Origin: Leptolyngbya sp. FACHB-261
Lineage (GTDB): Bacteria > Cyanobacteriota > Cyanobacteriia > FACHB-261
Assembly (NCBI RefSeq): GCF_014696065.1
Contig: NZ_JACJPL010000028.1
Coordinates: 1 to 64,000, forward strand
Direction: 5' to 3'
Length of the DNA: 64,000 bases
Shown here: in pieces, positions 1 through 64,000 of the stretch
Layout: each line of letters opens with the position of its first letter
How positions within the stretch are numbered: position 1 is the first letter of the stretch
Program-made: the position numbers and the translations under genes
The notes under the pieces: model-generated
What the model saw: only the letters and a program-made list of their open reading frames with translations
The model's database searches: none
What the model was told of the DNA's origin: nothing

Positions 1-95
1 CCACTCTGACCCATCCCGAACTCAGGTGTGAAACGTTGTTGCGGCGACAATACTTGGAGGGTCACCTCCTGGGAATATAGCTCGGTGCCAGGCTG
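1..95 (+). rRNA. rrf: 5S ribosomal RNA, 3' part
   Basis: The first 95 bases match the 3' three-quarters of a bacterial 5S rRNA. They include the conserved CCATCCCGAACTC loop segment near bases 11-23, the GGCGACAATACTTGGAGGGT segment and the closing GGTGCCAGGCT. The 5' end lies outside the window, so the rest of an rRNA operon (23S, 16S) is expected immediately upstream. A terminator hairpin follows directly, so this 5S ends the operon. Confidence 0.95.
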
Positions 96-104
96 TTTTT
101 AAAC

Positions 105-149
105 AAAAAGAAAAGCTCTCTCCAACTACGGGGAGAGCCTTTCTTTTTG
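105..149 (+). terminator. Rho-independent terminator of the rRNA operon
   Basis: GCTCTCTCC and GGGGAGAGC form a hairpin with a short AACTAC-type loop. An A-rich stretch precedes it and CTTTCTTTTT follows, so the A and T tracts extend the stem. It sits about 20 bases after the 5S 3' end. Confidence 0.9.
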
Positions 150-252
150 GATATAGGTCATCTGCATAAGCAATTAAGCGCGAGGAGTTGAAACCCTAAG
201 CCGGGGAACTGAAGGGGTGGCTTTTAGCTGATGCCATAGAGCCTCATAACGA

Positions 253-1365
253 TTAGTCAATATGCTTCACTGTGAACTGGCTTAATGCAACTTCGCGACC
301 TCGTTGACCAAGACGAACCCGTAGCTCCGGGGCATCGCGCATACGACGTAGGGCAATAGCAAGACCGGTAACATCATCTTTATCAATTAGAGGGCCTGTT
401 TCCCCATCGATTACAGCTTCAGGTACACTACCTACCCGGGTTGCGATAACTGGGCGAGCGCTAAGCATTGCCTCAACTATGGTTAAGGGGAAGCCTTCGG
501 ACCGAGAGGTCAAGGCTACAACATCGAAGTACTGTAGATGATCCCTTGGGTTATCTACCCAACCGGCTAGCTCCACTCGATCAGTAATCTAAAGCTCAGC
601 TGCAAGCTTTTCTAGAGCGGTGCGCTGCTCACCCTCACCGACGATGACAACCTGTACTCCATCTCATCTACTTGTGCTAGTGCCCGTAGCAGAACATCAT
701 GGGCTTTCATGGGGTCTAGCCGACCAATACTACCGACAATCAGCTCACCAATCTTTAGTTGTGATTGTGGTTCATTAGTGATGTCAGGAACACAGTTGGG
801 AATAGAAGAACAGTACCTCGGCCCAGTGCATAGAAGTCTTCCATTCGACGAGCACTAGTCTCGCCTACAGCGATATGCGCGTCTACTCGTAGTGACAGTA
901 AGCGTGTACGCCACAGCATGAACGAATCAGTTGTGCGCAGGGGTAGCTGACCAACTCGCACTACACGCCCTTTAGGTAGTGATAGCGCTGCGAATAACCC
1001 TATCGAACCTGCCCAAGGAGTGCAAAGGTTGATATGCACTATATCTGGCTGTAGCTGCCACAGTCTTGCAAAGTGTGCAGCTACAGATGTAGACCGGTTG
1101 GAGGTAGGACAATGCGGACAACTTGTGGTCGCCCAGCGGCGATGATATCAACTACCTGTTGAGAGACACCTACAACAGTCAGGTCAATGTTATCTGATGC
1201 ATGAGCGATGAGGTGGCCAAGGCTGATCTCAGCTCCGCCAATACCTGTTGAGTCTGTGTAGGTTACTACGCGCAAGGAACGGTCAAGCTTGGACAGAGAT
1301 GTGTCAGCCTTGCGGGCATCGATTGCTGGATTACTTTGAATCTCATTGCTTTCGTATAGTCGCAT
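253..1365 (-). pseudogene. Decayed GT4-family glycosyltransferase
   Basis: Three consecutive minus-strand reading frames together resemble one GT4 (RfaB/GT-B) glycosyltransferase. The N-terminal piece (1365-1081) has the nucleotide-sugar fold opening VVTYTDSTGIGGAEISL. The middle piece is 1039-755. The C-terminal piece (576-253) has the GT4 signature SRSEGFPLTIVEAMLSARPV, the donor-binding EGFP...E motif. Between the last two pieces, other frames still read as GT4 (VGSIGRLDPMKAHDVLL near 740-680; VQVVIVGEGEQRTALEKL near 660-600). An in-frame TAG lies at 591-589. Several frameshifts and a stop make a functional product very unlikely. Cell-surface polysaccharide synthesis is the presumed ancestral role. 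Confidence 0.8.
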
Positions 1366-1371
1366 AGAGTT

Positions 1372-2526
1372 CCAGGTGGCTCTGGTTGATTGCAGGCCAT
1401 GTGAAGCAGTGGGCGAATTTTTGACCGGCAGCAGCTAAAAGACGCGCTATTGGCTCAGCGAGTAGCTTGGCTGGTGCGGCTGCTAAACCATCAACATCAC
1501 GAGGTGTAACCAGGCGAGCAATCTTCTCGTTATCTAGATCTGGGTCTGGCGGGTTGTGGAGCTTATCCCAGTACTGGTTAGCTTGCTGATCACAAGCGCT
1601 GATAGCAGCACCTCTAATCCCTTAACAGGATGAAGAAAACCAAAAAACACAACTACCATCGCATCATCAAGCCATCGGCGGGTTTCACGCAGGGCAGTAG
1701 CAATCGGCGCTCGCCAACCTGTCAATCTTAAGAGTAGGGGCAGCAAAAAAATGGCTTGTTCAAATCCATGAATTGTCAACAGGTCATCACTGCGTTCCCG
1801 ATCTTTGGCAACGCCAGTCACCACAACAGGCCAACCCGTTGTTTCGGCAAGCTGCTGTGCCGCCGCTGCAAAACGGTCCCAGGCGTAGGTGCAAACTTGG
1901 CAACTGGCCCAAGGGTTGAGTAGCAAATACGGGGACTGAAGGCTGAGGCCATGCTGGTTGAGCAGCGCTGTTGTAGCTTGACGGGTGGCCTCGGAGACTT
2001 CAACCTGGAGGCTGCGATCCTCTACCGGGAAGCCAGCTGCCTCAATCAGCTGCAGGTTCCGCTCTACCTGATGCGTCTGGTCGGGAGCGGAGACAACTTC
2101 GGTGGTGAGCACGCCGCCGCCCCACTCTTTAGATTCGCCCAAGCGTAGTGGAATTCCTGCTAGATAGCACAGGTAACCGGCTGGGTGAGGTGTCTGGCTA
2201 AAGCTTGTGAAAATGATAGCGGCATCAAACTGACGCTCGCGTAGGGTCTTGACCAGTTCCCACTCCCGATCCGGGTCAAAGGAGAGTCGGCCCAAGTCCT
2301 GCCAGAGTACTCGCCAAGTCAGAACCTAATCGACCCAGGGCAGCAGAGCTGCAGCCTGGGCTCCTGCAGGGCTAGCCATAAGCGTGATCTGGGCCTGGGG
2401 TAATGCTGCTTTGAGGGCTCGTAAAGCAGGGCTGGTCATAATTACGCCACCGATATTATCCAGCCGCATAACTAAGAGCCTGCTGACCTCAGCCCAAGGC
2501 CCCTTCAACATAGGATTTAACGGCAT
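1372..2526 (-). pseudogene. Decayed GT9 (heptosyltransferase-like) gene fused to a GT4 remnant
   Basis: The frame starting at 2526 reads as an ADP-heptose:LPS heptosyltransferase-type GT9 N-terminus (LLVMRLDNIGGVIMTSPALR). It is interrupted by a TAG at 2328-2326 and continues in the same frame to about 1740 with GT9 sequence, including LLNPWASC. It then changes identity: the segment from about 1690 to 1590 is GT4-like (WLDDAMVVVFFGFLHPVKGL), and another frame at 1530-1372 reads as a GT4 C-terminus (ARLVTPRDVDGLAAA...FTWPAI). The GT9 C-terminus and most of the GT4 have been lost. This looks like a nonsense mutation plus deletion fusion of two neighbouring genes. Confidence 0.75.
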
Positions 2527-2963
2527 AAGCTTTCAGTAAAGGTTCAGCGGCAGCCAAGACATCAGTAATAGGAATCGCTTCTAAACAAGTGGACCAGGAA
2601 CCCAGCGGACACAGACCGCTATACCAACAGGACTGTGACGTGAAATTACTAATGATGCGCTCTGGACACTCAGGATGGCCTTGCAGGTTAACGTGCGGGT
2701 GTGGTTGGCCATAGCGCTCATGCCAATAAGGACCAAACAGGGTGATCGCGTTGCCGGACTGCTCCACGCTCGACATTGATAACTTGATGAATTAGTGGAT
2801 CACCTAGCAGGAGTTCACACCCTGGGTCAAAGGTCAAGACGGTAAGCTGTGCCTCAGGATATGAGCGTCCTAAAGCTTGAATTGCGCTCAGAGCAATTAA
2901 CACATCGCCAATGCCACCCAGAAGATCTATGAACAGAATCCTATTAATGTGCATAAGAATCAT
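2489..2963 (-). pseudogene. GT9 glycosyltransferase with internal deletion
   Basis: The N-terminal piece (2963-2718) is a GT9 start (ILFIDLLGGIGDVLIALSAIQAL). The C-terminal piece (2776-2489) in another frame has GT9 C-terminal features (AITLFGPYWHERYG, then a Cys-rich HPECPERI...CWYSGLCPLG). The two pieces abut around 2750-2776, so roughly 180 middle residues of a normal GT9 of about 350 residues are missing and the frame has shifted. The 3' end overlaps the next remnant by about 38 bases. Not functional as it stands. Confidence 0.7.
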
Positions 2964-3176
2964 CTGAGCATGGCTTGATTAGGTATAGGCGTTACTTAAA
3001 AATCAAGTAGCGCTATTTCCTAAGCAAGAGGTTGTCTAAGCAGGAGACTGATTTCTAATCACCCTTAACTCTTAAAAGTGGACGAATTGAGTGAACTATG
3101 CATTGGGCAATTGCCTAGAGGATATTAGCTCTGCTCAGAATTTATTGGGCGTCTGCACAATTGTCGCCACCCTGAT

Positions 3177-3229
3177 CTAGACGCAATTCGCTTCCCTACA
3201 CAACAGGATGGGAAGCGAATTGCGTCTAG
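3177..3229. repeat. 20-bp perfect inverted repeat
   Basis: Arms 3177-3196 and 3210-3229 are exact reverse complements (CTAGACGCAATTCGCTTCCC and its complement), separated by 13 bases. There is no following T-run in either direction. It lies between the decayed glycosyltransferases and the 3' end of the small acidic protein gene. It could act as a bidirectional hairpin or mark the end of a small mobile repeat. Confidence 0.85.
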
Positions 3230-3281
3230 CTTGAGCTATGTAGCTTCAGGTTCGAGGATTAGCTCTATCCAAGCCACTACC

Positions 3282-3608
3282 CTAACCCGGCATACGACCG
3301 ATAATGCCTAGTTGGCTATCTGGAGCAGTGATGATGTCATCTTGGTTCTCTTTGGGAATTGGGACATCGACATTTTCATCATCGTGAAGAGCGCCATTTC
3401 GGTCTGTGTGCCCATTATTGGCATAGTCAGCTCGCGAAGTATCAGGACCAGCATCAAGTTCAAGAAAACTATCGCCTCGTTTTGCTGTGCCAGATGTCGC
3501 GGTTTGTTTACTCTCGTCTGAGGCAAGTTTCTCTTGCTCGGCTCGCAGGGTTTCGCTAGGAGCAGCAGCGTCAGATACATCAATAAATTTCTTTTTGTTC
3601 GAATCCAC
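3282..3608 (-). CDS. Hypothetical hydrophilic acidic protein
   Basis: A 108-residue product from a GTG start (VDSNKKKFIDVSD...), with a weak GAG-type ribosome site upstream. It is rich in Asp, Glu, Asn and Lys with no membrane segment or Cys, and is probably largely disordered. The C-terminal part has RADYANNGHTDRNG and ends IIGRMPG. I recognise no family. Other frames on both strands overlap it. This one was preferred for its composition and its stop position next to the hairpin at 3177-3229. Confidence 0.5.
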   Translation of the reverse strand: MDSNKKKFIDVSDAAAPSETLRAEQEKLASDESKQTATSGTAKRGDSFLELDAGPDTSRADYANNGHTDRNGALHDDENVDVPIPKENQDDIITAPDSQLGIIGRMPG

Positions 3609-4292
3609 TTTGCAAATCTCAACTCGTTTTAATTAGGGGCACTATCTAAGCTTAACGAAACAAAACATTTAAAACAAGGATCCTCTTATTAGTACCAATA
3701 TTGGATCTGCGTAATATAGATTCATCCATCCGAAGATGTAGGGCGTTAAACAATCGTCAGCAATGATTTCTTGATAAGGAATCAGAGAAACAAATGGCGT
3801 TCACATCAATCAATAGATTGATTAAATATAGATTAGGTATTTATTAAGAAACCACTAATGGCTAGGAAATCACTAATAATCATTTAGAAATTTTGTCGAA
3901 CACACCCATCAGGAGGTACAAATTATTGCTCTTCACAACCTGGAGACAGTTATTTCAGGCAAAGGCACCTACAGCCTGGGGATGAGCAGGCTTCTGGCAG
4001 CAGCCTACCGATCGAGTGCTGGAACGGAGTTGTCTGCACAATTGGAATTTCCTAGCCCCGCTAGCGCCATCTGAGCGAAGACATCATTACAGAGACTCTT
4101 ATAGGAACTTCAGCTCAGCCAGCACGTCAGGCAGGAGGTCGAGCTCCATCCTAAAAAATGGGCCGAGCTCTAGGGTATTCTGAATCACTATGTCCTAAGG
4201 AGTATTTCAACGGTGGCATCCGGACTAGTCAGCCTGCTTCTGAATTGGGTACTGATTCAATCGAGTCACTTGAGGTGTGAGGTTCAAAGATA
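3609..4292. other. Region without a clear gene
   Basis: About 680 bases, AT-rich in the first half. A strong ribosome-site-like AGGAGGT occurs at about 3911-3917, followed by a TTG-started frame of only 19 codons. The same frame stays open for over 70 more codons after that stop. This may be a decayed small gene. No RNA gene was recognised. Confidence 0.3.
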
Positions 4293-4457
4293 TTGAAAGT
4301 TCCAGATCCACGTAGTAGAAACTTTTTGCAGCTTTGGGGTGGCGTGTTCGCCCTATTAGGTCTGCTTGCCCTAGTGTTCATGGCAAACAGCATGAATCGC
4401 ACAAGTAGCCCATCTCTACTGCCCAGTGAGGCCGAAAATAATGGTGTACGCCCCTAG
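4293..4457 (+). CDS. Small single-pass membrane protein (54 aa)
   Basis: A short frame starting at TTG 4293, with GAGG about 10 bases upstream and an in-frame stop just before, so no longer start exists. It encodes a basic N-terminus, a hydrophobic segment (residues about 14-31, containing FALLGLLALVF) and a polar tail ending NNGVRP. It stops 17 bases before the GTG of the phosphodiester glycosidase gene, suggesting co-transcription. No family recognised; the coding call rests on the membrane segment, spacing and ribosome site. Confidence 0.45.
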   Translation: MKVPDPRSRNFLQLWGGVFALLGLLALVFMANSMNRTSSPSLLPSEAENNGVRP

Positions 4458-4474
4458 CTGACCTGGAAACTTCA

Positions 4475-5392
4475 GTGAGGAAAACCTGGTTATTAAGCTT
4501 ATTGAGCTTGGCCGCTGTTAGTTTAGTAGGAGTGGGTTTCTGGCTGTTCCTAATTCCTCACTTCGCGTTTTCTTCTGCGCCATCTCCAGTCCCTGTAGCT
4601 GTGGCATCTCCGCCCGCGCAAACTCTTCAGTACAACACCCATTCTCTAGAACAGAGCCTTATCCATACCCTCTTGATTCCATCTGGGAGTCGCTTTTCAG
4701 TCCTTCCCGCTTTGTCACAAAGCGTAGAGCCACTGGCAGATTTTGCGCAGAAGTATCAGGCTGTAGCTGTCTTGAATGGAGGTTTTTTTGACCCCCAGAA
4801 TCGCAAATCTACGTCTTATCTTGTTCTACAAGGCCAAATAGTTGCAGACCCAAGGCTGAATGAGCGCCTCATGAATAGCGATCGCCTAGCGCCTTATCTG
4901 CCTAAAATCCTAAACCGAAGTGAGTTTCGGCGTTACCGCTGTGAAGCAGTCATTCATTACGATATTGCACTACATTCAGAGCCCCTGCCGCTAGGTTGTC
5001 AGTTAGTGGATGCTATTGGCGGTGGTCCTCGCTTATTGCCAGAACTCACTTCAGTTGAGGAGGGGTTCACCGATTTCGCGAATGGTCAAATGATCCGCGA
5101 CGCGATTGGCAGCAGCCAACCCAATGCCAGAACTGCAGTGGGCATCACTCAAGACGGCAGTGTTCTTTGGGTGATGGTCGCACAAACACCAGAGGCTCCT
5201 GCAACCTCTGGTTTATCCCTACCAGAACTGGCTAATTTCATGAAGAGCTTAGGAGTTCAAAAAGCCATGAATCTGGATGGGGGCAGTTCTTCGTCTTTGT
5301 ATTACAACGGTCAAACTTTCTATGGAAAAGTAAACCAGCAGGGAGAACCGGTGCAACGTCCGGTTAAATCCGTTTTACTCTTGCAAAGCTAA
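4475..5392 (+). CDS. Phosphodiester glycosidase family protein (NAGPA/DUF2233 domain)
   Basis: 305 residues from a GTG start. An N-terminal signal anchor (residues 5-30) is followed by a linker and the NAGPA-type domain. Visible landmarks are AVLNGGFFDP (about 98-107), DAIGGGPRLL in the middle, ARTAVGI and the near-C-terminal MNLDGGSSSSLYYNG, which is the conserved LDGGGSS-like motif. Family members hydrolyse phosphodiester-linked sugars (human uncovering enzyme) or act on envelope glycans in bacteria. The anchor places the domain outside the cytoplasmic membrane. Substrate is not known here. It follows a small membrane ORF by 17 bases. Confidence 0.85.
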   Translation: MRKTWLLSLLSLAAVSLVGVGFWLFLIPHFAFSSAPSPVPVAVASPPAQTLQYNTHSLEQSLIHTLLIPSGSRFSVLPALSQSVEPLADFAQKYQAVAVLNGGFFDPQNRKSTSYLVLQGQIVADPRLNERLMNSDRLAPYLPKILNRSEFRRYRCEAVIHYDIALHSEPLPLGCQLVDAIGGGPRLLPELTSVEEGFTDFANGQMIRDAIGSSQPNARTAVGITQDGSVLWVMVAQTPEAPATSGLSLPELANFMKSLGVQKAMNLDGGSSSSLYYNGQTFYGKVNQQGEPVQRPVKSVLLLQS

Positions 5393-5469
5393 GGGTTAGA
5401 ACTCAGTAGAGCCCCCTTTGAGCATGATTCCTAAAGCAATGGCACGGCCTAAGCTCGGACCTCCAAGGG

Positions 5470-5494
5470 TTTACATGTCTCAAACTGTTACAGT
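5470..5494 (+). promoter_or_regulatory. HLR1-like half-sites upstream of psaD
   Basis: TTTACATG (5470-5477) and GTTACAGT (5487-5494) resemble the G/T-TTACA-W-W half-sites of the HLR1 element bound by RpaB upstream of photosystem I genes. Canonical HLR1 half-sites start 10 bases apart, whereas these start 17 apart, so the match is incomplete. They lie about 90-110 bases before the psaD start, where such control would be expected. This is an inference only. Confidence 0.25.
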
Positions 5495-5580
5495 TCCTCA
5501 CAACCTCACCTGAGAGGGGACAGCCGAGTGATACGATGCCTGCTAAAGATTTGAAGACCACAGGATTCGGAGAGAACCTC

Positions 5581-6000
5581 ATGGTACAAACGCTTACAGG
5601 GCAAACGCCTCTCTTTGGTGGAAACACAGGCGGTCTGCTCCAGAAGGCCGAAGTCGAGGAAAAATACGCAATTACCTGGACTAGCAAAAAGCAACAGGTT
5701 TTTGAAATGCCCACCGGTGGAGCTGCACAAATGCTCGCTGGTGAAAACCTTCTGTACTTGCCCCGCAAGGAGCAGTGCATTGCCATGGGCGCTCAGCTAC
5801 GGGGCTTTAAGATCACGGACTACAAAATCTATCGCATCTTCCCCAATGGCGAAATCCAGTATCTGCACCCCGCTGATGGTGTCTTCCCTGAGAAGGTCAA
5901 CGCAGGTCGCCCCTACGTTGGCAAGAAGGATCGCAGGATTGGTCAAAATCCCGACCCTGCTAAGGTCAAGTTCTCCGGTCAGTACCCCTACGAAGTATGA
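5581..6000 (+). CDS. psaD: Photosystem I reaction centre subunit II (PsaD)
   Basis: PsaD is a stromal-side extrinsic subunit of photosystem I that docks ferredoxin and holds PsaC. The ATG at 5581 gives 139 residues beginning [20 protein letters not shown], the usual length and N-terminus of cyanobacterial PsaD, with GGAGAG about 6 bases upstream. A further ATG at 5536 in frame would add 15 atypical residues. Conserved segments [40 protein letters not shown] and the C-terminal [10 protein letters not shown] are all present. A strong terminator follows and trpE lies downstream, a neighbourhood seen in other cyanobacteria. Confidence 0.98.
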
Positions 6001-6119
6001 GCTTCAAACCTGATCTCAGCAGAGGCCGATGGCGCCAGTCCTTAAAAAGGGCTGAGGTGGCGGCTATGCTGAGGTTAAGGATTTGCAGGATGGGCTAACA
6101 TCCCCATCACTACTGCAAT

Positions 6120-6156
6120 CAAAAACTCCCTTAGGCACTGCCTAAGGGAGTTTTTG
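6120..6156 (+). terminator. Terminator after psaD
   Basis: CAAAAACTCCCTTAGGC and GCCTAAGGGAGTTTTTG form a near-perfect hairpin with a short loop, ending in a T-run. It separates psaD from trpE. Confidence 0.93.
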
Positions 6157-6282
6157 ATTGTTGGCTCATTGGTGTTTGGCTGATTGGTATGAAGTCGCCT
6201 GCGCTTGCCCTCGGTATAGCTTTACGGCTCTGAGGTATCTGCTGGTTTTTAGCTGCGTCTTTCCATTGCAAGATCTAAGGTC

Positions 6283-7785
6283 ATGAATCCCAACTACTCC
6301 GAGTTCCTCTCACTAGCTGCTCAAGGCAATTTTGTCCCGATTTATCAGGAGCTAGTCGCTGACCTAGATACCCCTGTTTCAGCCTGGTATCGAGTCTGTG
6401 CTGGCCAGCCCTACAGCTTCCTGCTCGAATCCGTTGAGGGGGGCGAGCGCTTGGGCCGCTATAGCCTGTTGGGTTGCGACCCCCTTTGGGTACTAGAAGC
6501 CAGAGGTGAGCAAACGGTGCAGCGCTTTCGTGATGGCACTGAGGCTCACTTCAGTGGCGATCCCTTCCAGCATCTAGCTGCCTGCTTGGAACCTATCCAG
6601 CCTGTGCGCCTCAGCCAACTGCCTGCTACGCTCAGTGGTTTGGTGGGCTTCTGGGGCTACGAGCTAATTCACTGGATCGAGCCCCGCGTTCCCGTTTACG
6701 GCTGCGGCGCCGAGGATTTGCCAGATGGCCTATGGATGCAGGTTGACAGCTTGCTAGTCTTCGACCAGGTCAAGCGCAAGATTTGGGCGGTTGCCTATGC
6801 CGACCTGCGCGAGTTGCCGCCAGAAACCGCCTACGCTCAAGCCTGCACCCGCCTGCAAACCTTGGTCAGCAAATTGCAAACGCCCCTCAGCCGTGAGCGC
6901 ACGGCTCTAGCCTGGGCTGACCAACCAGGACCACCGATCGAGCCCAACAGCAATTTCACCCCAGAGGACTTCTGTGCAAGTGTGCAGAAGGCTAAGGAAT
7001 ACATCAGAGCAGGCGATATCTTTCAGGTAGTGCTGTCACAGTGTTTAAGCACCCCCTATAGTGGCGACCCTTTCAACCTCTACCGGTCGCTGCGCCAGAT
7101 TAACCCCTCGCCCTACATGGCCTACTTGCATTTTGGCGAGTGGCAAATCATCGGCTCCAGTCCTGAAATCATGGTCAAGGCCGACAAAGTTGAGAACAAA
7201 ACCATTGCCACTGTGCGACCTATTGCTGGCACCCGTCGACGGGGCCAAAGCCCTGAAGAAGACCTGGCTCTAGAGCAGGATCTGATGCAAGACGCTAAGG
7301 AGCGGGCCGAACACGTCATGCTTGTGGACTTAGGCCGCAACGATTTGGGGCGTGTCTGCCAGCAAGGCAGCGTCCAGGTTGACGAGCTGATGGCGGTGGA
7401 GCGTTACTCCCACGTTATGCACATTGTCAGCAATGTCGTCGGAGAATTGGCCCCTGGTAAAACGGCCTGGGATTTACTCAAGGCTTGCTTCCCAGCCGGG
7501 ACCGTCAGTGGCGCACCCAAAATCCGAGCGATGGAAATTATCCATGAGCTAGAACCGACAAGGCGTGGCCCCTACGCTGGCGCCTACGGCTACTACGACT
7601 TTGAGGGACAACTCAACACCGCAATTACTATTCGCACTATGGTTGTGCGTAGCATTAATGGTCAACGGACCCTTAGCGTTCAAGCCGGAGCGGGGGTCGT
7701 GGCCGATTCTGTACCCGAGCTGGAGTATCAAGAAACCCTCAACAAAGCCCGTGGCATGTTGGAGGCTATCCGGCGCTTGCTCTAG
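6283..7785 (+). CDS. trpE: Anthranilate synthase component I
   Basis: TrpE converts chorismate to anthranilate with ammonia supplied by the TrpG glutaminase, the first committed step of tryptophan synthesis. The 500-residue length is typical. The N-terminal tryptophan-sensing motif LLES is at residues 47-50, implying feedback inhibition. The catalytic half has IRAGDIFQVVLSQ, PSPYMAYL, GSSPEIMV, RPIAGTRRRG, LVDLGRNDLGRV and FPAGTVSGAPK, with the usual chorismate-binding domain ending. The start ATG has AAGG upstream. No trpG or other trp genes are adjacent, consistent with dispersed trp genes in cyanobacteria. TrpE is preferred over the paralogue PabB because of the LLES motif and the closing segments. 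Confidence 0.95.
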   Translation: MNPNYSEFLSLAAQGNFVPIYQELVADLDTPVSAWYRVCAGQPYSFLLESVEGGERLGRYSLLGCDPLWVLEARGEQTVQRFRDGTEAHFSGDPFQHLAACLEPIQPVRLSQLPATLSGLVGFWGYELIHWIEPRVPVYGCGAEDLPDGLWMQVDSLLVFDQVKRKIWAVAYADLRELPPETAYAQACTRLQTLVSKLQTPLSRERTALAWADQPGPPIEPNSNFTPEDFCASVQKAKEYIRAGDIFQVVLSQCLSTPYSGDPFNLYRSLRQINPSPYMAYLHFGEWQIIGSSPEIMVKADKVENKTIATVRPIAGTRRRGQSPEEDLALEQDLMQDAKERAEHVMLVDLGRNDLGRVCQQGSVQVDELMAVERYSHVMHIVSNVVGELAPGKTAWDLLKACFPAGTVSGAPKIRAMEIIHELEPTRRGPYAGAYGYYDFEGQLNTAITIRTMVVRSINGQRTLSVQAGAGVVADSVPELEYQETLNKARGMLEAIRRLL

Positions 7786-7818
7786 GTCCCAGGCTGATCC
7801 TTTAGCCCTGGGCTAGTC

Positions 7819-8289
7819 CTAAGGAATCTTCTCCAGGTTGCCGCCACTGACCCAGCCTTCCTCCCCGGTGCTTTCCTGGCGTACTCGTTGCCAGCGGCCA
7901 TCTGGGCTTTCCTCTAGCACAACAACCGATTCCTCATAGGCAACCCCGCCGATCCGTTCAGAGTCTCGGGCAGGCCGGTCACGCAACTGCAAGCCAATTT
8001 CTTCGGTGACACTCGCGCGATACTGGCCTGGGGCTAAATCAGGCGTTGGGGTTGCGGTCGGGGTTGGGGTTGCAGTTGCCCTTGGTTTAGAGGCAGCAAC
8101 AGCTGGACTGGGAGCCGGTTTCGTAGCCGCTACCGGTGTGTCATTGGGAAAAGTGGGTCGCGGCGGCGGTGCTGTGAAGCGAGATACCAAAAAACTCACG
8201 AGGGCCAGCCCTCCAGCGGAAACGGTGCCCACAGCCAGCAGCACCACTAAAACCACTGTGGCAACACTCCGCCATTTCACACTTGCCAC
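7819..8289 (-). CDS. Membrane-anchored SH3-like domain protein
   Basis: 156 residues from GTG (VASVKWRS...). A signal anchor at about residues 8-36 is followed by a Pro/Thr/Ala-rich linker (about 40-88, with a TPTPTATPTPD run) and a C-terminal bacterial SH3-like domain (about 92-156) with LQLRDRPARDSERIGG, VVVLEESPDGRWQRVR and EGWVSGGNLEKIP. Such domains bind cell-wall or protein ligands, so a periplasmic envelope role is likely. It converges on trpE with a gap of 33 bases and lies downstream of the FHA gene on the same strand. Confidence 0.8.
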   Translation of the reverse strand: MASVKWRSVATVVLVVLLAVGTVSAGGLALVSFLVSRFTAPPPRPTFPNDTPVAATKPAPSPAVAASKPRATATPTPTATPTPDLAPGQYRASVTEEIGLQLRDRPARDSERIGGVAYEESVVVLEESPDGRWQRVRQESTGEEGWVSGGNLEKIP

Positions 8290-8421
8290 AGACTACCCTC
8301 ACATCTCTCTGAGCCGAGTTTATCAGGGACAATCCCCCTCAGCGATCCTATTGGGCTGGTGAATTTTGTTGGGGGTCTCAATGTGTCAGAGCCAATCCTT
8401 CACCCTGACTATAAACTCTCG

Positions 8422-8844
8422 CTAGAACTCTGGATCGCCAGCCATGTTGGGGCTGATTAGCGTAATGTCGAACTCATCAGGCGGGACGGTTATGATGGCG
8501 TCGCGCTCCAGCAGAAAGTAAACTGCCTGAACTTGAGGACCAAAGACAACGACATCTTCATTTTGTAGGTCGTGGGCTTGCAGCTTTCGACCGTTGATCA
8601 GCAACCCATTGGCACTGCGTCTACCAGCCGAGTTGCCATCAATAATCTGATAGCGATAGTTGCCATCCTCTTCAGGCTTTTGGATGAGAGTAGCGTGGTG
8701 ACGAGAGACGAACTGAGAAACCAAGCGAATATCGCATTTGGGATCTCGACCAATGGAATAGGTGGGATTCTCTAAAACGAACTCCCGCCGTCCTTTGTCG
8801 TCCTCAATAATCAATAGGTGGTTCTGATGAGGTTCTAGCGCCAT
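8422..8844 (-). CDS. FHA domain protein
   Basis: 140 residues, essentially one forkhead-associated domain that recognises phosphothreonine peptides. Key features are YSIGRDPKCDIRL (the GR motif), VSRHHATL (the SxxH motif) and NGLLINGRKL (the N-G near the end of the fold), all intact. The C-terminal tail is acidic. It is a probable adaptor in Ser/Thr kinase signalling. No kinase gene lies in the window beside it. Confidence 0.9.
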   Translation of the reverse strand: MALEPHQNHLLIIEDDKGRREFVLENPTYSIGRDPKCDIRLVSQFVSRHHATLIQKPEEDGNYRYQIIDGNSAGRRSANGLLINGRKLQAHDLQNEDVVVFGPQVQAVYFLLERDAIITVPPDEFDITLISPNMAGDPEF

Positions 8845-9003
8845 CGAAAGATAGGGGAGGAATTGATAGAAAACTGCTGTTCTTATTGGCTACAGCACAC
8901 TATGCCACGGGCCTTGCAAGCTTCATCAAGTGCTTATCTTAAATCTATAAGATCAGACCTCCTAACAATTTAGCGAATTTACCCCTTGAGCTGATTTAAA
9001 CTA

Positions 9004-9885
9004 CTAAATCTCGCTTAACAGACGGTCAATCATGTTGTCCGCTTGAGATAGATAGTTGCCCCCGAATAAATTCAGGTGATTGAGAACGTGATAGAGATTG
9101 TAAAGGATTTTGCGGACTGAATAGCCTGAATCAAGCGGTAACTCTGCTTGATAAGCTCGATAGAACTGAGCCGTGAATCCCCCAAATAACTCTGTCATTG
9201 CCAGATCAGTCTCTCGATCTCCATAATAGACGGCTGGATCAAAGATGACTGGATTGCCCTGTGTATCTGTTCCCCAGTTGCCTGACCATAGATCTCCATG
9301 TAACAGCACCGGATCCGGACTGTAGTCTACAAAAAGTTTATGAAGTTCTGCCAGCAAGCGTTCACCCTTGCGTTGTAGTTCGCCCCGATGTCCCTTGCTA
9401 GCGGCCAAACTTAACTGATAGCCCAAACGGTGCTGCCGCCAGAACTCGGTCCACTTGTCAGAGTAAGTATTGACCTGCGGGGTCGCGCCAATCGTATTGT
9501 TGATGTGCCAACCGAAGCAGGGGCCTTTTACCTGATGCAATCGGGCCAGTTGACGGCCTAGTTCTTCCGAACTGCTCGCCTTACCGCTACCTAATTCCAG
9601 ATACTCCAGCACCAAATAAGCAGAGTCAGCCTCTGTGCCCCAGCAGATGACTTGGGGTACCCGAATGACCCCAGCCTCAGCTAATTCGTTCAGGCCTGCT
9701 GCCTCTGCTTTAAACATATTGAGCTGGGCAGCTGCATTGAGCTTGACAAAATAAGCTTCGCTCTTGCTCCGAGCGACATAGGCCGCATTGATACTGCCCC
9801 CACCCACTGAACGTTGTCTTTCGACTTCAAAGGGACGGCCCGTTGTGGCTTCAATCTGTTGACTAATTGCGGCCCAAACAGACAT
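9004..9885 (-). CDS. Fructosamine kinase family protein
   Basis: 293 residues. The aminoglycoside-phosphotransferase fold is shown by the N-terminal GGGSINAAYVARS glycine-rich loop, YFVKLN (ATP-binding Lys), the catalytic LLHGDLWSGNWG near residue 196 and VIFDPAVYYGDRETDLAM, where the DP Asp binds metal. Family members phosphorylate ketosamines on glycated proteins or small molecules, leading to deglycation. The ATG overlaps the stop of the upstream phosphatase gene by one base (TGATG), so the two are translationally coupled. This kinase/LMW-phosphatase pairing recurs in cyanobacteria and suggests a shared repair or dephosphorylation pathway. Confidence 0.9.
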   Translation of the reverse strand: MSVWAAISQQIEATTGRPFEVERQRSVGGGSINAAYVARSKSEAYFVKLNAAAQLNMFKAEAAGLNELAEAGVIRVPQVICWGTEADSAYLVLEYLELGSGKASSSEELGRQLARLHQVKGPCFGWHINNTIGATPQVNTYSDKWTEFWRQHRLGYQLSLAASKGHRGELQRKGERLLAELHKLFVDYSPDPVLLHGDLWSGNWGTDTQGNPVIFDPAVYYGDRETDLAMTELFGGFTAQFYRAYQAELPLDSGYSVRKILYNLYHVLNHLNLFGGNYLSQADNMIDRLLSEI

Positions 9886-10367
9886 CAGGCTTTGCTCTCG
9901 ACTGGTTTGAGCGTTTGTAGTAGCCCCTCACAGGCATCGAGTAACAGATCAATCACGTAGCCGAATCCTGCTTCGCCTCCATAATATGGATCCGGTACCT
10001 CTTGATCCGGATGACGGCTGCAAAATTCACACATCAGGCGTACTTTGTCCCGATACTGCCCGTTGGGGTCGAGTCGCAGAATGTCCCGATAATTGTCTCG
10101 ATCCATCGCCAGAATCAAGTCAAATTCTGCAAAATCAGTAACCTGAAATTGACGAGCTCGTCCCCGCAGGACAATACCCTGCTGCTTAGCTGCTTTAGCC
10201 ATCCTCGCATCAGGCGCGCTACCAACGTGGTAACTTGCAGTCCCTGCCGAATCACAAATAATCTGATCGCCCAGATTGGCCCGTTGGATTAAATGATTCA
10301 TGATGTTCTCGGCAGAAGGAGAACGACAAATATTACCTAAACACACGAATAGCAACTTAGTTGGCAT
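9885..10367 (-). CDS. Low-molecular-weight protein tyrosine phosphatase-like protein
   Basis: 160 residues from ATG 10367 (MPTKLLFVCLGNICRSPSAEN). A TTG 30 bases earlier is possible but would add a polar tail not seen in the family. The catalytic loop CLGNICRS occupies residues 9-16 (nucleophile Cys9, Arg15) and the acid/base Asp is in VPDPYYGG near residue 127. It dephosphorylates tyrosine or small substrates through a phosphocysteine intermediate. It overlaps the fructosamine kinase gene by one base, so a functional pair acting on the same sugar-phosphate adducts is an attractive inference. Confidence 0.92.
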   Translation of the reverse strand: MPTKLLFVCLGNICRSPSAENIMNHLIQRANLGDQIICDSAGTASYHVGSAPDARMAKAAKQQGIVLRGRARQFQVTDFAEFDLILAMDRDNYRDILRLDPNGQYRDKVRLMCEFCSRHPDQEVPDPYYGGEAGFGYVIDLLLDACEGLLQTLKPVESKA

Positions 10368-10432
10368 AGCCTTATTCTCAGAGTTAGTTTTGCCCAAGTG
10401 ATTTTGAGGCTGAATAACGGAACCTTCCCAAA

Positions 10433-10786
10433 CTATCCAAACGTGAAGCCGTTCCAGCCCCAGAGTTCACCCCTAGCATTGGTAAATTCGATATAAATTC
10501 GATTCTTGGGAACTTCCAATGCCTGCTCAATCTGCTGACAAAAATCTTGGCTCATTGAGCTAGTTTGAGCAGCGGTCATGTTGCCAACACTCTTGACTTC
10601 AACGTAGCAGCTTGGCTCAAAACTGCCTGCAAAGGTCATAGCTGTATCCGGCTCAAATACCGTCATCACATAAGACTCTGGTTTACTCAAGTGCTTTGTA
10701 AGACTGGCAGAAAGGCTTCTGAGCAGATCTCCTATCTGGATCTGCTCCGGAGCAGGAACTGAGGTTTGAACTTTGATGAGTGGCAT
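10433..10786 (-). CDS. MIF/phenylpyruvate tautomerase-like protein
   Basis: 117 residues, normal for the macrophage-migration-inhibitory-factor family, with the catalytic Pro2 (MPLIKVQTSV). Other conserved parts are SYVMTVFEPD (compare YVxV in MIF), CYVEVKSVGNM and the C-terminal NRIYIEFTNARGELWGWNGFTFG. These proteins form trimers and tautomerise phenylpyruvate-like enols. The physiological substrate in cyanobacteria is unknown. It lies 65 bases upstream of the phosphatase gene on the same strand. Confidence 0.9.
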   Translation of the reverse strand: MPLIKVQTSVPAPEQIQIGDLLRSLSASLTKHLSKPESYVMTVFEPDTAMTFAGSFEPSCYVEVKSVGNMTAAQTSSMSQDFCQQIEQALEVPKNRIYIEFTNARGELWGWNGFTFG

Positions 10787-10999
10787 AATCTCCAGTTGGT
10801 TGGCCGACGGCTTCGAATTCCGCTCAACCTCGGTGCGGTTAGCCCAAGGGCTATGCTACATCAAGAGCTTTTCAAATTGGTTGAGCTAGATCGCCGGTCG
10901 TTTGCCGCAGCTACAGACTCAGCGGGCAGCAAATACTTAACTCATTTGCTTACCCACTGGAACTGAGGTACACCGAACTCAGACACCTGCAGTACGGGC

Positions 11000-11469
11000 A
11001 TGGTTTGGCCGCAAACGATCAGGAGAGGGGATAACTGTCGGAAACCATTGAACAAGATGCAATGGCGAGCATCGTTTAATCGGGTTCGGATCGTAGATTG
11101 GCTAGAGAGCTTTCAGGATCTGATCGTGATTTCCCTGTGCCTTAGCCTGTTCGGGGTCATAGTGGTGCAACTCTGGGTCCTGGTTGTGACCATGATTTAC
11201 GACGCCAGTTTTCAGGAAGTCTCTTAATCTTGATCCTGGTGGAGCTCTTCCAGCTCCTAATTATTTATCTGCGAGAGCATCGGATCTCTGTAAGTGTAGC
11301 GGTGGAGGTCGCGATGGTGTCTGTGCTGCGGGAGGTGATTGTGCATGAGGTACTCAAAACTGACTGGATTCAGCTGTTAGCCGTAGGGACTTTTCTGTTA
11401 GTTCTGGGCTGTTTGCTACTCATTCGCGCTTGGAGCTTGCTGAAGCAGCTGCCTGCTTTTTCTAGGTGA
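11000..11469 (+). pseudogene. PsiE-family membrane protein, frameshifted
   Basis: Two frames together encode one phosphate-starvation-inducible PsiE-like membrane protein. The first (11000 or the better ATG 11057, to a TAA at 11225-11227) carries VDWLESFQDLIVISLCLSLFG and the second membrane segment. The second frame, open through 11209-11469, carries VELFQLLIIYLREHRISVSV, VAMVSVLREVIV and the last helix (LLAVGTFLLVLGCLLLI). A single missing base near 11222-11226 (GTCTCTTAATC) would restore an intact protein of about 137 residues. This is either a recent pseudogene or a sequencing error in the short T run. The function of the PsiE family is unknown. Confidence 0.75.
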
Positions 11470-11561
11470 TTGCTGCCAAGCTAGGCAGGAATTGTGTGAA
11501 GCCATGTAAACTGTTTAGCGGTCGCTGGTAAACACCCCCATGCGCTTGAGGAGGTTCGGTC

Positions 11562-12656
11562 ATGCGTCGCGAAATCACAGCAGCAGTGCTGAGTTGTCTG
11601 TGCTTAGGTTGGGGCTCCCCCGCTTGGAGCCAAGCCAGATCTCCTCAAGCCACCCAGACTTCTCCAGAGCAACAGGCTCAGGTGCGCAACCTACTCAATC
11701 TGGGTCGCCAACGGACGCAAGCGCGTGACTTCAACGCTGCTCTCGCCGCTTACCAGGAGGCCGCCCTTCTAGAGCCGGATAGCGCCCGCTTGCAAGGAGC
11801 CATTGGCTTCATCCTGACCCAGCAGCAGAATTTTCGGGATGCTGTCATTGCCTATCGCCGCGCCATCGCCTTAGACAACAGAAATGTTAACTACCCAATT
11901 GCCTTGGGCTACTCATTGGCTCAGCTATCAGACCTAGCTGGGGCAGCAGCAGCTTATGAGACAGCTGTGCAGTTAGAGCCACGCAATACCAGAGCCCTAG
12001 CGGGCTTAGGCTACGTGCAGGTTCAGGCAAAAGACTATGCAGCAGCAGTGCCGACCTACCGTCGTCTACTGGCACTTAGGTCTCGGGATGTGACTGTGAT
12101 GCAGAACTTTGCCTACGTGCTTCTGCAAGCAGACCAACCCGGCGCTGCGGTCACACTTTACCAACAGGCAGCACGCTTAGCTCCCCGCGATAGCGCCATT
12201 CAGTACAACATTGGCCAGGCTTTGGTCCGCCAAGGCAAAGACGCAGAGGGGATGTTAGCCTTCCGTCGAGCCAGTCAGTTAAACCCGCGCAACCCTGAGC
12301 CATTATTTGCGATGGGTAACCTGCTACAGGCCCAGGGCAATATCGATGCGGCCCTGACCGCTTATCAGCGGGCTGTCTCTCTGCAACCCAATTTCCTGGA
12401 AGCGCAAAAGGCTCTGGGCGATTTGCTGCTAATCCAGGATCGGCTGAGTGCTGCTATCGTCGCGTTCCGTCAAGCTGTAAACACTCAGCCTGATGATGCC
12501 GAGGCTCAATACAAGCTGGGCATGGCTCTGGGGCGACTAGGAGAACGAAGAGAGGCAGCTACTGCCCTAGAGCGTGCAGCAGCACTCTATACGGCTCAGG
12601 GAGATTCAGAAGCATCTAGCAAAGCTCAACAGGAATTACAGCGGGTACGGAGCTAG
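11562..12656 (+). CDS. Secreted/periplasmic TPR repeat protein
   Basis: 364 residues. A signal peptide (about 1-24, ending near AWSQA) is followed by a run of roughly nine tetratricopeptide repeats from residue 45 to 355. Most show the TPR pattern with A at position 8 and Y/A-P spacing (for example AALAAYQEAALLEPDSA, AAVTLYQQAARLAPRDSA, AALTAYQRAVSLQPNF). TPR arrays are protein-binding scaffolds; no partner is indicated by the neighbours. An ATG a little upstream in another frame is unrelated. Confidence 0.85.
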   Translation: MRREITAAVLSCLCLGWGSPAWSQARSPQATQTSPEQQAQVRNLLNLGRQRTQARDFNAALAAYQEAALLEPDSARLQGAIGFILTQQQNFRDAVIAYRRAIALDNRNVNYPIALGYSLAQLSDLAGAAAAYETAVQLEPRNTRALAGLGYVQVQAKDYAAAVPTYRRLLALRSRDVTVMQNFAYVLLQADQPGAAVTLYQQAARLAPRDSAIQYNIGQALVRQGKDAEGMLAFRRASQLNPRNPEPLFAMGNLLQAQGNIDAALTAYQRAVSLQPNFLEAQKALGDLLLIQDRLSAAIVAFRQAVNTQPDDAEAQYKLGMALGRLGERREAATALERAAALYTAQGDSEASSKAQQELQRVRS

Positions 12657-12704
12657 GTCACCCAAGAAACCGCTTTATCTGGCCGACAGTATTGGCTGAC
12701 AAAA

Positions 12705-13097
12705 CTACTGATCGCCCGTTACCTTATCCAACAGTTCCTTAGCACCCTCAACGATCCCCTGGCTGGGCTTAGACTCTCTGTACTCCTGAAGATCTTTTTC
12801 GTAGAGTTCTTCCTGAGTCTTTTCATTAGAAGCAGCTTCAACTGCTTCTTCATAGGCTTCCTCGCGATCACCAGTAGACTGGCTGTACTCGTAAGAGCGG
12901 TCGATCTTTTGGCTAGTCGCTGACTCAGTTGCTAAGTTCACACCTGCATAAGCAGGCTGGTTAATCGCAAGGTACAGACCGAGGGCACTGACCAGAATCA
13001 TAAAGCCCAGGGTTAAAAGGTTTTGGCGGAACACCCGTCTCAGCACCTGCTCAATGGAGCGCAAAACTTGAGCAGCTGATTGCAGATTCGATTGCAT
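12705..13097 (-). CDS. Small single-pass membrane protein with acidic tail
   Basis: 130 residues from ATG 13097 (MQSNLQSAAQVLRSIEQ). This start is chosen because GAGGAGGAAAATACT immediately precedes it, an excellent ribosome site; the frame remains open upstream. Residues 1-25 are amphipathic and basic, 28-46 form a membrane helix (LLTLGFMILVSALGLYLAI), and the rest is Glu/Ser/Gln-rich and likely helical or disordered (YEEAVEAASNEKTQEELYEKD). I recognise no family; many cyanobacteria have similar small envelope proteins of unknown role. Confidence 0.7.
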   Translation of the reverse strand: MQSNLQSAAQVLRSIEQVLRRVFRQNLLTLGFMILVSALGLYLAINQPAYAGVNLATESATSQKIDRSYEYSQSTGDREEAYEEAVEAASNEKTQEELYEKDLQEYRESKPSQGIVEGAKELLDKVTGDQ

Positions 13098-13350
13098 AGT
13101 ATTTTCCTCCTCGTTTTCTACAGAACGTGCAGGCTTGAACCGACTGTAGGTTGCAGCCACATCCAACAACCTGCCAACACAGAACTGTGAGGTATCCTAC
13201 GGGAGACCAGATTGATAATGCTTCTGCCCAAGGGTGAGGATTTGCACCTACTGCATTGCAGAGAGTAAGAAACTGAAGCGCGAAAACCCAACACAGTAGC
13301 TTTAGACAAAGCTTTTGAGCCAGTATCAAAAGAACGTTCCAGGATGATTA

Positions 13351-13731
13351 ATGCAGCCTAAAGTCGTGACAGGTCACGCTAGTTTGGAAGGTCAAAGCCG
13401 TTGGGGCTGGTTTATCGGGCACTTCATCACGCCAGCCGATGACCCCCGTTCGACTTCGGCCCTAGAGGTCAAGTGGGCCACTCATCCTGCTGGAGATGGC
13501 CGTTCTCAATGGGCAAGCAATGCTGAAGCCACGAGTCTGTCAGTTCTAATTCGAGGCCGGTTCCGTTTGCAGTTTCCTGAACAAGAGGTGATCCTGGCTC
13601 AAGAAGGTGATTATGTACTTTGGTTACCAGGGGTAGCTCACTACTGGCAAGCAGAAGAAGATTCTACTGTCCTGACCATTCGTTGGCCCTCAAAAGCAGG
13701 CGATAGTATCCCCACACCTCCAAACTCTTGA
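13351..13731 (+). CDS. Cupin-fold protein of unknown function
   Basis: 126 residues. A single cupin-like domain is suggested by SVLIRGRFRLQFPEQEVILAQEGDYVLWLPGVAHYWQAEEDSTVLTIRWP. This matches the cupin pattern with glycine turns and a HYW motif, but the first metal-binding HxH cluster is missing, so a metal-dependent enzyme is doubtful. Relatives are often mislabelled signal peptidase I in databases. It may bind a small ligand. It stands alone between two opposite-strand genes. Confidence 0.65.
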   Translation: MQPKVVTGHASLEGQSRWGWFIGHFITPADDPRSTSALEVKWATHPAGDGRSQWASNAEATSLSVLIRGRFRLQFPEQEVILAQEGDYVLWLPGVAHYWQAEEDSTVLTIRWPSKAGDSIPTPPNS

Positions 13732-13776
13732 GAGCAGCTTTTTTTGCACTTCATCCAATGTTCTAGGATGAACAAC

Positions 13777-14085
13777 TTACAACCCAATCGAAGGCCAGAT
13801 ATTGCTAAGTTCGCCAAGGCTTAGCGAAAATTGATGGTAGAGAGCATCATCCGGGATATCCGACCTGAACCGGTCAACGTTGCCTCGCCAAATACTTTTA
13901 ACCTGAGCAATTAGCTCTTCATCGTAGTCTGTGGCAACCAGCAAAGCTTTGATGAGATAGAGCTGAGAAATTCGAAAAGCCTTGTAAGCTTGCTGTAAAT
14001 CACTGGCTGTGTAATTACGATCGAGTGTTGCTTTTACGACTTGCTCAATCGCTGCTTCTGCCTCATTGGGGTTAACTTTGGACAC
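13777..14085 (-). CDS. Hypothetical alpha-helical protein
   Basis: 102 residues from a GTG start with GGAGA 8 bases upstream. The sequence is predicted mainly helical and lacks membrane segments or Cys (KVNPNEAEAAIEQVVKATLDR..., ALYHQFSLSLGELSNIWPSIGL). No family recognised. Its upstream region (14086-14510) is AT-rich and holds no gene. Confidence 0.55.
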   Translation of the reverse strand: MSKVNPNEAEAAIEQVVKATLDRNYTASDLQQAYKAFRISQLYLIKALLVATDYDEELIAQVKSIWRGNVDRFRSDIPDDALYHQFSLSLGELSNIWPSIGL

Positions 14086-14510
14086 AAGCGGATTCTCCTA
14101 GAGGTCGGTTCAGCCAACTTTGCCGTCTTAGGCAGTCAGTTGAGAACTGGTTTGCTAAAAGTCAGAATTAATTAAACCGGTTTTTGCTGCCTTTTGCCTA
14201 TGTTAACAGTAGTTCTAAAGCTTTACAGCAGAGAGTATACAATTTACCAAAAACTAATAAATCGGACTTTAGAGCCATTGCCATACAATGGCTGCTAGCT
14301 ACTGCACAGAGAATGAGATTCCGAATCATATCGGATCACCCTTGAATCAACGCGCTCCTAAGCTCTGCTTTGGGTACAGATGGCTGTAGTCCTTGCTACA
14401 CTTTGTCCTCTTGCCACTTGTTCTGTACAGAGCTTTATGAAGCTGTCTGTTCTCTTGCAACTTGTAGCAGCTTACCGAGCAAACCAGCTATTAGTCACTT
14501 GACTGGTTCT

Positions 14511-16607
14511 TCACAGAGCAGAGGGAAATGTCTCTGGTGCTTCGTCAGTTTCTGAATTGGCTTCTAGATTAGTAGTGCGCTCAAGCGGCTCTACGCCTCG
14601 CGTTTCATCTAAGTGGAGCACCGCATCAAACTGTTCGGGTAATCGGGCATAAAAGTAGTGACTAACCCGCTCAGTTTCGGGACGGTAAATGACACCGATC
14701 GCTCGCTCCAAGTGAGGCTGTCGTAAGCTTGCCACCGCCGGATTATTCTCGCGCAAGTTTAGCCAGAAGCAGGGAACTTCCACCTCATGAAACAGTGCTT
14801 CGTAACTGCCTTTCAGCGCTGGGCGGACCCGTTTAAGTTGGGCCGATTCACCCCAATTGGAAGCGGCTGTGACTGTACCTGTGTAGGTGCTGAAGCCAAT
14901 CAAAATTGCTTGATCACCATACCGTTCACGAACGAGTTGGCCAACATTGAGCTCCCCTTCTGCGCCCATGTCCGTTGCTCGCGCATCGCCTAAATGCGAG
15001 TTATGTTCCCAAACAACCACTTTGGAACATCCTCTCTCTTGGTCCAAATGAGCAACTAGCTGATCTAAGGTCTCAGCCATGTGACGGTCTCGCAGATTCC
15101 AGGAGGAAACCCGACCACGAAACATGGAGCGGTAGTATTCCTCAGCGTTCTTGACCAAACGAGCATTTTGCTCAGCGTAGAAAAACTCATCTTCAGCGAC
15201 CTGGCTGTTGCGCTGAGTATACTCAGCTGTCCGATGCTGCAATTCCAAGAGCTGATTGACCACTTCATCCTCACACGACTCACTCAGGCCAAAATTGGTC
15301 GCGTAACCGTACTCCTGGCTATCTTCGCCGAAGTGCTCAAAGCACGAATAACGTTGGCGTGCCTGCTTAGCAGCCTCCGGATCGACCTTATCGAGGTAAT
15401 CGAGAACCTCTGCCATCGAGGAGTGCAGGCTATAGAGATCAAGGCCATAAAAACCAATCCGGGTTTTCCCCTGGTCTAGGTTGTGGTTGTAGTCGTGTAA
15501 CCAATTGACAAAGTCCAGCACATCCGTGTTGCGCCACATCCAGCTAGGAAAACGCTTGAAGCCGTCCAAGGCTTCAATGCTAGTGGCTGCATCGCTGCTT
15601 CCTTGCACATAGCGGTTAACCCGGTAAGCATCAGGCCAATCCGCCTCAACCGCTACCGCAGCAAAGCCTTTTTCTTGAATCAGGCGTTTGGTAATCTGGG
15701 CTCGTTCCCGGTAGAACTCGTGAGTGCCATGGGATGCATCGCCAATCAGCACAAAGCGAGCATCTCCAATCAGGTCCATTAGGCTGTCGTAGTCATTGGG
15801 TTTGCCTGTAAGTGGCTGTGCAACGCGGCGGATTGCATTGACCTGGCTCCTCATCACTTCTGGCAGGTCTGGCATAGCTTTAAACCTTCTAAAAAAATTG
15901 CCTAAGCTGGGCGCTTGAACCATTCGCTGGGATTCGTCAGATTTGCCCGACATAGCCCGTTTAAGTAGTTCGCAGACCTCTCGATCGCTGGTTTGTGGAA
16001 AGTTCTCATACCAATAACCAACGGCGTAAAAGGGTTGTGGCGTCTTAGCGCAAACGACCTCATCTACCTCTGCCTTAAACTCATTGCAGGTTTCAGGCGC
16101 TGAGACTGGGACAGCAACGATTAGACGAGCAGGCTGCTGCTGTCGTAGCGCTACGACAGCAGCCCGCATTGTTGAGCCAGTCGCAAGGCCATCATCTACC
16201 ACAATGACTGTGCGCCCTTCTATCTCAAGGCGAGGGCGACCACCTCGGTACACGTGCTCTCGCCGTTCCAATTCCTGTTGTTCTACCGCAGTTACTTGTT
16301 CAATCGCAGCCTTCGAAATCCGCAAATCGTTTATTACTACCGAGTTGAGCACTCGGATACCACCTGTAGCGATAGCACCCATTGCTAACTCTTGCCGACC
16401 CGGTGTGCCTAGTTTGCGAACCAGGAAGACATCCAGCTCAGCATTGAGTGCCTCTGCTACCTCGAAGGCAATCGGCACACCGCCACGTGGCAAACCAAGG
16501 ACCAGAACCCCTGGACGATTAGCATAAGATGCTAGCTTCAGGGCTAACTCCCTACCTGCTGCGGTTCGATCTTGAAATCGCATCATGCATTGTTTCTGTT
16601 CAGCCAC
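14511..16607 (-). CDS. Phosphoribosyltransferase / erythromycin esterase-like fusion protein
   Basis: 698 residues with two domains. Residues about 8-220 are a type I phosphoribosyltransferase (LVLGLPRGGVPIAFEVA; PRPP-binding loop VIVVDDGLATGSTMRAA). Residues about 270-690 are an erythromycin-esterase-like domain with the expected catalytic and metal residues (GDASHGTHEFYRERAQITK, VEADWPDAYRVN, VVWEHNSHLGDARA). The annotated start is GTG; an ATG seven codons later (MMRFQDRT) is an alternative. The esterase family opens macrolide lactones in resistance enzymes, but cyanobacterial members more likely act on an endogenous substrate. The fusion itself recurs in cyanobacteria and actinobacteria. 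Confidence 0.85.
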   Translation of the reverse strand: MAEQKQCMMRFQDRTAAGRELALKLASYANRPGVLVLGLPRGGVPIAFEVAEALNAELDVFLVRKLGTPGRQELAMGAIATGGIRVLNSVVINDLRISKAAIEQVTAVEQQELERREHVYRGGRPRLEIEGRTVIVVDDGLATGSTMRAAVVALRQQQPARLIVAVPVSAPETCNEFKAEVDEVVCAKTPQPFYAVGYWYENFPQTSDREVCELLKRAMSGKSDESQRMVQAPSLGNFFRRFKAMPDLPEVMRSQVNAIRRVAQPLTGKPNDYDSLMDLIGDARFVLIGDASHGTHEFYRERAQITKRLIQEKGFAAVAVEADWPDAYRVNRYVQGSSDAATSIEALDGFKRFPSWMWRNTDVLDFVNWLHDYNHNLDQGKTRIGFYGLDLYSLHSSMAEVLDYLDKVDPEAAKQARQRYSCFEHFGEDSQEYGYATNFGLSESCEDEVVNQLLELQHRTAEYTQRNSQVAEDEFFYAEQNARLVKNAEEYYRSMFRGRVSSWNLRDRHMAETLDQLVAHLDQERGCSKVVVWEHNSHLGDARATDMGAEGELNVGQLVRERYGDQAILIGFSTYTGTVTAASNWGESAQLKRVRPALKGSYEALFHEVEVPCFWLNLRENNPAVASLRQPHLERAIGVIYRPETERVSHYFYARLPEQFDAVLHLDETRGVEPLERTTNLEANSETDEAPETFPSAL

Positions 16608-17217
16608 TGCTTTAATTCAACTTCAAGTCAATCCTGGCTTGCCCGCTAGATGCGCTATTAGTTAAGCAGATTAGCTTACTTAACCAAGTCACGGCTCGAA
16701 GCATTTTTGAGCTAACTCCGCTCACTTGAGTTCTTTATCCCCCTTACAGATCCAAGTTATGAAAGCAAATCCTGGATCTTCTTCGCTCTAAAGAGAGATC
16801 TAAGCAGTGTTAGTAACCTAAGATATGTTTCTTCGATTGTAAACACAATCACAATAGCGAACTCTGTTATCTCAAGTTTCTGAAGTAGCATTGCTGCCTA
16901 TCCTTCTAAACTGAGAACTCCTGCCAAATTCCCAAATAGCAAGCTGTGACACACTCTTTTAAAGACCTGTAAAGAATGATGTCACACCTTATGTTAAATA
17001 CTTATATTTATTCCGTTAGGACTTGTCAACAACCCTTCCTCGCTACAAAATCAAAAACCTAGCGGAACTTGCTTCTGAGTTTCCCACTAAACTCCTGTGC
17101 TTATTAACACCAGCGATTATGTGAAGTGTAAGTGATTCAGTGTAAAGTTTTTCGGCAGAGACTAGTCTCAAGATTTAAGTAGGATTCTGCCTTCATGAGT
17201 GGTATTAGATGTAACTT
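16608..17217. other. Intergenic region, no gene seen
   Basis: About 610 bases, AT-rich, upstream of the fusion gene. It presumably contains that gene's promoter, but no clear motif or RNA was recognised. Confidence 0.4.
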
Positions 17218-17450
17218 TTGGGTTTGGCTAGCAAGGGAGCAGAACAGCTCAGTAACAATAACGCTGCGTCTCTTGCCAGTCTCTCTCACGAACTGCGCAC
17301 TGCTTTGACCTCAATCATAGGCTGGGCTCAACTACTCCGTGCACAGAGGCTAGATGAAGTGCTCAAGAGCCAGGCTTTAGAGATCATTGAGCACAATGCC
17401 AGAGCCCACTCCTAATTAATTGCGGAAGCGCTAGGAGATTTGGGCTCTAG
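17218..17450 (+). pseudogene. Histidine kinase fragment (HisKA dimerisation helix)
   Basis: A 65-codon frame from TTG contains the HisKA H-box SLSHELRTALTSIIGWAQLLRA, with the phosphoacceptor His in SHELRT, and the second helix RLDEVLKSQALEIIEHNARA. It meets a TAA at 17413-17415. The same frame continues with LIAEALGDLGSRT, the expected sequence after HisKA, before a further stop. There is no sensor domain upstream and no ATPase domain downstream, so this is a relic of a hybrid or GAF/PAS histidine kinase. Confidence 0.75.
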
Positions 17451-17538
17451 AACTTAAAAACAGACGCAAGACCAGCTCTGGCCTCCATGCCATCCTGCTG
17501 ACGTGTATAGAGGAGTACCTAAAGTCTTGAAAATCGAG

Positions 17539-17919
17539 TTATAGGATAACCGCCGCTGCCGGTCCAATGAGGGGAGAATTCTGTAAAGTCACAGCTAAAC
17601 CATGGTGCTGTGAGCTTCTGATTCTCTCAGTCTTATGTTCATGATTTGCTGTGCCTCCCGGATTCTCTTGAACTTGCAGTTGCGAACAGCAAATCGTATC
17701 TGAGAGGATGGAACTCATCACTGTGCCAGTATGAACTTCAAGGCTGGCCTGAGGAACGGATTCAAAGAGGAGATGCTGACCTGGAAAGACTACCCGTTCA
17801 AAATACCAGTGAGGGATGTTAGTGATGCGCACAATTTGAATTTTGCTGCTCGCATTAACATAACAACAAGTGATCTTTTCTGGGATTGCATTGGGAACCG
17901 GATCAAAAGTTTGAGACAT
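17539..17919 (-). CDS. DUF1830 domain protein
   Basis: 126 residues. The first 85 match the cyanobacterial DUF1830 family: ITCCYVNASSKIQIVRITNIPHWYFERVVFPGQHLLFES and ASLEVHTGTVMSSILSDTICC. The function of the family is unknown; many paralogues occur in filamentous cyanobacteria. The last 40 residues (ENPGGTANHEHKTERI...) are not typical of the domain and may be an extension. A plus-strand frame over the same DNA was judged a shadow. Confidence 0.85.
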   Translation of the reverse strand: MSQTFDPVPNAIPEKITCCYVNASSKIQIVRITNIPHWYFERVVFPGQHLLFESVPQASLEVHTGTVMSSILSDTICCSQLQVQENPGGTANHEHKTERIRSSQHHGLAVTLQNSPLIGPAAAVIL

Positions 17920-17934
17920 AATCGTCTTTGCTGA

Positions 17935-18760
17935 TAGAAGTTAACAAACAGTCAATGTGGTCATTCAACCCGTCCACTCCCTGACGAACCTCTGTCTACA
18001 GGTAGATGAATGACTCAATCTTAGGAAAGTATTGCTGGCGACATTCGTCCTACACTTTCCTTTTGAACACTCAGTATCTAGATTGACCACAGACACAGAA
18101 TACAAATCACCTTCATGGCAAAGGAGATCTCATTGGACTGTCGCTTGGCAGAAGGTCTGCAGGCCAGTTATGTTTTCAGAACCAGAAAAATCGATCGTTA
18201 GAGGTTGAGTGCGTACACTATAGAGGCTGTTGGCGATGATGTAGGAGCTTTTTTCAACTGCTTAATCAAACTGTACAGTTGAGGAACCGTGAATAGCCCT
18301 AACAGTTTCAGCAGGCCTTGCATAAGGCAGAAACGCTTAACTGCGAGGAATCTAGACTTGCTTGGTCATTTACTGACAAACTCTTCACCTGATATATTCA
18401 TATTCACTGTTCCTCTTAGTCCTGCTGGTTTTTCCGCACGTAACTAGCTTTATTACTAGTACCACACCAGCTTCTCAACCAACAAGCATCTACACCAATC
18501 CTATAACGCTTACTTTCCCAGTTCTCCGGACCCGCTGCCATGGTCACTTATATTCAACTTGTGCGAGTTTAGGCTCATCCATAAAGGCAGTGAATTGAAT
18601 CTTAACGGTAATTAAGCATTTCGGTAGATATGATTACCTTCCCGTCCCGTTTAACCTTCAAACATGTGTTGGATATGTGGCGCATTCTTGGACGGCAATT
18701 CTTAGACAGTGGTTGGTTTAAGCAACAGTAAATTGAACAAGGGCCAGTACAGGAGAGTTA
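17935..18760. other. Long intergenic region upstream of the RRM gene
   Basis: About 830 bases. I find only short frames (for example 28 codons from ATG 18115) and no RNA gene. Cyanobacterial RRM genes often have long cold-responsive 5' leaders, so part of this may be leader. Confidence 0.35.
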
Positions 18761-18764
18761 AGTG

Positions 18765-19001
18765 ATGAGCATTTATATCGGTAATCTTCCTAGCAACGCA
18801 AATGAAGATGGTCTAAGAGTACTATTCAATCAGTACGGTGAGGTCAAGCGGGTTCAGTTTCCTACAGACGATGGAACCGACCAGGTCTTAGTGGAGATGC
18901 AGGAGGAGACTCAGGAAGCTGCTGCGATTGCAGGACTCAATGGAACTGCCTGGATGGGCTCAAACTTGCAGTTGTTCACTGGCCAGGCTTGGAGTAAATA
19001 G
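18765..19001 (+). CDS. RNA-binding protein, single RRM (Rbp type)
   Basis: 78 residues from ATG 18765, with AGGAGAG 7 bases upstream (18751-18757). One RNA recognition motif is present: RNP2 is IYIGNLP (residues 3-9), and the C-terminal part has AAAIAGLNGTAWMGSNLQL. RNP1 is degenerate: the usual aromatic-rich G-F-G-F-V core is replaced by GTDQVLVEM, so the two aromatics that stack on RNA bases are missing. Cyanobacterial Rbp proteins act in cold response and thylakoid mRNA localisation. No glycine-rich tail is present. Confidence 0.85.
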   Translation: MSIYIGNLPSNANEDGLRVLFNQYGEVKRVQFPTDDGTDQVLVEMQEETQEAAAIAGLNGTAWMGSNLQLFTGQAWSK

Positions 19002-19065
19002 AGGCGCTGAGCCATAACGGCAATACGAAGCTCTCAGATCCATCACCCCATTGTCCTGCGTAACC

Positions 19066-19272
19066 ATGTCTACCACCACGCTCACCTTTACCCCTACTCG
19101 AACCCCTTTGGAGCAGTCTCCAGAATTAGTACCGTCTCCCGAGCCAGATCCAGAACCTCCCCTTCAACCAGAACCTGAACCAACTCCCGAGCCAGATCCA
19201 GAACCCGTTCCTAACCTACCTCCTCAGGTCTTGCCTCCAGAGCTTGACCCCGAAGCTCCCTCTCAGACTTAG
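19066..19272 (+). CDS. Small Pro/Glu-rich protein
   Basis: 68 residues from ATG 19066 (MSTTTLTFTPTRTPLEQSPE). The rest is a low-complexity run of Pro-Glu and Pro-Asp (PSPEPDPEPPLQPEPEPTPEPDPEPVP). No ribosome site is convincing; a TTG five codons earlier is in frame. Probably disordered. It follows the RRM gene by 64 bases and precedes a terminator, so the two may share a transcript. Confidence 0.45.
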   Translation: MSTTTLTFTPTRTPLEQSPELVPSPEPDPEPPLQPEPEPTPEPDPEPVPNLPPQVLPPELDPEAPSQT

Positions 19273-19411
19273 CTACAAGTAGTAGGTAACACCTCGCTGA
19301 TGGGATGGTAGACCCGCTCTCCCTTCCGCCTGTCAGCTTAACTCCTCTGACCGGTTCCCCCTCCTCTGCCTGCTAGCAGGATTGCAGGAGAGAGCATCGC
19401 CATTAAAATCC

Positions 19412-19446
19412 ACTCGACCAGCCAGGTGAATGGCTGGTCGTTTTGC
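19412..19446 (+). terminator. Terminator after RRM and Pro-rich genes
   Basis: CGACCAGCC (19415-19423) pairs with GGCTGGTCG (19432-19440), followed by TTTT. Confidence 0.85.
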
Positions 19447-19958
19447 TCTATACCCTTTCTCCTTCCAAGATCTATCCACAACTTATCTGCCTTTAATGCC
19501 TTCTTGATGCGAGACAAGGCTCAGATCTTTAGAACTAGTTTAAGGAGATAGCTAAGAGTAAAAACACTGGAAATTGATAAACTGAGGACTTGCGAAACCA
19601 TTGATTTACCGTTCGACCTTATAGACAAATACTGAGAATTTAGAGATTTGTCTGTAGAAACACTTACGTTTCGCTTATTGAGTCTTTATAGAATTAGCGT
19701 ATATTCACCAAAAGCCCTTCTACATAGAAAATCTACGGCTTTTCAAGTAGTCCTACGCTGTTGTGCTTGGGTTAACGCGATTTTATGCGTGTTCTCTCTG
19801 TAGAGGGTGAGCTAAGGGAGTGTTATTCATAGAGATAGGCCAAACGGAAATCCGCTATATAGCTGAGTCGCAACCTGATTAAATCTGGTTGCAGGGCAAA
19901 TGTGGTGAACCGTTCGATTACCTAAAACACTCACTTACTAAGCACAGCACTAGTCATC
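19447..19958. other. Intergenic region upstream of the RTX gene
   Basis: About 510 AT-rich bases with no gene seen. It is presumably the promoter and leader region of the large RTX gene. Confidence 0.4.
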
Positions 19959-22904
19959 ATGACGCTACTCAGCAATTCTGTTCAAAATATCTCCACCGGT
20001 GCTTCTAACCTGAGTTCTACTAACACTGTCTCTACCTCGGGTGCGACTGTTACTACCTCAGCAAATATCAGTGCCGATTTATCAACGAGCAGTGTTGCTG
20101 TCGAGCCTGTTGTTGCAGCCACCTCAAATATTCTTGGTAGTACGATAACCACTGCTACAAATCTGCCAAATAACAGCACCAGCACAATTGGTGCTGTAGA
20201 TGCTGTAGGCAGCGGAGTTGTCAATACAGCTATCAACACAATAGGAAGCGCCACAACTGAAGCCAGTGGCTTAACCAGCGGTACTACCAGTGCAGTTGAC
20301 TCTGTAGCCCAGCAAGTCGTTCCTAATACAGGTAATGCAACTAGTGGTGTAGTGGGTGCCGTTACCTCTTTAGTAGGAGGAGCAACGGGTGCGACGGGTG
20401 AGGTAATCGGTGGTGTAACTGGTGCTATTGACTCTCTAACTGGTGGTATTGGTATTACACCTGAGACTGGCGTCTCAACAGGTGTGGTCACCGGTCCTGT
20501 TGATAATTCAGTAGGCGTCGTTGGCGGTGTCGTTGATGCTGTAACTGGGGGTTCCACTCCCGGCAGTGCAGTCGGTGGCGTAGTTGATGGTGTAACCGGT
20601 GGCGCTACTGGAGCAGTCGATGCCGTGACTGGTGGTTCAACCCCTGGCAGTGCAGTCGGTGGCGTCGTTGATGCGGTAACTGGCGTCGTTGGCGGTGCAG
20701 TTGACGCTGTGACTGGTGGTTCGACCCCTGGTGGTGTCGTTGATGGCGTAACTGGCGCCGTTGGCGGTGTCGTCGGCGGCGTAACCGGTGGTTCGACTCC
20801 TGGTGGTGTTGTTGATGGCGTAACCGGTGGTGCTACTGGAGCAGTCGATGCCGTGACTGGTGGTTCGACCCCTGGCAGTGCAGTTGGTGGTGTCGTTGAT
20901 GGCGTAACCGGCGTCGTTGGCGGTGTCGTTGATGGCGTAACCGGTGGTTCGACTCCTGGCGGTGTTGTTGATGGTGTTATCGGTGGTGTAACGGGTGGTT
21001 CCACTCCTGGTGGTGTTGTTGATGGCGTGACTGGCGTCGTTGGCGGTGTCGTTGGTGGTGTAACGGGTGGTTCGACTCCTGGTGGTGTCGTCGGTGGTGT
21101 CGTCGGTGGTGTGACCGGTGGTTCGACTCCTGGTGGTGTCGTTGATGGTGTCGTTGGTGGTGTGACCGGTGGTTCCACTCCTGGCGGCGTTGTCGATGGC
21201 GTCGTCGGTGGCGTAACCGGTGGTTCGACTCCTGGTGGTGTCGTTGATGGCGTGACTGGCGTCGTTGGCGGTGTCGTCGGCGGCGTAACGGGTGGTTCGA
21301 CTCCTGGTGGTGTCGTTGATGGTGTCGTCGGTGGTGTGACCGGTGGTTCCACTCCTGGTGGTGTCGTTGATGGTGTTGTTGGTGGTGTAACCGGTGGTTC
21401 CACTCCTGGTGGTGTTGTCGATGGTGTTGTTGGTGGTGTGACCGGTGGTTCCACTCCTGGTGGTGTCGTTGATGGCGTCGTCGGTGGTGTAACGGGTGGT
21501 TCGACTCCTGGTGGTGTCGTTGATGGCGTCGTCGGTGGTGTAACGGGTGGTTCGACTCCCGGTGGCGTTGTTGACGGTGTCGTCGGTGGTGTAACGGGTG
21601 GTTCGACTCCTGGTGGCTCAGGTGGAACTGGCGGAACTATCGGTGGTGTTGTCGGTGGTGTAGTCGATGGCGTAGCAGGTAATGGGACCGGCAGTAACGG
21701 TGGCTCGACTCCTGGTGGCTCAGGTGGAACTGGTAGTACCGGTGGTAGTGGTGGAACTGGAACAGGCAGTACCGGTGGTAATGGTGGTATTAGCGGTGCT
21801 AATGGTTCTGGAAATCCTGGCATTTCCAATAGCGTCCCAACTATTGCCAATCCAATTGCCGATCAAGCAGTAGAGGAAGGAACAGTATTCAACTTTGTTC
21901 TTCCCAGCAACAGCTTCGCAGATGCTAACGGTGATAGCCTTGCCTACACAGCTACCCTTTCAAATGGCGGTGCTTTACCAAGCTGGCTGAGCTTCAATGC
22001 AACAACCCGTACCTTCAGTGGCACTCCTCCCACCGCTGGTAATGGTGCTACCTTCAGCGTCAAGGTCACTGCTACTGATTCCTCCAGCGCCAGTGCCAGC
22101 GACATCTTTGACCTGACGGTTGAGAACGTCATTTTAGGAACAGGGCGCAAAGACCTACTACGTGGCACCTCCAACGCCGACGTCATCCGTGGATTCGGGC
22201 AAAACGACATCCTCAATGGCTTTGGTGGCAATGACCGGCTCTTTGGCGGCGCTGGCAACGACCGTCTAAACGGTGGGCTTGGCAATGACAAGCTGAGCGG
22301 CGATGCCAGTAACGATACCCTCATGGGTGAGGCGGGTGACGATCAACTCCTCGGCGGTGCGGGCAATGACCGTCTGCTTGGTGGATTTGGCAATGACCAA
22401 CTCTTCGGTGGCGCGGGTAACGACCGTCTTGAGGGTGCTGCGGGTGATGACTACCTACAAGGCGATGGAGGCCAAGATTTCATTCTAGGTGGCGGCGGCA
22501 ACGACACTCTCCTTGGCGGTGCTGGCAATGATCGCCTCGTTGGAGACACTGGGAACGACCAGTTAGACGGTGGTGCTAGCAATGATCAGCTCGTTGGTGG
22601 CGCTGGCAACGACCGTCTCATAGGCGGTGCTGGCAAAGATCAACTGACTGGCGGTGCTGGCAATGACTTGTTCGTATTGGCTGCTGGCCAAGGAGGCGAC
22701 ATGGTCTTCGACTTTAAGAACGGTCAGGACATGCTCTCTCTAGCAGGCACGCTCACCTTTGATCAGCTGAAAATTACTCAAGGCACTGGCGTTAACCTAA
22801 AAGACACCTTCATCGCTGTCGAGAGCACAGGCCAATTGGTAGCAATGCTCAAGGACGTAGATTTCAGCACAATTAACTCCGCTGACTTCGCTCCTCTTGC
22901 CTAA
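19959..22904 (+). CDS. Large RTX protein with Val/Gly-rich repeats and an Ig-like domain
   Basis: 981 residues, no N-terminal signal peptide. Residues 1-185 are Ser/Thr/Val-rich. Residues about 188-554 are a repeat array built on GGVVDGVVGGVTGGSTPG units. A Gly/Ser linker follows. Residues about 624-724 form a putative Ig-like (He_PIG) domain (PIADQAVEEGTVFNF, LPSWLSFNATTRTFSGTP). Residues about 735-907 hold 18 calcium-binding GGxGxDxLx nonapeptides. The C-terminal segment (FDFKNGQDMLSLAG...) resembles those of type I secretion substrates. This points to a secreted or surface adhesin that folds on calcium outside the cell. No type I secretion genes are next to it. Confidence 0.85.
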   Translation: MTLLSNSVQNISTGASNLSSTNTVSTSGATVTTSANISADLSTSSVAVEPVVAATSNILGSTITTATNLPNNSTSTIGAVDAVGSGVVNTAINTIGSATTEASGLTSGTTSAVDSVAQQVVPNTGNATSGVVGAVTSLVGGATGATGEVIGGVTGAIDSLTGGIGITPETGVSTGVVTGPVDNSVGVVGGVVDAVTGGSTPGSAVGGVVDGVTGGATGAVDAVTGGSTPGSAVGGVVDAVTGVVGGAVDAVTGGSTPGGVVDGVTGAVGGVVGGVTGGSTPGGVVDGVTGGATGAVDAVTGGSTPGSAVGGVVDGVTGVVGGVVDGVTGGSTPGGVVDGVIGGVTGGSTPGGVVDGVTGVVGGVVGGVTGGSTPGGVVGGVVGGVTGGSTPGGVVDGVVGGVTGGSTPGGVVDGVVGGVTGGSTPGGVVDGVTGVVGGVVGGVTGGSTPGGVVDGVVGGVTGGSTPGGVVDGVVGGVTGGSTPGGVVDGVVGGVTGGSTPGGVVDGVVGGVTGGSTPGGVVDGVVGGVTGGSTPGGVVDGVVGGVTGGSTPGGSGGTGGTIGGVVGGVVDGVAGNGTGSNGGSTPGGSGGTGSTGGSGGTGTGSTGGNGGISGANGSGNPGISNSVPTIANPIADQAVEEGTVFNFVLPSNSFADANGDSLAYTATLSNGGALPSWLSFNATTRTFSGTPPTAGNGATFSVKVTATDSSSASASDIFDLTVENVILGTGRKDLLRGTSNADVIRGFGQNDILNGFGGNDRLFGGAGNDRLNGGLGNDKLSGDASNDTLMGEAGDDQLLGGAGNDRLLGGFGNDQLFGGAGNDRLEGAAGDDYLQGDGGQDFILGGGGNDTLLGGAGNDRLVGDTGNDQLDGGASNDQLVGGAGNDRLIGGAGKDQLTGGAGNDLFVLAAGQGGDMVFDFKNGQDMLSLAGTLTFDQLKITQGTGVNLKDTFIAVESTGQLVAMLKDVDFSTINSADFAPLA
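20520..21620 (+). repeat. In-frame coding minisatellite (about 51-bp unit)
   Basis: Tandem, imperfect copies of a unit encoding GVVDGVVGGVTGGSTPG fill about 1.1 kb of the RTX gene. Copies differ mainly at third codon positions, and some carry extra modules (GATGAVDAVTGGSTPGSA; TGVVGGV). The codon periodicity also opens a long antisense frame. Copy number probably varies between strains. Confidence 0.9.
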
Positions 22905-22916
22905 ACTGCTTTCACT

Positions 22917-22970
22917 TGAAGGTTCTGTTCTAGCTGTTACTGTCCAGTAGCCTTGATCACAGAACCTTCA
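22917..22970 (+). other. Long-loop hairpin after the RTX gene
   Basis: TGAAGGTTCTGT-like arm at 22917-22928 pairs with ACAGAACCTTCA at 22959-22970, with a 30-base loop. No T-run follows directly. It may stabilise the transcript 3' end. Confidence 0.5.
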
Positions 22971-23035
22971 GGGAGATGACCTCTCATCCCCTAAACGTTA
23001 CAAAAGTAGCAGTAAGGCATACTCTACGAAATCTT

Positions 23036-23066
23036 AACCCCTAGTGCTACAGTGCTAGGGGTTTTT
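23036..23066 (+). terminator. Terminator after the RTX gene
   Basis: AACCCCTAG (23036-23044) pairs with CTAGGGGTT (23055-23062), followed by TTTT. Confidence 0.88.
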
Positions 23067-23258
23067 GCTAGTTTCAGTGGTAGGAGTTTTTCAGGCTGGA
23101 ATTCGGTTCTCTCACTCAGCTCCTGCGAAAGGACCTTTAGCAAGAGAATGCAGGCGATATTTGCTTGACTAGCGAGGTCAGCATAAAGGCTGGGTAGGCT
23201 GAAGCAAGCATGCCTGAATAAGCCTGATATGGTGTCAATGTCAGAGACAAAGAGCTAG

Positions 23259-24200
23259 CTAGCGGCTGAAGCGTGGCCAATTGCTGTTTTGCACGCTGGT
23301 ACTATTTTCATTGTCTCCACCAGCAGCACCTGGAACGGATTGGAAAGCTGACTCAACTTTACTGTCTCTATCTACAGCAGAAGCAGAAAGTGGTTGTACT
23401 GTTACATGTTGCTCAACAACACCTTGATTAACAGTTGGACTAACAACACCTGAGCTAGCCGGAACTCCTGTTTCAATTCCAATAACTGCCTCAAGCTGTC
23501 TACTTTCACCACCAATCCTTAGGCTAGGAGAGACCGGTTCTCCCACGCGGATAGTTCCGTTAGCTTGAGGAACTACTTGGCTTTCTCCCATCTCTGCTTC
23601 AGAGTTCAAACGGTTTGGCACTGGTTTTTCAAACACAAAAGTTCTACCAACGACAGGCAGAGAGTCTGCTTGTGTCTCTGTGCTTGCCTTGTTGACCTCC
23701 ACAGCTAGCAAATCGACTGATTCAGAGCCAGAAGCACCGTCAGCAATAGAGCTGGGAGTAGCGGTTGACTCCAGCTGAGCCTCGACAGGCTGACCATCAC
23801 TGTTTAGCTGGTCGCTTAGCCTATCACTCGAATCAGAACTTGACTCGGGACTCGGCCTCATCGAGATGGCTTCTCTAACCTTGACCACTGGAGGAGGCGT
23901 GATCAGAGCGGGCCGCAGTTCCTCTGTTCTTCTCACACCACTTCCGAAGCTGCTGCGCTCCGAGCGATTTATGGGGGAGGCGACCCTATGAGCTGCTCTT
24001 GTTGCGGATGCCTGAGCTTGCGGCGGTCTTTGTGGCGCGGCTTGAGGGGCGCTACGAGACCATGTAGGTAAGAGAACCGCCGTAAGCATCAGGGGAAGTG
24101 CCAGAGGTTTAGTCAGGCTCCCAAGGTCGGGATTCTCAACCCACCAGCCAGAGTCAAAACTAAAGCTCTCTGGGTGCTGTAGCAGGAGAAGCGGCTCCAT
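23259..24200 (-). CDS. Low-complexity membrane-associated protein of unknown function
   Basis: 313 residues from ATG 24200 (MEPLLLLQHPESFSFDSGWWVENPD); GAGG lies about 9 bases upstream, and the TTG 15 bases earlier is less likely. A hydrophobic segment at about residues 30-46 (LALPLMLTAVLLP) may cross the membrane. The remaining 265 residues are Ser/Pro/Val/Glu-rich without a recognisable fold. No homologue family identified. It converges on the RTX gene terminator, about 190 bases away. Confidence 0.6.
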   Translation of the reverse strand: MEPLLLLQHPESFSFDSGWWVENPDLGSLTKPLALPLMLTAVLLPTWSRSAPQAAPQRPPQAQASATRAAHRVASPINRSERSSFGSGVRRTEELRPALITPPPVVKVREAISMRPSPESSSDSSDRLSDQLNSDGQPVEAQLESTATPSSIADGASGSESVDLLAVEVNKASTETQADSLPVVGRTFVFEKPVPNRLNSEAEMGESQVVPQANGTIRVGEPVSPSLRIGGESRQLEAVIGIETGVPASSGVVSPTVNQGVVEQHVTVQPLSASAVDRDSKVESAFQSVPGAAGGDNENSTSVQNSNWPRFSR

Positions 24201-24438
24201 CACTGAGGCCCTCAAAACGACGACATGCTAACCAAACATTCAGAGCCCTGAGGCTCTGTTACATGTTACGTCGATCTGGCAGTGCTATCCCGACTCTTGA
24301 CCGCTTTGAGGAAGGCAAAACTGGCTCAAGCAGTCAAAGCCCGAATCCCAATTATTGAATGCAACAGGTGAACGGTTTGAGGATGTCTTGAAAGGAGACA
24401 CCTTGGTTCAGATGGCCGCATGGCTTTAGGGAGCTGCC

Positions 24439-25098
24439 TCACCCCGCTTGGCGCTGATAATTCAAAATTCGTCCTTTAAAAGGCAGACCTCGTATTTCTT
24501 GGGCATCACACCTGTGTGTTGTATGCGAATACCCGAGTGCGACCATCTCTCGGCTGAACTTTGCGTGATTGCCGCGGTCAGGATCTACAATCATCACCTC
24601 CACCTGCTCATTAGAGTGGAGATCAATAAATTTTGATAAGAGACCAGGATGATTCTGTTCGTACAACACGTCGCTACCGATGATGAGGTCAAACTTTTTG
24701 AGTAAGGGGTTTTGTGTAGACCAGTCACCTGCCTGAAAATTGATAGGGGAGAAATTATTGAGAGCTACGTTTTCTGCTAAAAAGGATTTCGCCATGGGGT
24801 GATGATCACTGGCCGTGATATCTGCCCCACGTTGATGGACCACGATACTGGCCAAAGCAAGGCCACATCCAATTTCTAAAACCCGTTTCCCTGCTACGGG
24901 AAAACTACTCATAATTTCTGCAAGAACCAGACCTGCCGGCCAAACAAGCCCAAATAGCGGCCAAAGGGCAGATGAAATGCCAAGCTTTTCCGCCTCTCCA
25001 TCTGGGTCTGAAAATTGTTGAGAATCCTGAAGTGACCGGATTCGGAAGTCTACGTTACCGATAGTAATAGTCTCAAATTTTACTTGGTAATCTTGCAT
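24439..25098 (-). CDS. SAM-dependent methyltransferase (lysine methyltransferase-like class I)
   Basis: 219 residues. Class I Rossmann methyltransferase motifs are clear: motif I VLEIGCGLALASI (near residue 72), motif II acidic ITASDHHP, motif III-like FQAGDWS and motif IV DLIIGSDVLYE (near residues 137-147). The DVLYE post-motif and the preceding LWPAGLVLAE are typical of the METTL/Nnt1 family, which methylates protein lysines or small amines. The substrate is not predictable. Confidence 0.82.
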   Translation of the reverse strand: MQDYQVKFETITIGNVDFRIRSLQDSQQFSDPDGEAEKLGISSALWPLFGLVWPAGLVLAEIMSSFPVAGKRVLEIGCGLALASIVVHQRGADITASDHHPMAKSFLAENVALNNFSPINFQAGDWSTQNPLLKKFDLIIGSDVLYEQNHPGLLSKFIDLHSNEQVEVMIVDPDRGNHAKFSREMVALGYSHTTHRCDAQEIRGLPFKGRILNYQRQAG

Positions 25099-25319
25099 TG
25101 TCTGCTCTCCCCTTGGTCAAAGTATGTTTAAATGATCCGATTCAGATGAGCATGACTTATAAGACCTGAATAGCGGCGAAAATCATAACCCTACATAGCC
25201 CAAAAGATTTTTGAGCTTTTTTGTAGAAGTTGAGTAAAAAGTGATCACCTTTTGGCCTGGAAAAACAGAGGCTATCTCGGCACCTTGGTTTTGCCAGTCA
25301 AGTCATTCTTCAGACCATG

Positions 25320-25427
25320 ATGCTTAAAGATCCTTACCTCATTGGTTACCAGCTAGGATATCAGGGTCGGGATCTCCCAGACGAATTGTTCACTTTCTTC
25401 AGCTGGGTTGGTTGGCTTCAGGCTTGA
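25320..25427 (+). CDS. Short possible ORF or gene remnant (35 aa)
   Basis: ATG 25317 or 25320 opens a 35-codon frame (MLKDPYLIGYQLGYQGRDLP...WVGWLQA) that has protein-like composition and lacks a ribosome site. It may be the start of a truncated gene. The rest of 25099-25621 shows no gene. Confidence 0.25.
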   Translation: MLKDPYLIGYQLGYQGRDLPDELFTFFSWVGWLQA

Positions 25428-25621
25428 AGGCATGGACAGATGCCACTAACCTAACGGCATCAGTGCAGGGATACCCTCAGTGCAAGTTGAGAGATCAGGA
25501 GATTAGTTGGGTAAGGTCTTTAAATTATTTTTGAGTTCCAATTACTTATACAGAACAAATACAGATTATTAACAGTGAATACCCCTTTCAGAAACAATAT
25601 TATTGATTATAACTCGTGTAT

Positions 25622-26092
25622 TTACTGCGGCAATACAATTGTATTGGGACCAGAACGTTTTTGAATATGACAACCTGCTGCATCAGTTCCGAAAACAAAT
25701 GTCTCCTTAAATGATGCTGTGCCTTTCTGCCCCATCACGTTAACCCGCACTAACTTTTGTCGAACCTCGTCGCGGAAGGCATCATTAAATATCACGTAAA
25801 CTCCATTCCCTAAGTACGTTTCTGGGCTGAGTTTATAGACTCGCCCTGTCTGTCCATTGGTTGTGGTCAATTGCATTCCCTCCACTGCTTTATTTTGCGA
25901 GTCAACGACTTTAACCGTTGACCATGCAAATATACCTGTACAGGCGATCGAGCTTGCCGGCGGTGAGTTAGTGGGAGAGCTTGTAGCGTCATTAGAAGAG
26001 CGAGTATCATCCTTGTTAAGAGCACATCCATTAGTTCCATTAACAAGAATGAACAACACAACGAGCAAGCAAGAGCGTGAAATACTGAACAC
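25622..26092 (-). CDS. Putative lipoprotein
   Basis: 156 residues from GTG 26092, chosen because AGGAGA sits 8 bases upstream. An upstream TTG would add eight residues that are themselves encoded by the ribosome-site region. The N-terminus (FSISRSCLLVVLFILVNGTNGC) is a signal sequence ending in a lipobox-like TNGC, an imperfect match. A Ser/Asn/Thr-rich linker is followed by a beta-rich domain (FAWSTVKVVDSQNKAVEGM...) that resembles an Ig/carboxypeptidase-regulatory-like fold, and a C-terminal Cys. Function unknown; envelope location likely. Confidence 0.65.
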   Translation of the reverse strand: MFSISRSCLLVVLFILVNGTNGCALNKDDTRSSNDATSSPTNSPPASSIACTGIFAWSTVKVVDSQNKAVEGMQLTTTNGQTGRVYKLSPETYLGNGVYVIFNDAFRDEVRQKLVRVNVMGQKGTASFKETFVFGTDAAGCHIQKRSGPNTIVLPQ

Positions 26093-26161
26093 TTTGTTAT
26101 TTCTCCTGTAAAGCAAATGAACAAGCCTCAGAACTGAGAGAATCTACAGACAAAGATAGTT

Positions 26162-26217
26162 TCGAGCAGCGAAGAGAATAAAAGGTTGGCCAACCTTTTA
26201 TTCTCTTCGCTGCTCGA
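26162..26217. repeat. Perfect 56-bp palindrome
   Basis: Arms 26162-26189 and 26190-26217 are exact reverse complements with no spacer (centre TTGG/CCAA). It lies about 70 bases upstream of the lipoprotein start. There is no flanking T-run. Such long perfect palindromes are unstable and rarely persist without turnover or function. Confidence 0.92.
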
Positions 26218-26390
26218 TAGCCTATCAAGCACAGACTCTGAAACATATCTCAACAAAACATGCGTAGGCCTACCCATCAGAAGAGAGTAGATTCCCCCTA
26301 GGGCATAGCCAAGTTTCAAGCCAGAATAAAGACATTAAATCTCTCGCATAAACTCCCGCATAAAAACCGCTAGCTAGCACTTTAAATTAC

Positions 26391-26416
26391 TTGCCCCGGT
26401 CAACTGACCGGGGCAA
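26391..26416. repeat. 12-bp perfect inverted repeat
   Basis: TTGCCCCGGTCA (26391-26402) and TGACCGGGGCAA (26405-26416) with a 2-base centre. It lies between the palindrome and the glycine-zipper gene. It could be an operator or a short hairpin. No T-run follows on either strand. Confidence 0.8.
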
Positions 26417-26569
26417 ACTATTTTGAGGTAATAGTTGTCCTTGGGGCAAACTCTGACCAATTTCACTTGGGTCTCAGTATAGGCAAATCATCCGGATGGG
26501 CGAACCACTTAGAGGAACCCAAGGTGAATTTTTAGCGTCATGCTGGAGTATCGTTAACTGCTCTGTGCT

Positions 26570-27190
26570 ATGTACGCTACCAATTCCTCCGGTCGTCAAG
26601 CCTCTCTGACCCGTCGGATCTTAGTGTTGATCGCAAGTTCTGTACTCTTAGGCAGCTCGCCCATCGTATTGCCAATGGCGGCGCAAGCCCAAAGTCGCTT
26701 TGACTTGGAACTCAGCCGGGGTACACCGATTCGCACCGCTAGCACTGAGGACAAAACCCTCTACCTCAATAACAACCGCAGCTACGATTACAACTTGCGG
26801 GTACGTCAGGCGATTCGGATCGGCAGTACGTTTGGGGGCACCAGTATTCCAGCAGGGTCAACGATTCGGGGCCGCTTTGAACCTGCTCGGGGTGGTCTGC
26901 GCTACGTTGCTCGCGAAGTCGAGATTAATGGTCGTAGCTACCGTCTTGATGCAACTTCTGACGTGATTGCAGATGTCAAAGACCCTCGCGATACCTCCGC
27001 TGGTGCCATTGCGGGTGATGCAGCGATTGGTGCTGCTGGCGGTGCAGCGATCGGTGCCATCTTTGGCAATCGCCCCAGTCTAGGCAGCATTCTAGGTGGC
27101 GCAGCAGCTGGGGTCGTAACGGGCAATGTTACTGCTGAGCGCATCGTGGTCATCAGACCCGAAACGACCATCACGCTCTACAGCCGTTAG
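26570..27190 (+). CDS. Secreted glycine-zipper protein
   Basis: 206 residues. A signal peptide (about 1-41, ending MAAQAQS) is followed by a beta-rich domain (LYLNNNRSYDYNLRVRQAIRI, IPAGSTIRGRFEPARGG) and then a Gly/Ala-rich glycine-zipper (AGAIAGDAAIGAAGGAAIGAI, SILGGAAAGVVTG), ending with VIRPETTITLYSR. Similar proteins are conserved in cyanobacteria and sit in the envelope; the biochemical role is unknown. Confidence 0.75.
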   Translation: MYATNSSGRQASLTRRILVLIASSVLLGSSPIVLPMAAQAQSRFDLELSRGTPIRTASTEDKTLYLNNNRSYDYNLRVRQAIRIGSTFGGTSIPAGSTIRGRFEPARGGLRYVAREVEINGRSYRLDATSDVIADVKDPRDTSAGAIAGDAAIGAAGGAAIGAIFGNRPSLGSILGGAAAGVVTGNVTAERIVVIRPETTITLYSR

Positions 27191-27218
27191 ACTAGAGCAT
27201 CCAATCTGTTCAATCCAG

Positions 27219-27260
27219 TCCCTTCCCTGACCTCTCCACACAAAGCTAGGGAAGGGGCTT
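27219..27260 (+). terminator. Terminator-like hairpin after the glycine-zipper gene
   Basis: CCCTTCCCT (27220-27228) pairs with AGGGAAGGG (27248-27256), followed by GCTTT. The T-run is weak. Confidence 0.55.
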
Positions 27261-27269
27261 TCACGTTAG

Positions 27270-27503
27270 TTAGCGTAGGACATCCGATTGTGGGGGTGTA
27301 GCAACGTAGGAGTTCTGCTTCGCCGAAGTGCCTAGGTAATAGCCCAAACCAAAAGTCAAGGTAGTGAGAACAATGACACCTGCTGCCCATAAAAGGCGAC
27401 GGCTCAAGGACGTCTTGCGGTAGGTCAGATAACGGCGATACTGCACTTCGTCAGTGAACCGATAGCTCAGCTTTTGGCAATCATCAGGCAAAGGGGAAGA
27501 CAT
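27270..27503 (-). CDS. Small membrane protein
   Basis: 77 residues. The polar N-terminal half (MSSPLPDDCQKLSYRFTDEVQYRRYL) is followed by a membrane helix at about 37-58 (LLWAAGVIVLTTLTFGLGYYLG) and a short tail. GAGAG-type ribosome site upstream. Family not recognised. Confidence 0.6.
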   Translation of the reverse strand: MSSPLPDDCQKLSYRFTDEVQYRRYLTYRKTSLSRRLLWAAGVIVLTTLTFGLGYYLGTSAKQNSYVATPPQSDVLR

Positions 27504-27706
27504 GCTCTACTCTCTGATTCAGTACTGGATGGTCAGCTGGCCCAACCCCACTTTGTGAGGGCCAGCATAGATTGGTCAGCCACTCAATAAGCACTGCTCC
27601 CACTGGTAAACACCTAAATTCTTAGACATTCTTAGACAGCTTTAGGAGAACTCAAGGTGAACCAGTGAGAGCAGCATCCTGCCAAGCCTTGAAATCCTCG
27701 AGACGG

Positions 27707-27790
27707 CTACATGCCGTTGTCCTTGAGCAATCGGTCGCTGGCCATTACCAAGCTGGTGCCGACCAAAACAATTAGGATGAGGGCAGACAT
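27707..27790 (-). CDS. Very small membrane protein (27 aa)
   Basis: ATG 27790, preceded by AGGAG about 4 bases upstream, opens a 27-codon frame reading MSALILIVLVGTSLVMAS then DRLLKDNGM and a TAG. One hydrophobic helix with a short charged tail resembles the small subunits of photosynthetic complexes in size and layout, but I do not recognise it as any known Psb, Psa or Pet subunit. The ribosome site and composition make it likely to be real. Confidence 0.5.
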   Translation of the reverse strand: MSALILIVLVGTSLVMASDRLLKDNGM

Positions 27791-28119
27791 AGGGGCTCCT
27801 GAAACTTCACAGAGAACAGAGTTGACCGAATGCTCAGGAGCTTAGGGTGGTCCAAGTGGGCATCGAGCACCGAAACACTCGAGGGACAGCAATGGGTTCC
27901 AGCTCTGGAGGTAACAGCTGACCTGAGCCATTTAGAGATCAGTCTACCGGTAGATGCAAGTTTGAGAATAAGTAAATTTCCCTATTTTGGGGAATTGACA
28001 GGCTATTAGAATTTTCTGGACCCAGAAGTGAGGAGCTCAGCCTCACGCTGTGAGATTCGAGTCGTTCCGAGTTGGCAAGCCACACGTTATTCTGGAACCG
28101 CGCCCCCTGACAATGCTCT

Positions 28120-29352
28120 ATGCGCTTCTCCCTTGCTGTCCTGGTTACTTGGATCCTGCTTGCGCCTCTTGCCTCGGTTACTCTTGCTGACCCCGTACCA
28201 GTACGGAAACACCCCGTCCATCCTGAGCCTCTGCCGCCGGTCTACGTTCCGCCCAATCCCAGTCCGAACTATCCTCCTGACGTCCTACCTGTTGCTCGGA
28301 GTCTTAGTCCACTGGAGTTGAGGGCTCTTAGAGAACAAGCTGAGCGCCTTCAGGGCTTGGGAACTGCCCAGGTGCGAGCGAAAAATACCACCACTGCTTT
28401 CACAACCTGGCGAGAGGAACTGGCTATTCGTCACCGCATTGGTGACCGCACAGCAGTAGCCAACACACTAGGCCGCATTGGTGTAACCGCTAGACAAGCT
28501 CAGCAAAGCGTCCAGCTTCAGTTTGCGTCTCAAGGACTCCAACAGCTGCTCACCCAAGCTGATCAACAGGGGCCACCCTTAGGGCTAAACACACTTCGGG
28601 CTATTGCTAGTGCCTATGAGCAGATGGTTCTAGCCTTGCCTGCGATTGCTGTTCATGAGCGCTTACTGGCTCAGCAACGAGCTAGAGGCAACCGAGCTGG
28701 AGAGATTGCCAGTCTCACAGCTCTAGGCCGATTAAATAACGCTAGTTTTCGGTTTGCTGAGTCGGCTGCTGCCAACGAGCAGTTGCTCCAGTTGCTCCGT
28801 GGTCAGGATTCAGTTGGCGAGTTAGCTACCCTCAGGGAGCTAGAGCATTCTTATAGTGAGCTTGACGATCATCGTCGAGGTTTGGTTGTGCGGCAAGCTT
28901 TAGTCGCCCTCTATCAGCAACGCCAGGACTTAGCACAACTGCCGCCTTTACAAATTCGCCTAGCAGAAGACTACCTGGCACTTGATCAACCCGATCAAGC
29001 CCTGCAAACTTACCAGGAAGCCTTCGCACTGTCTCGCTCGCTTAGCCAGTTCTACCGCGCCAGCGAGAGTTTGGCCCAGCTAGCCCAACTTTACAGCGGC
29101 CAGAAGAACTACCCGCAAGCGCTTAGAGCTTACAATCTGCTGCTCCAAGTGCAACAGCAATCCGATAACCGCTTAGGCCTGCTAGACACCTATGCAGCCC
29201 TTGGGGATCTATACGCTGCCCAGGAGCAGTACACCCCTGCTCTTGCCGCCTACCAGCAGGGACTTGATATTGCTCAGAGTTTTGGCAATCATCGTCTGGC
29301 CCCTCTGCGCGACCGAATTGCCCGAGTGCAGGCAGCTCAGGACCAACCCTAA
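28120..29352 (+). CDS. Secreted TPR repeat protein
   Basis: 410 residues. A signal peptide (about 1-23, ending LADP) and a Pro-rich stretch (about 25-55) precede a helical TPR array from about residue 65 to 405. Clear repeats include QALQTYQEAFALSRSL, ALRAYNLLLQVQQQS and PALAAYQQGLDIAQSF. A periplasmic protein-protein interaction role is likely. It converges on the gas vesicle operon, separated by the gvp terminator. Confidence 0.8.
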   Translation: MRFSLAVLVTWILLAPLASVTLADPVPVRKHPVHPEPLPPVYVPPNPSPNYPPDVLPVARSLSPLELRALREQAERLQGLGTAQVRAKNTTTAFTTWREELAIRHRIGDRTAVANTLGRIGVTARQAQQSVQLQFASQGLQQLLTQADQQGPPLGLNTLRAIASAYEQMVLALPAIAVHERLLAQQRARGNRAGEIASLTALGRLNNASFRFAESAAANEQLLQLLRGQDSVGELATLRELEHSYSELDDHRRGLVVRQALVALYQQRQDLAQLPPLQIRLAEDYLALDQPDQALQTYQEAFALSRSLSQFYRASESLAQLAQLYSGQKNYPQALRAYNLLLQVQQQSDNRLGLLDTYAALGDLYAAQEQYTPALAAYQQGLDIAQSFGNHRLAPLRDRIARVQAAQDQP

Positions 29353-29392
29353 GTCCGCCCTAAGTTCTTAGAGCTACAAAATCATTGGCACC

Positions 29393-29418
29393 AAAAAACC
29401 TGCCGACGTATCAGCAGG
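29393..29418 (-). terminator. Terminator of the gas vesicle operon
   Basis: On the minus strand, CCTGC pairs with GCAGG around a CTGATACGTC-type loop, followed by TTTTTT (plus-strand A-run 29393-29398). It lies about 30 bases after the gvpJ stop, so the gvp transcript ends here rather than running into further gvp genes. Confidence 0.8.
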
Positions 29419-29447
29419 TAGGAGAAGGAGCAAGAGGGCATAGAACC

Positions 29448-29837
29448 TCAATCTTGGGCAAACCGTTCGGGTTCAGCCAGGGACGGCTTTGGTTCCGGGA
29501 CTTGGGACTCAGCCAATCTACGCTCAAGGCTATCAATGCGAGCCAAGAGTTGTTGGTTTGTCTGAACCAACTCTTGAGCCCGGGAGCTCAGGTGCGGGTC
29601 TGACTCCCACCAGTTAATGCCGATCTCTCGAGCTTTATCAACTGAGGAGATCAACAACCGGATACGGATGCTGAGTAACTCAACTTGGCCTACCGAAATC
29701 GTGACATCCCCAGCAATCACAATGCCTTTATCCAGAACCCGCTCAAGGATATCGGCGAGGCTAGAGGCGCTGGTTGCGGTCTTCAGAGGGCTGCCAGGAC
29801 GGGGGGCAGGGGTATTGGGGAGAGTAGAGGCAGGCAT
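29448..29837 (-). CDS. gvpJ: Gas vesicle protein GvpJ
   Basis: 129 residues. The central 55 are GvpA-like (SLADILERVLDKGIVIAGDVTISVGQVELLSIRIRLLISSVDKA), the mark of the GvpA/J/M family. The sequence then leaves GvpA and has a WWESDPHLSSRAQELVQTNQQLLARIDSLERRLAE segment with coiled-coil character, as in GvpJ. GvpJ is a minor protein needed for gas vesicle nucleation. GvpM is a less likely assignment. It starts 18 bases after gvpN and ends the operon. Confidence 0.85.
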   Translation of the reverse strand: MPASTLPNTPAPRPGSPLKTATSASSLADILERVLDKGIVIAGDVTISVGQVELLSIRIRLLISSVDKAREIGINWWESDPHLSSRAQELVQTNQQLLARIDSLERRLAESQVPEPKPSLAEPERFAQD

Positions 29838-29855
29838 GGGGGCACCGAAGACAAA

Positions 29856-30761
29856 TTACGGCAGTTGATCGAGCAGGTTGCTCAAAACTTCTTTGGCATC
29901 CTCAAAGTTCCCCAAACTGTAGCGAGAGAGCAACACATCCTCGCACAGGTGACGGAAATCGTCATTTTTGCCCGAGATAATGATCTCGTGCTCTTTGGCG
30001 ATCCGCCCAATCATGAGGCAGGTTCGCAGAGAAGACGGTTGCGATTGGCCTGCACCAGCCTTAACTCCATCGAACTTCTGACGATAGGCGCGGATTAGAT
30101 GGGCAATCTTCAGCGCTTCCGTGGTGGTTAGACCCACTCGCGTCACCAGGATTGCTCGCTCTGTATCTAGATCAGGCAGACCGATATCAATGGTGATCAT
30201 CCGGTCTAGCAGCGCATCTTGGGTTTTGTGCGCTCCACAATAATCTTCAGGATTCGACGTGAAGATTGCTCGGAAGTTTTGATCAACGCGCACATATTCT
30301 GACTGATTGCTATTGGGTGGTAGAACCAGCAGCCTTTCTTCCAAAACGCTCAGCAAGACGTTATTGGCTTCAGGACGCGAGCGGTTGAATTCGTCGTAGA
30401 CCAGTGTGAAGCCTTCCCGTGCAGCCAGAGTTAAACGGGAATCTACCCACTTGTGGCGCATGTCATCTTCTACCTTCACTACCGAGTGAATGTAGTTATC
30501 AACAACGCGCTTGCGGGTGTAACCCGACTGCCCACCGATCAGGTCAGAGGAATTTAGGTCGTCATCACCGTACAGCAACATCATGGGGCGACCCATCAAT
30601 CCGGCTAGATGCATCGCGATTGTGGTCTTGCCCGTCCCAGCAGGACCCCGAAGATGGACTGCAAAGCCTGATTGCAAGTAACGCAGCGCCCGACGGCAGA
30701 TGCTATCGGTGAAGGCAGTGTTGACGAATTGACGCGGACGCGCCTGAAGCACAGTTGCCAT
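29856..30761 (-). CDS. gvpN: Gas vesicle AAA ATPase GvpN
   Basis: 301 residues, a MoxR-like AAA ATPase. Walker A is GPAGTGKTTIAMHLA (about residues 39-53). Walker B is FTLVYDEFNRSRPEANNVLLSVLEE, and a sensor-1-like FRAIFTSNPEDYCG follows. GvpN assists assembly and enlargement of gas vesicles. The length is within the family's usual range. It lies between gvpC and gvpJ, as in other cyanobacterial clusters. Confidence 0.95.
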   Translation of the reverse strand: MATVLQARPRQFVNTAFTDSICRRALRYLQSGFAVHLRGPAGTGKTTIAMHLAGLMGRPMMLLYGDDDLNSSDLIGGQSGYTRKRVVDNYIHSVVKVEDDMRHKWVDSRLTLAAREGFTLVYDEFNRSRPEANNVLLSVLEERLLVLPPNSNQSEYVRVDQNFRAIFTSNPEDYCGAHKTQDALLDRMITIDIGLPDLDTERAILVTRVGLTTTEALKIAHLIRAYRQKFDGVKAGAGQSQPSSLRTCLMIGRIAKEHEIIISGKNDDFRHLCEDVLLSRYSLGNFEDAKEVLSNLLDQLP

Positions 30762-30785
30762 GAGTAAATAAAGCGCCTTGGCTGC

Positions 30786-31946
30786 TTAGGGACTGGAAAT
30801 CGTAACTTCTTCGGGATTGACCATCTGCCGCAGAACGATCAGGATTTCAAAGGGGTCTACGCGCAGCTCTTTGGATCCTTGAGCCAGCAAATCACGGACC
30901 AATTCGCGGTTACCGACGACTTGCAGCAAAGACACTTCACTCTCCAGACGGGAAATGAAGTTGTGCACAAATTCTCGGATCTGGGAAGTGGCTACCGGAG
31001 TCTGTTGGAGATCTTCGGTTCGGCTCAGGTTTGAGGTGATGGTTATTGGCAGTGAAGACCGGGACAGCTCAGCCATTGATAGCTCTTCGAAACCACTGGT
31101 CTCGCTGCTAGCGAATCGGGCGCTGCTGCCGCCATTGCTGTGGCCGTTAGTGGGATGACCATTGCTGGCTCCAACTGTCGGGCTAGTTGCCTCACCCCAA
31201 ATGCTCTCATGCAAAGCAGTTCGAAAGATTCCCATCTCTTCGCGGAACAGTTGGAAGGCTGCTACCCGGCGCTCGCGATAGAGGACTAGCATTTGCTGGC
31301 ACTCGTTCAGCATCTGCTGGATCTGCTGGGCTCGCTCTTGACGCTCTTGGGCGCTCATCACCAAGAACGCTTGAGTTTCTTGCTTAAGTTCGCTGACCCG
31401 TTCCTGTAAGGCAACGATGAATTGAGCAAAATCCCCCAAACGCTGCTGTTCAACTTGAAGCCGGAAGGCAATGACATCCTGCTGCAATAACTGGTGAAAT
31501 TGAGCCAGTTGCTGGCTCAACTGCTCAGCCATCTCTGAACGGGTGGAACTGAAGCGAGAAAGCAGTTCAGCCGTTTCAGTTGATAGAGCTGCGTGAAACT
31601 GAGCGAGTTGCGCGGCGAGTTGCTCAGCGACCTCGGCACGGTTAGCTGTAAATTGGGCAAGCAAGTCACTAGCTGTGAATGCTAAAGATTCAATAAAAGC
31701 ACGTCGTTCAGCCGCAGCAGTAGCAGCTTGGGCCAGACGATGCTCCTCAGTTTGTTGTAGAAATGTCTCCACCGTAATAGATCGGCAGCTAGCCTCAGCA
31801 GCCCGTTCGACCTGATCCTGAGCGGCATTGGCTAGGAACTCAGCGTGTTCCTGAAGCCGTTGAGCACGGGATGCCTCAAACATCGCCTGAAGTTCTGCCT
31901 GTCGCTGTTTGCGGGCTTCTGCCCACTTTTGCGCCAGAGAAGTCAT
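30786..31946 (-). CDS. gvpC: Gas vesicle outer protein GvpC, extended
   Basis: 386 residues. At least four consecutive 33-residue repeats are visible (starting SDLLAQFTANR, AELLSRFSSTR, IAFRLQVEQQR and QAFLVMSAQER, residues about 92-225); these bind the outside of the GvpA shell and strengthen it. The N-terminal 90 residues are also helical. Unusually, a low-complexity linker (GASNGHPTNGHSNGGSS) leads to a C-terminal helical domain (about 315-380: FVHNFISRLESEVSLLQV, DPFEILIVLRQMV) that classical cyanobacterial GvpC proteins of 150-200 residues lack. AAAGGG lies upstream of the ATG. Confidence 0.85.
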   Translation of the reverse strand: MTSLAQKWAEARKQRQAELQAMFEASRAQRLQEHAEFLANAAQDQVERAAEASCRSITVETFLQQTEEHRLAQAATAAAERRAFIESLAFTASDLLAQFTANRAEVAEQLAAQLAQFHAALSTETAELLSRFSSTRSEMAEQLSQQLAQFHQLLQQDVIAFRLQVEQQRLGDFAQFIVALQERVSELKQETQAFLVMSAQERQERAQQIQQMLNECQQMLVLYRERRVAAFQLFREEMGIFRTALHESIWGEATSPTVGASNGHPTNGHSNGGSSARFASSETSGFEELSMAELSRSSLPITITSNLSRTEDLQQTPVATSQIREFVHNFISRLESEVSLLQVVGNRELVRDLLAQGSKELRVDPFEILIVLRQMVNPEEVTISSP

Positions 31947-31992
31947 GGCCCTTTACCCCAAATAGTGCATGTAGAGTTACGTCTGTGAGAGT

Positions 31993-32036
31993 AAAAAGAA
32001 AAGAAACGTAGGGGTATTGGTTTATATACCCCTACG
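31993..32036 (-). terminator. Terminator or attenuator between gvpA and gvpC
   Basis: On the minus strand CGTAGGGGTAT pairs with ATACCCCTACG (plus 32026-32036 and 32007-32017) and is followed by a T-rich TTTCTTTTCTTTTT. It lies just after the second gvpA. It would let abundant gvpA transcripts stop here, with read-through to gvpC-N-J, matching the known excess of gvpA over gvpC messages. Confidence 0.82.
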
Positions 32037-32045
32037 CAAAATCTT

Positions 32046-32264
32046 TTAAGCAGCAGGGGCAGCAGCAGTGGCGGTGAGGCCAACGGCTTCGGCGTACTTC
32101 AAGTAGGTTTCGACAGAAGCAACGACAACACGGGCCTCAATAGCCAGTAGTTCGATACCAACTAAAGAAACACGGACCCAAGCATCAACAACAATTCCTT
32201 TGTCAAGAATGCGGTCGATAACTTCTGCAAGGCTAGAGGAGGAGTTTACTTTTTCAACAGCCAT
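32046..32264 (-). CDS. gvpA: Gas vesicle structural protein GvpA, copy 2
   Basis: 72 residues, [20 protein letters not shown]..., the main shell protein of gas vesicles. The start is ATG 32264, with GGAG 6 bases upstream; longer in-frame versions are not real. The amino-acid sequence is identical to copy 1. The DNA over the coding region differs at one visible position (plus 32124 region, ACGACA versus ACAACA), which is silent. Confidence 0.97.
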
Positions 32265-32328
32265 GATGTCTCCGGAGGATGATTGTAAGGGGCGAGTTAG
32301 AACGGGTCGAGTACTGTACGAGCTGCAA

Positions 32329-32547
32329 TTAAGCAGCAGGGGCAGCAGCAGTGGCGGTGAGGCCAACGGCTTCGGCGTACTTCAAGTAGGTTTCGACAGA
32401 AGCAACAACAACACGGGCCTCAATAGCCAGTAGTTCGATACCAACTAAAGAAACACGGACCCAAGCATCAACAACAATTCCTTTGTCAAGAATGCGGTCG
32501 ATAACTTCTGCAAGGCTAGAGGAGGAGTTTACTTTTTCAACAGCCAT
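32329..32547 (-). CDS. gvpA: Gas vesicle structural protein GvpA, copy 1
   Basis: 72 residues identical to the downstream copy, with GGAG upstream of ATG 32547. GvpA forms the ribbed hydrophobic shell that excludes water but lets gas diffuse. Being first in the operon, it is closest to the promoter, which should lie in the 550-base gap 32548-33118. Tandem gvpA copies raise shell protein output. Confidence 0.97.
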
Positions 32548-33118
32548 GATCATCTCCGAAGTATTTGTGAGCTCTGGAACTGAGGTAAATGCACGGTGTC
32601 TCGACGTGATATTTAACTCAGTTCTCTAGGTAGCATTCCCCCGGTTTTCTAAGAACTAACGCAATAGCTTAAGATTTTAATTTCGTATTAGTATGCGGAT
32701 TTTGCCTTAAAAGCATGAATAATCTAGGCCTGCGCCTTCTATAAAAGCTAGTAAGATGCGGCTTGTAAAAGATCAGTTAAGTTAATGCACAGTTAATTAA
32801 AAGCAGCTTTAAGTCTTGGAAATTTTCCGGATTTCTACTGTATGACTTGTAGGGTCTTTCCGCTTCACGAGTGCGAGATTTGCCTCTGAGGATATGACGC
32901 TAGAAACCCCCCAGAGTTGCAGGAACCCCAGTTGCAGGAATCCTAATTGCAGAAATCCTGGGTGACGTGCCTGCTTCTGACCTGACAGATACAGTCCGAG
33001 ACAGGCTGGTTAGCACGCCTGAACTGGATTCGAGTATGGCTTGGGCCTGAAGCAAGGATACGAGGACAGGGAACAGACATACAGTAAATAACGAGCCTGA
33101 TGTTTGAGTTGCCCTGCC
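32548..33118. other. Divergent promoter region, gvpA and ABC exporter
   Basis: About 570 bases with no gene. AT-rich near gvpA; three imperfect copies of a GTTGCAGGAA-type unit occur at about 32913-32958. Promoters for both directions are expected here, but no confident -10/-35 pair was identified. Confidence 0.4.
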
Positions 33119-34927
33119 ATGTCCGTTTCCACAACCTCCAAAAAAACCCCTACCAGAGACCTGCGACCTAGTAGGAGTGACTGGCGGCTCCTGCTCGACA
33201 TCTGGCCTTATGCTCGCAAAAGCCGACGCCTGCTACTAATCTCTTTGATTCTGTTGGTGCCTCTGTCAGTGGCTGGGGCGATTCAACCATTGCTGGTGCA
33301 GAGAGCGATTGATGGTCCGATTAAGAACCATGACCTGGCAGGGCTGAATGGGTTGGCCATACTGTTGGCTGTGACAGTTCTGGTGCAACTGGCGTTTCAG
33401 TCGGTGCAGGGCTATTTGGTGCAAAAGGTCGGGCAGCAGATTACCGCCGCCATCCGGGAAGACCTCTTTGCCCATGTCCTATCCCTCTCTTCAAATTTCT
33501 TTGACCGTACTCCTGTGGGACGGCTGATCACGCGCTTGACTAGTGACGTGGAGGCGCTAGGCGATGTCTTTGCCACAGGTGCGGTAGGTATCGTATCGGA
33601 CCTATTTTCGTTGGTTGTAATTGCGATCACAATGTTCAGCCTGCGCTGGGACCTAGCTCTGTTGCTGACGGTGATGCTGTTGCCAGTGACAGGCGTGATC
33701 CTTTACTTCCAGCAGCAGTACCGCAAAGCCAACTACAAAGCACGGGAGGAACTGTCCACGCTGAACTCGGTGCTTCAGGAAAATATTTTGGGCGTCGGAG
33801 TGGTACAGATCTTCCGCCGAGAACGCTTCAATGCTCGCCAGTTTCATCAAATCAATGAGCGCTATGTCCGGGAAGTTGATAAGACAATTTTTCACGACTC
33901 AGCGGTGTCAGCCACCTTGGAGTGGGTTGGGCTGGCTGCTATTGCTGGGGTGCTGTGGGTAGGCGGACTACAGGTCATTAACGGCAACGCCTCGGGCACT
34001 GTAGGTGGCTTGACCTTCGGCACGCTCTCAGCCTTTGTCCTGTTCTCGCAGCGTCTGTTTAACCCACTGCGCCAGCTTGCGGAGAAGTTCACGACTATCC
34101 AGGCAGGCTTCACTGCCGTTGAGCGGATCAATGGCATTCTGCATGAACCGATTGAGATCCGGGACCCGGAGAGACCTCGCTCATTGCCTGCGGAGGGTCG
34201 AGGTGAGATTCGGTTTGAGCATGTTTGGTTCGCTTATAAGGATGAAGACTACATCTTGAAGGATCTAGACTTCACGATCCGTCCTGGCGAGAAGGTTGCT
34301 CTAGTCGGACCAACGGGGGCTGGCAAGAGCTCAATTATTCGTTTACTGGGACGCCTCTACGAAGCCACTAAGGGCCGTGTACTAATCGATGGCGTTGATG
34401 TGCGCGACATTACTCAGACCGAGCTACGCAGCCATGTTGGTGTAATTCTCCAGGATGGCTTTTTGTTCACGGGTGACATTAAAGACAACATTGCCTTGGG
34501 CGAACCTTACTCCCTAGAAGAAGTGCAGGCAGCCGCTCAGCGCATGAACGTAGACGGCTTTATTCGTCGTCTGCCTAATGGTTACCTCACACCTGTGCGA
34601 GAGCGAGGCAGTAACCTCTCGGGCGGGCAGAAGCAATTGCTGGCCTTCGCCCGCGCTGCAGTTCGTAACCCTCGGATTCTAGTGCTAGATGAGGCAACAG
34701 CAAGCCTCGATGTTGGTACTGAGGTTCTGGTGCAAGAGGCGCTAGAAAAACTGCTGGAGGGCCGCACGGCTATTATCATTGCCCACCGTCTCTCTACAAT
34801 TCGCAACGTCGATCGGATTTTAGTACTCAAGCAAGGGCAATTAGCCGAATCGGGCAATCATCGAGAGTTGTTAGAGAAGGGCGGCCTTTATGCCAGCCTT
34901 TATAAATTGCAAATGTTAGGTCAGTAG
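33119..34927 (+). CDS. ABC transporter, fused permease and ATPase (exporter type)
   Basis: 602 residues from ATG 33119. Residues about 45-330 hold six membrane helices of an ABC exporter type 1 domain. The ATPase half has Walker A GPTGAGKSS (about 397), signature LSGGQKQLLAFARA (about 500), Walker B LVLDEATASLD (about 521) and the switch His in IIAHRLSTI (about 554). It is a half-transporter that works as a homo- or heterodimer, likely exporting a lipid or hydrophobic compound. No partner half lies beside it. Confidence 0.92.
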   Translation: MSVSTTSKKTPTRDLRPSRSDWRLLLDIWPYARKSRRLLLISLILLVPLSVAGAIQPLLVQRAIDGPIKNHDLAGLNGLAILLAVTVLVQLAFQSVQGYLVQKVGQQITAAIREDLFAHVLSLSSNFFDRTPVGRLITRLTSDVEALGDVFATGAVGIVSDLFSLVVIAITMFSLRWDLALLLTVMLLPVTGVILYFQQQYRKANYKAREELSTLNSVLQENILGVGVVQIFRRERFNARQFHQINERYVREVDKTIFHDSAVSATLEWVGLAAIAGVLWVGGLQVINGNASGTVGGLTFGTLSAFVLFSQRLFNPLRQLAEKFTTIQAGFTAVERINGILHEPIEIRDPERPRSLPAEGRGEIRFEHVWFAYKDEDYILKDLDFTIRPGEKVALVGPTGAGKSSIIRLLGRLYEATKGRVLIDGVDVRDITQTELRSHVGVILQDGFLFTGDIKDNIALGEPYSLEEVQAAAQRMNVDGFIRRLPNGYLTPVRERGSNLSGGQKQLLAFARAAVRNPRILVLDEATASLDVGTEVLVQEALEKLLEGRTAIIIAHRLSTIRNVDRILVLKQGQLAESGNHRELLEKGGLYASLYKLQMLGQ

Positions 34928-35081
34928 TGAAGGTATTGTTTCGTTTGGGGTTTAAGGATGGGCTAAGTTCTTGAGCAGGTAATTCTTGGATGGGTAATTC
35001 TTCTAGCGCGGCTACTCAACTCGTGTGGCGTAGCCTCCTCAGCTCTTGACGATCCAGGTGAGGCGAGTCAACTATGGGGAC

Positions 35082-35726
35082 ATGCAAGCTGAAGAACTGT
35101 TAAGACGGTATGCGGCAGGAGAGCGGAACTTCCGAAGTGCTGACCTCTCTGGTGCAGAACTCAGCGCAACCGACCTCAGTGGCGCTTACTTGAGCGAAGC
35201 CAATTTGAGGGGAGCCTTTTTAACTGAAGCCAATCTGGCCGGTGTCAATTTGAGCAAGGCAGACCTAAGCGGTGCCGATCTGGGCAACGCTTGTTTGAGC
35301 AGTGCCAATCTGACTGGAGCCTGTCTGAGCGAGGTTTACCTGGGCCGAGCACGCCTAAACCAGGCTAAATTAACCGAAGTCTCTTTGAGCCGCGCCTATG
35401 GCTGTAGCGCCAACTTAGCGGGAGCGTACCTAATGGGCGCAGACTTAACCGACACCGATTTTAGCAGTGCTGACCTGAGCGATGCCTATCTTAGTGGCGC
35501 AGGTCTAGCTGGCGCTAATCTTCGCCGAGCCGACCTGAGTCGGGCAAAGCTCAGTGGTGCCAGCCTGAGCGAGGCCAATTTGAGTGAAGCTCGCTTGGCT
35601 GGTGCTGACTTGAGCGAGGCATATCTTGGTGGCGCTGACCTCAGTGGTGCTGACCTGAGCAATACTAATTTGAGCGGCGCTTGCCTGAGCGGCACGATCA
35701 TGCCGGACGGAACCATTCATTGGTAA
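35082..35726 (+). CDS. Pentapeptide repeat protein
   Basis: 214 residues from ATG 35082 (MQAEELLRRYAAGERNF), preferred to TTG 35046 because related cyanobacterial proteins begin with this EELLRRYAAGER segment. Almost the whole protein from residue 20 is A(D/N)LxX pentapeptides (SADLSGAELSATDLSGAYL...), expected to form a right-handed beta-helix. The function of most cyanobacterial members is unknown; some mimic DNA and bind gyrase. Confidence 0.9.
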   Translation: MQAEELLRRYAAGERNFRSADLSGAELSATDLSGAYLSEANLRGAFLTEANLAGVNLSKADLSGADLGNACLSSANLTGACLSEVYLGRARLNQAKLTEVSLSRAYGCSANLAGAYLMGADLTDTDFSSADLSDAYLSGAGLAGANLRRADLSRAKLSGASLSEANLSEARLAGADLSEAYLGGADLSGADLSNTNLSGACLSGTIMPDGTIHW

Positions 35727-35810
35727 TCCAACTGAGTTTGAGCTAGCTCCTCACCACCTTAACCGCCCATCAGCCGCCCATCAGCTGCAGGAGAAGTCGA
35801 AGGCTAGAAG

Positions 35811-36437
35811 ATGAGCAGTTACGAACTAGTTCAGATTTCTCCTGACACCATTGCGGCTAGCATCCCTGAAGTTTTCAAAACTCAAGCCAAAATTCTTGGC
35901 GGGTTTGTTGCCGTCCTATGGGTTTTAGAAATCGTTGACTCACTGCTGTTGCGAGGAGCGCTTAACCGCTATGGCATTCGGCCCCGCCGAGTAGTTGGTC
36001 TACGGGGAATTTTGTTTGCCCCTTTTTTGCATGGCGATTTAGGTCACCTAGCAGCCAACACGCCCCCTCTACTGGTTTTGGGCTGGTTCATCATGCTGCG
36101 GGACTTGAACGACTTCTGGATTGCCACACCTGTTGTCTGGTTAGTGAGCGGCCTAGGTGTTTGGCTATTGGGAGCATCTAACTCCAATCACATCGGCGCG
36201 AGTGGTCTGGTGTTTGGCTATTTGGGATTTTTGCTGTTGCGCGGTTATTTTGAGCAGAGCCCATTAGCAATTGCTTTTGCAGTGGCCGCAGGTTTGCTTT
36301 ACGGTAGTTTGATTTGGGGTGTCTTGCCCAATCAACGGGGAAAGTCGTGGCAGGGCCATCTATTTGGCTTTATCGGCGGAGGTCTAGCTGCTCGTTTTTT
36401 ACCCGAGTTACAGCAGTATTTTGCACGATTTCTATAG
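35811..36437 (+). CDS. Rhomboid intramembrane serine protease
   Basis: 208 residues with about six membrane helices. The catalytic Ser is in NHIGASGLVFG (Ser131) and the catalytic His in WQGHLFGFIGG (His183). The HGDLGHLAANTPPLL segment (about 75-89) is the HxxxHxxxN region in loop 1/helix 2. It cleaves membrane-spanning substrates; the target is unknown. A weak GAGAAG-like ribosome site precedes the ATG. Confidence 0.9.
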   Translation: MSSYELVQISPDTIAASIPEVFKTQAKILGGFVAVLWVLEIVDSLLLRGALNRYGIRPRRVVGLRGILFAPFLHGDLGHLAANTPPLLVLGWFIMLRDLNDFWIATPVVWLVSGLGVWLLGASNSNHIGASGLVFGYLGFLLLRGYFEQSPLAIAFAVAAGLLYGSLIWGVLPNQRGKSWQGHLFGFIGGGLAARFLPELQQYFARFL

Positions 36438-36513
36438 TTTTTTGGGTTCTAAAACTATTGAGGTTTTATACAGATAGACTAGTTTCCTGAAATCGATAGC
36501 CCTGGGGTCATTG

Positions 36514-37584
36514 TTACGCCGAACCAACCCTGTCTCGACCATGTGCTTCCAGTAAGTTAGTCATGTCTGGGCCAGCAGGAATAATGCCGCTCGGATTGAG
36601 GGGAAATAAGTTGCCGTAGTAGTCTTTCTTGACACTCTCCAAATCGCAGGTATTAGCAACGCCCGGAAGCTGATAGAGGTCGCGCAGATAAGCACCCAAG
36701 TGTTGATAGTCTTGAATTCTGCGGCGGTTGCATTTGAAGAGGCCGTAATAAGCGCTATCGAAGCGGAACAAAGTGGTGAACAGACGCACATCCGCAAGTG
36801 TGACTTGCTCCCCGCACAGGTATCGATTAGTGGCTAGAGCAGCATCAATTGCATCAAGAGTCGTGAACAACTCAGTGCAAGCTTGGTCATATGCTTCCTG
36901 AGTTTGGGCGAAACCACAACGATAAACACCGTTATTGACAGCGTGGTAGATCTTTTCGTTCCATTGGTCAATCTTTTCCCGCAGAGCCTCGGGGTATAGA
37001 TCAAGATCGGGGTGCTTAGCAACCTCATTGAAGGCCGAGTTCAGAATCACGATAATCTCGGCACTCTCGTTATTGACAATGGTTTTGGTCTGTTTGTCCC
37101 AGAGCACAGGAACCGTGGAGCGCCCGTTGTAACCTGGTGCCGCCAACTGGTACAACTCAGCGAGGCTGCGACAACCTTCTTCTTCGTGGTTCCAGATCCA
37201 CCCCCCTTCTAGTGGAGAGGGCGAGACGATAGAAACGTCAATTGCCTCTTCAAGCCCTTTGAGGGCCCGCACAACCAGGGTTCGATGCGCCCAGGGGCAA
37301 CTGAGCCCAACATAGAGGGTATAGCGCCCCGTTGTGGCTGGGTAAGGGCTGATTGCCTCAGTGCCAATAACCTGCCTGAATTGGCTACTGGGGCGAATGT
37401 ACTCGCCCGTTTGATTGCGCGGCGCCAGTTTCGACATCATTAGATGCCAGAGCGTTGTCCAGACAAATTTGCCGAGCCGAATAATAACCTTTGAAGGCAG
37501 CGTGCCTTTTCTCTTGGGTTCAGGCGACTGGGACTTCAAGCTCCCAAGATTTTCGTCTTTCGAAGCAAGTGTGGGCTGCGGCAT
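36514..37584 (-). CDS. Glutathionyl-hydroquinone reductase-like glutathione S-transferase
   Basis: 356 residues. An N-terminal extension (1-85) precedes a thioredoxin-fold domain with the catalytic CPWAHR (Cys96) and ESAEIIVILNSAF, then the helical GST C-domain with GEQVTLADVRLFTTLFRFDSAYYGLFKCN. This is the pattern of the ECM4/YqjG (xi) class, which reduces glutathionyl-hydroquinones in the cytoplasm. Length agrees with the class. Confidence 0.9.
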   Translation of the reverse strand: MPQPTLASKDENLGSLKSQSPEPKRKGTLPSKVIIRLGKFVWTTLWHLMMSKLAPRNQTGEYIRPSSQFRQVIGTEAISPYPATTGRYTLYVGLSCPWAHRTLVVRALKGLEEAIDVSIVSPSPLEGGWIWNHEEEGCRSLAELYQLAAPGYNGRSTVPVLWDKQTKTIVNNESAEIIVILNSAFNEVAKHPDLDLYPEALREKIDQWNEKIYHAVNNGVYRCGFAQTQEAYDQACTELFTTLDAIDAALATNRYLCGEQVTLADVRLFTTLFRFDSAYYGLFKCNRRRIQDYQHLGAYLRDLYQLPGVANTCDLESVKKDYYGNLFPLNPSGIIPAGPDMTNLLEAHGRDRVGSA

Positions 37585-38005
37585 GGCACCAGTGCACTAG
37601 GACTAGGGATTAAGCAGCTAAGACGCGAAGTTTAGTCTCCTAGCCGACTAGAAGTAATCTCTGGCATCTTAGCTACTTTCTCAATTGTGGCATACAAGCG
37701 ATTTTGTCTAGTACAATGACTCGAACTAAATTTTTAGCTAAATAATCAATTGAGGTATTTAGAGCAGAGTTTTCGAAGTTGAATTAATAACGTTCTCAAT
37801 GATTCAATACTCTAAAAGAGATCCTGAGCCTCAGATTGTGAATCTCTTTTTGATCAGCCTTGAGCTGGCCCAAGATCAATATATGAATCACGTTTAGACA
37901 GAATTTAGAGTTTGCCTTTCAGACGAGAAACGTGGGTTTCTGTGAGCATGAGAGAACTCTCCCTAAACGAGGGTTCTCTCATGCATAAACTCTCTGAATA
38001 TCATC
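37585..38005. other. Intergenic region with a hairpin
   Basis: About 420 AT-rich bases, no gene. At 37946-37984, GCATGAGAGAAC pairs with GTTCTCTCATGC; an inner CCCT/AGGG extends the stem past a bulge. No T-run. It lies between the 3' end of the hypothetical at 38006 and the start of the GST-like gene, both minus-strand. Confidence 0.6.
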
Positions 38006-38284
38006 TCAGTCGAGGTTTGTCCAAGACCTTTCATCGAGTTCTGGTGCTCGAAAGATCAGGCCAACGGAGGTAAGACAGCCGAACTCTTGGTGCAATTCTT
38101 TATGCAGAGACAAGAGCAGCTTCTCACAGAAGCTCATGCGTCCATTGGGTAGTACGGCAAAATGCACTTCTGACTGCCATCCTAATTCTTCAAGCCGGGC
38201 AACTAGCTCACCTCGAAGGCTAATCCATGCTGTCCATACTGCTTCGTTATCAGGATGTTCGGGGTCAAAGAGAATGGCTTCCAT
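38006..38284 (-). CDS. Hypothetical protein
   Basis: 92 residues from ATG 38284 (MEAILFDPEHPDNEAVWTAWISLRGEL). The frame is open to a TTG at 38380, which has no better ribosome site, though AGAGGAG lies within that extension, so the start is uncertain. It contains ELGWQSEVHFAVLPNGRMSFCEKLL. No family recognised. It shares a strand with the next unknown gene (129 bases apart), suggesting an operon of two small unknowns. Confidence 0.55.
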   Translation of the reverse strand: MEAILFDPEHPDNEAVWTAWISLRGELVARLEELGWQSEVHFAVLPNGRMSFCEKLLLSLHKELHQEFGCLTSVGLIFRAPELDERSWTNLD

Positions 38285-38413
38285 ACGCAAAGCAAAAATG
38301 ATTACTTCTTTAAAGTTCCCCAGTTCTCCTCTAATACAGAGGTTAGATGTTTCAGCTGAGTTTATAGAATTGCTTCTCAAAAAAGCAGCGAGGGCTCAGT
38401 TCTGATACTTTCC

Positions 38414-39049
38414 TTAAAACTGAAGAGACTTCCAGTGCTCAGGAAACCCAAACTCTCGCTCGGGCAGCACTTCCCAAACCTGAGTCATGAGAGCTTCGTA
38501 CCTTTGGGCGTCAAAAGAGTCGAGGTCACCCTGGAGCCACTCGAACTCAAGGCTCTTGCCAGCACAGTCACAGTAGAGGAGTGGAGGGGCCTCTCCTCCC
38601 TTGACAGCATGCTCGACCGAAAGCGTCGAACTTCTTCTGCGATACGGCTTGGGCAGTCTAGCCTTGTAAGTCTCATCTGGCTCCCAATCGGGCCAATTTT
38701 CCTGATCTGGCGTAAAGAAGTCCAAAGTCAGGTTCAATCTCTCGTTGGGGCTGTGAAGTTGTAAGGCGACAGTAATTTCATCCAGGAAGATGCCGCTGTT
38801 GCCCTGGCTGTCTGTGTCTGGATCCGCAAAGGTGTTGCCTCTACTTCTAGCTTCCTCGATTCGGAGCTCGACCGAGGCGACAGGCGTACATTCGTAGAGC
38901 ACTGGTCCCAGAATGGCTTGCATCCCTGTGGCAGCTCCGATGTAGGGCAACCAGTGCTGGAAGTAAGCCTCAATGGCAACTCTGGGTTCTTGATCGATTT
39001 CGGCCATGCGCTTGAGATCTCTAAGGGGGTATACCTCTAGTTTGACCAT
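38414..39049 (-). CDS. Hypothetical protein
   Basis: 211 residues, ATG 39049 with AGGA upstream. The composition is soluble, Trp- and Glu-rich (LTLDFFTPDQENWPDWEPDETY; EFEWLQGDLDSFDAQRYEAL). The architecture recalls small immunity or SMI1-type proteins, but I cannot support a family. It lies 129 bases upstream of the 92-residue unknown on the same strand. Confidence 0.6.
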   Translation of the reverse strand: MVKLEVYPLRDLKRMAEIDQEPRVAIEAYFQHWLPYIGAATGMQAILGPVLYECTPVASVELRIEEARSRGNTFADPDTDSQGNSGIFLDEITVALQLHSPNERLNLTLDFFTPDQENWPDWEPDETYKARLPKPYRRRSSTLSVEHAVKGGEAPPLLYCDCAGKSLEFEWLQGDLDSFDAQRYEALMTQVWEVLPEREFGFPEHWKSLQF

Positions 39050-39096
39050 GAGTCCGCTTCCTATGACGCAGAGACCTCTAGCCTTTTGCAGAAGAG

Positions 39097-39377
39097 CTAT
39101 TTAATGCCTATGAGGTCTTCGTTCCTTTCGTGCACGCTCAGTGCGATGTAGCCTTGGCCCGGTTGCCGCAGATAGCCATACTGCACCAGCGGCGGGCGTG
39201 GCTTTTGGTTCGGTCGTGGAACCAGAATGTGCAGTTTGCCCCTTCGCAGCAGCGCAAGAGAGTTATTTGACCCAAGCCAGTAAAAGCCAAACAGCCCGGA
39301 TCTGTTGATGTTGGCTCCGGATCCTATTTGAACAAATCTCGCTGGTTTGCGTAGGCTACCTCGTAGCTGCCCAACAT
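39097..39377 (-). pseudogene. Frameshifted small gene
   Basis: The minus-strand frame 39390-39097 is open for 97 codons with protein-like sequence (SGLFGFYWLGSNNSLALLRR, GKLHILVPRPNQKPRPPLVQ, ending NEDLIGIK) but contains no ATG, GTG or TTG before that stretch. An overlapping frame begins ATG 39377 (MLGSYEVAYANQRDLFK) and stops at 39326-39324. Joining the two by one frameshift near 39335 would give a protein of roughly 93 residues. No family recognised. Confidence 0.45.
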
Positions 39378-39589
39378 TAAGCGAAGCCCATCAACTCCAA
39401 GCAACTCCGTTGAAACTCCTGCAAAACGTTCTCCTAACCGCAGTTACCGCAATTGCATTGGGCTGGTCCTGTGGCGTCTTGTCTACCTATCTGCCGCCCA
39501 GCGTCCCAACTCAGCAAACTCAATAGGCCAGCAAACTCAATAGGTTAGCAATGAGGTCAAGGCTTCGATTCAAGGTTATGCCCTTGAGA

Positions 39590-40300
39590 TCATGCCCCTC
39601 TGCTGATCACAACCCACACCACCCCTGCTGCGACTAGCGGCACACTAAGGTTGTCTGTTCCATGAGGGGAGACAGCCTCAACTAGGGTTGCGGCACTCGC
39701 CCCCAACAGCGCAGCCAATAGCACTCGCCCCGTTTCTACAGGGATGGCCAGTGGGCAGAGGGCTGAGCCGGGTAACGCCAACAGTACCCAGGCCATAGCC
39801 ACGGCACTGGAGATGAACATTGCTGCTGAGCCCTCCCAGGACCGTTCGCTTTGGCCGACCTGGTAGCGATGTCGCCCATAACTCCTGCCAATCAATGCAG
39901 CTAAGGCATCGCCCCAAGTCATCGCCATCACGCCAGCAGTTGCAATGGGTGCCTGGTCTATAGGACCTGCGGGTCGCCATAGTAGGCCAAACAGCAGAGT
40001 GACAGATAAAGCAAAATAGACCGTGCCAGGAGAACTGTCCTCGGAGTCCATGGCGCTAATCAGCCGGTAGCGGTAGAAGAGATAGTTAAGGCCAATAAAT
40101 GTGGCGAAGGGCAAAATGCCAAGCTGCCAATGTTGAAATAGGGCTAGTACGCCGAAAACCCACATACCCGCTCCGATGTGAATGATCTTGCGCGTGAACC
40201 TCGGTTGAAGACCAACCAGTTTGCGTAGAAGCTCTCCAACTGCGAGCAGGGCAGCAGAGTAAATGTAGGAGGCAGCAAGCCCGAACCAATCGCTGGCCAT
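39590..40300 (-). CDS. Phytol/polyprenol kinase family membrane protein
   Basis: 236 residues with about six membrane helices. Family landmarks are RFTRKIIHIGAGMWVF near the N-terminus and the CTP-binding-like WGDALAALIGRSYGRHRY, SWEGSAAMFISS and VEAVSPHGTDNLSVPL (the conserved E and D-N). This matches VTE5-type phytol kinases and dolichol kinases; in cyanobacteria phytol kinase feeds tocopherol and recycles chlorophyll phytol. Two adjacent ATGs follow AGGAG; the second (40300) has the better spacing. Confidence 0.85.
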   Translation of the reverse strand: MASDWFGLAASYIYSAALLAVGELLRKLVGLQPRFTRKIIHIGAGMWVFGVLALFQHWQLGILPFATFIGLNYLFYRYRLISAMDSEDSSPGTVYFALSVTLLFGLLWRPAGPIDQAPIATAGVMAMTWGDALAALIGRSYGRHRYQVGQSERSWEGSAAMFISSAVAMAWVLLALPGSALCPLAIPVETGRVLLAALLGASAATLVEAVSPHGTDNLSVPLVAAGVVWVVISRGA

Positions 40301-40431
40301 CATCTCCTAGACATTAATCTGGACATCAATCCAAACACCAATAATGTTTCAGCTCTGTTGTAAGGGCTAGGGTTTTGCATCTCGTCTACTTTTGCATCTC
40401 GCCTACTAAGGACAAAGTCTCTATGCAAGTA

Positions 40432-40725
40432 CTAAGATGCACTATCTCCGTTGCTCTCCAAGCGCTCCACCCGTTCCCTTAAATCAGCCACGTTGCCCAA
40501 TAGCAAGCGGGCAATCTCCTGCAAATCCCCCGTCTGCTCAGCTTGCGTCCTTATGGCGTCAGCCAGCCGTTCTGATTCTTTCGCCTGAATTTCGACTGTA
40601 AGCTTGAGTTCTCCGATCTGACTTGACTGCTGCTGCAACCGTCTTTCGTGAATTAGGGCAACCCTGATTAGCTCAGTGACTACGGTCATGGCCTGCTCTA
40701 TGCTTCGATCAGGGCTGTTCGTCAT
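40432..40725 (-). CDS. Small coiled-coil protein
   Basis: 97 residues, almost entirely predicted coiled coil (VVTELIRVALIHERRLQQQ, ERLADAIRTQAEQTGDLQEI, VADLRERVERLESN). No enzymatic motif. Several cyanobacterial genes of this type are of unknown function. Confidence 0.55.
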   Translation of the reverse strand: MTNSPDRSIEQAMTVVTELIRVALIHERRLQQQSSQIGELKLTVEIQAKESERLADAIRTQAEQTGDLQEIARLLLGNVADLRERVERLESNGDSAS

Positions 40726-40861
40726 ACCTTAATTTCCTACCACTACGAAAATCCCTAACCCTTGCAAAACTGGGTGATATCAGTTTTTTAGTGCTGCGGA
40801 GAAGTGTACACCAATGCCTTTTCTATTGACTACTGCATCAACTTGATGAGGTTTCTTGATG

Positions 40862-43516
40862 CTATCCGCATTGCTGAAGAAGTTCTGCAATTAGACCTGT
40901 CCAACCCGTTTGGTGACTTGCCCCTAATCCGGTACCGTTGTCTCCATGAAAGTACTCATGGAAGAGAATTAAGTTCTGCCAGTGGGGGTCCGTTTGAAAC
41001 AACTGATTACCGCCATAAACAGGTCTAAATCCTGACGGATTTTGTAGAAAGATGCGCGAGAGCCGGTGAGCCAGTTCTGTTGCAACCTCTAAAAGCGTCA
41101 TCATTTGACCTGAGCCAGTTGGGCACTCCACCTTGTAGTCATCGCCGAAATATTGGTGGAATGTATGCAGCGATTCGATGATTAAGTAGTTAATTGGAAA
41201 CCAAATGGGACCTCGCCAGTTAGAATTGCCACCAAACAAGGCGGTGCTAGATTCGGCAGGTTCGTAATCAACTCGATACTCCTGTCCATCTACGTTCAAG
41301 ATGTAGGGATGCTCAGCGTGGAATTTGGAGACAGCACGGATGCCATAGGGACTGAGAAATTCTGCTTCGTCCAGCATCCGACTTAGAATACGGGGAAATT
41401 TTTCTCGGTCAAGAATTGCCAGAAGCCTACGCTCAGCCACACCTTCACGCTGCATACAAGCAATTCCACTCGTGAGGTCATGTCGATTTTGGATAAACCA
41501 CTCGGTTCGTTGCCGGAACCCTGAAAGTTTTTCCAGCATCTCAGGTTCCATAATGCCAACAGCGAATAAAGGAATTAGCCCGACGATTGACCGTACCTTT
41601 ACCAAACAGTGTTTGCCATCAGGAAAGTTCATGGCGTCGTAATAAAATCCGTCGTCTTCATCCCAAAGGGTAAGCGCATCTTTACCAATGCCATCCATAG
41701 CACTGGCAATGCGCAGAAAATGTTCGAAGAATTTACTGGCAATGTCCTCGTATACTGAATCTGCTTCTGCTAACTCCACAGCAATTGTCAGCATATTCAT
41801 GCAGTACATCGCCATCCAACTCGTGGCATCTGCCTGCTCCAGGTAACCACCCCTTGGCAGTGGTGAGCTGCGATCGAACACACCGATGTTATCCAGTCCT
41901 AAAAAGCCGCCTTGGAAGATATTTTTGCCGCCAACATCTTTGCGATTTACCCACCAGGTAAAGTTGAGCAGCAGTTTTTGAAACACCCGTTCCAAAAACT
42001 TGCGATCGCTGCGACCGTACATTTTTTGCTCCATCTTGTAAACGCGCCAAGCGGCCCATGCTTGCACAGGTGGATTGACATCGCTCAATGCCCATTCATA
42101 GGCTGGCAATTGCCCATTAGGATGCATGTACCATTCCCGTGTGAGCCGTTGGAGTTGGCGTTTGGCAAAGTCTGGATCAATCATTGCCAAGGGAATGAGA
42201 TGAAAGGCAAGATCCCAGGCAGCAAACCAGGGGTATTCCCACTTATCAGGCATAGAGAGAATGTCATCGTTGAAGATGTGCAGCCAGTCGGAGTTCCTAC
42301 CGTTCTGACGCGGCTCCGGCGGTGGTGGACCGGTAGGATCACCATTGAGCCAATCTTCTACTACGTAATAGTAAAACTGTTTGTTCCACAACATGCCTGC
42401 AAAAGCCTGTCGTTGAACATTGCGCATATCTTCTGATAGCGGAAAAGGAGTAATACGGTGATAAAATTCGTCTGCTTCGCGCTGGCGCAATTGTAAAGTT
42501 GCATCAAACTCATCACCAAACGGATCGCTTAGATCAGAAGCATCGCTGAGTCTCAAGCGCACCGTTTTAGTCTCATAGGCAGCGATGGTCAAAACATAGT
42601 GCGGAGAAACTTTCGTGCCAGTTTGCTCCGGATTCACCGCTGTTTTCTGCCCTTGGACTAAATAATCGTTAATTCCATCCTTGGCATAGTTAGAGACACT
42701 GCTAGTACCAAACAAGCGTTCACAATTCGTTTCATTTTCTGTGAACAGCAAGGGCATATCAACCTGCATTTCTGCATTTTGGCAATACAGCCAACGGGTA
42801 CCCAAAGTGGGATGATAAGCTTCAATCATCTGAGACTGAGTGTCTGTTTTTGAAACTTTCAGAAGCGGTTTCTCTGGCTCAAATCTCCACGACCAAATGT
42901 TGCGGAACCAGAGAGTTGGCAGTAAATGCAGAGTTTTTGCTTCGTCCCCCCGGTTAACAATATTGATCTGAATCAGAATATCTTCTGGAGAACCTTTGGC
43001 ATATTCAACAAAGACATCAAAATAGCGATCTTGATCGAACACGCCCGTGTCCATCAGTTCAAACTCCGGTTCCTGTTTGCCTCTACGGCAATTCTCCTCT
43101 AGCAGTTGGGCATAAGGGAATGATTGGTGTGGATACTTATACAGATATTTCATGTAGGAGTGGGTGGGTGTGTTGTCCAGGTAGAAGTAATATTCTTTGA
43201 CATCCTCCCCGTGATTTCCCTCACTCCCTGTTAGACCAAATAGCCGCTCTTTAAGAATCGGATCTTCACCATTCCAAAGAGCGATTGCAAAACACAAGCG
43301 TTGATGAGTATCGGAGATGCCAGCAATGCCATCCTCACCCCAACGATAAGCACGAGAACGGGCATGATCGTGGGGAAAGAAATCCCAGGCAGAACCATCA
43401 GGGCTGTAATCTTCGCGCACAGTCCCCCACTGCCGCTCACTGAGGTAGGGTCCCCAGCGCTTCCAGTAGGCAACGCGGTTGAGATCTTCCTGTAGCCTTA
43501 CTTCTTCTGGAGTCAT
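40862..43516 (-). CDS. GH63-like glucosidase (MGH1-type)
   Basis: 884 residues, a large (alpha/alpha)6-barrel glycosidase of the GH63/MGH1-like group. The N-terminal half has [20 protein letters not shown] and [21 protein letters not shown], the barrel has [19 protein letters not shown] and [16 protein letters not shown], and the C-terminal barrel part holds SGFRPVYGG. Bacterial members hydrolyse glucosides such as mannosyl- or glucosylglycerate, so an osmolyte-turnover role is a reasonable inference; the catalytic residues were not assigned. It is last in a four-gene minus-strand run, 24 bases after the epimerase gene. Confidence 0.8.
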
Positions 43517-43540
43517 CGTTTCCCCTCTATAGTTGGCTAA

Positions 43541-44500
43541 TTACAGGACTGGCTTAACTTCGTTATGGCTCCATGTCTCCACTGTTTGCTGTAAGCCCTC
43601 CCGGTAGCTGGTATAGCGAGGGCTCCAGCCCAATTGTTGCCGGATTAGATCACTGTTCACGTGGGTTGAGAGCTTGAGCAACTCCACTTGTTGAGGTGTG
43701 ACAACCAGCACAAGCGCCAAAGGGGTCAGCCATAGGGGAATGTGGCTAGGTCGTTTTCTGCCTAGCGTGAAGGCGAATTGATCGATGAAATTAGTGAAGG
43801 AGACCGGGGTACCATCCACAACATTAAACACCATACCGATGGGTTGCTGTTTTGCCACTTGCGCCAAGGCTTGAGCCGCATCTTCAAAGTGCAACCAATT
43901 CCCCAGATTGCTGACTGGGCCTGCAAAATAGGGGCGACCCAATTTGAACGATTTTATGTACAGCTTTAAGTCTTCAGATTGGGGACCATACAGGTATCCT
44001 AATCTCAATACACAGGTTGGCATTGAGCTTTGGGCAACTTGATTTTCAGCCGCAATCGCCGCTTTAAAAATCGGGTCATCGCCCGGTACAATCAGCGGTG
44101 AGTTTTCTGTTGCACTCGCTGTGTTGCCATACAGAAAGGCATAGCTAGCGTGAATCAGCAGCTTGATATCTGTGTCTTTTATCGCTTCTAGCAGAGCAGA
44201 AGTTGTGGCTGAAAGAGTTTTGTCAAATCCTTTCCAATCCTGCCCGTCACTCAGCAGCGTATTGGCGAACTGTGGCGTCAGGTTTAAAATTACCTCTGCT
44301 TTGGCAAGCCGGATGGCCTCCTTAAGTTCAGCAGCATTGGTCAGGTCGGTTTCTACGGCAAGTCCGCCGTTGGAACGCACAGTTGTTGCGCCATCTTTGC
44401 TCTTTACTAGTCCAGTGACCTGGTAGCCAAGCGCGACCAACTGCCGAACGGTTTCTTGCCCAAGTTCAGTATCGGCACCTGCAATTACAGCGCTTGGCAT
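43541..44500 (-). CDS. NAD-dependent epimerase/dehydratase-like protein
   Basis: 319 residues. The Rossmann start VIAGADTELGQETVRQLVAL lacks the textbook GxxGxxG, carrying GADTELG instead. The following HASYAFLYGN replaces the usual YxxxK active-site region, while CVLRLGYLYGP and FEDAAQALAQ are typical of atypical SDRs. It probably binds NAD(P) and modifies a sugar or quinone-like substrate. Position two after the peroxiredoxin suggests a redox-stress link. Confidence 0.8.
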   Translation of the reverse strand: MPSAVIAGADTELGQETVRQLVALGYQVTGLVKSKDGATTVRSNGGLAVETDLTNAAELKEAIRLAKAEVILNLTPQFANTLLSDGQDWKGFDKTLSATTSALLEAIKDTDIKLLIHASYAFLYGNTASATENSPLIVPGDDPIFKAAIAAENQVAQSSMPTCVLRLGYLYGPQSEDLKLYIKSFKLGRPYFAGPVSNLGNWLHFEDAAQALAQVAKQQPIGMVFNVVDGTPVSFTNFIDQFAFTLGRKRPSHIPLWLTPLALVLVVTPQQVELLKLSTHVNSDLIRQQLGWSPRYTSYREGLQQTVETWSHNEVKPVL

Positions 44501-44667
44501 TGTGTCTAGCCTGAAATTTTACAATGTTTCCTCTACATCTCTACTACGCTGACTTGCTTCGAAGCGACCCTCTATTGATAGAAAGAGTGATTTGCTTAGA
44601 AGATTCATTGCCTAAGCTGGCTCTATAGCAGAGTGCAAATTCAGCTCTAAGGTCTACTTTGATACCC

Positions 44668-45519
44668 TCATACCCCATCCCGATGCCTGTTAATTCTTTG
44701 CACATTACGAGCTGTCCTGCCCCTGTTGTTTTCAACTAGCTCAAATGCGACTGCTGTACCTGCTTGTAGGGTGCGATAGCCTTCACCGGGAATGGCAGTG
44801 AAATTGAAAAAAATAGCTTCGCCGCTCCCGTCTATGACAATCATGCCGCTACCTGCTTTGAGATCAAACCAGCGCACTACACCCTGAGCTACGGGCAACC
44901 CACTTTCACCTAGAGGAGGCACACCGTCAACCCAGGCTTGCTGCGGGATTCGTATTTGTTTAACAGCGGGTGTATTGTATGCTTCGTAGTCATAATCTGA
45001 GCGAGTCTCGAGAATGGCCCGCAGGTCGTGTCGTAGTTCCTCAATCGTCGGTCGTCCCACGAAGAACCAACCATTGTAGACTTTGTCAATCGTCAGGTCA
45101 GGACGCAGTACAAAGGTGTAAGGTTGAGCACGAAAAGCATACTCACCCTCAGTTTCATCCAGAATATTGATTTGCTTAATTAGTTCTCGCTGCTCATCAC
45201 ACAGAAATTGCCATTGGGCTCCCAAACCTGCTCGAAATGCTGCTTGAACCAGGGGCGGGTCAACGCCAATCGTGACTAGCTTGCTATAGTTGACGGCCAA
45301 TTCATTTTGGAATTGAACCAATTGGGAGAACTGCTGACGGTCGCGAGGACAGAAGAAACCTCGGTAAAAAACGACAATCAGCGGGTAGCCATCTAGAAAC
45401 TCTAGATATCGGTCCATTAAGCTAGGTTGAGTGAAGCTCGAAAGCTTTACTAACTCATTCTCGTGAGTTCTTAACTCAACGTCAGGAAAGCGATCGCCTA
45501 CCTGTAAATTAGTTGTCAT
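44668..45519 (-). CDS. Peroxiredoxin fused to a cold-shock domain
   Basis: 283 residues from ATG 45519, with AAGGAG 10 bases upstream. The AhpC/TSA domain (1-185) has the peroxidatic Cys in YRGFFCPRDRQQF (Cys57); the second Cys of the usual CxxC is Asp60, so it is a 1-Cys type. Residues about 208-280 form a cold-shock domain: GVVRWFDLKAGSGMIVIDG (RNP1-like, with the central F of GFGFI replaced), AIFFNFTAI (RNP2-like) and VAFELVENNRGRTARNVQRI. The fusion would tie peroxide reduction to nucleic-acid binding. It starts 13 bases after the flavin reductase gene ends. Confidence 0.87.
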   Translation of the reverse strand: MTTNLQVGDRFPDVELRTHENELVKLSSFTQPSLMDRYLEFLDGYPLIVVFYRGFFCPRDRQQFSQLVQFQNELAVNYSKLVTIGVDPPLVQAAFRAGLGAQWQFLCDEQRELIKQINILDETEGEYAFRAQPYTFVLRPDLTIDKVYNGWFFVGRPTIEELRHDLRAILETRSDYDYEAYNTPAVKQIRIPQQAWVDGVPPLGESGLPVAQGVVRWFDLKAGSGMIVIDGSGEAIFFNFTAIPGEGYRTLQAGTAVAFELVENNRGRTARNVQRINRHRDGV

Positions 45520-45532
45520 CGCCAAAAGCTCC

Positions 45533-46909
45533 TTACATATTGGGACAACCTGGCATATCGTCGCCAATCAGTAACCGGGCTAGGCTAGGTAATGCCTCCC
45601 CGTAGGTGGGATGAATGTGGACCGATTGCTCTAACAATTGCCAAGTCGCTCCTGCTTCCATCAGGGACAGAAATACATGCACTAGCTCGGCGGTTTCATA
45701 CCCTACCAACGTTGCTCCCAGAATTTTGTCTGTATCGCTATCGATGACCATACGATAGAAACCCAGGTCATGTCCCCATTCAATGGCACGAGCAATCTGG
45801 CTCATGGGTAAGGTGACAGCACGAGCGTTCATCCCTTTTTCCTGAGCTTGTTCTATGGTCATTCCCACACGTCCAACCTGAGGTTCTGTGTAAACGGCAT
45901 AGCCAAGCACACGATCATGACGCGTCCGCTTCTCACCACACAGAATTGCTTTTAGGCGACGATAATCTTCCCAGGAAACATGCGTAAAGGCAGGCTGTTT
46001 AGCCGCATCGCCAATTGCATAAACACCAGAACAGGTCGTGTGAAACTGGTCGTTGATTTTGACAAACCCTTGGGCATCTAGCTCAATTCCACTGGCTGCT
46101 ACCTTGAGTGCGCCTGTGTTCGGTTTTCGTCCAATTACAACCAGTAGAGCTTCTCCCTGAAGTTGCTCTCCATTGCTCAGACTCAGCGTGAATAAGTCAT
46201 TCTCGTGTGCGACCTGCTCAACGTTGACGTCAAAGTGGAGCTGAATACCATCCTGCTTCAGTGCTTCCGCTAAGACCTCGCTCACCTCAGGTTCTTCCTG
46301 ACCTAAAACGCGATTGCCACGCACAATCAAGTGGGTTTGACTACCTAAGCGAGCCAGCCCCTGTCCCAATTCCAAGCCGATATAGCCGGCTCCAATCACC
46401 AATAAGCGCGGCGGTAATGCTTTTAAGTCAAAGAAGTTGCGGTTGGTCAGGTAGGGTGTCCCTGCAAGGCCGGGAATATCAGGAATCAAGGATGACGTGC
46501 CGGTGTTGATTACAACTAAGGGCGACTGAACTGTGACATCGCCGCCCTTAACTGTACGTTCTCCGATAAACGAGGCTTCAGCACAAACGACTTTGACCCC
46601 AGCGCCATCCAGCCGTTTACGAGCACCCTGGTTAAAGCGATCACGGATCCCTCGTACCCGCTCCATGACAGCAGGGAAGTCAACTTCAACTGTGTTATGG
46701 ATACCTAACTTTTTCGCTTGGCGGGCACGGCCTGCGGCGTGAGCCGCTGCCAAAAAAGCCTTGGAAGGAGTGCAGCCGTAGTTGATACAGCTGCCGCCCA
46801 AAGCATCCCGTTCAAACAGGACAACGTTTCGCCCCTCCTTAGCGAAATCAGCCGCTAACGGAATACCTCCCTGGCCGCTGCCAATCACGATTACATCTGC
46901 TGTTTCCAT
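45533..46909 (-). CDS. Flavin-dependent disulfide reductase (mercuric/dihydrolipoyl family)
   Basis: 458 residues from ATG 46909, with GGAGAACA about 10 bases upstream. FAD-binding IVIGSGQGGIPLA; redox-active Cys pair in GGSCINYGCTPSK (Cys41 and Cys46; GGTC is more usual than GGSC); NAD-binding VIGAGYIGLELGQ; and the C-terminal catalytic His in HIHPTYGEALPSL. Related cyanobacterial enzymes are called mercuric-reductase-like, but the N-terminal HMA domain and C-terminal Cys pair of MerA are absent. It heads the four-gene run, and may supply reducing power to the peroxiredoxin next to it. Confidence 0.88.
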   Translation of the reverse strand: METADVIVIGSGQGGIPLAADFAKEGRNVVLFERDALGGSCINYGCTPSKAFLAAAHAAGRARQAKKLGIHNTVEVDFPAVMERVRGIRDRFNQGARKRLDGAGVKVVCAEASFIGERTVKGGDVTVQSPLVVINTGTSSLIPDIPGLAGTPYLTNRNFFDLKALPPRLLVIGAGYIGLELGQGLARLGSQTHLIVRGNRVLGQEEPEVSEVLAEALKQDGIQLHFDVNVEQVAHENDLFTLSLSNGEQLQGEALLVVIGRKPNTGALKVAASGIELDAQGFVKINDQFHTTCSGVYAIGDAAKQPAFTHVSWEDYRRLKAILCGEKRTRHDRVLGYAVYTEPQVGRVGMTIEQAQEKGMNARAVTLPMSQIARAIEWGHDLGFYRMVIDSDTDKILGATLVGYETAELVHVFLSLMEAGATWQLLEQSVHIHPTYGEALPSLARLLIGDDMPGCPNM

Positions 46910-47217
46910 CAATATTGTTCTCCTTGGGATCGCAGCGCTTTTTTAAGGCTCTCATGTTTAAACTAGAGAACCTTGAAAGAAAGCTGAGTGAGAGATTAAT
47001 CTTTCTGCCATTAAATCACCCACTTACGCATTTACCGTAAATTTGGTTCTCAAGCGAAGCTTCTTTGTCCTTTGAATTGGCTGAAACTCGGCATGGAATC
47101 TACACGAAACTGATCAGTCTAACCGAGTTGATTACTCATCTAGAAAGTGGAGTCACAATTGTGAATGCCCTTTCTGGATCTAGACAACGTCAACGCTGAC
47201 CGTAGATTTAGGTAGGC
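46910..47217. other. Promoter region of the stress operon
   Basis: About 300 bases between the flavin reductase start and the kinase 3' end. AT-rich with no gene; it must hold the operon promoter, though no motif is clear. Confidence 0.4.
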
Positions 47218-49464
47218 TTAGGCTGAGACTGTAGCGATTACCTGGGTTCCTTGTCCTGGTGAACTGGTGATCATTAGCTGTCCGCCAATGCGTTCAACCC
47301 GCTCTTGCATGCTAATTAGCCCAAAGCAATCCTGTCTAGGTAGGGCGAGTTCCAGCCCCTTACCATCATCTTGAATGCAAAGGCGGACCTGATCAGCGGC
47401 GAAGCTCAACTCCACGCTGAGCCTGCTGGCTTGAGCATGTTTGAGAACATTAGACATCGCTTCTTGGCCAATGCGCAGCAGCTCGACCTCAAGGTCAGGA
47501 GCTAGAGGACGCGAGTTTCCCTGCACACAAAATTCAGCCCCGATTAGTCCATCTGAGGTGATCTGCTTGAGACAGCGTTGAAGCGCATCGGCCAAGTTAC
47601 TGCCCTCCAAAACCCCTGGTCGCAGAGCGCGAACTGAACGACGAGCCTCAGCTAATCCTGCCCGAGCAAAATCTCCTGCCCGACCAATATGAACCTGAGC
47701 AGCCTGGGGTTGCTCCTCCACAATTTGCTTGGCGGCCTCTAGCTGGAGAATAATGCTGGTTAGAGTTTGCGCTAGAGTATCGTGGATTTCGCGAGCCATC
47801 CGGTTCCGTTCCTCTAGAACAGAGGCCAAAATCGAAGCTTCCTCAGCCTGTTTACGCTCGGTGATATCCTGCCCAATTCCAATACTGACACCATTACTTA
47901 ATGGGATATTGGCCCAGGTAATGTTTAAGTAGTCGCCAGAACGGGCTTTGATTCTAAGGTCCAGCCACTTCCCAGTCGCACCGACCATATGCTCTAAATT
48001 TTGCTGACTTTGGTCTGGATCCAGATAACATTCTGCCAACCAATCAATGCTCTCTAGTTCGACTTGGGACCAACCCAAACACCGCTCCAGTTCTCGATTG
48101 ATGAATAGAATCCGACCGTCTGCATCGTAAAGAGTGATCATCACCGGAATGTGATCAACAATCGTTTGCAGAAGCTCTTTTTGCTGCTGTAATGCTTCGG
48201 TGCGTTCAGCAACCTGTTGCTCCAAAGTGCGACTGTAATCTGCTAACTGTCGATGGGAAAGCTTGAGATTTTCCCAAAGCTGATAGCCGCTGCTCAGACT
48301 GGCAGCGGTGACTAGGGCAAGGCTCGGCGGAATGACAATCAACCACCAGCCTGCCAAAAACAGCAAATAGGCAACCCCAAACAGTACACCGCCACCCAGC
48401 AAGACAGCAATTGCTGTTCTTCGAGGCGATTGAAACCGCCATCCCCAAACGGCTCCAATGGCCGACCAGAGCAAAATCCATAAACCTTCTAATGGCTCAG
48501 ACCAAGTGCGAAGTAAGGGACGTCCCTCAATGGCTGCACTCAATAATTGGCTGATCAACTGAGCATGAACCTCGACACCGGCCGAGGCAGTATCTGGGCT
48601 AACTGTAAAGGAGGTGTAGAAGCGGTCATTGACGCTCTCCGCCGTTGAACCAATTAAGACAATGCGATCCCGCACTAAATTGGCTGGCATCTGGCCTTGC
48701 AGAACTTCTGTCATGGAGATCGAGTGGAACCCGTGCCGCAGCCTGCGGAAGTTTGACAAGATCTGATAGCCACCAGCATCGGTCTGGCTATATCCTCCGT
48801 CATTCAGCTGTAACGGCGTAAACACAGCCTTTCCCAAGCGAAATTGGCTCTTATCCAGATTGATATCCTGGGGCGTAATGCCTGCTGAAGTAAGATAGGT
48901 AAAGGCTAATTTGGCTCCAAAACTGAGAATAACTTGATTGTTTTCAGTTCTTAAATACAGTAAATTACGACGAAGCCGACCATCGATATCCAGAACAAAA
49001 TCGCTGGCGCTTACCTGGCCACGCTGTCTCAATATGGCGGGTCCTTCTATTGTGTTGCCTTCAGCACTGCTGACGACTTTCTCGATACCAATCAAGTTTT
49101 TGGTAGAAGCAAAAATCCTGAGCAATTCTTGATGACCAGGCTCTACGGGCATATTCCGAAATAGGTCGAAACCAATTGCCCTAGGCTGCTGTTGTTTGAT
49201 TAAACTGATCAAGCGAGCCAGAACCGCATCTGACATTGGCCACCGTCCCAAACGCTTGATATCCGGCTCATCAATCGTGACAATGACAATTCGAGGGTCA
49301 GCAGCTTCCAGCGGACGCAGGCGAAAAAGTTGATCCAGCGCCACCAATTCCAACAATTGCAATGATCCTGCTAAACGTAGAGCAACTAATGCACCAGCAA
49401 CAGCAGGGGCGACGATCAAGGCCCCACGCCACTGGTGAATGCGCTGTTTTACAGTTGCCCACAT
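47218..49464 (-). CDS. CHASE2-PAS sensor histidine kinase
   Basis: 748 residues. One N-terminal membrane helix (about 18-38) and a periplasmic CHASE2 domain (about 45-320: LDQLFRLRPLEAADPRIVIV, AIGFDLFRN, DGRLRRNLLYLR) are followed by three helices (about 330-390), a PAS domain (about 430-535: MITLYDADGRILFINRELER...GIGQDITERKQ), a HisKA_3 domain with phosphoacceptor His in RMAREIHDTLAQTLTSI and a HATPase (LCIQDDGKGLEL, GLISMQERVERIGG). The NarL-type kinase layout predicts a LuxR-like response regulator, which is not adjacent. Last gene of the FHA-CHAT-DUF928 run, 34 bases after DUF928. Confidence 0.92.
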   Translation of the reverse strand: MWATVKQRIHQWRGALIVAPAVAGALVALRLAGSLQLLELVALDQLFRLRPLEAADPRIVIVTIDEPDIKRLGRWPMSDAVLARLISLIKQQQPRAIGFDLFRNMPVEPGHQELLRIFASTKNLIGIEKVVSSAEGNTIEGPAILRQRGQVSASDFVLDIDGRLRRNLLYLRTENNQVILSFGAKLAFTYLTSAGITPQDINLDKSQFRLGKAVFTPLQLNDGGYSQTDAGGYQILSNFRRLRHGFHSISMTEVLQGQMPANLVRDRIVLIGSTAESVNDRFYTSFTVSPDTASAGVEVHAQLISQLLSAAIEGRPLLRTWSEPLEGLWILLWSAIGAVWGWRFQSPRRTAIAVLLGGGVLFGVAYLLFLAGWWLIVIPPSLALVTAASLSSGYQLWENLKLSHRQLADYSRTLEQQVAERTEALQQQKELLQTIVDHIPVMITLYDADGRILFINRELERCLGWSQVELESIDWLAECYLDPDQSQQNLEHMVGATGKWLDLRIKARSGDYLNITWANIPLSNGVSIGIGQDITERKQAEEASILASVLEERNRMAREIHDTLAQTLTSIILQLEAAKQIVEEQPQAAQVHIGRAGDFARAGLAEARRSVRALRPGVLEGSNLADALQRCLKQITSDGLIGAEFCVQGNSRPLAPDLEVELLRIGQEAMSNVLKHAQASRLSVELSFAADQVRLCIQDDGKGLELALPRQDCFGLISMQERVERIGGQLMITSSPGQGTQVIATVSA

Positions 49465-49498
49465 ATCAGGGTTGGAATTGGGACTTTAGCTCTAGACT

Positions 49499-50260
49499 CT
49501 ATTCGCTGCTGGTCACCTCAAGTCCACCTGATTCTAGGAGATCCCGCCAAGCTTGCCTTAAACCTAGATCATTGGGCTGAGAACGCTGTAGCTCCAATAG
49601 GATAGAAGACGTTTCGTACCAAATACCGGCCTCTCGATACAGCGAAACCCGCTCTCTGGGCGTTGCCTGCTCAATCTGACGCAAACGCACTGGATCGAGC
49701 CCAATTCGCTGAATTCTCCCTGACGTAAATGCGTCCTGGAACCGGTTGTTGGCAGTGCAAACCAGACTGAAAACCCAGATGTAATGTTTGCCAATCTCTA
49801 GGGGAGAAGTCGTCGGTGGCAAACTGACCGTGATGATACCAGGAGTGTTAGTCAAGGCAATAGTGGTGCGATAGACGCCACTGCCGTTGCGATTGCTTAA
49901 GCTAAACTCCGCAGTTTGGGCCCTGGTTTGGGGAACGTAAACCAGGAAGGTTGGACGCTCGGCTAAAGTTAAGCCTGGTTGGTTTGCGGGGCTTAAGGCG
50001 ATCAGAGCTTGACCCGAATCTGGATCCTGCGGACAGGTATTGCTACCGCGCTGACCACCAGGCGCAGTGCTACTAGGATTGGGCGGTGGCGGTGGCAGGG
50101 GGGATTGTTTACGATTCTGAGTCTTAACTCTTGAAAAGTTGCCCTGGAGATTGGGCGGCAATTGAGTGTTCTTTGCCAGAAGGCCAGGAGCGAGGGCAAG
50201 TTCTAAAACCAGAGCCACTAGCAGGGATGCACCAGATAGTCGAGATTTTATCCGAGTCAT
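49499..50260 (-). CDS. DUF928 domain protein
   Basis: 253 residues. A signal peptide (about 1-30) and Pro-rich linker (PLPPPPPNPSST) precede a DUF928 domain, seen as LIALSPANQPGLTLAERPTFLVYVPQT and ITVSLPPTTSPLEIGKHYIWVFSLVC. Then QIEQATPRERVSLYREAGIWYETSSILLEL. Function unknown. It recurs in cyanobacteria beside CHASE2 kinases, CHAT proteins and FHA-type exoproteins, as here. Confidence 0.88.
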   Translation of the reverse strand: MTRIKSRLSGASLLVALVLELALAPGLLAKNTQLPPNLQGNFSRVKTQNRKQSPLPPPPPNPSSTAPGGQRGSNTCPQDPDSGQALIALSPANQPGLTLAERPTFLVYVPQTRAQTAEFSLSNRNGSGVYRTTIALTNTPGIITVSLPPTTSPLEIGKHYIWVFSLVCTANNRFQDAFTSGRIQRIGLDPVRLRQIEQATPRERVSLYREAGIWYETSSILLELQRSQPNDLGLRQAWRDLLESGGLEVTSSE

Positions 50261-50550
50261 AGGTCACTAGTTTCTTCCCAACTTCTATAAAACGCAGTTT
50301 TTAAAGGATGCCAATTCGTCAACTGCAAACATTTGTGGTGCGAAGACTTCACTCTACCGCATCACTCTAAAGAGATCCCTACGATGAGGCAGGTTGCTCT
50401 GCCCAGGTTGCTTTTCTGTTTTGCTGGGCACCTTGAGTGGGCGTTCACGGCCCACATTTTCTGTCCGCGTTTACTGTCGCGCGATTGCTGGTACGCATCC
50501 ACGGCACCCGGTTACTGATACGCGGTTGCTGGCCTTAGCCATTTAAAAGC

Positions 50551-53394
50551 TCACAGCCAATTGCCCAGAAGAATGAACGGTGCCCAGTAATAGGGATGCG
50601 CATATTCATCCTGCTTCAGTAGGGTCAGTTGGGCGCGACGCAAAGCCTCAGCTTTATTCACGCTCAGCTTGCCTAGCTCTCGGTAAAACTCGACCATTAA
50701 GGCAGAAGTAGAGCGGTCATTGACTGACCACAAGGTTGCCAGGGTACTGCGGGCTCCAGAGCGTACTGCCACACCCGCCATACCGAGTGTGGCCCGTTTA
50801 TCACCAGCAGCAGTTTGACAAGCGCTGAGAACTAGCAATTCAATTGGATTGAGTTCAGCTTGTTCTCTAGATCGCAGTAACTGATCCAGTTGTTTAACAT
50901 TAATTCGACCGTCCCAAGTCAGGATGAACGTCTCCTCCGCGTTGGAACTAAACTGACCGTGGGTTGCTAAATGAACAATGGGAAATGGCGCTGAATCCAC
51001 CCGACTTTCCAGAGCTGCGCTGGTAAATGTCTGATCTAACAGGACTTGCGCAGGTAGCTCAGCTCTAATTTCATTGATTTCGGCAGTGACATTGGGTAGG
51101 GCAGAAAAGCCCTGCCGCGCTTGACTCACTCCTGCCAATAAACCTCTCAATTGCTGAGGTTTGAGCGGTTGGGGTTGGAGCAGTTGTAGCCCTGGCGTCA
51201 GAACTACGCTGTACTTCTCGATCAGATATTGCTGACCGTCGTGGAGTGCTGCCATCGGCAGATTTTGCAGAGCCCCATCCAAGACAAATACCAGCGTAGT
51301 AACATCACTGCTGGCTAGTTTGGCCTCAGCAGGTCGCAGCAGCCAGTCATACACCTGCTGCGCAAGGGGCAACCGTTCTTCCAAGAAGGAATTAGGTGCA
51401 AGGGAGCGTAACATTTGGTCGAGAACCCGCTCAAGTTCCGCTTGAGGCAGAGGGGCTTCATAGTAGGTCAGGGGTTGATTCGGCAGAGACAGGATCACCG
51501 CCAACCGATTCGGCAAAATGATTGGGTAAACGACTGCTGCTTTGGGGTTAACCTGGTCAACTAAGACAGGCCGAGCATTTAAACAAGACTCCCGAAAGAA
51601 GTTGTCTAGCTCTGCTAATTGAAGCGATTCAATAACCTCGCGGGCCTGCCTGAGTTTTTGCTGATCAGGTTCACCTCCCTGTGGGTCTTGAAGAAGCAGT
51701 TCAACGAATTGCCGGTAAACGGGCTCTACACTCTCTCTAAAAGAGAATTGCACCTCTGAGTTCGTCGCGACTAGATCAGTGCGCAGTGATTGCAGGGTAT
51801 TTACTGCCTCTGCATAGGCGGCGACTGCTGCCTCATGTTTTTGCAGTGGGATCGAGTCATTGCTTGCGTTTGGTTTAGAGTCTCCTGCTCTAGAAGGCGT
51901 GAGCGCGGTTTGCGCTTTCAACAGCCGTCCGAGCTGCCACTGCCACTGATAGGCAATGTCTGGTGCGTTAATCGCCTGCGCTAAGCTGAGCGACTGCTGC
52001 GTGAGTTCTTGGGCATTCTGCCATTGCTGAGTCTGTTCGTACAGATTGCCCAGGCTGCCCAAGGCATAAGATTCTGCCCGACGATCACCCAGGTTTCTAG
52101 CTTGCTGAATTGCAGTTGCTAGCAGTTGAGCTGCGGTCTGAGGTGTAGCAAGCTGTGACCTACTGCCACTGCCAGAACTCCCTCCATTGGCAAATTTCAT
52201 CAGTGCCTGAGCGAGCTGAATTTCGGCATAGATTCCAGCACGACTGGCAGGGAGTTCAGCAAGCTGGGGCTGGATTTGCGCCCAGACCGCTTGAGCTTCT
52301 GCCCGTCGCCCTGTTTCAGTGAGCAGACTCAGCTGGGCAACTTCGGCTTGGATCTTGGAGGCAGGTACAGGGGCAATCGCTGTGGCCTGACGGTAAAAGC
52401 CAAGGGCTGTGTCGGTCTCGCCTTGGCTTTGGGTAAGTGTGCCTAAACTCAGCCGGATTCTGCTCAGGTCCAAGGCGGACTCAACTGAGGAAACTGGCGC
52501 TGCCTGATGCAATCGTTCGGCCACAGCCAAGCCTTGCTGCAAAACAGCCCGAGCTTGGTTCAAATTGCCTACCAGACGCAGAACATTGCCGAGGTTGCGC
52601 AGACCCGCGATCTTCAGAGAAGAGTCAGGCTGATTTTGCAGAGTCTGTTCCACCTGCTCTAGCAGGATCGCTGCTCGTCTGTAAAACCCTAAGGCTTGCA
52701 GTGCTCTAGCCTGATTCATTTGACTGCCGATGATCCCCTCGTCATCCTGGGCGCGTCGGTAAGTTGCTTCAGCCTGTTGCCAGGTTGTGAGGGCCTCTGA
52801 CTCTTGCCCCTGCCGCAATTGCAATCGCCCTTGCGTGTTGAGGGTCTGGGCGAGAATTGGCAGCGCATCTGGCTGGTTATCTAAGGGTGAGGAGCGCAGG
52901 AGAGCCAGAGCCTGCGTCACTGCTGTATTGGCTTGCGGCCACTGCCCTAGCTGTTCTAAAGCGTTTGCGATCCAGCCCAAGACCGAGGCTTGGTTGAGCC
53001 GGTCACCTTGAGCTTCAAAGGTAGTTTCAGCTCGTTGCCACATAGCAACTGCCTCTGCGAATTGTCCTGCCTGATAAAGCGCCTTGCCCTGTTGAACCAG
53101 GTTCGTAAGCGTAGACGGCAAAGGCTGGGGCTGCGAAGAATTAAAGGTAAGGGGTTGCGTTGAAGTCAGGCTAACCACTGGCTTGTCCACAGCCATCTGT
53201 TGAGGCAGCCTTTGCGACAGAGCTACAGCAACTCCAGCATGTAGGCTGAGCGTGGTGAGCCAGCCCACTAGAACCAAAAGGCTGAATACTAGCCAGCCTG
53301 GTTGGAACCCGCGACGCCTTAAAAAGGACCTTGCCTGACGAACTAGCTTGAGCATGACAGGTTTAGGGGCGCGTTTAGGTTCCACGGCAGGCAA
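50551..53394 (-). CDS. TPR-CHAT caspase-like protease
   Basis: 947 residues from a TTG overlapping the preceding exoprotein gene by 20 bases; GTG 53385 and ATG 53355 are alternatives. An N-terminal signal anchor (about 28-55, WLVFSLLVLVGWLTTLSL) is followed by TPR repeats (about 90-560) and a C-terminal CHAT domain. The caspase dyad is intact: His in HLATHGQFSS (about 812) and Cys in LVLSACQTAAGDKRA (about 858). CHAT proteases cleave specific proteins after activation; the anchor suggests a periplasmic or membrane-surface site. Its place directly after the exoprotein suggests processing or control of that protein. Confidence 0.9.
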   Translation of the reverse strand: MPAVEPKRAPKPVMLKLVRQARSFLRRRGFQPGWLVFSLLVLVGWLTTLSLHAGVAVALSQRLPQQMAVDKPVVSLTSTQPLTFNSSQPQPLPSTLTNLVQQGKALYQAGQFAEAVAMWQRAETTFEAQGDRLNQASVLGWIANALEQLGQWPQANTAVTQALALLRSSPLDNQPDALPILAQTLNTQGRLQLRQGQESEALTTWQQAEATYRRAQDDEGIIGSQMNQARALQALGFYRRAAILLEQVEQTLQNQPDSSLKIAGLRNLGNVLRLVGNLNQARAVLQQGLAVAERLHQAAPVSSVESALDLSRIRLSLGTLTQSQGETDTALGFYRQATAIAPVPASKIQAEVAQLSLLTETGRRAEAQAVWAQIQPQLAELPASRAGIYAEIQLAQALMKFANGGSSGSGSRSQLATPQTAAQLLATAIQQARNLGDRRAESYALGSLGNLYEQTQQWQNAQELTQQSLSLAQAINAPDIAYQWQWQLGRLLKAQTALTPSRAGDSKPNASNDSIPLQKHEAAVAAYAEAVNTLQSLRTDLVATNSEVQFSFRESVEPVYRQFVELLLQDPQGGEPDQQKLRQAREVIESLQLAELDNFFRESCLNARPVLVDQVNPKAAVVYPIILPNRLAVILSLPNQPLTYYEAPLPQAELERVLDQMLRSLAPNSFLEERLPLAQQVYDWLLRPAEAKLASSDVTTLVFVLDGALQNLPMAALHDGQQYLIEKYSVVLTPGLQLLQPQPLKPQQLRGLLAGVSQARQGFSALPNVTAEINEIRAELPAQVLLDQTFTSAALESRVDSAPFPIVHLATHGQFSSNAEETFILTWDGRINVKQLDQLLRSREQAELNPIELLVLSACQTAAGDKRATLGMAGVAVRSGARSTLATLWSVNDRSTSALMVEFYRELGKLSVNKAEALRRAQLTLLKQDEYAHPYYWAPFILLGNWL

Positions 53395-55873
53395 GCGGCG
53401 GTTGCAGTTGCGCTTGGAAGGAAAGCCTGGGCACAGCGGCAGTTAAGGTCACTTCGCCTTTGGCTCCGATCGTCCAACCGGTTGCTTCCACCAGAGCTGG
53501 TGTAGCGCCAGAAGCAGGATGAGTGGCAGCGGAAGGAGTAGCTGAAGTAACGGCGGCATTCTGCGGACGATGAATGACCCCTAGGTTCCGTTGGTCTTGC
53601 CAGGGTGGGTCATCTGCTAAAGCTTCTTGTGGCGTAGGTGGCAGCCCGCCTCGTCCAGTAATCGTGAAGGAGTTGCCCTCAGAAGCGGCACAGCCTTGAG
53701 CAATCAGACCAGAAGCATCGACTAAACCGGTGGGCAGTTCCACCAGACCAGAGGTCGGGTTTACTTCTGGCGTGATGATTTCGACTCTGCCGTTTAAGGC
53801 GGAGCTAGCCCCGGTTGCGGTGATGTCACTTAACAGGCTGTTTTGCTCTCGAAACTGAAGGCCAAACAGGCCATCGGTGCTGATGGTGACGTTGCCGCCT
53901 CGGGCGTTAACTGAGTCAGCTCGGATGTCGCTGTTTTCTGTATCAATGGCAAAGAGTAAAGCACTATCAATATTGATGTTGCCGCCATTGCCACTGCCGC
54001 CTGCTGAGGTGGTGATTTGGCCATTGCGACGGGTGAGCAATAGACTCCCGACTCCGAGATCAATGTTGCCTCCCTCACCGGAGGCTGTAGAGGCAGTAAT
54101 CGCGCCTTGTCGGTCTAAAAGAATTGAGTCGGCATTGATGCGTAGAGTTCCAGCATCACCTGTTCCTTGGTGACTGACGTTGATGCTAGCCCCATTAGAC
54201 ACCTTCAACCGGGGCGTGTTAATGATGACATCCCCAGAGGCTCCACTCGGAATTGGTTGCCCTGGAAACGGATAGACGAAAGCATACGAGCTGATATTAC
54301 TGGGAAAAGGAATGAGAAGTAGCGCTTGACCTTGAACTTCTACAGATTCAGTCGCATTAACCGTCAGCTTACCCGCGTCACCACTTGATCCCGCAGAAGT
54401 AGAGATTCCTCCTCCATCCTGAGCGACTAGCCTTGCTGTGTTGACAGTTACATCTCCAGCCCTGCCAGTTCCATTAGTGCCAGCACTCACATTGCTAATC
54501 GTGATGTTACTAGCGCCAGTTGTTTCTATTGATTCGCTCGCGTTTACTGTAATATCTCCTCCACGACTTGACAGGCTTGTTAGAGAGCCTATGTATGCAC
54601 CGTCCTCAATGTTTAACCGCCGAGTAGAGACTAGGATATCTCCCCCATCTCCAGAGCCATAAGCCACAACACTGATTAGAGTCTGAACCGTAGGACGAAT
54701 GGGCGACAGCCCAATGAGACGCACTTGATCAGAGGCAGAAACAGTCACATTGCCTGACCTACCAGAACTGAAGGAAGTCGCAAATATTCCTGCCCCATCT
54801 TTGGCAGAAAATTGCTGAGTAGAAACTGTAATATTTGCGCCACTGCCGCCCCCTAAAGCGTCGCTGCGCAAGCCACCTGGAAAATTAAGATCTGGGCTGT
54901 TACCGCTCAGTTCTACAGCAGAGATTGCATTGACATTAAGGCTTCCGGCTCGTTGATTGCTTTGATTCTGAATCAACAAAATGGAGCCATCAAGGAGCGA
55001 TATGCGCTCGCCTTTGACGTGAATCGAACCACCGGGTGAGCCACTGGCATCCACTAATGCTCGCCCTGATAGACGAATATCTCCGAAGCTCGGTACGCTT
55101 GCATAAGAAAGCGCGAGGCCGGAAGCAATAGAACTGAGATTCACTACACCAGAGCGCACACTTCCTAGCTCAAGGCGTCCTTGCTCGGCTGTCAAAACCC
55201 CACCGATTAATTTGACATCTCCCCCAACTAAGGCAAGAGTCTTCCCTGAAACAACCTGCAACCCTGTTGAGCTAGCCTCTCTGGTTAGCGGTGATGCGAA
55301 GGGAATTGGTGCCGATAAGTTGTAGCCATTGCCCCGCACTGTTATATCGCCGGGACTGGGTCCAAACTGCAAGCCCACCGGCACACTAACTGTTAGCAAG
55401 GAGTTGGCTTGAGGGGCTTTGGCACTGAATAGACTGCCATCGGCAAAGTTGATGCTATTGGCTGTGCTGCCCACAAACGAGCCACCAATATTTAACCTGG
55501 CATTGGGACCAAAGATAATGCCATTAGGATTGAGCAGAAACAAGTTGGCGCTGCCATTGGCTCGGATTAAACCATCAATAGTTGAGCTTGCTCTACCAGT
55601 GACGCGGCTGAAGATGTTCTGAATGCCGGGTGCATTGTTGAAGTAAGCAGAGCCACCCGTGGGCACCGAAAAGCGGCTGAAGCTGTGAAATAAGTTGCTG
55701 CCTCGTCTTGCACCACCATCGATCTGAAAGTTGGGATTGCCGGAGACTTGGGAGCGTTCTGCCGCAGGTAAGCTTCGGTCTTGAACCACTTGGGCATTGG
55801 CAACTGGGTAGCAACACAATGCATAGAGAATACTGCCCGTCAAGAGCCATGATTCTGGGTAGTATTTGTTCAT
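53375..55873 (-). CDS. Filamentous haemagglutinin-type (TpsA) exoprotein
   Basis: 832 residues from ATG 55873. A signal peptide (ending about YPVANAQ) precedes the TPS secretion domain (about 28-130), with FQIDGGARRGSNLFHSFSRF, NIFSRVTGRASSTIDGLI, NLFLLNPNGIIFGPNARLNI. A long beta-helical region with repeated GNVTVSA/GGDITVNA segments follows. TpsA proteins are exported through an outer-membrane TpsB pore (FhaC/ShlB type), which is not in the window. It leads the run exoprotein, CHAT, DUF928, CHASE2 kinase. No TpsA C-terminal toxin is evident, so adhesion or a structural role is more likely. Confidence 0.9.
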   Translation of the reverse strand: MNKYYPESWLLTGSILYALCCYPVANAQVVQDRSLPAAERSQVSGNPNFQIDGGARRGSNLFHSFSRFSVPTGGSAYFNNAPGIQNIFSRVTGRASSTIDGLIRANGSANLFLLNPNGIIFGPNARLNIGGSFVGSTANSINFADGSLFSAKAPQANSLLTVSVPVGLQFGPSPGDITVRGNGYNLSAPIPFASPLTREASSTGLQVVSGKTLALVGGDVKLIGGVLTAEQGRLELGSVRSGVVNLSSIASGLALSYASVPSFGDIRLSGRALVDASGSPGGSIHVKGERISLLDGSILLIQNQSNQRAGSLNVNAISAVELSGNSPDLNFPGGLRSDALGGGSGANITVSTQQFSAKDGAGIFATSFSSGRSGNVTVSASDQVRLIGLSPIRPTVQTLISVVAYGSGDGGDILVSTRRLNIEDGAYIGSLTSLSSRGGDITVNASESIETTGASNITISNVSAGTNGTGRAGDVTVNTARLVAQDGGGISTSAGSSGDAGKLTVNATESVEVQGQALLLIPFPSNISSYAFVYPFPGQPIPSGASGDVIINTPRLKVSNGASINVSHQGTGDAGTLRINADSILLDRQGAITASTASGEGGNIDLGVGSLLLTRRNGQITTSAGGSGNGGNINIDSALLFAIDTENSDIRADSVNARGGNVTISTDGLFGLQFREQNSLLSDITATGASSALNGRVEIITPEVNPTSGLVELPTGLVDASGLIAQGCAASEGNSFTITGRGGLPPTPQEALADDPPWQDQRNLGVIHRPQNAAVTSATPSAATHPASGATPALVEATGWTIGAKGEVTLTAAVPRLSFQAQLQPPLACRGT

Positions 55874-56340
55874 CCCAAGCTTCTGCTTTCTGCAAGACAT
55901 GGCTCTATGACGGGTGGAAGGCGAATCACAGGTGGAATAGAAGATTCCTACTGTGATTACTGAGAATTGTCAACATTTGCTGAGGCCGATCCAATCAATC
56001 TTGATTTGAATCAAGACAGGCCCTTTTGTTGAAGATAAACGTCACTGGCTAATTGCCGTCGCGTAACTGCCCTTTGCTTTGAGGAGCGCTTTGGCGATTA
56101 CTTTGGAGAGCTGACAGAAGTCAAGGAATTATGATCCCCTTAGAGCTACCTTAGATTTAGCTTAGAGCCAGCTTAGAAGTAATTTCCAATCAGTTTTTTA
56201 GATTCAAAACTGACTATTCAGCTAGTTTGAAAAGCGCCTTTATTCTATAAGCTGGTTCCATCGGCTAATCCCAGTTCTCGGCTTGAAACACCTAACTGGT
56301 GAGCCCAAAATCGTAAGCCCAGTGTCGTCTTTAAGACTCA

Positions 56341-57864
56341 GTGCTTCGATTCTCTTTTGGAAGTGAGCCCAGACAGACACCCAAACTAGATGCAAATCAA
56401 CAACCCAATCAACCTCTAAAGCAACCACAAGCTCTGATTCAGACCCGCTCCCTCATGGACAACTCCCTGCCGCCTATGAAATCTGGGTCAAGCTCTTTTT
56501 CAGCCTCAGCTAGCCTGCATCAAGCCAGCAAGCGCAAACGTGGCGTCATCCTCACTGACCAGGGTTGGAGCAAACTGATCCGTTCTAGAGAAAACGCTGA
56601 GTTCGCTGAAAACGCAGGGGAGCCGTTCACTCTCGAAGAACTGAGCGAACGCACGCAACTGAGCCTGAATACTCTCTCGCGTGTGCTGACTCGTGAACAG
56701 GGTGTGGATAAGCAAACGCTGCTGTTCTACTTCCAATCCTTCGATCTGCAACTAGAACCGGGGGACTACACCAGGCCACCGTCGCCAATGGAACTGCTCA
56801 ATTCTTATCAGGATTGGGGAGAGGCGATGGATGCTGCTTGCTTTTCTGGTCGGGTTCAGGAACTGTCTCAACTCCAGCAGTGGTTGCTCCAGGATCACTG
56901 CCGTTTGATTGCTCTGCTGGGCATTGGCGGCATTGGCAAGTCGGCTCTGGCGGCCAAGCTGACTAAAAAGGTGCAAGGGGATTTTGATGTCATCATTTGG
57001 CGTTCTCTGGAGTTGGCATTGCCGATGGACGAGTGGCTGAGGAGTGTCTTGCGTTCCTTCGCTCAGTCCCGTGGTCCGGAAGCAGGGATGGAAACGGCCC
57101 TCCCCCGTAGCTTGAATGGCAAGATTAGCCGCTTAAGACATGAGTTGCAGGAGCGTCGCTGTCTGCTGGTCTTGGATAACGTCGAGACGGTGATGTGCGC
57201 GCCCAAACCGATGGGACAGTTTCAAGCGGGCTATGAAGGCTACGGTCATCTGCTGCGGTGGATAGGGGAAGTGTCCCATCAGAGTTGCCTGCTGCTGACC
57301 AGTCGCGAAAAGCCAAGGGAAGTCGGGCTACTGGAAGGCCAGCACCTGCCGGTGCGCTCATTTGTGCTTAAAGGCTTAGAGATTGCGCAGGCCCAGGAGA
57401 TCTTCCGGCAAAAGGGGATGTTTTCAGGCACCGAAACGGAGTGGGCTGAGGTGGTTGATCACTATGGAGGCAACCCGCTGGCCTTGAAGCTGGTAGCAAC
57501 TGCGGTGCGCGAGAGCTTTGGCGGTCGGCTGGGCGAGTTTCTGTGCTACATGAGACAGGGCATGGAAGTGTTGGAAGACGTGGAAGCTCTGGTGGGTCAG
57601 CAGTTTGAGCGCCTGTCGGAAGCGGAGCAAGCAACCCTGTGCTGGTTGGCGGTCAACCAAAAAAATATGACTCTCTCCATGCTGAAAGAGGAAGTTCCAG
57701 CCAGAATCAAGCGATATTTACCCAGAGCGCTGAACTCGCTGTTGAGGCGTTCTCTGATTGAGAAGCGAGAAAACGGCTTTTTCCTACAGCCCTTGGTGAT
57801 GGACTATGTGCTGGAGCGGCTGAACCAGCAGGTTTGCCAAGAGATGATGCTCAAGGTCGATTAG
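56341..57864 (+). CDS. NB-ARC NTPase with vMAP-type N-terminal domain, no WD40
   Basis: 507 residues from GTG 56341; ATG 56455 is an alternative. Residues about 68-145 match the N-terminal HTH-like domain of cyanobacterial vMAP NB-ARC proteins (RGVILTDQGWSKLIRSRENA...FTLEELSERTQLSLNTLSRVL). The NB-ARC follows, with P-loop LLGIGGIGKSALAAKL (about 194-208), Walker B RCLLVLDNVETV (about 271) and GGNPLALKLVA. It ends after the winged helix (SLIEKRENGFFLQPLVMDYVL). WD40 or TPR sensor repeats normally follow in STAND proteins; here there are none. It may be a truncated or partner-dependent STAND switch. Confidence 0.85.
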   Translation: MLRFSFGSEPRQTPKLDANQQPNQPLKQPQALIQTRSLMDNSLPPMKSGSSSFSASASLHQASKRKRGVILTDQGWSKLIRSRENAEFAENAGEPFTLEELSERTQLSLNTLSRVLTREQGVDKQTLLFYFQSFDLQLEPGDYTRPPSPMELLNSYQDWGEAMDAACFSGRVQELSQLQQWLLQDHCRLIALLGIGGIGKSALAAKLTKKVQGDFDVIIWRSLELALPMDEWLRSVLRSFAQSRGPEAGMETALPRSLNGKISRLRHELQERRCLLVLDNVETVMCAPKPMGQFQAGYEGYGHLLRWIGEVSHQSCLLLTSREKPREVGLLEGQHLPVRSFVLKGLEIAQAQEIFRQKGMFSGTETEWAEVVDHYGGNPLALKLVATAVRESFGGRLGEFLCYMRQGMEVLEDVEALVGQQFERLSEAEQATLCWLAVNQKNMTLSMLKEEVPARIKRYLPRALNSLLRRSLIEKRENGFFLQPLVMDYVLERLNQQVCQEMMLKVD

Positions 57865-57874
57865 CCCGCTGCCA

Positions 57875-58201
57875 TCAAGGTGACTTGAACCAGGCCACTT
57901 GTACCAGACGGGCGGAGAGGTTGTAGAGAACAACTGAGCGTCCAGCCTCATCGAGAATGCGCAGGCTCTCGACCCAATGGGCTGCTTCTAAACTCACCAA
58001 TAAACGTTTGACTTCCTCGTTGCGTAGGCCGGAGTCGCGGATGATCAGCGAGGCAGGAATATTGGCTTTGTGGCTGTGCGAGTCGGTGTAGTTAGCTAGC
58101 ACCAGCAAAATTAGCTTGAGCGAGGGCATCAGTTTGAGGTCGCGGCTGATGTGATCCCAGAGGTGTAGGCGAACTTGGGAAGGGGATAGAGAAGGAGTCA
58201 T
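57875..58201 (-). CDS. Small winged-helix DNA-binding-like protein
   Basis: 108 residues. KLILLVLANYTDSHSHKANIPASLIIRDSGLRNEEVKRLLVSLEAAHWV matches the pattern of the winged-helix domain common in phage O-type and plasmid replication proteins: a helix, a variable loop with a conserved P, then a recognition helix. Family assignment is by eye and tentative. It ends 11 bases from the NB-ARC gene's stop, in convergent orientation. Confidence 0.5.
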   Translation of the reverse strand: MTPSLSPSQVRLHLWDHISRDLKLMPSLKLILLVLANYTDSHSHKANIPASLIIRDSGLRNEEVKRLLVSLEAAHWVESLRILDEAGRSVVLYNLSARLVQVAWFKSP

Positions 58202-58249
58202 TGGCAGAGCTTTAGGGATTAGGGATTAGGGGTTATGGAAGCTAGAAAT

Positions 58250-58392
58250 CAGAACCTCATTGCCTGCGGCACCTCCCCTTGCTAAGGGGAGGTTGGGAGG
58301 GGTCGGATGGGTAGTGAGAGTTGCAAATCAAATCAGAACCTCATTGCCTGCAGCTCCTCCCCTTGGCAAGGGGAGGTTGGGAGGGGTAGTGA
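58250..58392. repeat. Two copies of a dispersed G-rich palindromic repeat
   Basis: Two related units (about 58250-58306 and 58329-58389) share AATCAGAACCTCATTGCCTG followed by a hairpin of the CTCCCCTT...AAGGGGAGG type and GTTGGGAGGGGT. On the minus strand the second unit reads in frame into the neighbouring ORF as PNLPLPRGGAAGNEVLI. This motif is a known class of dispersed repeat in filamentous cyanobacteria. Confidence 0.85.
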
Positions 58393-58744
58393 GCTGGTCT
58401 AAATCCAATTGCGCTTTGCGTTGTTGCCAAAGTCGGCGCAAGTAGGCAATGGCATCAGGTGCGTAGGTGAAGCGTTCGATTTCGGTTTTGAGCAGTTGGC
58501 CAAATTCTTGTAAAGCTTGGTGCGTTTCGCAGGTGCGAATGGTTTGGACGCAGGCTTCGAGCCAATGAATCAAGTTGCGATAGCTAATGAATTGCCCACC
58601 CCGGTCTTTGCGATGCACAAATAGAACCTGTGCCCATTGTTCAAAGCGCAGAATGCAGTCGGGTGGGATGCCGAGATAAGTGGCGAGGTAGGAGAGTGAG
58701 ATCTCGAATTGACGCGGATTGATGGCTTGCAAAAGTTTGCGCAT
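58328..58744 (-). CDS. Hypothetical protein with repeat-derived C-terminus
   Basis: 138 residues, ATG 58744, no good ribosome site. Residues 1-115 are helical and soluble (FEISLSYLATYLGIPPDCILRFEQWAQVLFVHRKD; LLKTEIERFTYAPDAIAYLRRLWQQRK). The last 20 are encoded by the dispersed repeat, so the original C-terminus may have been replaced. No family recognised. It lies upstream of the winged-helix gene on the same strand, separated by the first repeat copy. Confidence 0.5.
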   Translation of the reverse strand: MRKLLQAINPRQFEISLSYLATYLGIPPDCILRFEQWAQVLFVHRKDRGGQFISYRNLIHWLEACVQTIRTCETHQALQEFGQLLKTEIERFTYAPDAIAYLRRLWQQRKAQLDLDQLTTPPNLPLPRGGAAGNEVLI

Positions 58745-58772
58745 GGGGATGCAGTGGTGGATGAGAAATTGG

Positions 58773-59100
58773 GTATTTCAGGCCCCCCCGGCCCCCCAAG
58801 TTTGGGGGGAGAAAGAGAGTTGATTGAGGGTTTAATGTGATGGCAAAAATGAGTTCCAGTTCCCCCCAGCATTGGGGGGTTAGGGGGGCCAGTATGCGGT
58901 CGTGGGTAGGGGCGAGGTTGTCTCGCCCTGTGTCCCCTACGCAATTCACCCTTGAACTGGCAGGGTTCAAAACGTGGTTGCGGCAATATTGCACTGGGCA
59001 AGGAAACCTTGCCCCTACCGATGGAATTCATCACCATTGACATCAATAAGGTTTAGAAAATTTGCGGTCGTGGGTAGGGGCGAGGTTATCTCGCCCTTAC
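58773..59100. repeat. Cluster of dispersed palindromic repeats
   Basis: CCCCCCAAGTTTGGGGGGA-type hairpin near 58793, a second CCCCCCAGCATTGGGGGG at about 58862, and a 33-base direct repeat GCGGTCGTGGGTAGGGGCGA (continuing GGTTRTCTCGCCC) at 58896-58928 and 59064-59096. A further GGCAAGGAAACCTTGCC hairpin is near 58998. All are typical cyanobacterial intergenic repeats; the ORFs read through them are not genes. Confidence 0.85.
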
Positions 59101-59388
59101 CGGAATACCGCCAAATGATTAGCCACCCTGTTTTTGGCAATGCAAAGTCGGGGTGGCTAGGAGGGTGTTAAAATCACCCGTTAGCCTCCTGACTGGGTCG
59201 AACCAGTTGAGGGGTTAGCTGTCCACAAGTTGGCTTCTAACTTCTGGGCAGCGCTAAATTTTTGCAGCTATTAACCGTGATTGACGATAGGCAAAAGCTC
59301 CGCTCAATGCGATGCAGCCAAGATTAGCAGAGCAACGGGCGTTACGCAAGCGAGTCTTCTACGGGTCAGCAACCAGCCGCTCCAGCCA

Positions 59389-59668
59389 GCCAACGGAGCC
59401 AAAAGTTTAGCGACTCGTGCCTCCGCGCAGGCACCAAAGCCTAAAAATTAGCCAACGGAGCTAAAAATTAGCCAACGGAGCCAAATTTTTAGCTCGCGTC
59501 GGTCTGAAATAGCAAAAGATGGCTACTGAAATACCAATGGCTCTAAAAAGTTGATTAATTTCCTTCCGAATCATTAACTTTCCAAATCAATTTAACCAAC
59601 TTTCGCTATTCAGAAGCAAATTTGGAAGAAAATCTAACAAAGTTGGCTAAATTTAGCCAACTTTCGCT
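59389..59668. repeat. AT-rich iteron-like repeat region
   Basis: GCCAACGGAG occurs at 59389-59398, 59451-59460 and 59471-59480; CTAAAAATTAGCCAACGGAG is exactly tandem at 59441-59460 and 59461-59480. CCAACTTTCGCT occurs at 59596-59607 and 59657-59668. A perfect 26-bp palindrome lies at 59639-59664 (centred AAATTT, arms with AAAGTTGGCT). The region 59170-59876 has no gene. Confidence 0.8.
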
Positions 59669-59876
59669 GCTGCGACTGAAACTTGGCTACCCAATAGCAA
59701 AACTTCAATCAGAAATAGCGAACCGAGCTTATTTTTAGCAAAACTATCCTTAATCTCACTGAGTCTTTGGCCTCTGCTATGCAAAGTTCGGTATTTTTAC
59801 GAAGTTAAAGCCTAGTCTTTTGGGGGCATTCCTAAATTTAACAAGTTGATTGTAAATTCCTAAAAGGTTGATCAAA

Positions 59877-60344
59877 ATGCCTCTTATACCAGTTCACGCT
59901 ACTATCTCCACCGCCTCCCAAGAAAGGATCGCCGCCGCCGTTGGCGTCCTTCGTCAAGAACTTTCCTTCCTGGTCAAAATGACGCCCGCCGAAGGCAAAT
60001 CCCTAGCCAAAATGGGCGACAAAGCTCAAACTTTTGTCCAAAAGTCAGCCGAGTTTGCGGTTCGCAATCCCGACTATCTGCCGCGCCGCTTTGACCTGGA
60101 AACCATGCTGCAAGATGTGGAGCTGTTGGAAGATCTGTATCCCATCCTGATGTCCCTGACCGACCTGCGCGAACAAATGAATGACACCTATCGCGTCGTT
60201 GGCAATCAAGCCTACACCGCAGCCCGCAAAATCTACATTTCAGCTAAGGCAACCGGTGAGGGCGAAGTAGATGGTTCGCTGAGCCAACTGGGCCGCCACT
60301 TCCGCAAAACCCGCAAACCTCAAACCGACGCTGAAGCCTCCTGA
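59877..60344 (+). CDS. Conserved hypothetical helical protein
   Basis: 155 residues from ATG 59877 (MPLIPVHATISTASQERIAAAVGVLRQEL), AAAGG about 9 bases upstream. Predicted all-helical, no membrane segment, no catalytic signature (LRQELSFLVKMTPAEGKSLAKMGDKAQ; FDLETMLQDVELLEDLYPILMSLTDLREQMNDTYRVVGNQAYTAAR is split here only to show its helices). I believe related proteins occur in other cyanobacteria and bacteria, but no function is known to me. It lies alone between the repeat region and its own terminator. Confidence 0.7.
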   Translation: MPLIPVHATISTASQERIAAAVGVLRQELSFLVKMTPAEGKSLAKMGDKAQTFVQKSAEFAVRNPDYLPRRFDLETMLQDVELLEDLYPILMSLTDLREQMNDTYRVVGNQAYTAARKIYISAKATGEGEVDGSLSQLGRHFRKTRKPQTDAEAS

Positions 60345-60391
60345 GCAATCTTTTCAGTCTCCATAGTTCTCAAAGTCCTTAATTCTCCCAC

Positions 60392-60425
60392 GCCTTTTGC
60401 AAGACGCTGCAAGGGGCATTTTTTT
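60392..60425 (+). terminator. Terminator after the helical hypothetical
   Basis: GCCTTTTGCA (60392-60401) pairs, with two G-T wobbles, with TGCAAGGGGC (60408-60417), followed by ATTTTTTT. Confidence 0.8.
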
Positions 60426-60910
60426 GTGATTAATTGCACCCGTTCACTACTTTCTGGACACTCGGCAGGCTCAAGAGATAGGCTGTGGCAGTTGCATAGC
60501 TACCAAACCCGGATGAATTGACCCTCAAATCTAAAACAAAGTACCCTCATCCGGTGGTTAAGAGCACCAGTCATCCACTGGAGCCTTGCTGGAGGATGCA
60601 GAGGGGGTTTCTGTGCCTACGCTTTTTGAGAGCTTGATTTTGAGTAGTGGTCGATGCTCCCCGGTGTGTTAGAAAGCCCATCACTGCTGCCGTACTCGTT
60701 TTCTTCAGATGGCATTTACTGTGAAGCAAGATAGAACAGTGAATCAAGTAAACATCAGTTTTCTTAGTTTGAAAGGAGTGGTACTTGAGGTGGTTGCAGG
60801 ACAGTTTTGAGAAACCTTAGGAACACGGCAAAGTAGTAATTTAAGTGTAAATGTAATCCGCCTTTTGGGTCAGGTCGGTTTTAATTCTTTAGTAACCACC
60901 ATTAACTATC
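60426..60910. other. Intergenic region upstream of the KAP gene
   Basis: About 490 bases, no gene or RNA recognised. The last 200 bases are AT-rich and probably hold the promoter of the KAP operon. Confidence 0.4.
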
Positions 60911-62344
60911 ATGTTGATTCGTCAGGTTGAGCTAGAGGTGCCCGCTGATAATCCATTCCACAATGATGCTTTAAACCGGAAGGAACTGGAACCTCCACTT
61001 ACGCAGTTTGTAACCCAAGCCTCAGGCCCATTTGTACTTGCGTTAGATAGTTCTTGGGGTTCAGGAAAAACAACGTTTCTCAGAATGTGGCAACTTAAAC
61101 TTGCTGAGACCGGACATGCTTGCCTTTACCTTAATGCTTGGAAAACTGATTTCACACAAGAACCTTTAGTGGCAGTTGTTGGGGAATTGTCAAGTGCTAT
61201 TGAAAGTTTTGCACCTACTGGACAGCAAGGAACAGCTCTGCGACGACATATGAAAAAAGCTCGGCAAGTAGCTGAGTCGATTGCTAAACGCTCAATACTT
61301 GTAGGTGTAAAGCTTGCAACAATTGGCATCCTTGATACTAAGGATTTGACAGAGAAAATTATTTCCGATCTCGCGTCAGATATTGTGGAGGATCGGATAA
61401 AAAACTATGAAAAGGGCAAATCGGAAATTGAAGAATTTAGAAAATCCCTCGCCTCTCTTGCAGGAGAAGTGGAAAAACTGAGACCAGATGTATCAGCCAA
61501 AGTTGTAATCATAATAGATGAATTAGATCGTTGTCGTCCTACTTATGCAGTGCAACTTTTAGAACGGATAAAACATCTCTTTGATGTACCAGGAGTAGTT
61601 TTTATCCTCGGCATTGATCGATCCCAACTTAACCATTCAATACGGGCGCTTTATGGCTCAGACTTTAATGCACAGGGGTATCTAAAACGCTTTATTGATG
61701 TGGACTATCGACTACCAGAACCAAAAGCGGGGGATTATTGCTCATATCTTTTCAAATGTTTTGGTATTGAGGAACTGATATCAAAACGAAAAACACGAAA
61801 TAAGCAATATGAGCTACAAGCTTTAAGAGATTTTTTAGGGTGCTTTATGTCTGCAGCCGGAATGACCTTGAGGGAGCAGGAACAAACTGTGGCGAGATTG
61901 AGAATTGTGCTACAAACAATTCCAACTAATCATTTTCTTTTTGAGATAACACTGAGCATTCTTTTATTCCTGCGAGAGTGGAATCGTAATATTTATACGT
62001 CTCTCTTGGCGGGTGAAGTTAATATTGAAGATATTCTTACTGAGATTGAGCAACTTCCTAATATCAAGGAAGCTTCTGGAAAACTTGATAGAGATTTACT
62101 TGAAGCAGTTCTTCTGGCTGGATTGATTGAGCTGGGTGTGACTTCTCCTAGTTTAGAAGATTATAGAAAACTTGTTGGCTCAGGCTCGAAGGAACCCAAT
62201 TTTAATAAAGCCCAGAAAATTCTCCGTATCATTGAAAAACTTGACGATCCATTTGATCATGGTGGACCAGGATTTAAGGTTACGGAGCAACGATTGGCAC
62301 TTACAAGTCGCTTTGTATCATATGACGATGAGAGTAGAACTTAA
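60911..62344 (+). CDS. KAP family P-loop NTPase
   Basis: 477 residues. Walker A is LALDSSWGSGKTTFLRMW (Lys53, Thr54). Walker B is KVVIIIDELDRCRPTYAVQLLERIKHLFD (Asp in IIDELDR about 202), and VVFILGIDRSQLNHSI and QGYLKRFIDVDYRLPEP follow, as in the KAP group. A helical region sits between the Walker motifs (about 90-190), where KAP NTPases may carry membrane segments; only a weakly hydrophobic SILVGVKLATIGIL is present here. KAP NTPases are frequent in defence islands. The codon use is AT-richer than the neighbouring housekeeping genes, consistent with horizontal transfer. Confidence 0.9.
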   Translation: MLIRQVELEVPADNPFHNDALNRKELEPPLTQFVTQASGPFVLALDSSWGSGKTTFLRMWQLKLAETGHACLYLNAWKTDFTQEPLVAVVGELSSAIESFAPTGQQGTALRRHMKKARQVAESIAKRSILVGVKLATIGILDTKDLTEKIISDLASDIVEDRIKNYEKGKSEIEEFRKSLASLAGEVEKLRPDVSAKVVIIIDELDRCRPTYAVQLLERIKHLFDVPGVVFILGIDRSQLNHSIRALYGSDFNAQGYLKRFIDVDYRLPEPKAGDYCSYLFKCFGIEELISKRKTRNKQYELQALRDFLGCFMSAAGMTLREQEQTVARLRIVLQTIPTNHFLFEITLSILLFLREWNRNIYTSLLAGEVNIEDILTEIEQLPNIKEASGKLDRDLLEAVLLAGLIELGVTSPSLEDYRKLVGSGSKEPNFNKAQKILRIIEKLDDPFDHGGPGFKVTEQRLALTSRFVSYDDESRT

Positions 62345-62472
62345 CAAACGCATGTACTGTACTAGCTGAGATGCTTTCTATCTAGTTTCAACACTCTCGG
62401 AGCCTATGACGCTAGTTATTAGTCCGCTAAATTAGGGTCGGAAGTGTAATCTCAAGCCTATAGGTAGATGTG

Positions 62473-62598
62473 ATGATTAAGTTGCGCGTAAAATCCAAAC
62501 AAGAAAAAATCAACAAGGCGATAGTACTTTCAAACCTTCTTATCTTCGAATTTAATGCTTTAGAGACGGAATCGTTTGAGTATCCAGCAAGTCCCTAG
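62473..62598 (+). CDS. Small ORF before the AbiJ-like gene (41 aa)
   Basis: ATG 62473 opens a 41-codon frame (MIKLRVKSKQEKINKAIVLS...YPASP) that ends 8 bases before the next gene's ATG. The basic N-terminus and tight spacing suggest it could be a small coupled protein or leader, but the ribosome site is weak. Not recognised. Confidence 0.3.
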   Translation: MIKLRVKSKQEKINKAIVLSNLLIFEFNALETESFEYPASP

Positions 62599-62606
62599 AA
62601 AAGTTC

Positions 62607-63467
62607 ATGAGTAACCGAAGATACTATTCCATTCGCACTGGTAAAAATCCTGATGCAAGTCGCTATGATTTGCCTATTCTTCTTAGACTATTTCACGATT
62701 TTTATCTTGAGTTTCTAAATAAAGATTATTTTCAGGAAAATTTTGGTTATATCTGTGTAGATGCTGGAGAGGTTTCAGGTAACTTAGGTTCTGACATCGA
62801 AGCTCAAATGTTTCGTGCCATTAGAAGACCTAAACTGTGGCCAATTCAGATAAGATATAAGAGCTACTCAGAAGACGATTTATTTGATGTTATTGAGTTT
62901 CTTTATGATCATGTCTCTAAACCAGTTGATGGGTATTTTCATGGCCACAATGCATGCGGCTATCATTACGATACTTTTGATAAAAGGACAGGCCAGCAGG
63001 AATTTAGAGATGTTATCAATCAAATTCTATATGATTACAAGGAGGGGTATGAACTTTCCGATGAGGGAGAAATTCTGGAATCTCCAGAGCAGGGATTAGA
63101 GAAGTTGTTTACTGCAAGTTTGCCTACGCGTGATGCTAACAATGTTGAGCAGCGCGTTCAATCTGCAATTCTCAAATTTAGGCGTTATCGCTCGTCTCTA
63201 GATGAGAGACGTGATGCAATTCGAGATTTAGCTGACGTTCTTGAGTTTCTGCGTCCTCAAGTTAAGACAGTAATATCGAAAAAGGATGAGAGCGATTTAT
63301 TTTATATTGCTAATCAGTTTGGGATACGGCACCACAATGAACAGCAAAAGCAGGATTATGATAAAGCCATTTGGTACAGTTGGATGTTCTATCACTATTT
63401 AGCAACAATACACGCTTGTTTAAGGTTAATTAAAAAAGCTGAGAGCAAGTCTCCGAGTGAGGGCTAA
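62607..63467 (+). CDS. Hypothetical protein, possible AbiJ/HEPN-like C-terminus
   Basis: 286 residues. The N-terminal 130 (RYYSIRTGKNPDASRYDLPILLRLF, YICVDAGEVSGNLGSDIEAQ, YSEDDLFDVIEFLYDHVSKP) recall a domain I associate by memory with phage-abortive-infection AbiJ-type proteins. The C-terminus has DLFYIANQFGIRHHNEQQKQ and AIWYSWMFYHYLATIHACLRL, where an R-H-H-N element and following helix resemble the R(x)4-6H signature of HEPN RNases. Both readings are by eye. It follows the KAP gene by 260 bases on the same strand, AT-rich like it. Confidence 0.6.
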   Translation: MSNRRYYSIRTGKNPDASRYDLPILLRLFHDFYLEFLNKDYFQENFGYICVDAGEVSGNLGSDIEAQMFRAIRRPKLWPIQIRYKSYSEDDLFDVIEFLYDHVSKPVDGYFHGHNACGYHYDTFDKRTGQQEFRDVINQILYDYKEGYELSDEGEILESPEQGLEKLFTASLPTRDANNVEQRVQSAILKFRRYRSSLDERRDAIRDLADVLEFLRPQVKTVISKKDESDLFYIANQFGIRHHNEQQKQDYDKAIWYSWMFYHYLATIHACLRLIKKAESKSPSEG

Positions 63468-63587
63468 CACTCCACGACAACGGACGAACGAAAGTTGCTT
63501 CTGATGTTCCAAAGGTTACTAAAGTGATCTAATGTATAGTTAACCTACTCCACACAGAGAAGTTGCACTTGCCTTTGAAGGATATCA

Positions 63588-63707
63588 ATGAGCTTGAAGG
63601 CGCTTGAGAGGCAATTCAAGGAAGAGGGTGAGCCAACCGTTGATAAGTTACAGCAAAAAAAATGTTGCAAACAAAGTTGTATGTTTATTGGAAGTGGATT
63701 GCTTTAG
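63588..63707 (+). CDS. Short ORF overlapping the next gene at a poly-A run
   Basis: ATG 63588, with GAAGG 7 bases upstream, encodes MSLKALERQFKEEGEPTVDK then LQQKK before it leaves frame sense at an A8 run (63655-63662) and stops at 63705. The downstream signal-peptide frame begins at the end of the same A run. A one-base change in the run would join the two. Confidence 0.35.
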   Translation: MSLKALERQFKEEGEPTVDKLQQKKCCKQSCMFIGSGLL

Positions 63708-64000
63708 CTATCTTTTCGGCAATTTTATCTATTTTTTTATTTTCTACACCTAATATTGCGAACGCACAAAATGCGACATTCTCCACAGATCAAAATCCGT
63801 TATGTCAACAACTCGACTTCGAAAAACTAGGAAACAAAGAACGTCCTACCTTAGACTCAATAATTATAGAAACCGGGTCACGCATTATTCCAGACGGTGA
63901 AACTATAACTGTCAAGATTTCTAAGCCTTCACCTGCAAATACTGTCTTCTGCGCCAGGATCTATACAAATAAAGAGATCAAACCAGTCAGAGTAATAACA
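63662..64000 (+). CDS. Secreted protein, 5' part, cut by window end
   Basis: ATG 63662 opens a frame running off the window. It has a signal sequence (residues about 1-36: WKWIALAIFSAILSIFLFSTPNIANA) with a likely cleavage after ANA, then a mature part with LCQQLDFEKLGN and SRIIPDGETITVKISKPSP. No ribosome site precedes it, so the true start may be at 63588 across a frameshift. Function unknown. Confidence 0.5.
   Translation, partial: MLQTKLYVYWKWIALAIFSAILSIFLFSTPNIANAQNATFSTDQNPLCQQLDFEKLGNKERPTLDSIIIETGSRIIPDGETITVKISKPSPANTVFCARIYTNKEIKPVRVIT

Follow-up and report, generated by a model that had tools for sequence, protein, structure and literature searches.

A one-cysteine peroxiredoxin-fold domain joined to an altered cold-shock domain, with a probable flavin disulfide reductase partner, in three bacterial phyla

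Redox domains of the thioredoxin/peroxiredoxin fold and cold-shock domains (CSDs) have both been described in detail. SelL proteins may carry selenocysteine in a CXXC-type motif, and AhpE works with a single key cysteine. Peroxiredoxins carry a P-x3-[T/S]-x2-C signature and a strictly conserved Arg positioned before the strand that follows helix alpha4 (PMC5719442), while canonical CSDs feature the nucleic acid-binding motifs RNP1, [YF]-G-F-I, and RNP2, [YF]-[YF]-H (PMC7825780). A cyanobacterial PRX-like group has further been reported to contain CXXC, to be devoid of the peroxiredoxin triad and to be suspected of a different mechanism, in a survey that makes no mention of cold-shock fusions (PMC3514251). 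The open-licence literature searched here yielded nothing relevant on peroxiredoxin-CSD or other redox-CSD fusions, in keeping with the sequence-only reading, which knew of no characterized example, and no flavin disulfide reductase paired with a cysteine-CSD protein. We analyzed a 64,000-nucleotide stretch of the Leptolyngbya sp. FACHB-261 genome (contig NZ_JACJPL010000028.1, positions 1 to 64,000; hereafter the window) that encodes such a protein: both folds are familiar, and what we did not find described in that literature is their joining, the loss of canonical motifs from both of them and the pairing with a reductase.

The fusion joins the two domains in one open reading frame (Table 1), as originally proposed, and both pass their Pfam cutoffs and are borne out by structure prediction. 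AhpC-TSA (PF00578) matches residues 8-146 with 45.4 bits against a cutoff of 26 (E 9.5e-12) and CSD (PF00313) residues 213-276 with 54.3 bits against a cutoff of 27 (E 1.2e-14), where the domain numbering is shifted by at most one because the Pfam query carried one extra leading residue. In NCBIfam, the N-terminal part weakly matches the 'SelL-related redox protein' model NF040769 (28 bits vs. a cutoff of 120) and the C-terminal part finds CspD-type profiles below threshold, while a PDB sequence search returns CspB for the CSD and, weakly, Bcp/PrxQ for the N-terminus. An alternative in-frame TTG lies at 45567, and the conserved start of the fusion reads MTTNL. We conclude that the two-domain fusion is real and its coordinates are correct: a chance reading frame or frameshift artefact is ruled out by 27 further full-length fusions with the same domain order, lengths and linker, and spurious peroxiredoxin or CSD matches by the structure search.

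Table 1. Coordinates of the fusion gene, its parts and the neighboring reductase gene in the window
Feature	Position	Strand	Description
Fusion gene	44668..45519	-	283 aa plus stop, ATG start; one-Cys AhpC/TSA-fold domain, conserved linker, cold-shock domain
N-terminal redox domain	44971..45519	-	residues 1-183
CPRD motif	45340..45351	-	residues 57-60; the same in all 28 full-length fusions
Inter-domain linker	44887..44970	-	residues 184-211; near-invariant IRIPQQxW
Cold-shock domain (CSD)	44692..44886	-	residues 212-276; five-stranded barrel
FAD/NAD(P) disulfide reductase	45533..46912	-	459 aa; directly upstream of fusion; CX4C and HPTxxE

An AlphaFold2 model of the whole fusion, computed from the 28-sequence alignment, has a mean pLDDT of 82, and its residues 2-175 adopt the overall fold of AhpE/Bcp (PrxQ; PDB 1xxu, 3hjp, 2cx3), with Z scores of 20-21 at ~2 Å over 150+ residues against Sulfolobus Bcp4 and M. 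tuberculosis AhpE. Cys57 lies within an invariant FxRGF(F/Y)CPRD stretch, at the N-terminus of a modelled helix spanning residues 58-77, as does the conserved cysteine of peroxiredoxin helix alpha2, and is the sole invariant cysteine in the 28 fusions, which upholds the assignment of a one-Cys AhpC/TSA-fold domain. The observation that CPRD takes the place of CPxC at residues 57-60 likewise stands, and no member displays the two-residue CXXC-type motif of thioredoxin- or SelL-like proteins. A second, resolving cysteine was considered and rejected, with C107 being A or S in 21 of the 28 and position 79 being C, G or S. The label 'peroxide-reducing', on the other hand, does not appear to hold as stated, for both hallmarks are missing: the signature is replaced by F(Y/S)RGF(F/Y)C in all 28 fusions (FYRGFFC in the window), with a 3-residue gap immediately before the cysteine in the alignment to 2ywn, and the column of the 2cx3 Arg holds Pro133 in every sequence. 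An invariant Arg156 is found elsewhere in the domain, in a GWxx(V/I)GRP(T/S) motif.

The fusion thus shares with AhpE the single key cysteine but differs from the AhpE/Bcp proteins by the absent signature, the Pro in place of the catalytic Arg, the additional CSD and a sequence identity of only ~20%. With the cyanobacterial PRX-like subfamily (PMC3514251) and the SelL-related proteins of NF040769 it has in common a Trx/Prx fold, a cysteine opening a CPxx motif and the lack of a triad, whereas the PRX-like subfamily carries CXXC and the fusion has CPRD, no second cysteine and an attached CSD. Closer relatives are short, CSD-less one-Cys redoxins of cyanobacteria, Chloroflexota and rhizobia, which read CPKD or CPKE and are 37-47% identical over the redox domain. 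In a tree of that domain, the 28 fusions share one side of a branch with 100/100 support and the CSD-less relatives form a separate clade on the other, consistent with a single fusion event.

The linker retains R190, I191, P192, Q194 and W196 as invariant positions and leads into a CSD with an equally invariant FFNFTA(I/L)PGxGYR stretch. As the whole-model fold comparison was filled by the peroxiredoxin domain, the C-terminal part was modelled separately (pLDDT 76) and found to form five strands, with CspA and CspB as its best PDB matches (E ~2e-5, TM 0.73-0.83 by target length); absence of an OB fold, which would have spoken against the proposed domain, was therefore not observed. The five-stranded OB barrel is shared with CspA/CspB at 32-50% identity in structural alignment, but in the fusion it is part of a larger redox protein and both RNP motifs are altered. 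RNP1 reads S-G-M-I in the window and N-G-x-I in the other 27 members, and RNP2 reads F-F-N throughout. The equivalents of F15 and H29 are lost in 28/28 and that of F17 in nearly all; the positions corresponding to F9, F27 and F30 do not vary, Tyr conservatively replaces F38, and half of the members retain W8. Because both motifs are altered in every member, nucleic acid binding by the CSD may have been lost.

The best functional clue to the fusion, absent from the sequence-only reading, is the neighboring disulfide reductase. Its gene ends 13 bp before the fusion ATG, and its Pyr_redox_2 and dimerization domains (Pfam) together with its CX4C and HPTxxE motifs make it a flavin disulfide reductase resembling the MerA/RclA/glutathione-reductase type, although it reaches the cutoff of none of the NCBIfam models among the matches listed. 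It is probably an operon partner of the fusion. Neighboring reading frames were clustered for 33 loci, comprising the 28 full-length fusions, three truncated or interrupted copies, L002 and L019; the reductase is directly upstream on the same strand in 11 of them (the window, L013, L023, L028, L029, L030, L034, L035, L038, L040 and L041), where L040 and L041 come from a single genome, on two contigs, and count once, and the reductases of L013, L023 and L029 are fragmentary or partial. The gaps to the conserved fusion start are at most 83 bp except at L016, where one DM13-domain gene intervenes, and most examined fusion loci are without an adjacent reductase. Of the 17 cyanobacterial genomes that carry a fusion or a fragment of one, 15 encode a close reductase (at least 68% identical), the two without one being G023 and G213; among the 371 remaining genomes 28 do so (Fisher p 4.5e-14 over 388 genomes, with no kinship correction). 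The reductase next to the fusion in three Bacteroidota shares only 34-36% identity with its cyanobacterial counterparts; since the fusions themselves are 55-60% identical to that of the window, this points to repeated pairing, and the simplest reading of the sequences suggests that two reductase subfamilies were independently recruited beside the fusion. CSD-less relatives in three genomes (G033, G053 and G098) also have the same reductase family within ~4 kb, so that the CSD is not required for the pairing.

Other recurrent neighbors include a DM13 electron-transfer protein (5 loci) and glycogen-debranching, neutral-invertase and MGH1-like glycosidases, and on a Calothrix plasmid the gene order is reductase, fusion and glucose-6-phosphate dehydrogenase, a source of NADPH. 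Taken together, these neighbors would fit a reductase supplied with NADPH derived from sugars.

Further neighborhood observations can be added. At 40862-43516 the window encodes a protein of 884 aa that groups with glycosidases of the MGH1/GH63 type, and the same or related glycosidases stand beside the fusion in L014, L016, L024, L030, L040 and L041. The small DM13 protein adjoins the fusion in L016 (3477-3998), L023, L025, L029 and L030, and not in the window. About 5 kb upstream of the window fusion, a 947-aa TPR-repeat protein (50551-53394) has a C-terminus that by eye is CHAT-like, and in a Cyclobacteriaceae bin a confirmed TPR-CHAT gene (L033:4939-8025) lies directly downstream of the fusion; the proximity of such genes in both places is probably coincidence.

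Among 84,980 species genomes scanned, 32 loci were recovered; 27 of these are intact full-length fusions, 55-77% identical to the window protein and distributed over Cyanobacteria, two Anaerolineae bins (L024, L031) and eight Bacteroidota (L032-L038, L043). The Anaerolineales fusion is 74% identical to the window protein, which suggests transfer of the fusion between phyla. Near-full-length fusions are present in ~13 of 388 sampled cyanobacterial genomes, in a patchy distribution, and several more cyanobacteria have fragments or frameshifted copies, damage which implies that the gene is dispensable. Wide occurrence in Bacteroidota and Chloroflexota was considered and rejected: of the 345 and 251 genomes sampled, respectively, only the centre genome had the full fusion, which is therefore rare in these groups. 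A viral or mobile-element origin was also rejected, as no fusion relative was found in viral contigs and the plasmid collection contained a single full-length fusion, that of the Calothrix plasmid. Median dN/dS values, obtained by simple counting from few unsaturated pairs, are 0.10 for the redox domain, 0.26 for the linker and 0.25 for the CSD, which by this measure indicates purifying selection on each of the three segments.

Because both halves have lost textbook active-site residues, the protein probably represents a new type of redox-regulated protein rather than an enzyme that simply destroys peroxide. The explanation we favor, at about even confidence, is a reductase-recycled one-cysteine thiol-redox module of AhpC/TSA fold with an attached, modified CSD, against which it counts that one-cysteine thioredoxin-fold domains can be non-catalytic. 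Under stress Cys57 would become oxidized or enter a mixed disulfide and would then be reset by the adjacent NAD(P)H-dependent flavin disulfide reductase; genomic context provides the pairing, and family knowledge together with gene context points to a putative electron path from NAD(P)H through FAD and CX4C to Cys57. The CSD, in which the classical base-stacking surface is altered and the remaining aromatic face invariant, could still interact with RNA or single-stranded DNA, at an altered affinity or specificity, or could instead dock onto the redox domain, and the covalent joining of the two suggests that the redox state of Cys57 might alter CSD behavior. More tentatively, and with confidence well short of even, the family may constitute a redox-to-RNA switch in three phyla, where a flavoprotein reductase controls one peroxiredoxin-fold cysteine that gates a fused, re-specialized CSD.

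A working one-Cys peroxidase akin to AhpE or Prx6, with Cys57 reducing peroxides and the CSD only localizing the enzyme to nucleic acids, a possibility raised in the sequence-only reading, would agree with the AhpE/Bcp fold at Z ~20, the invariance of Cys57 and Arg156 and the neighboring reductase, but is unlikely given the missing P-x3-[T/S]-x2-C signature and the invariant Pro in place of the catalytic Arg in 28/28 (PMC5719442). Much the same doubt attaches to a CSD that has given up nucleic acids altogether and now serves as a structural or protein-docking module, for instance in reductase or substrate recognition: every member does have the N/S-G-x-I and F-F-N versions of RNP1 and RNP2, the F15 and H29 equivalents are universally lost and F17 nearly so, and both FFNFTA(I/L)PGxGYR and IRIPQQxW are invariant beyond generic CSD needs, yet the F9, F27 and F30 equivalents and the conservative Tyr at F38 persist on an intact fold, and CSD-less relatives also occur near the reductase. 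That the fusion is incidental, without coupled function and persisting through drift or as a passenger of mobile DNA, is highly improbable: the patchy cyanobacterial distribution (~13/388), the damaged copies and the one plasmid copy would fit, but one clade over three phyla, dN/dS of 0.1-0.26 across all segments and the conserved linker and operon would not.

If the redox-to-RNA switch were true, thiol redox or NADPH state would be coupled directly to RNA handling. With redox and RNA-binding-type domains in one chain and a likely reductase in the operon, such coupling can be tested with two purified proteins, and the altered motifs in both halves make the family a test case for repurposing of the peroxiredoxin and CSD folds. 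The family further cautions against relying on automatic annotation, in which the Calothrix fusion is named only 'cold shock protein' and the CSD-less relatives are called only 'redoxin domain-containing protein' or 'alkyl hydroperoxide reductase'.

Several partial copies were encountered alongside the intact ones. In Phormidesmis priestleyi (L040 and L041, 4004-4390) the fusion gene is cut off after residue 124 on both contigs, with the same reductase alongside and no CSD found downstream. A short frame in the cyanobacterium G013 (L005:1534-1731) is 58% identical to the fusion CSD and represents a remnant or split-off CSD, no redox domain having been found in its vicinity. The window's own genome contains a second copy of the redox domain (G000:C34:2901-3440; L010, L011, L012, L070), frameshifted, truncated and ~76% identical, which is apparently a pseudogene or an assembly error.
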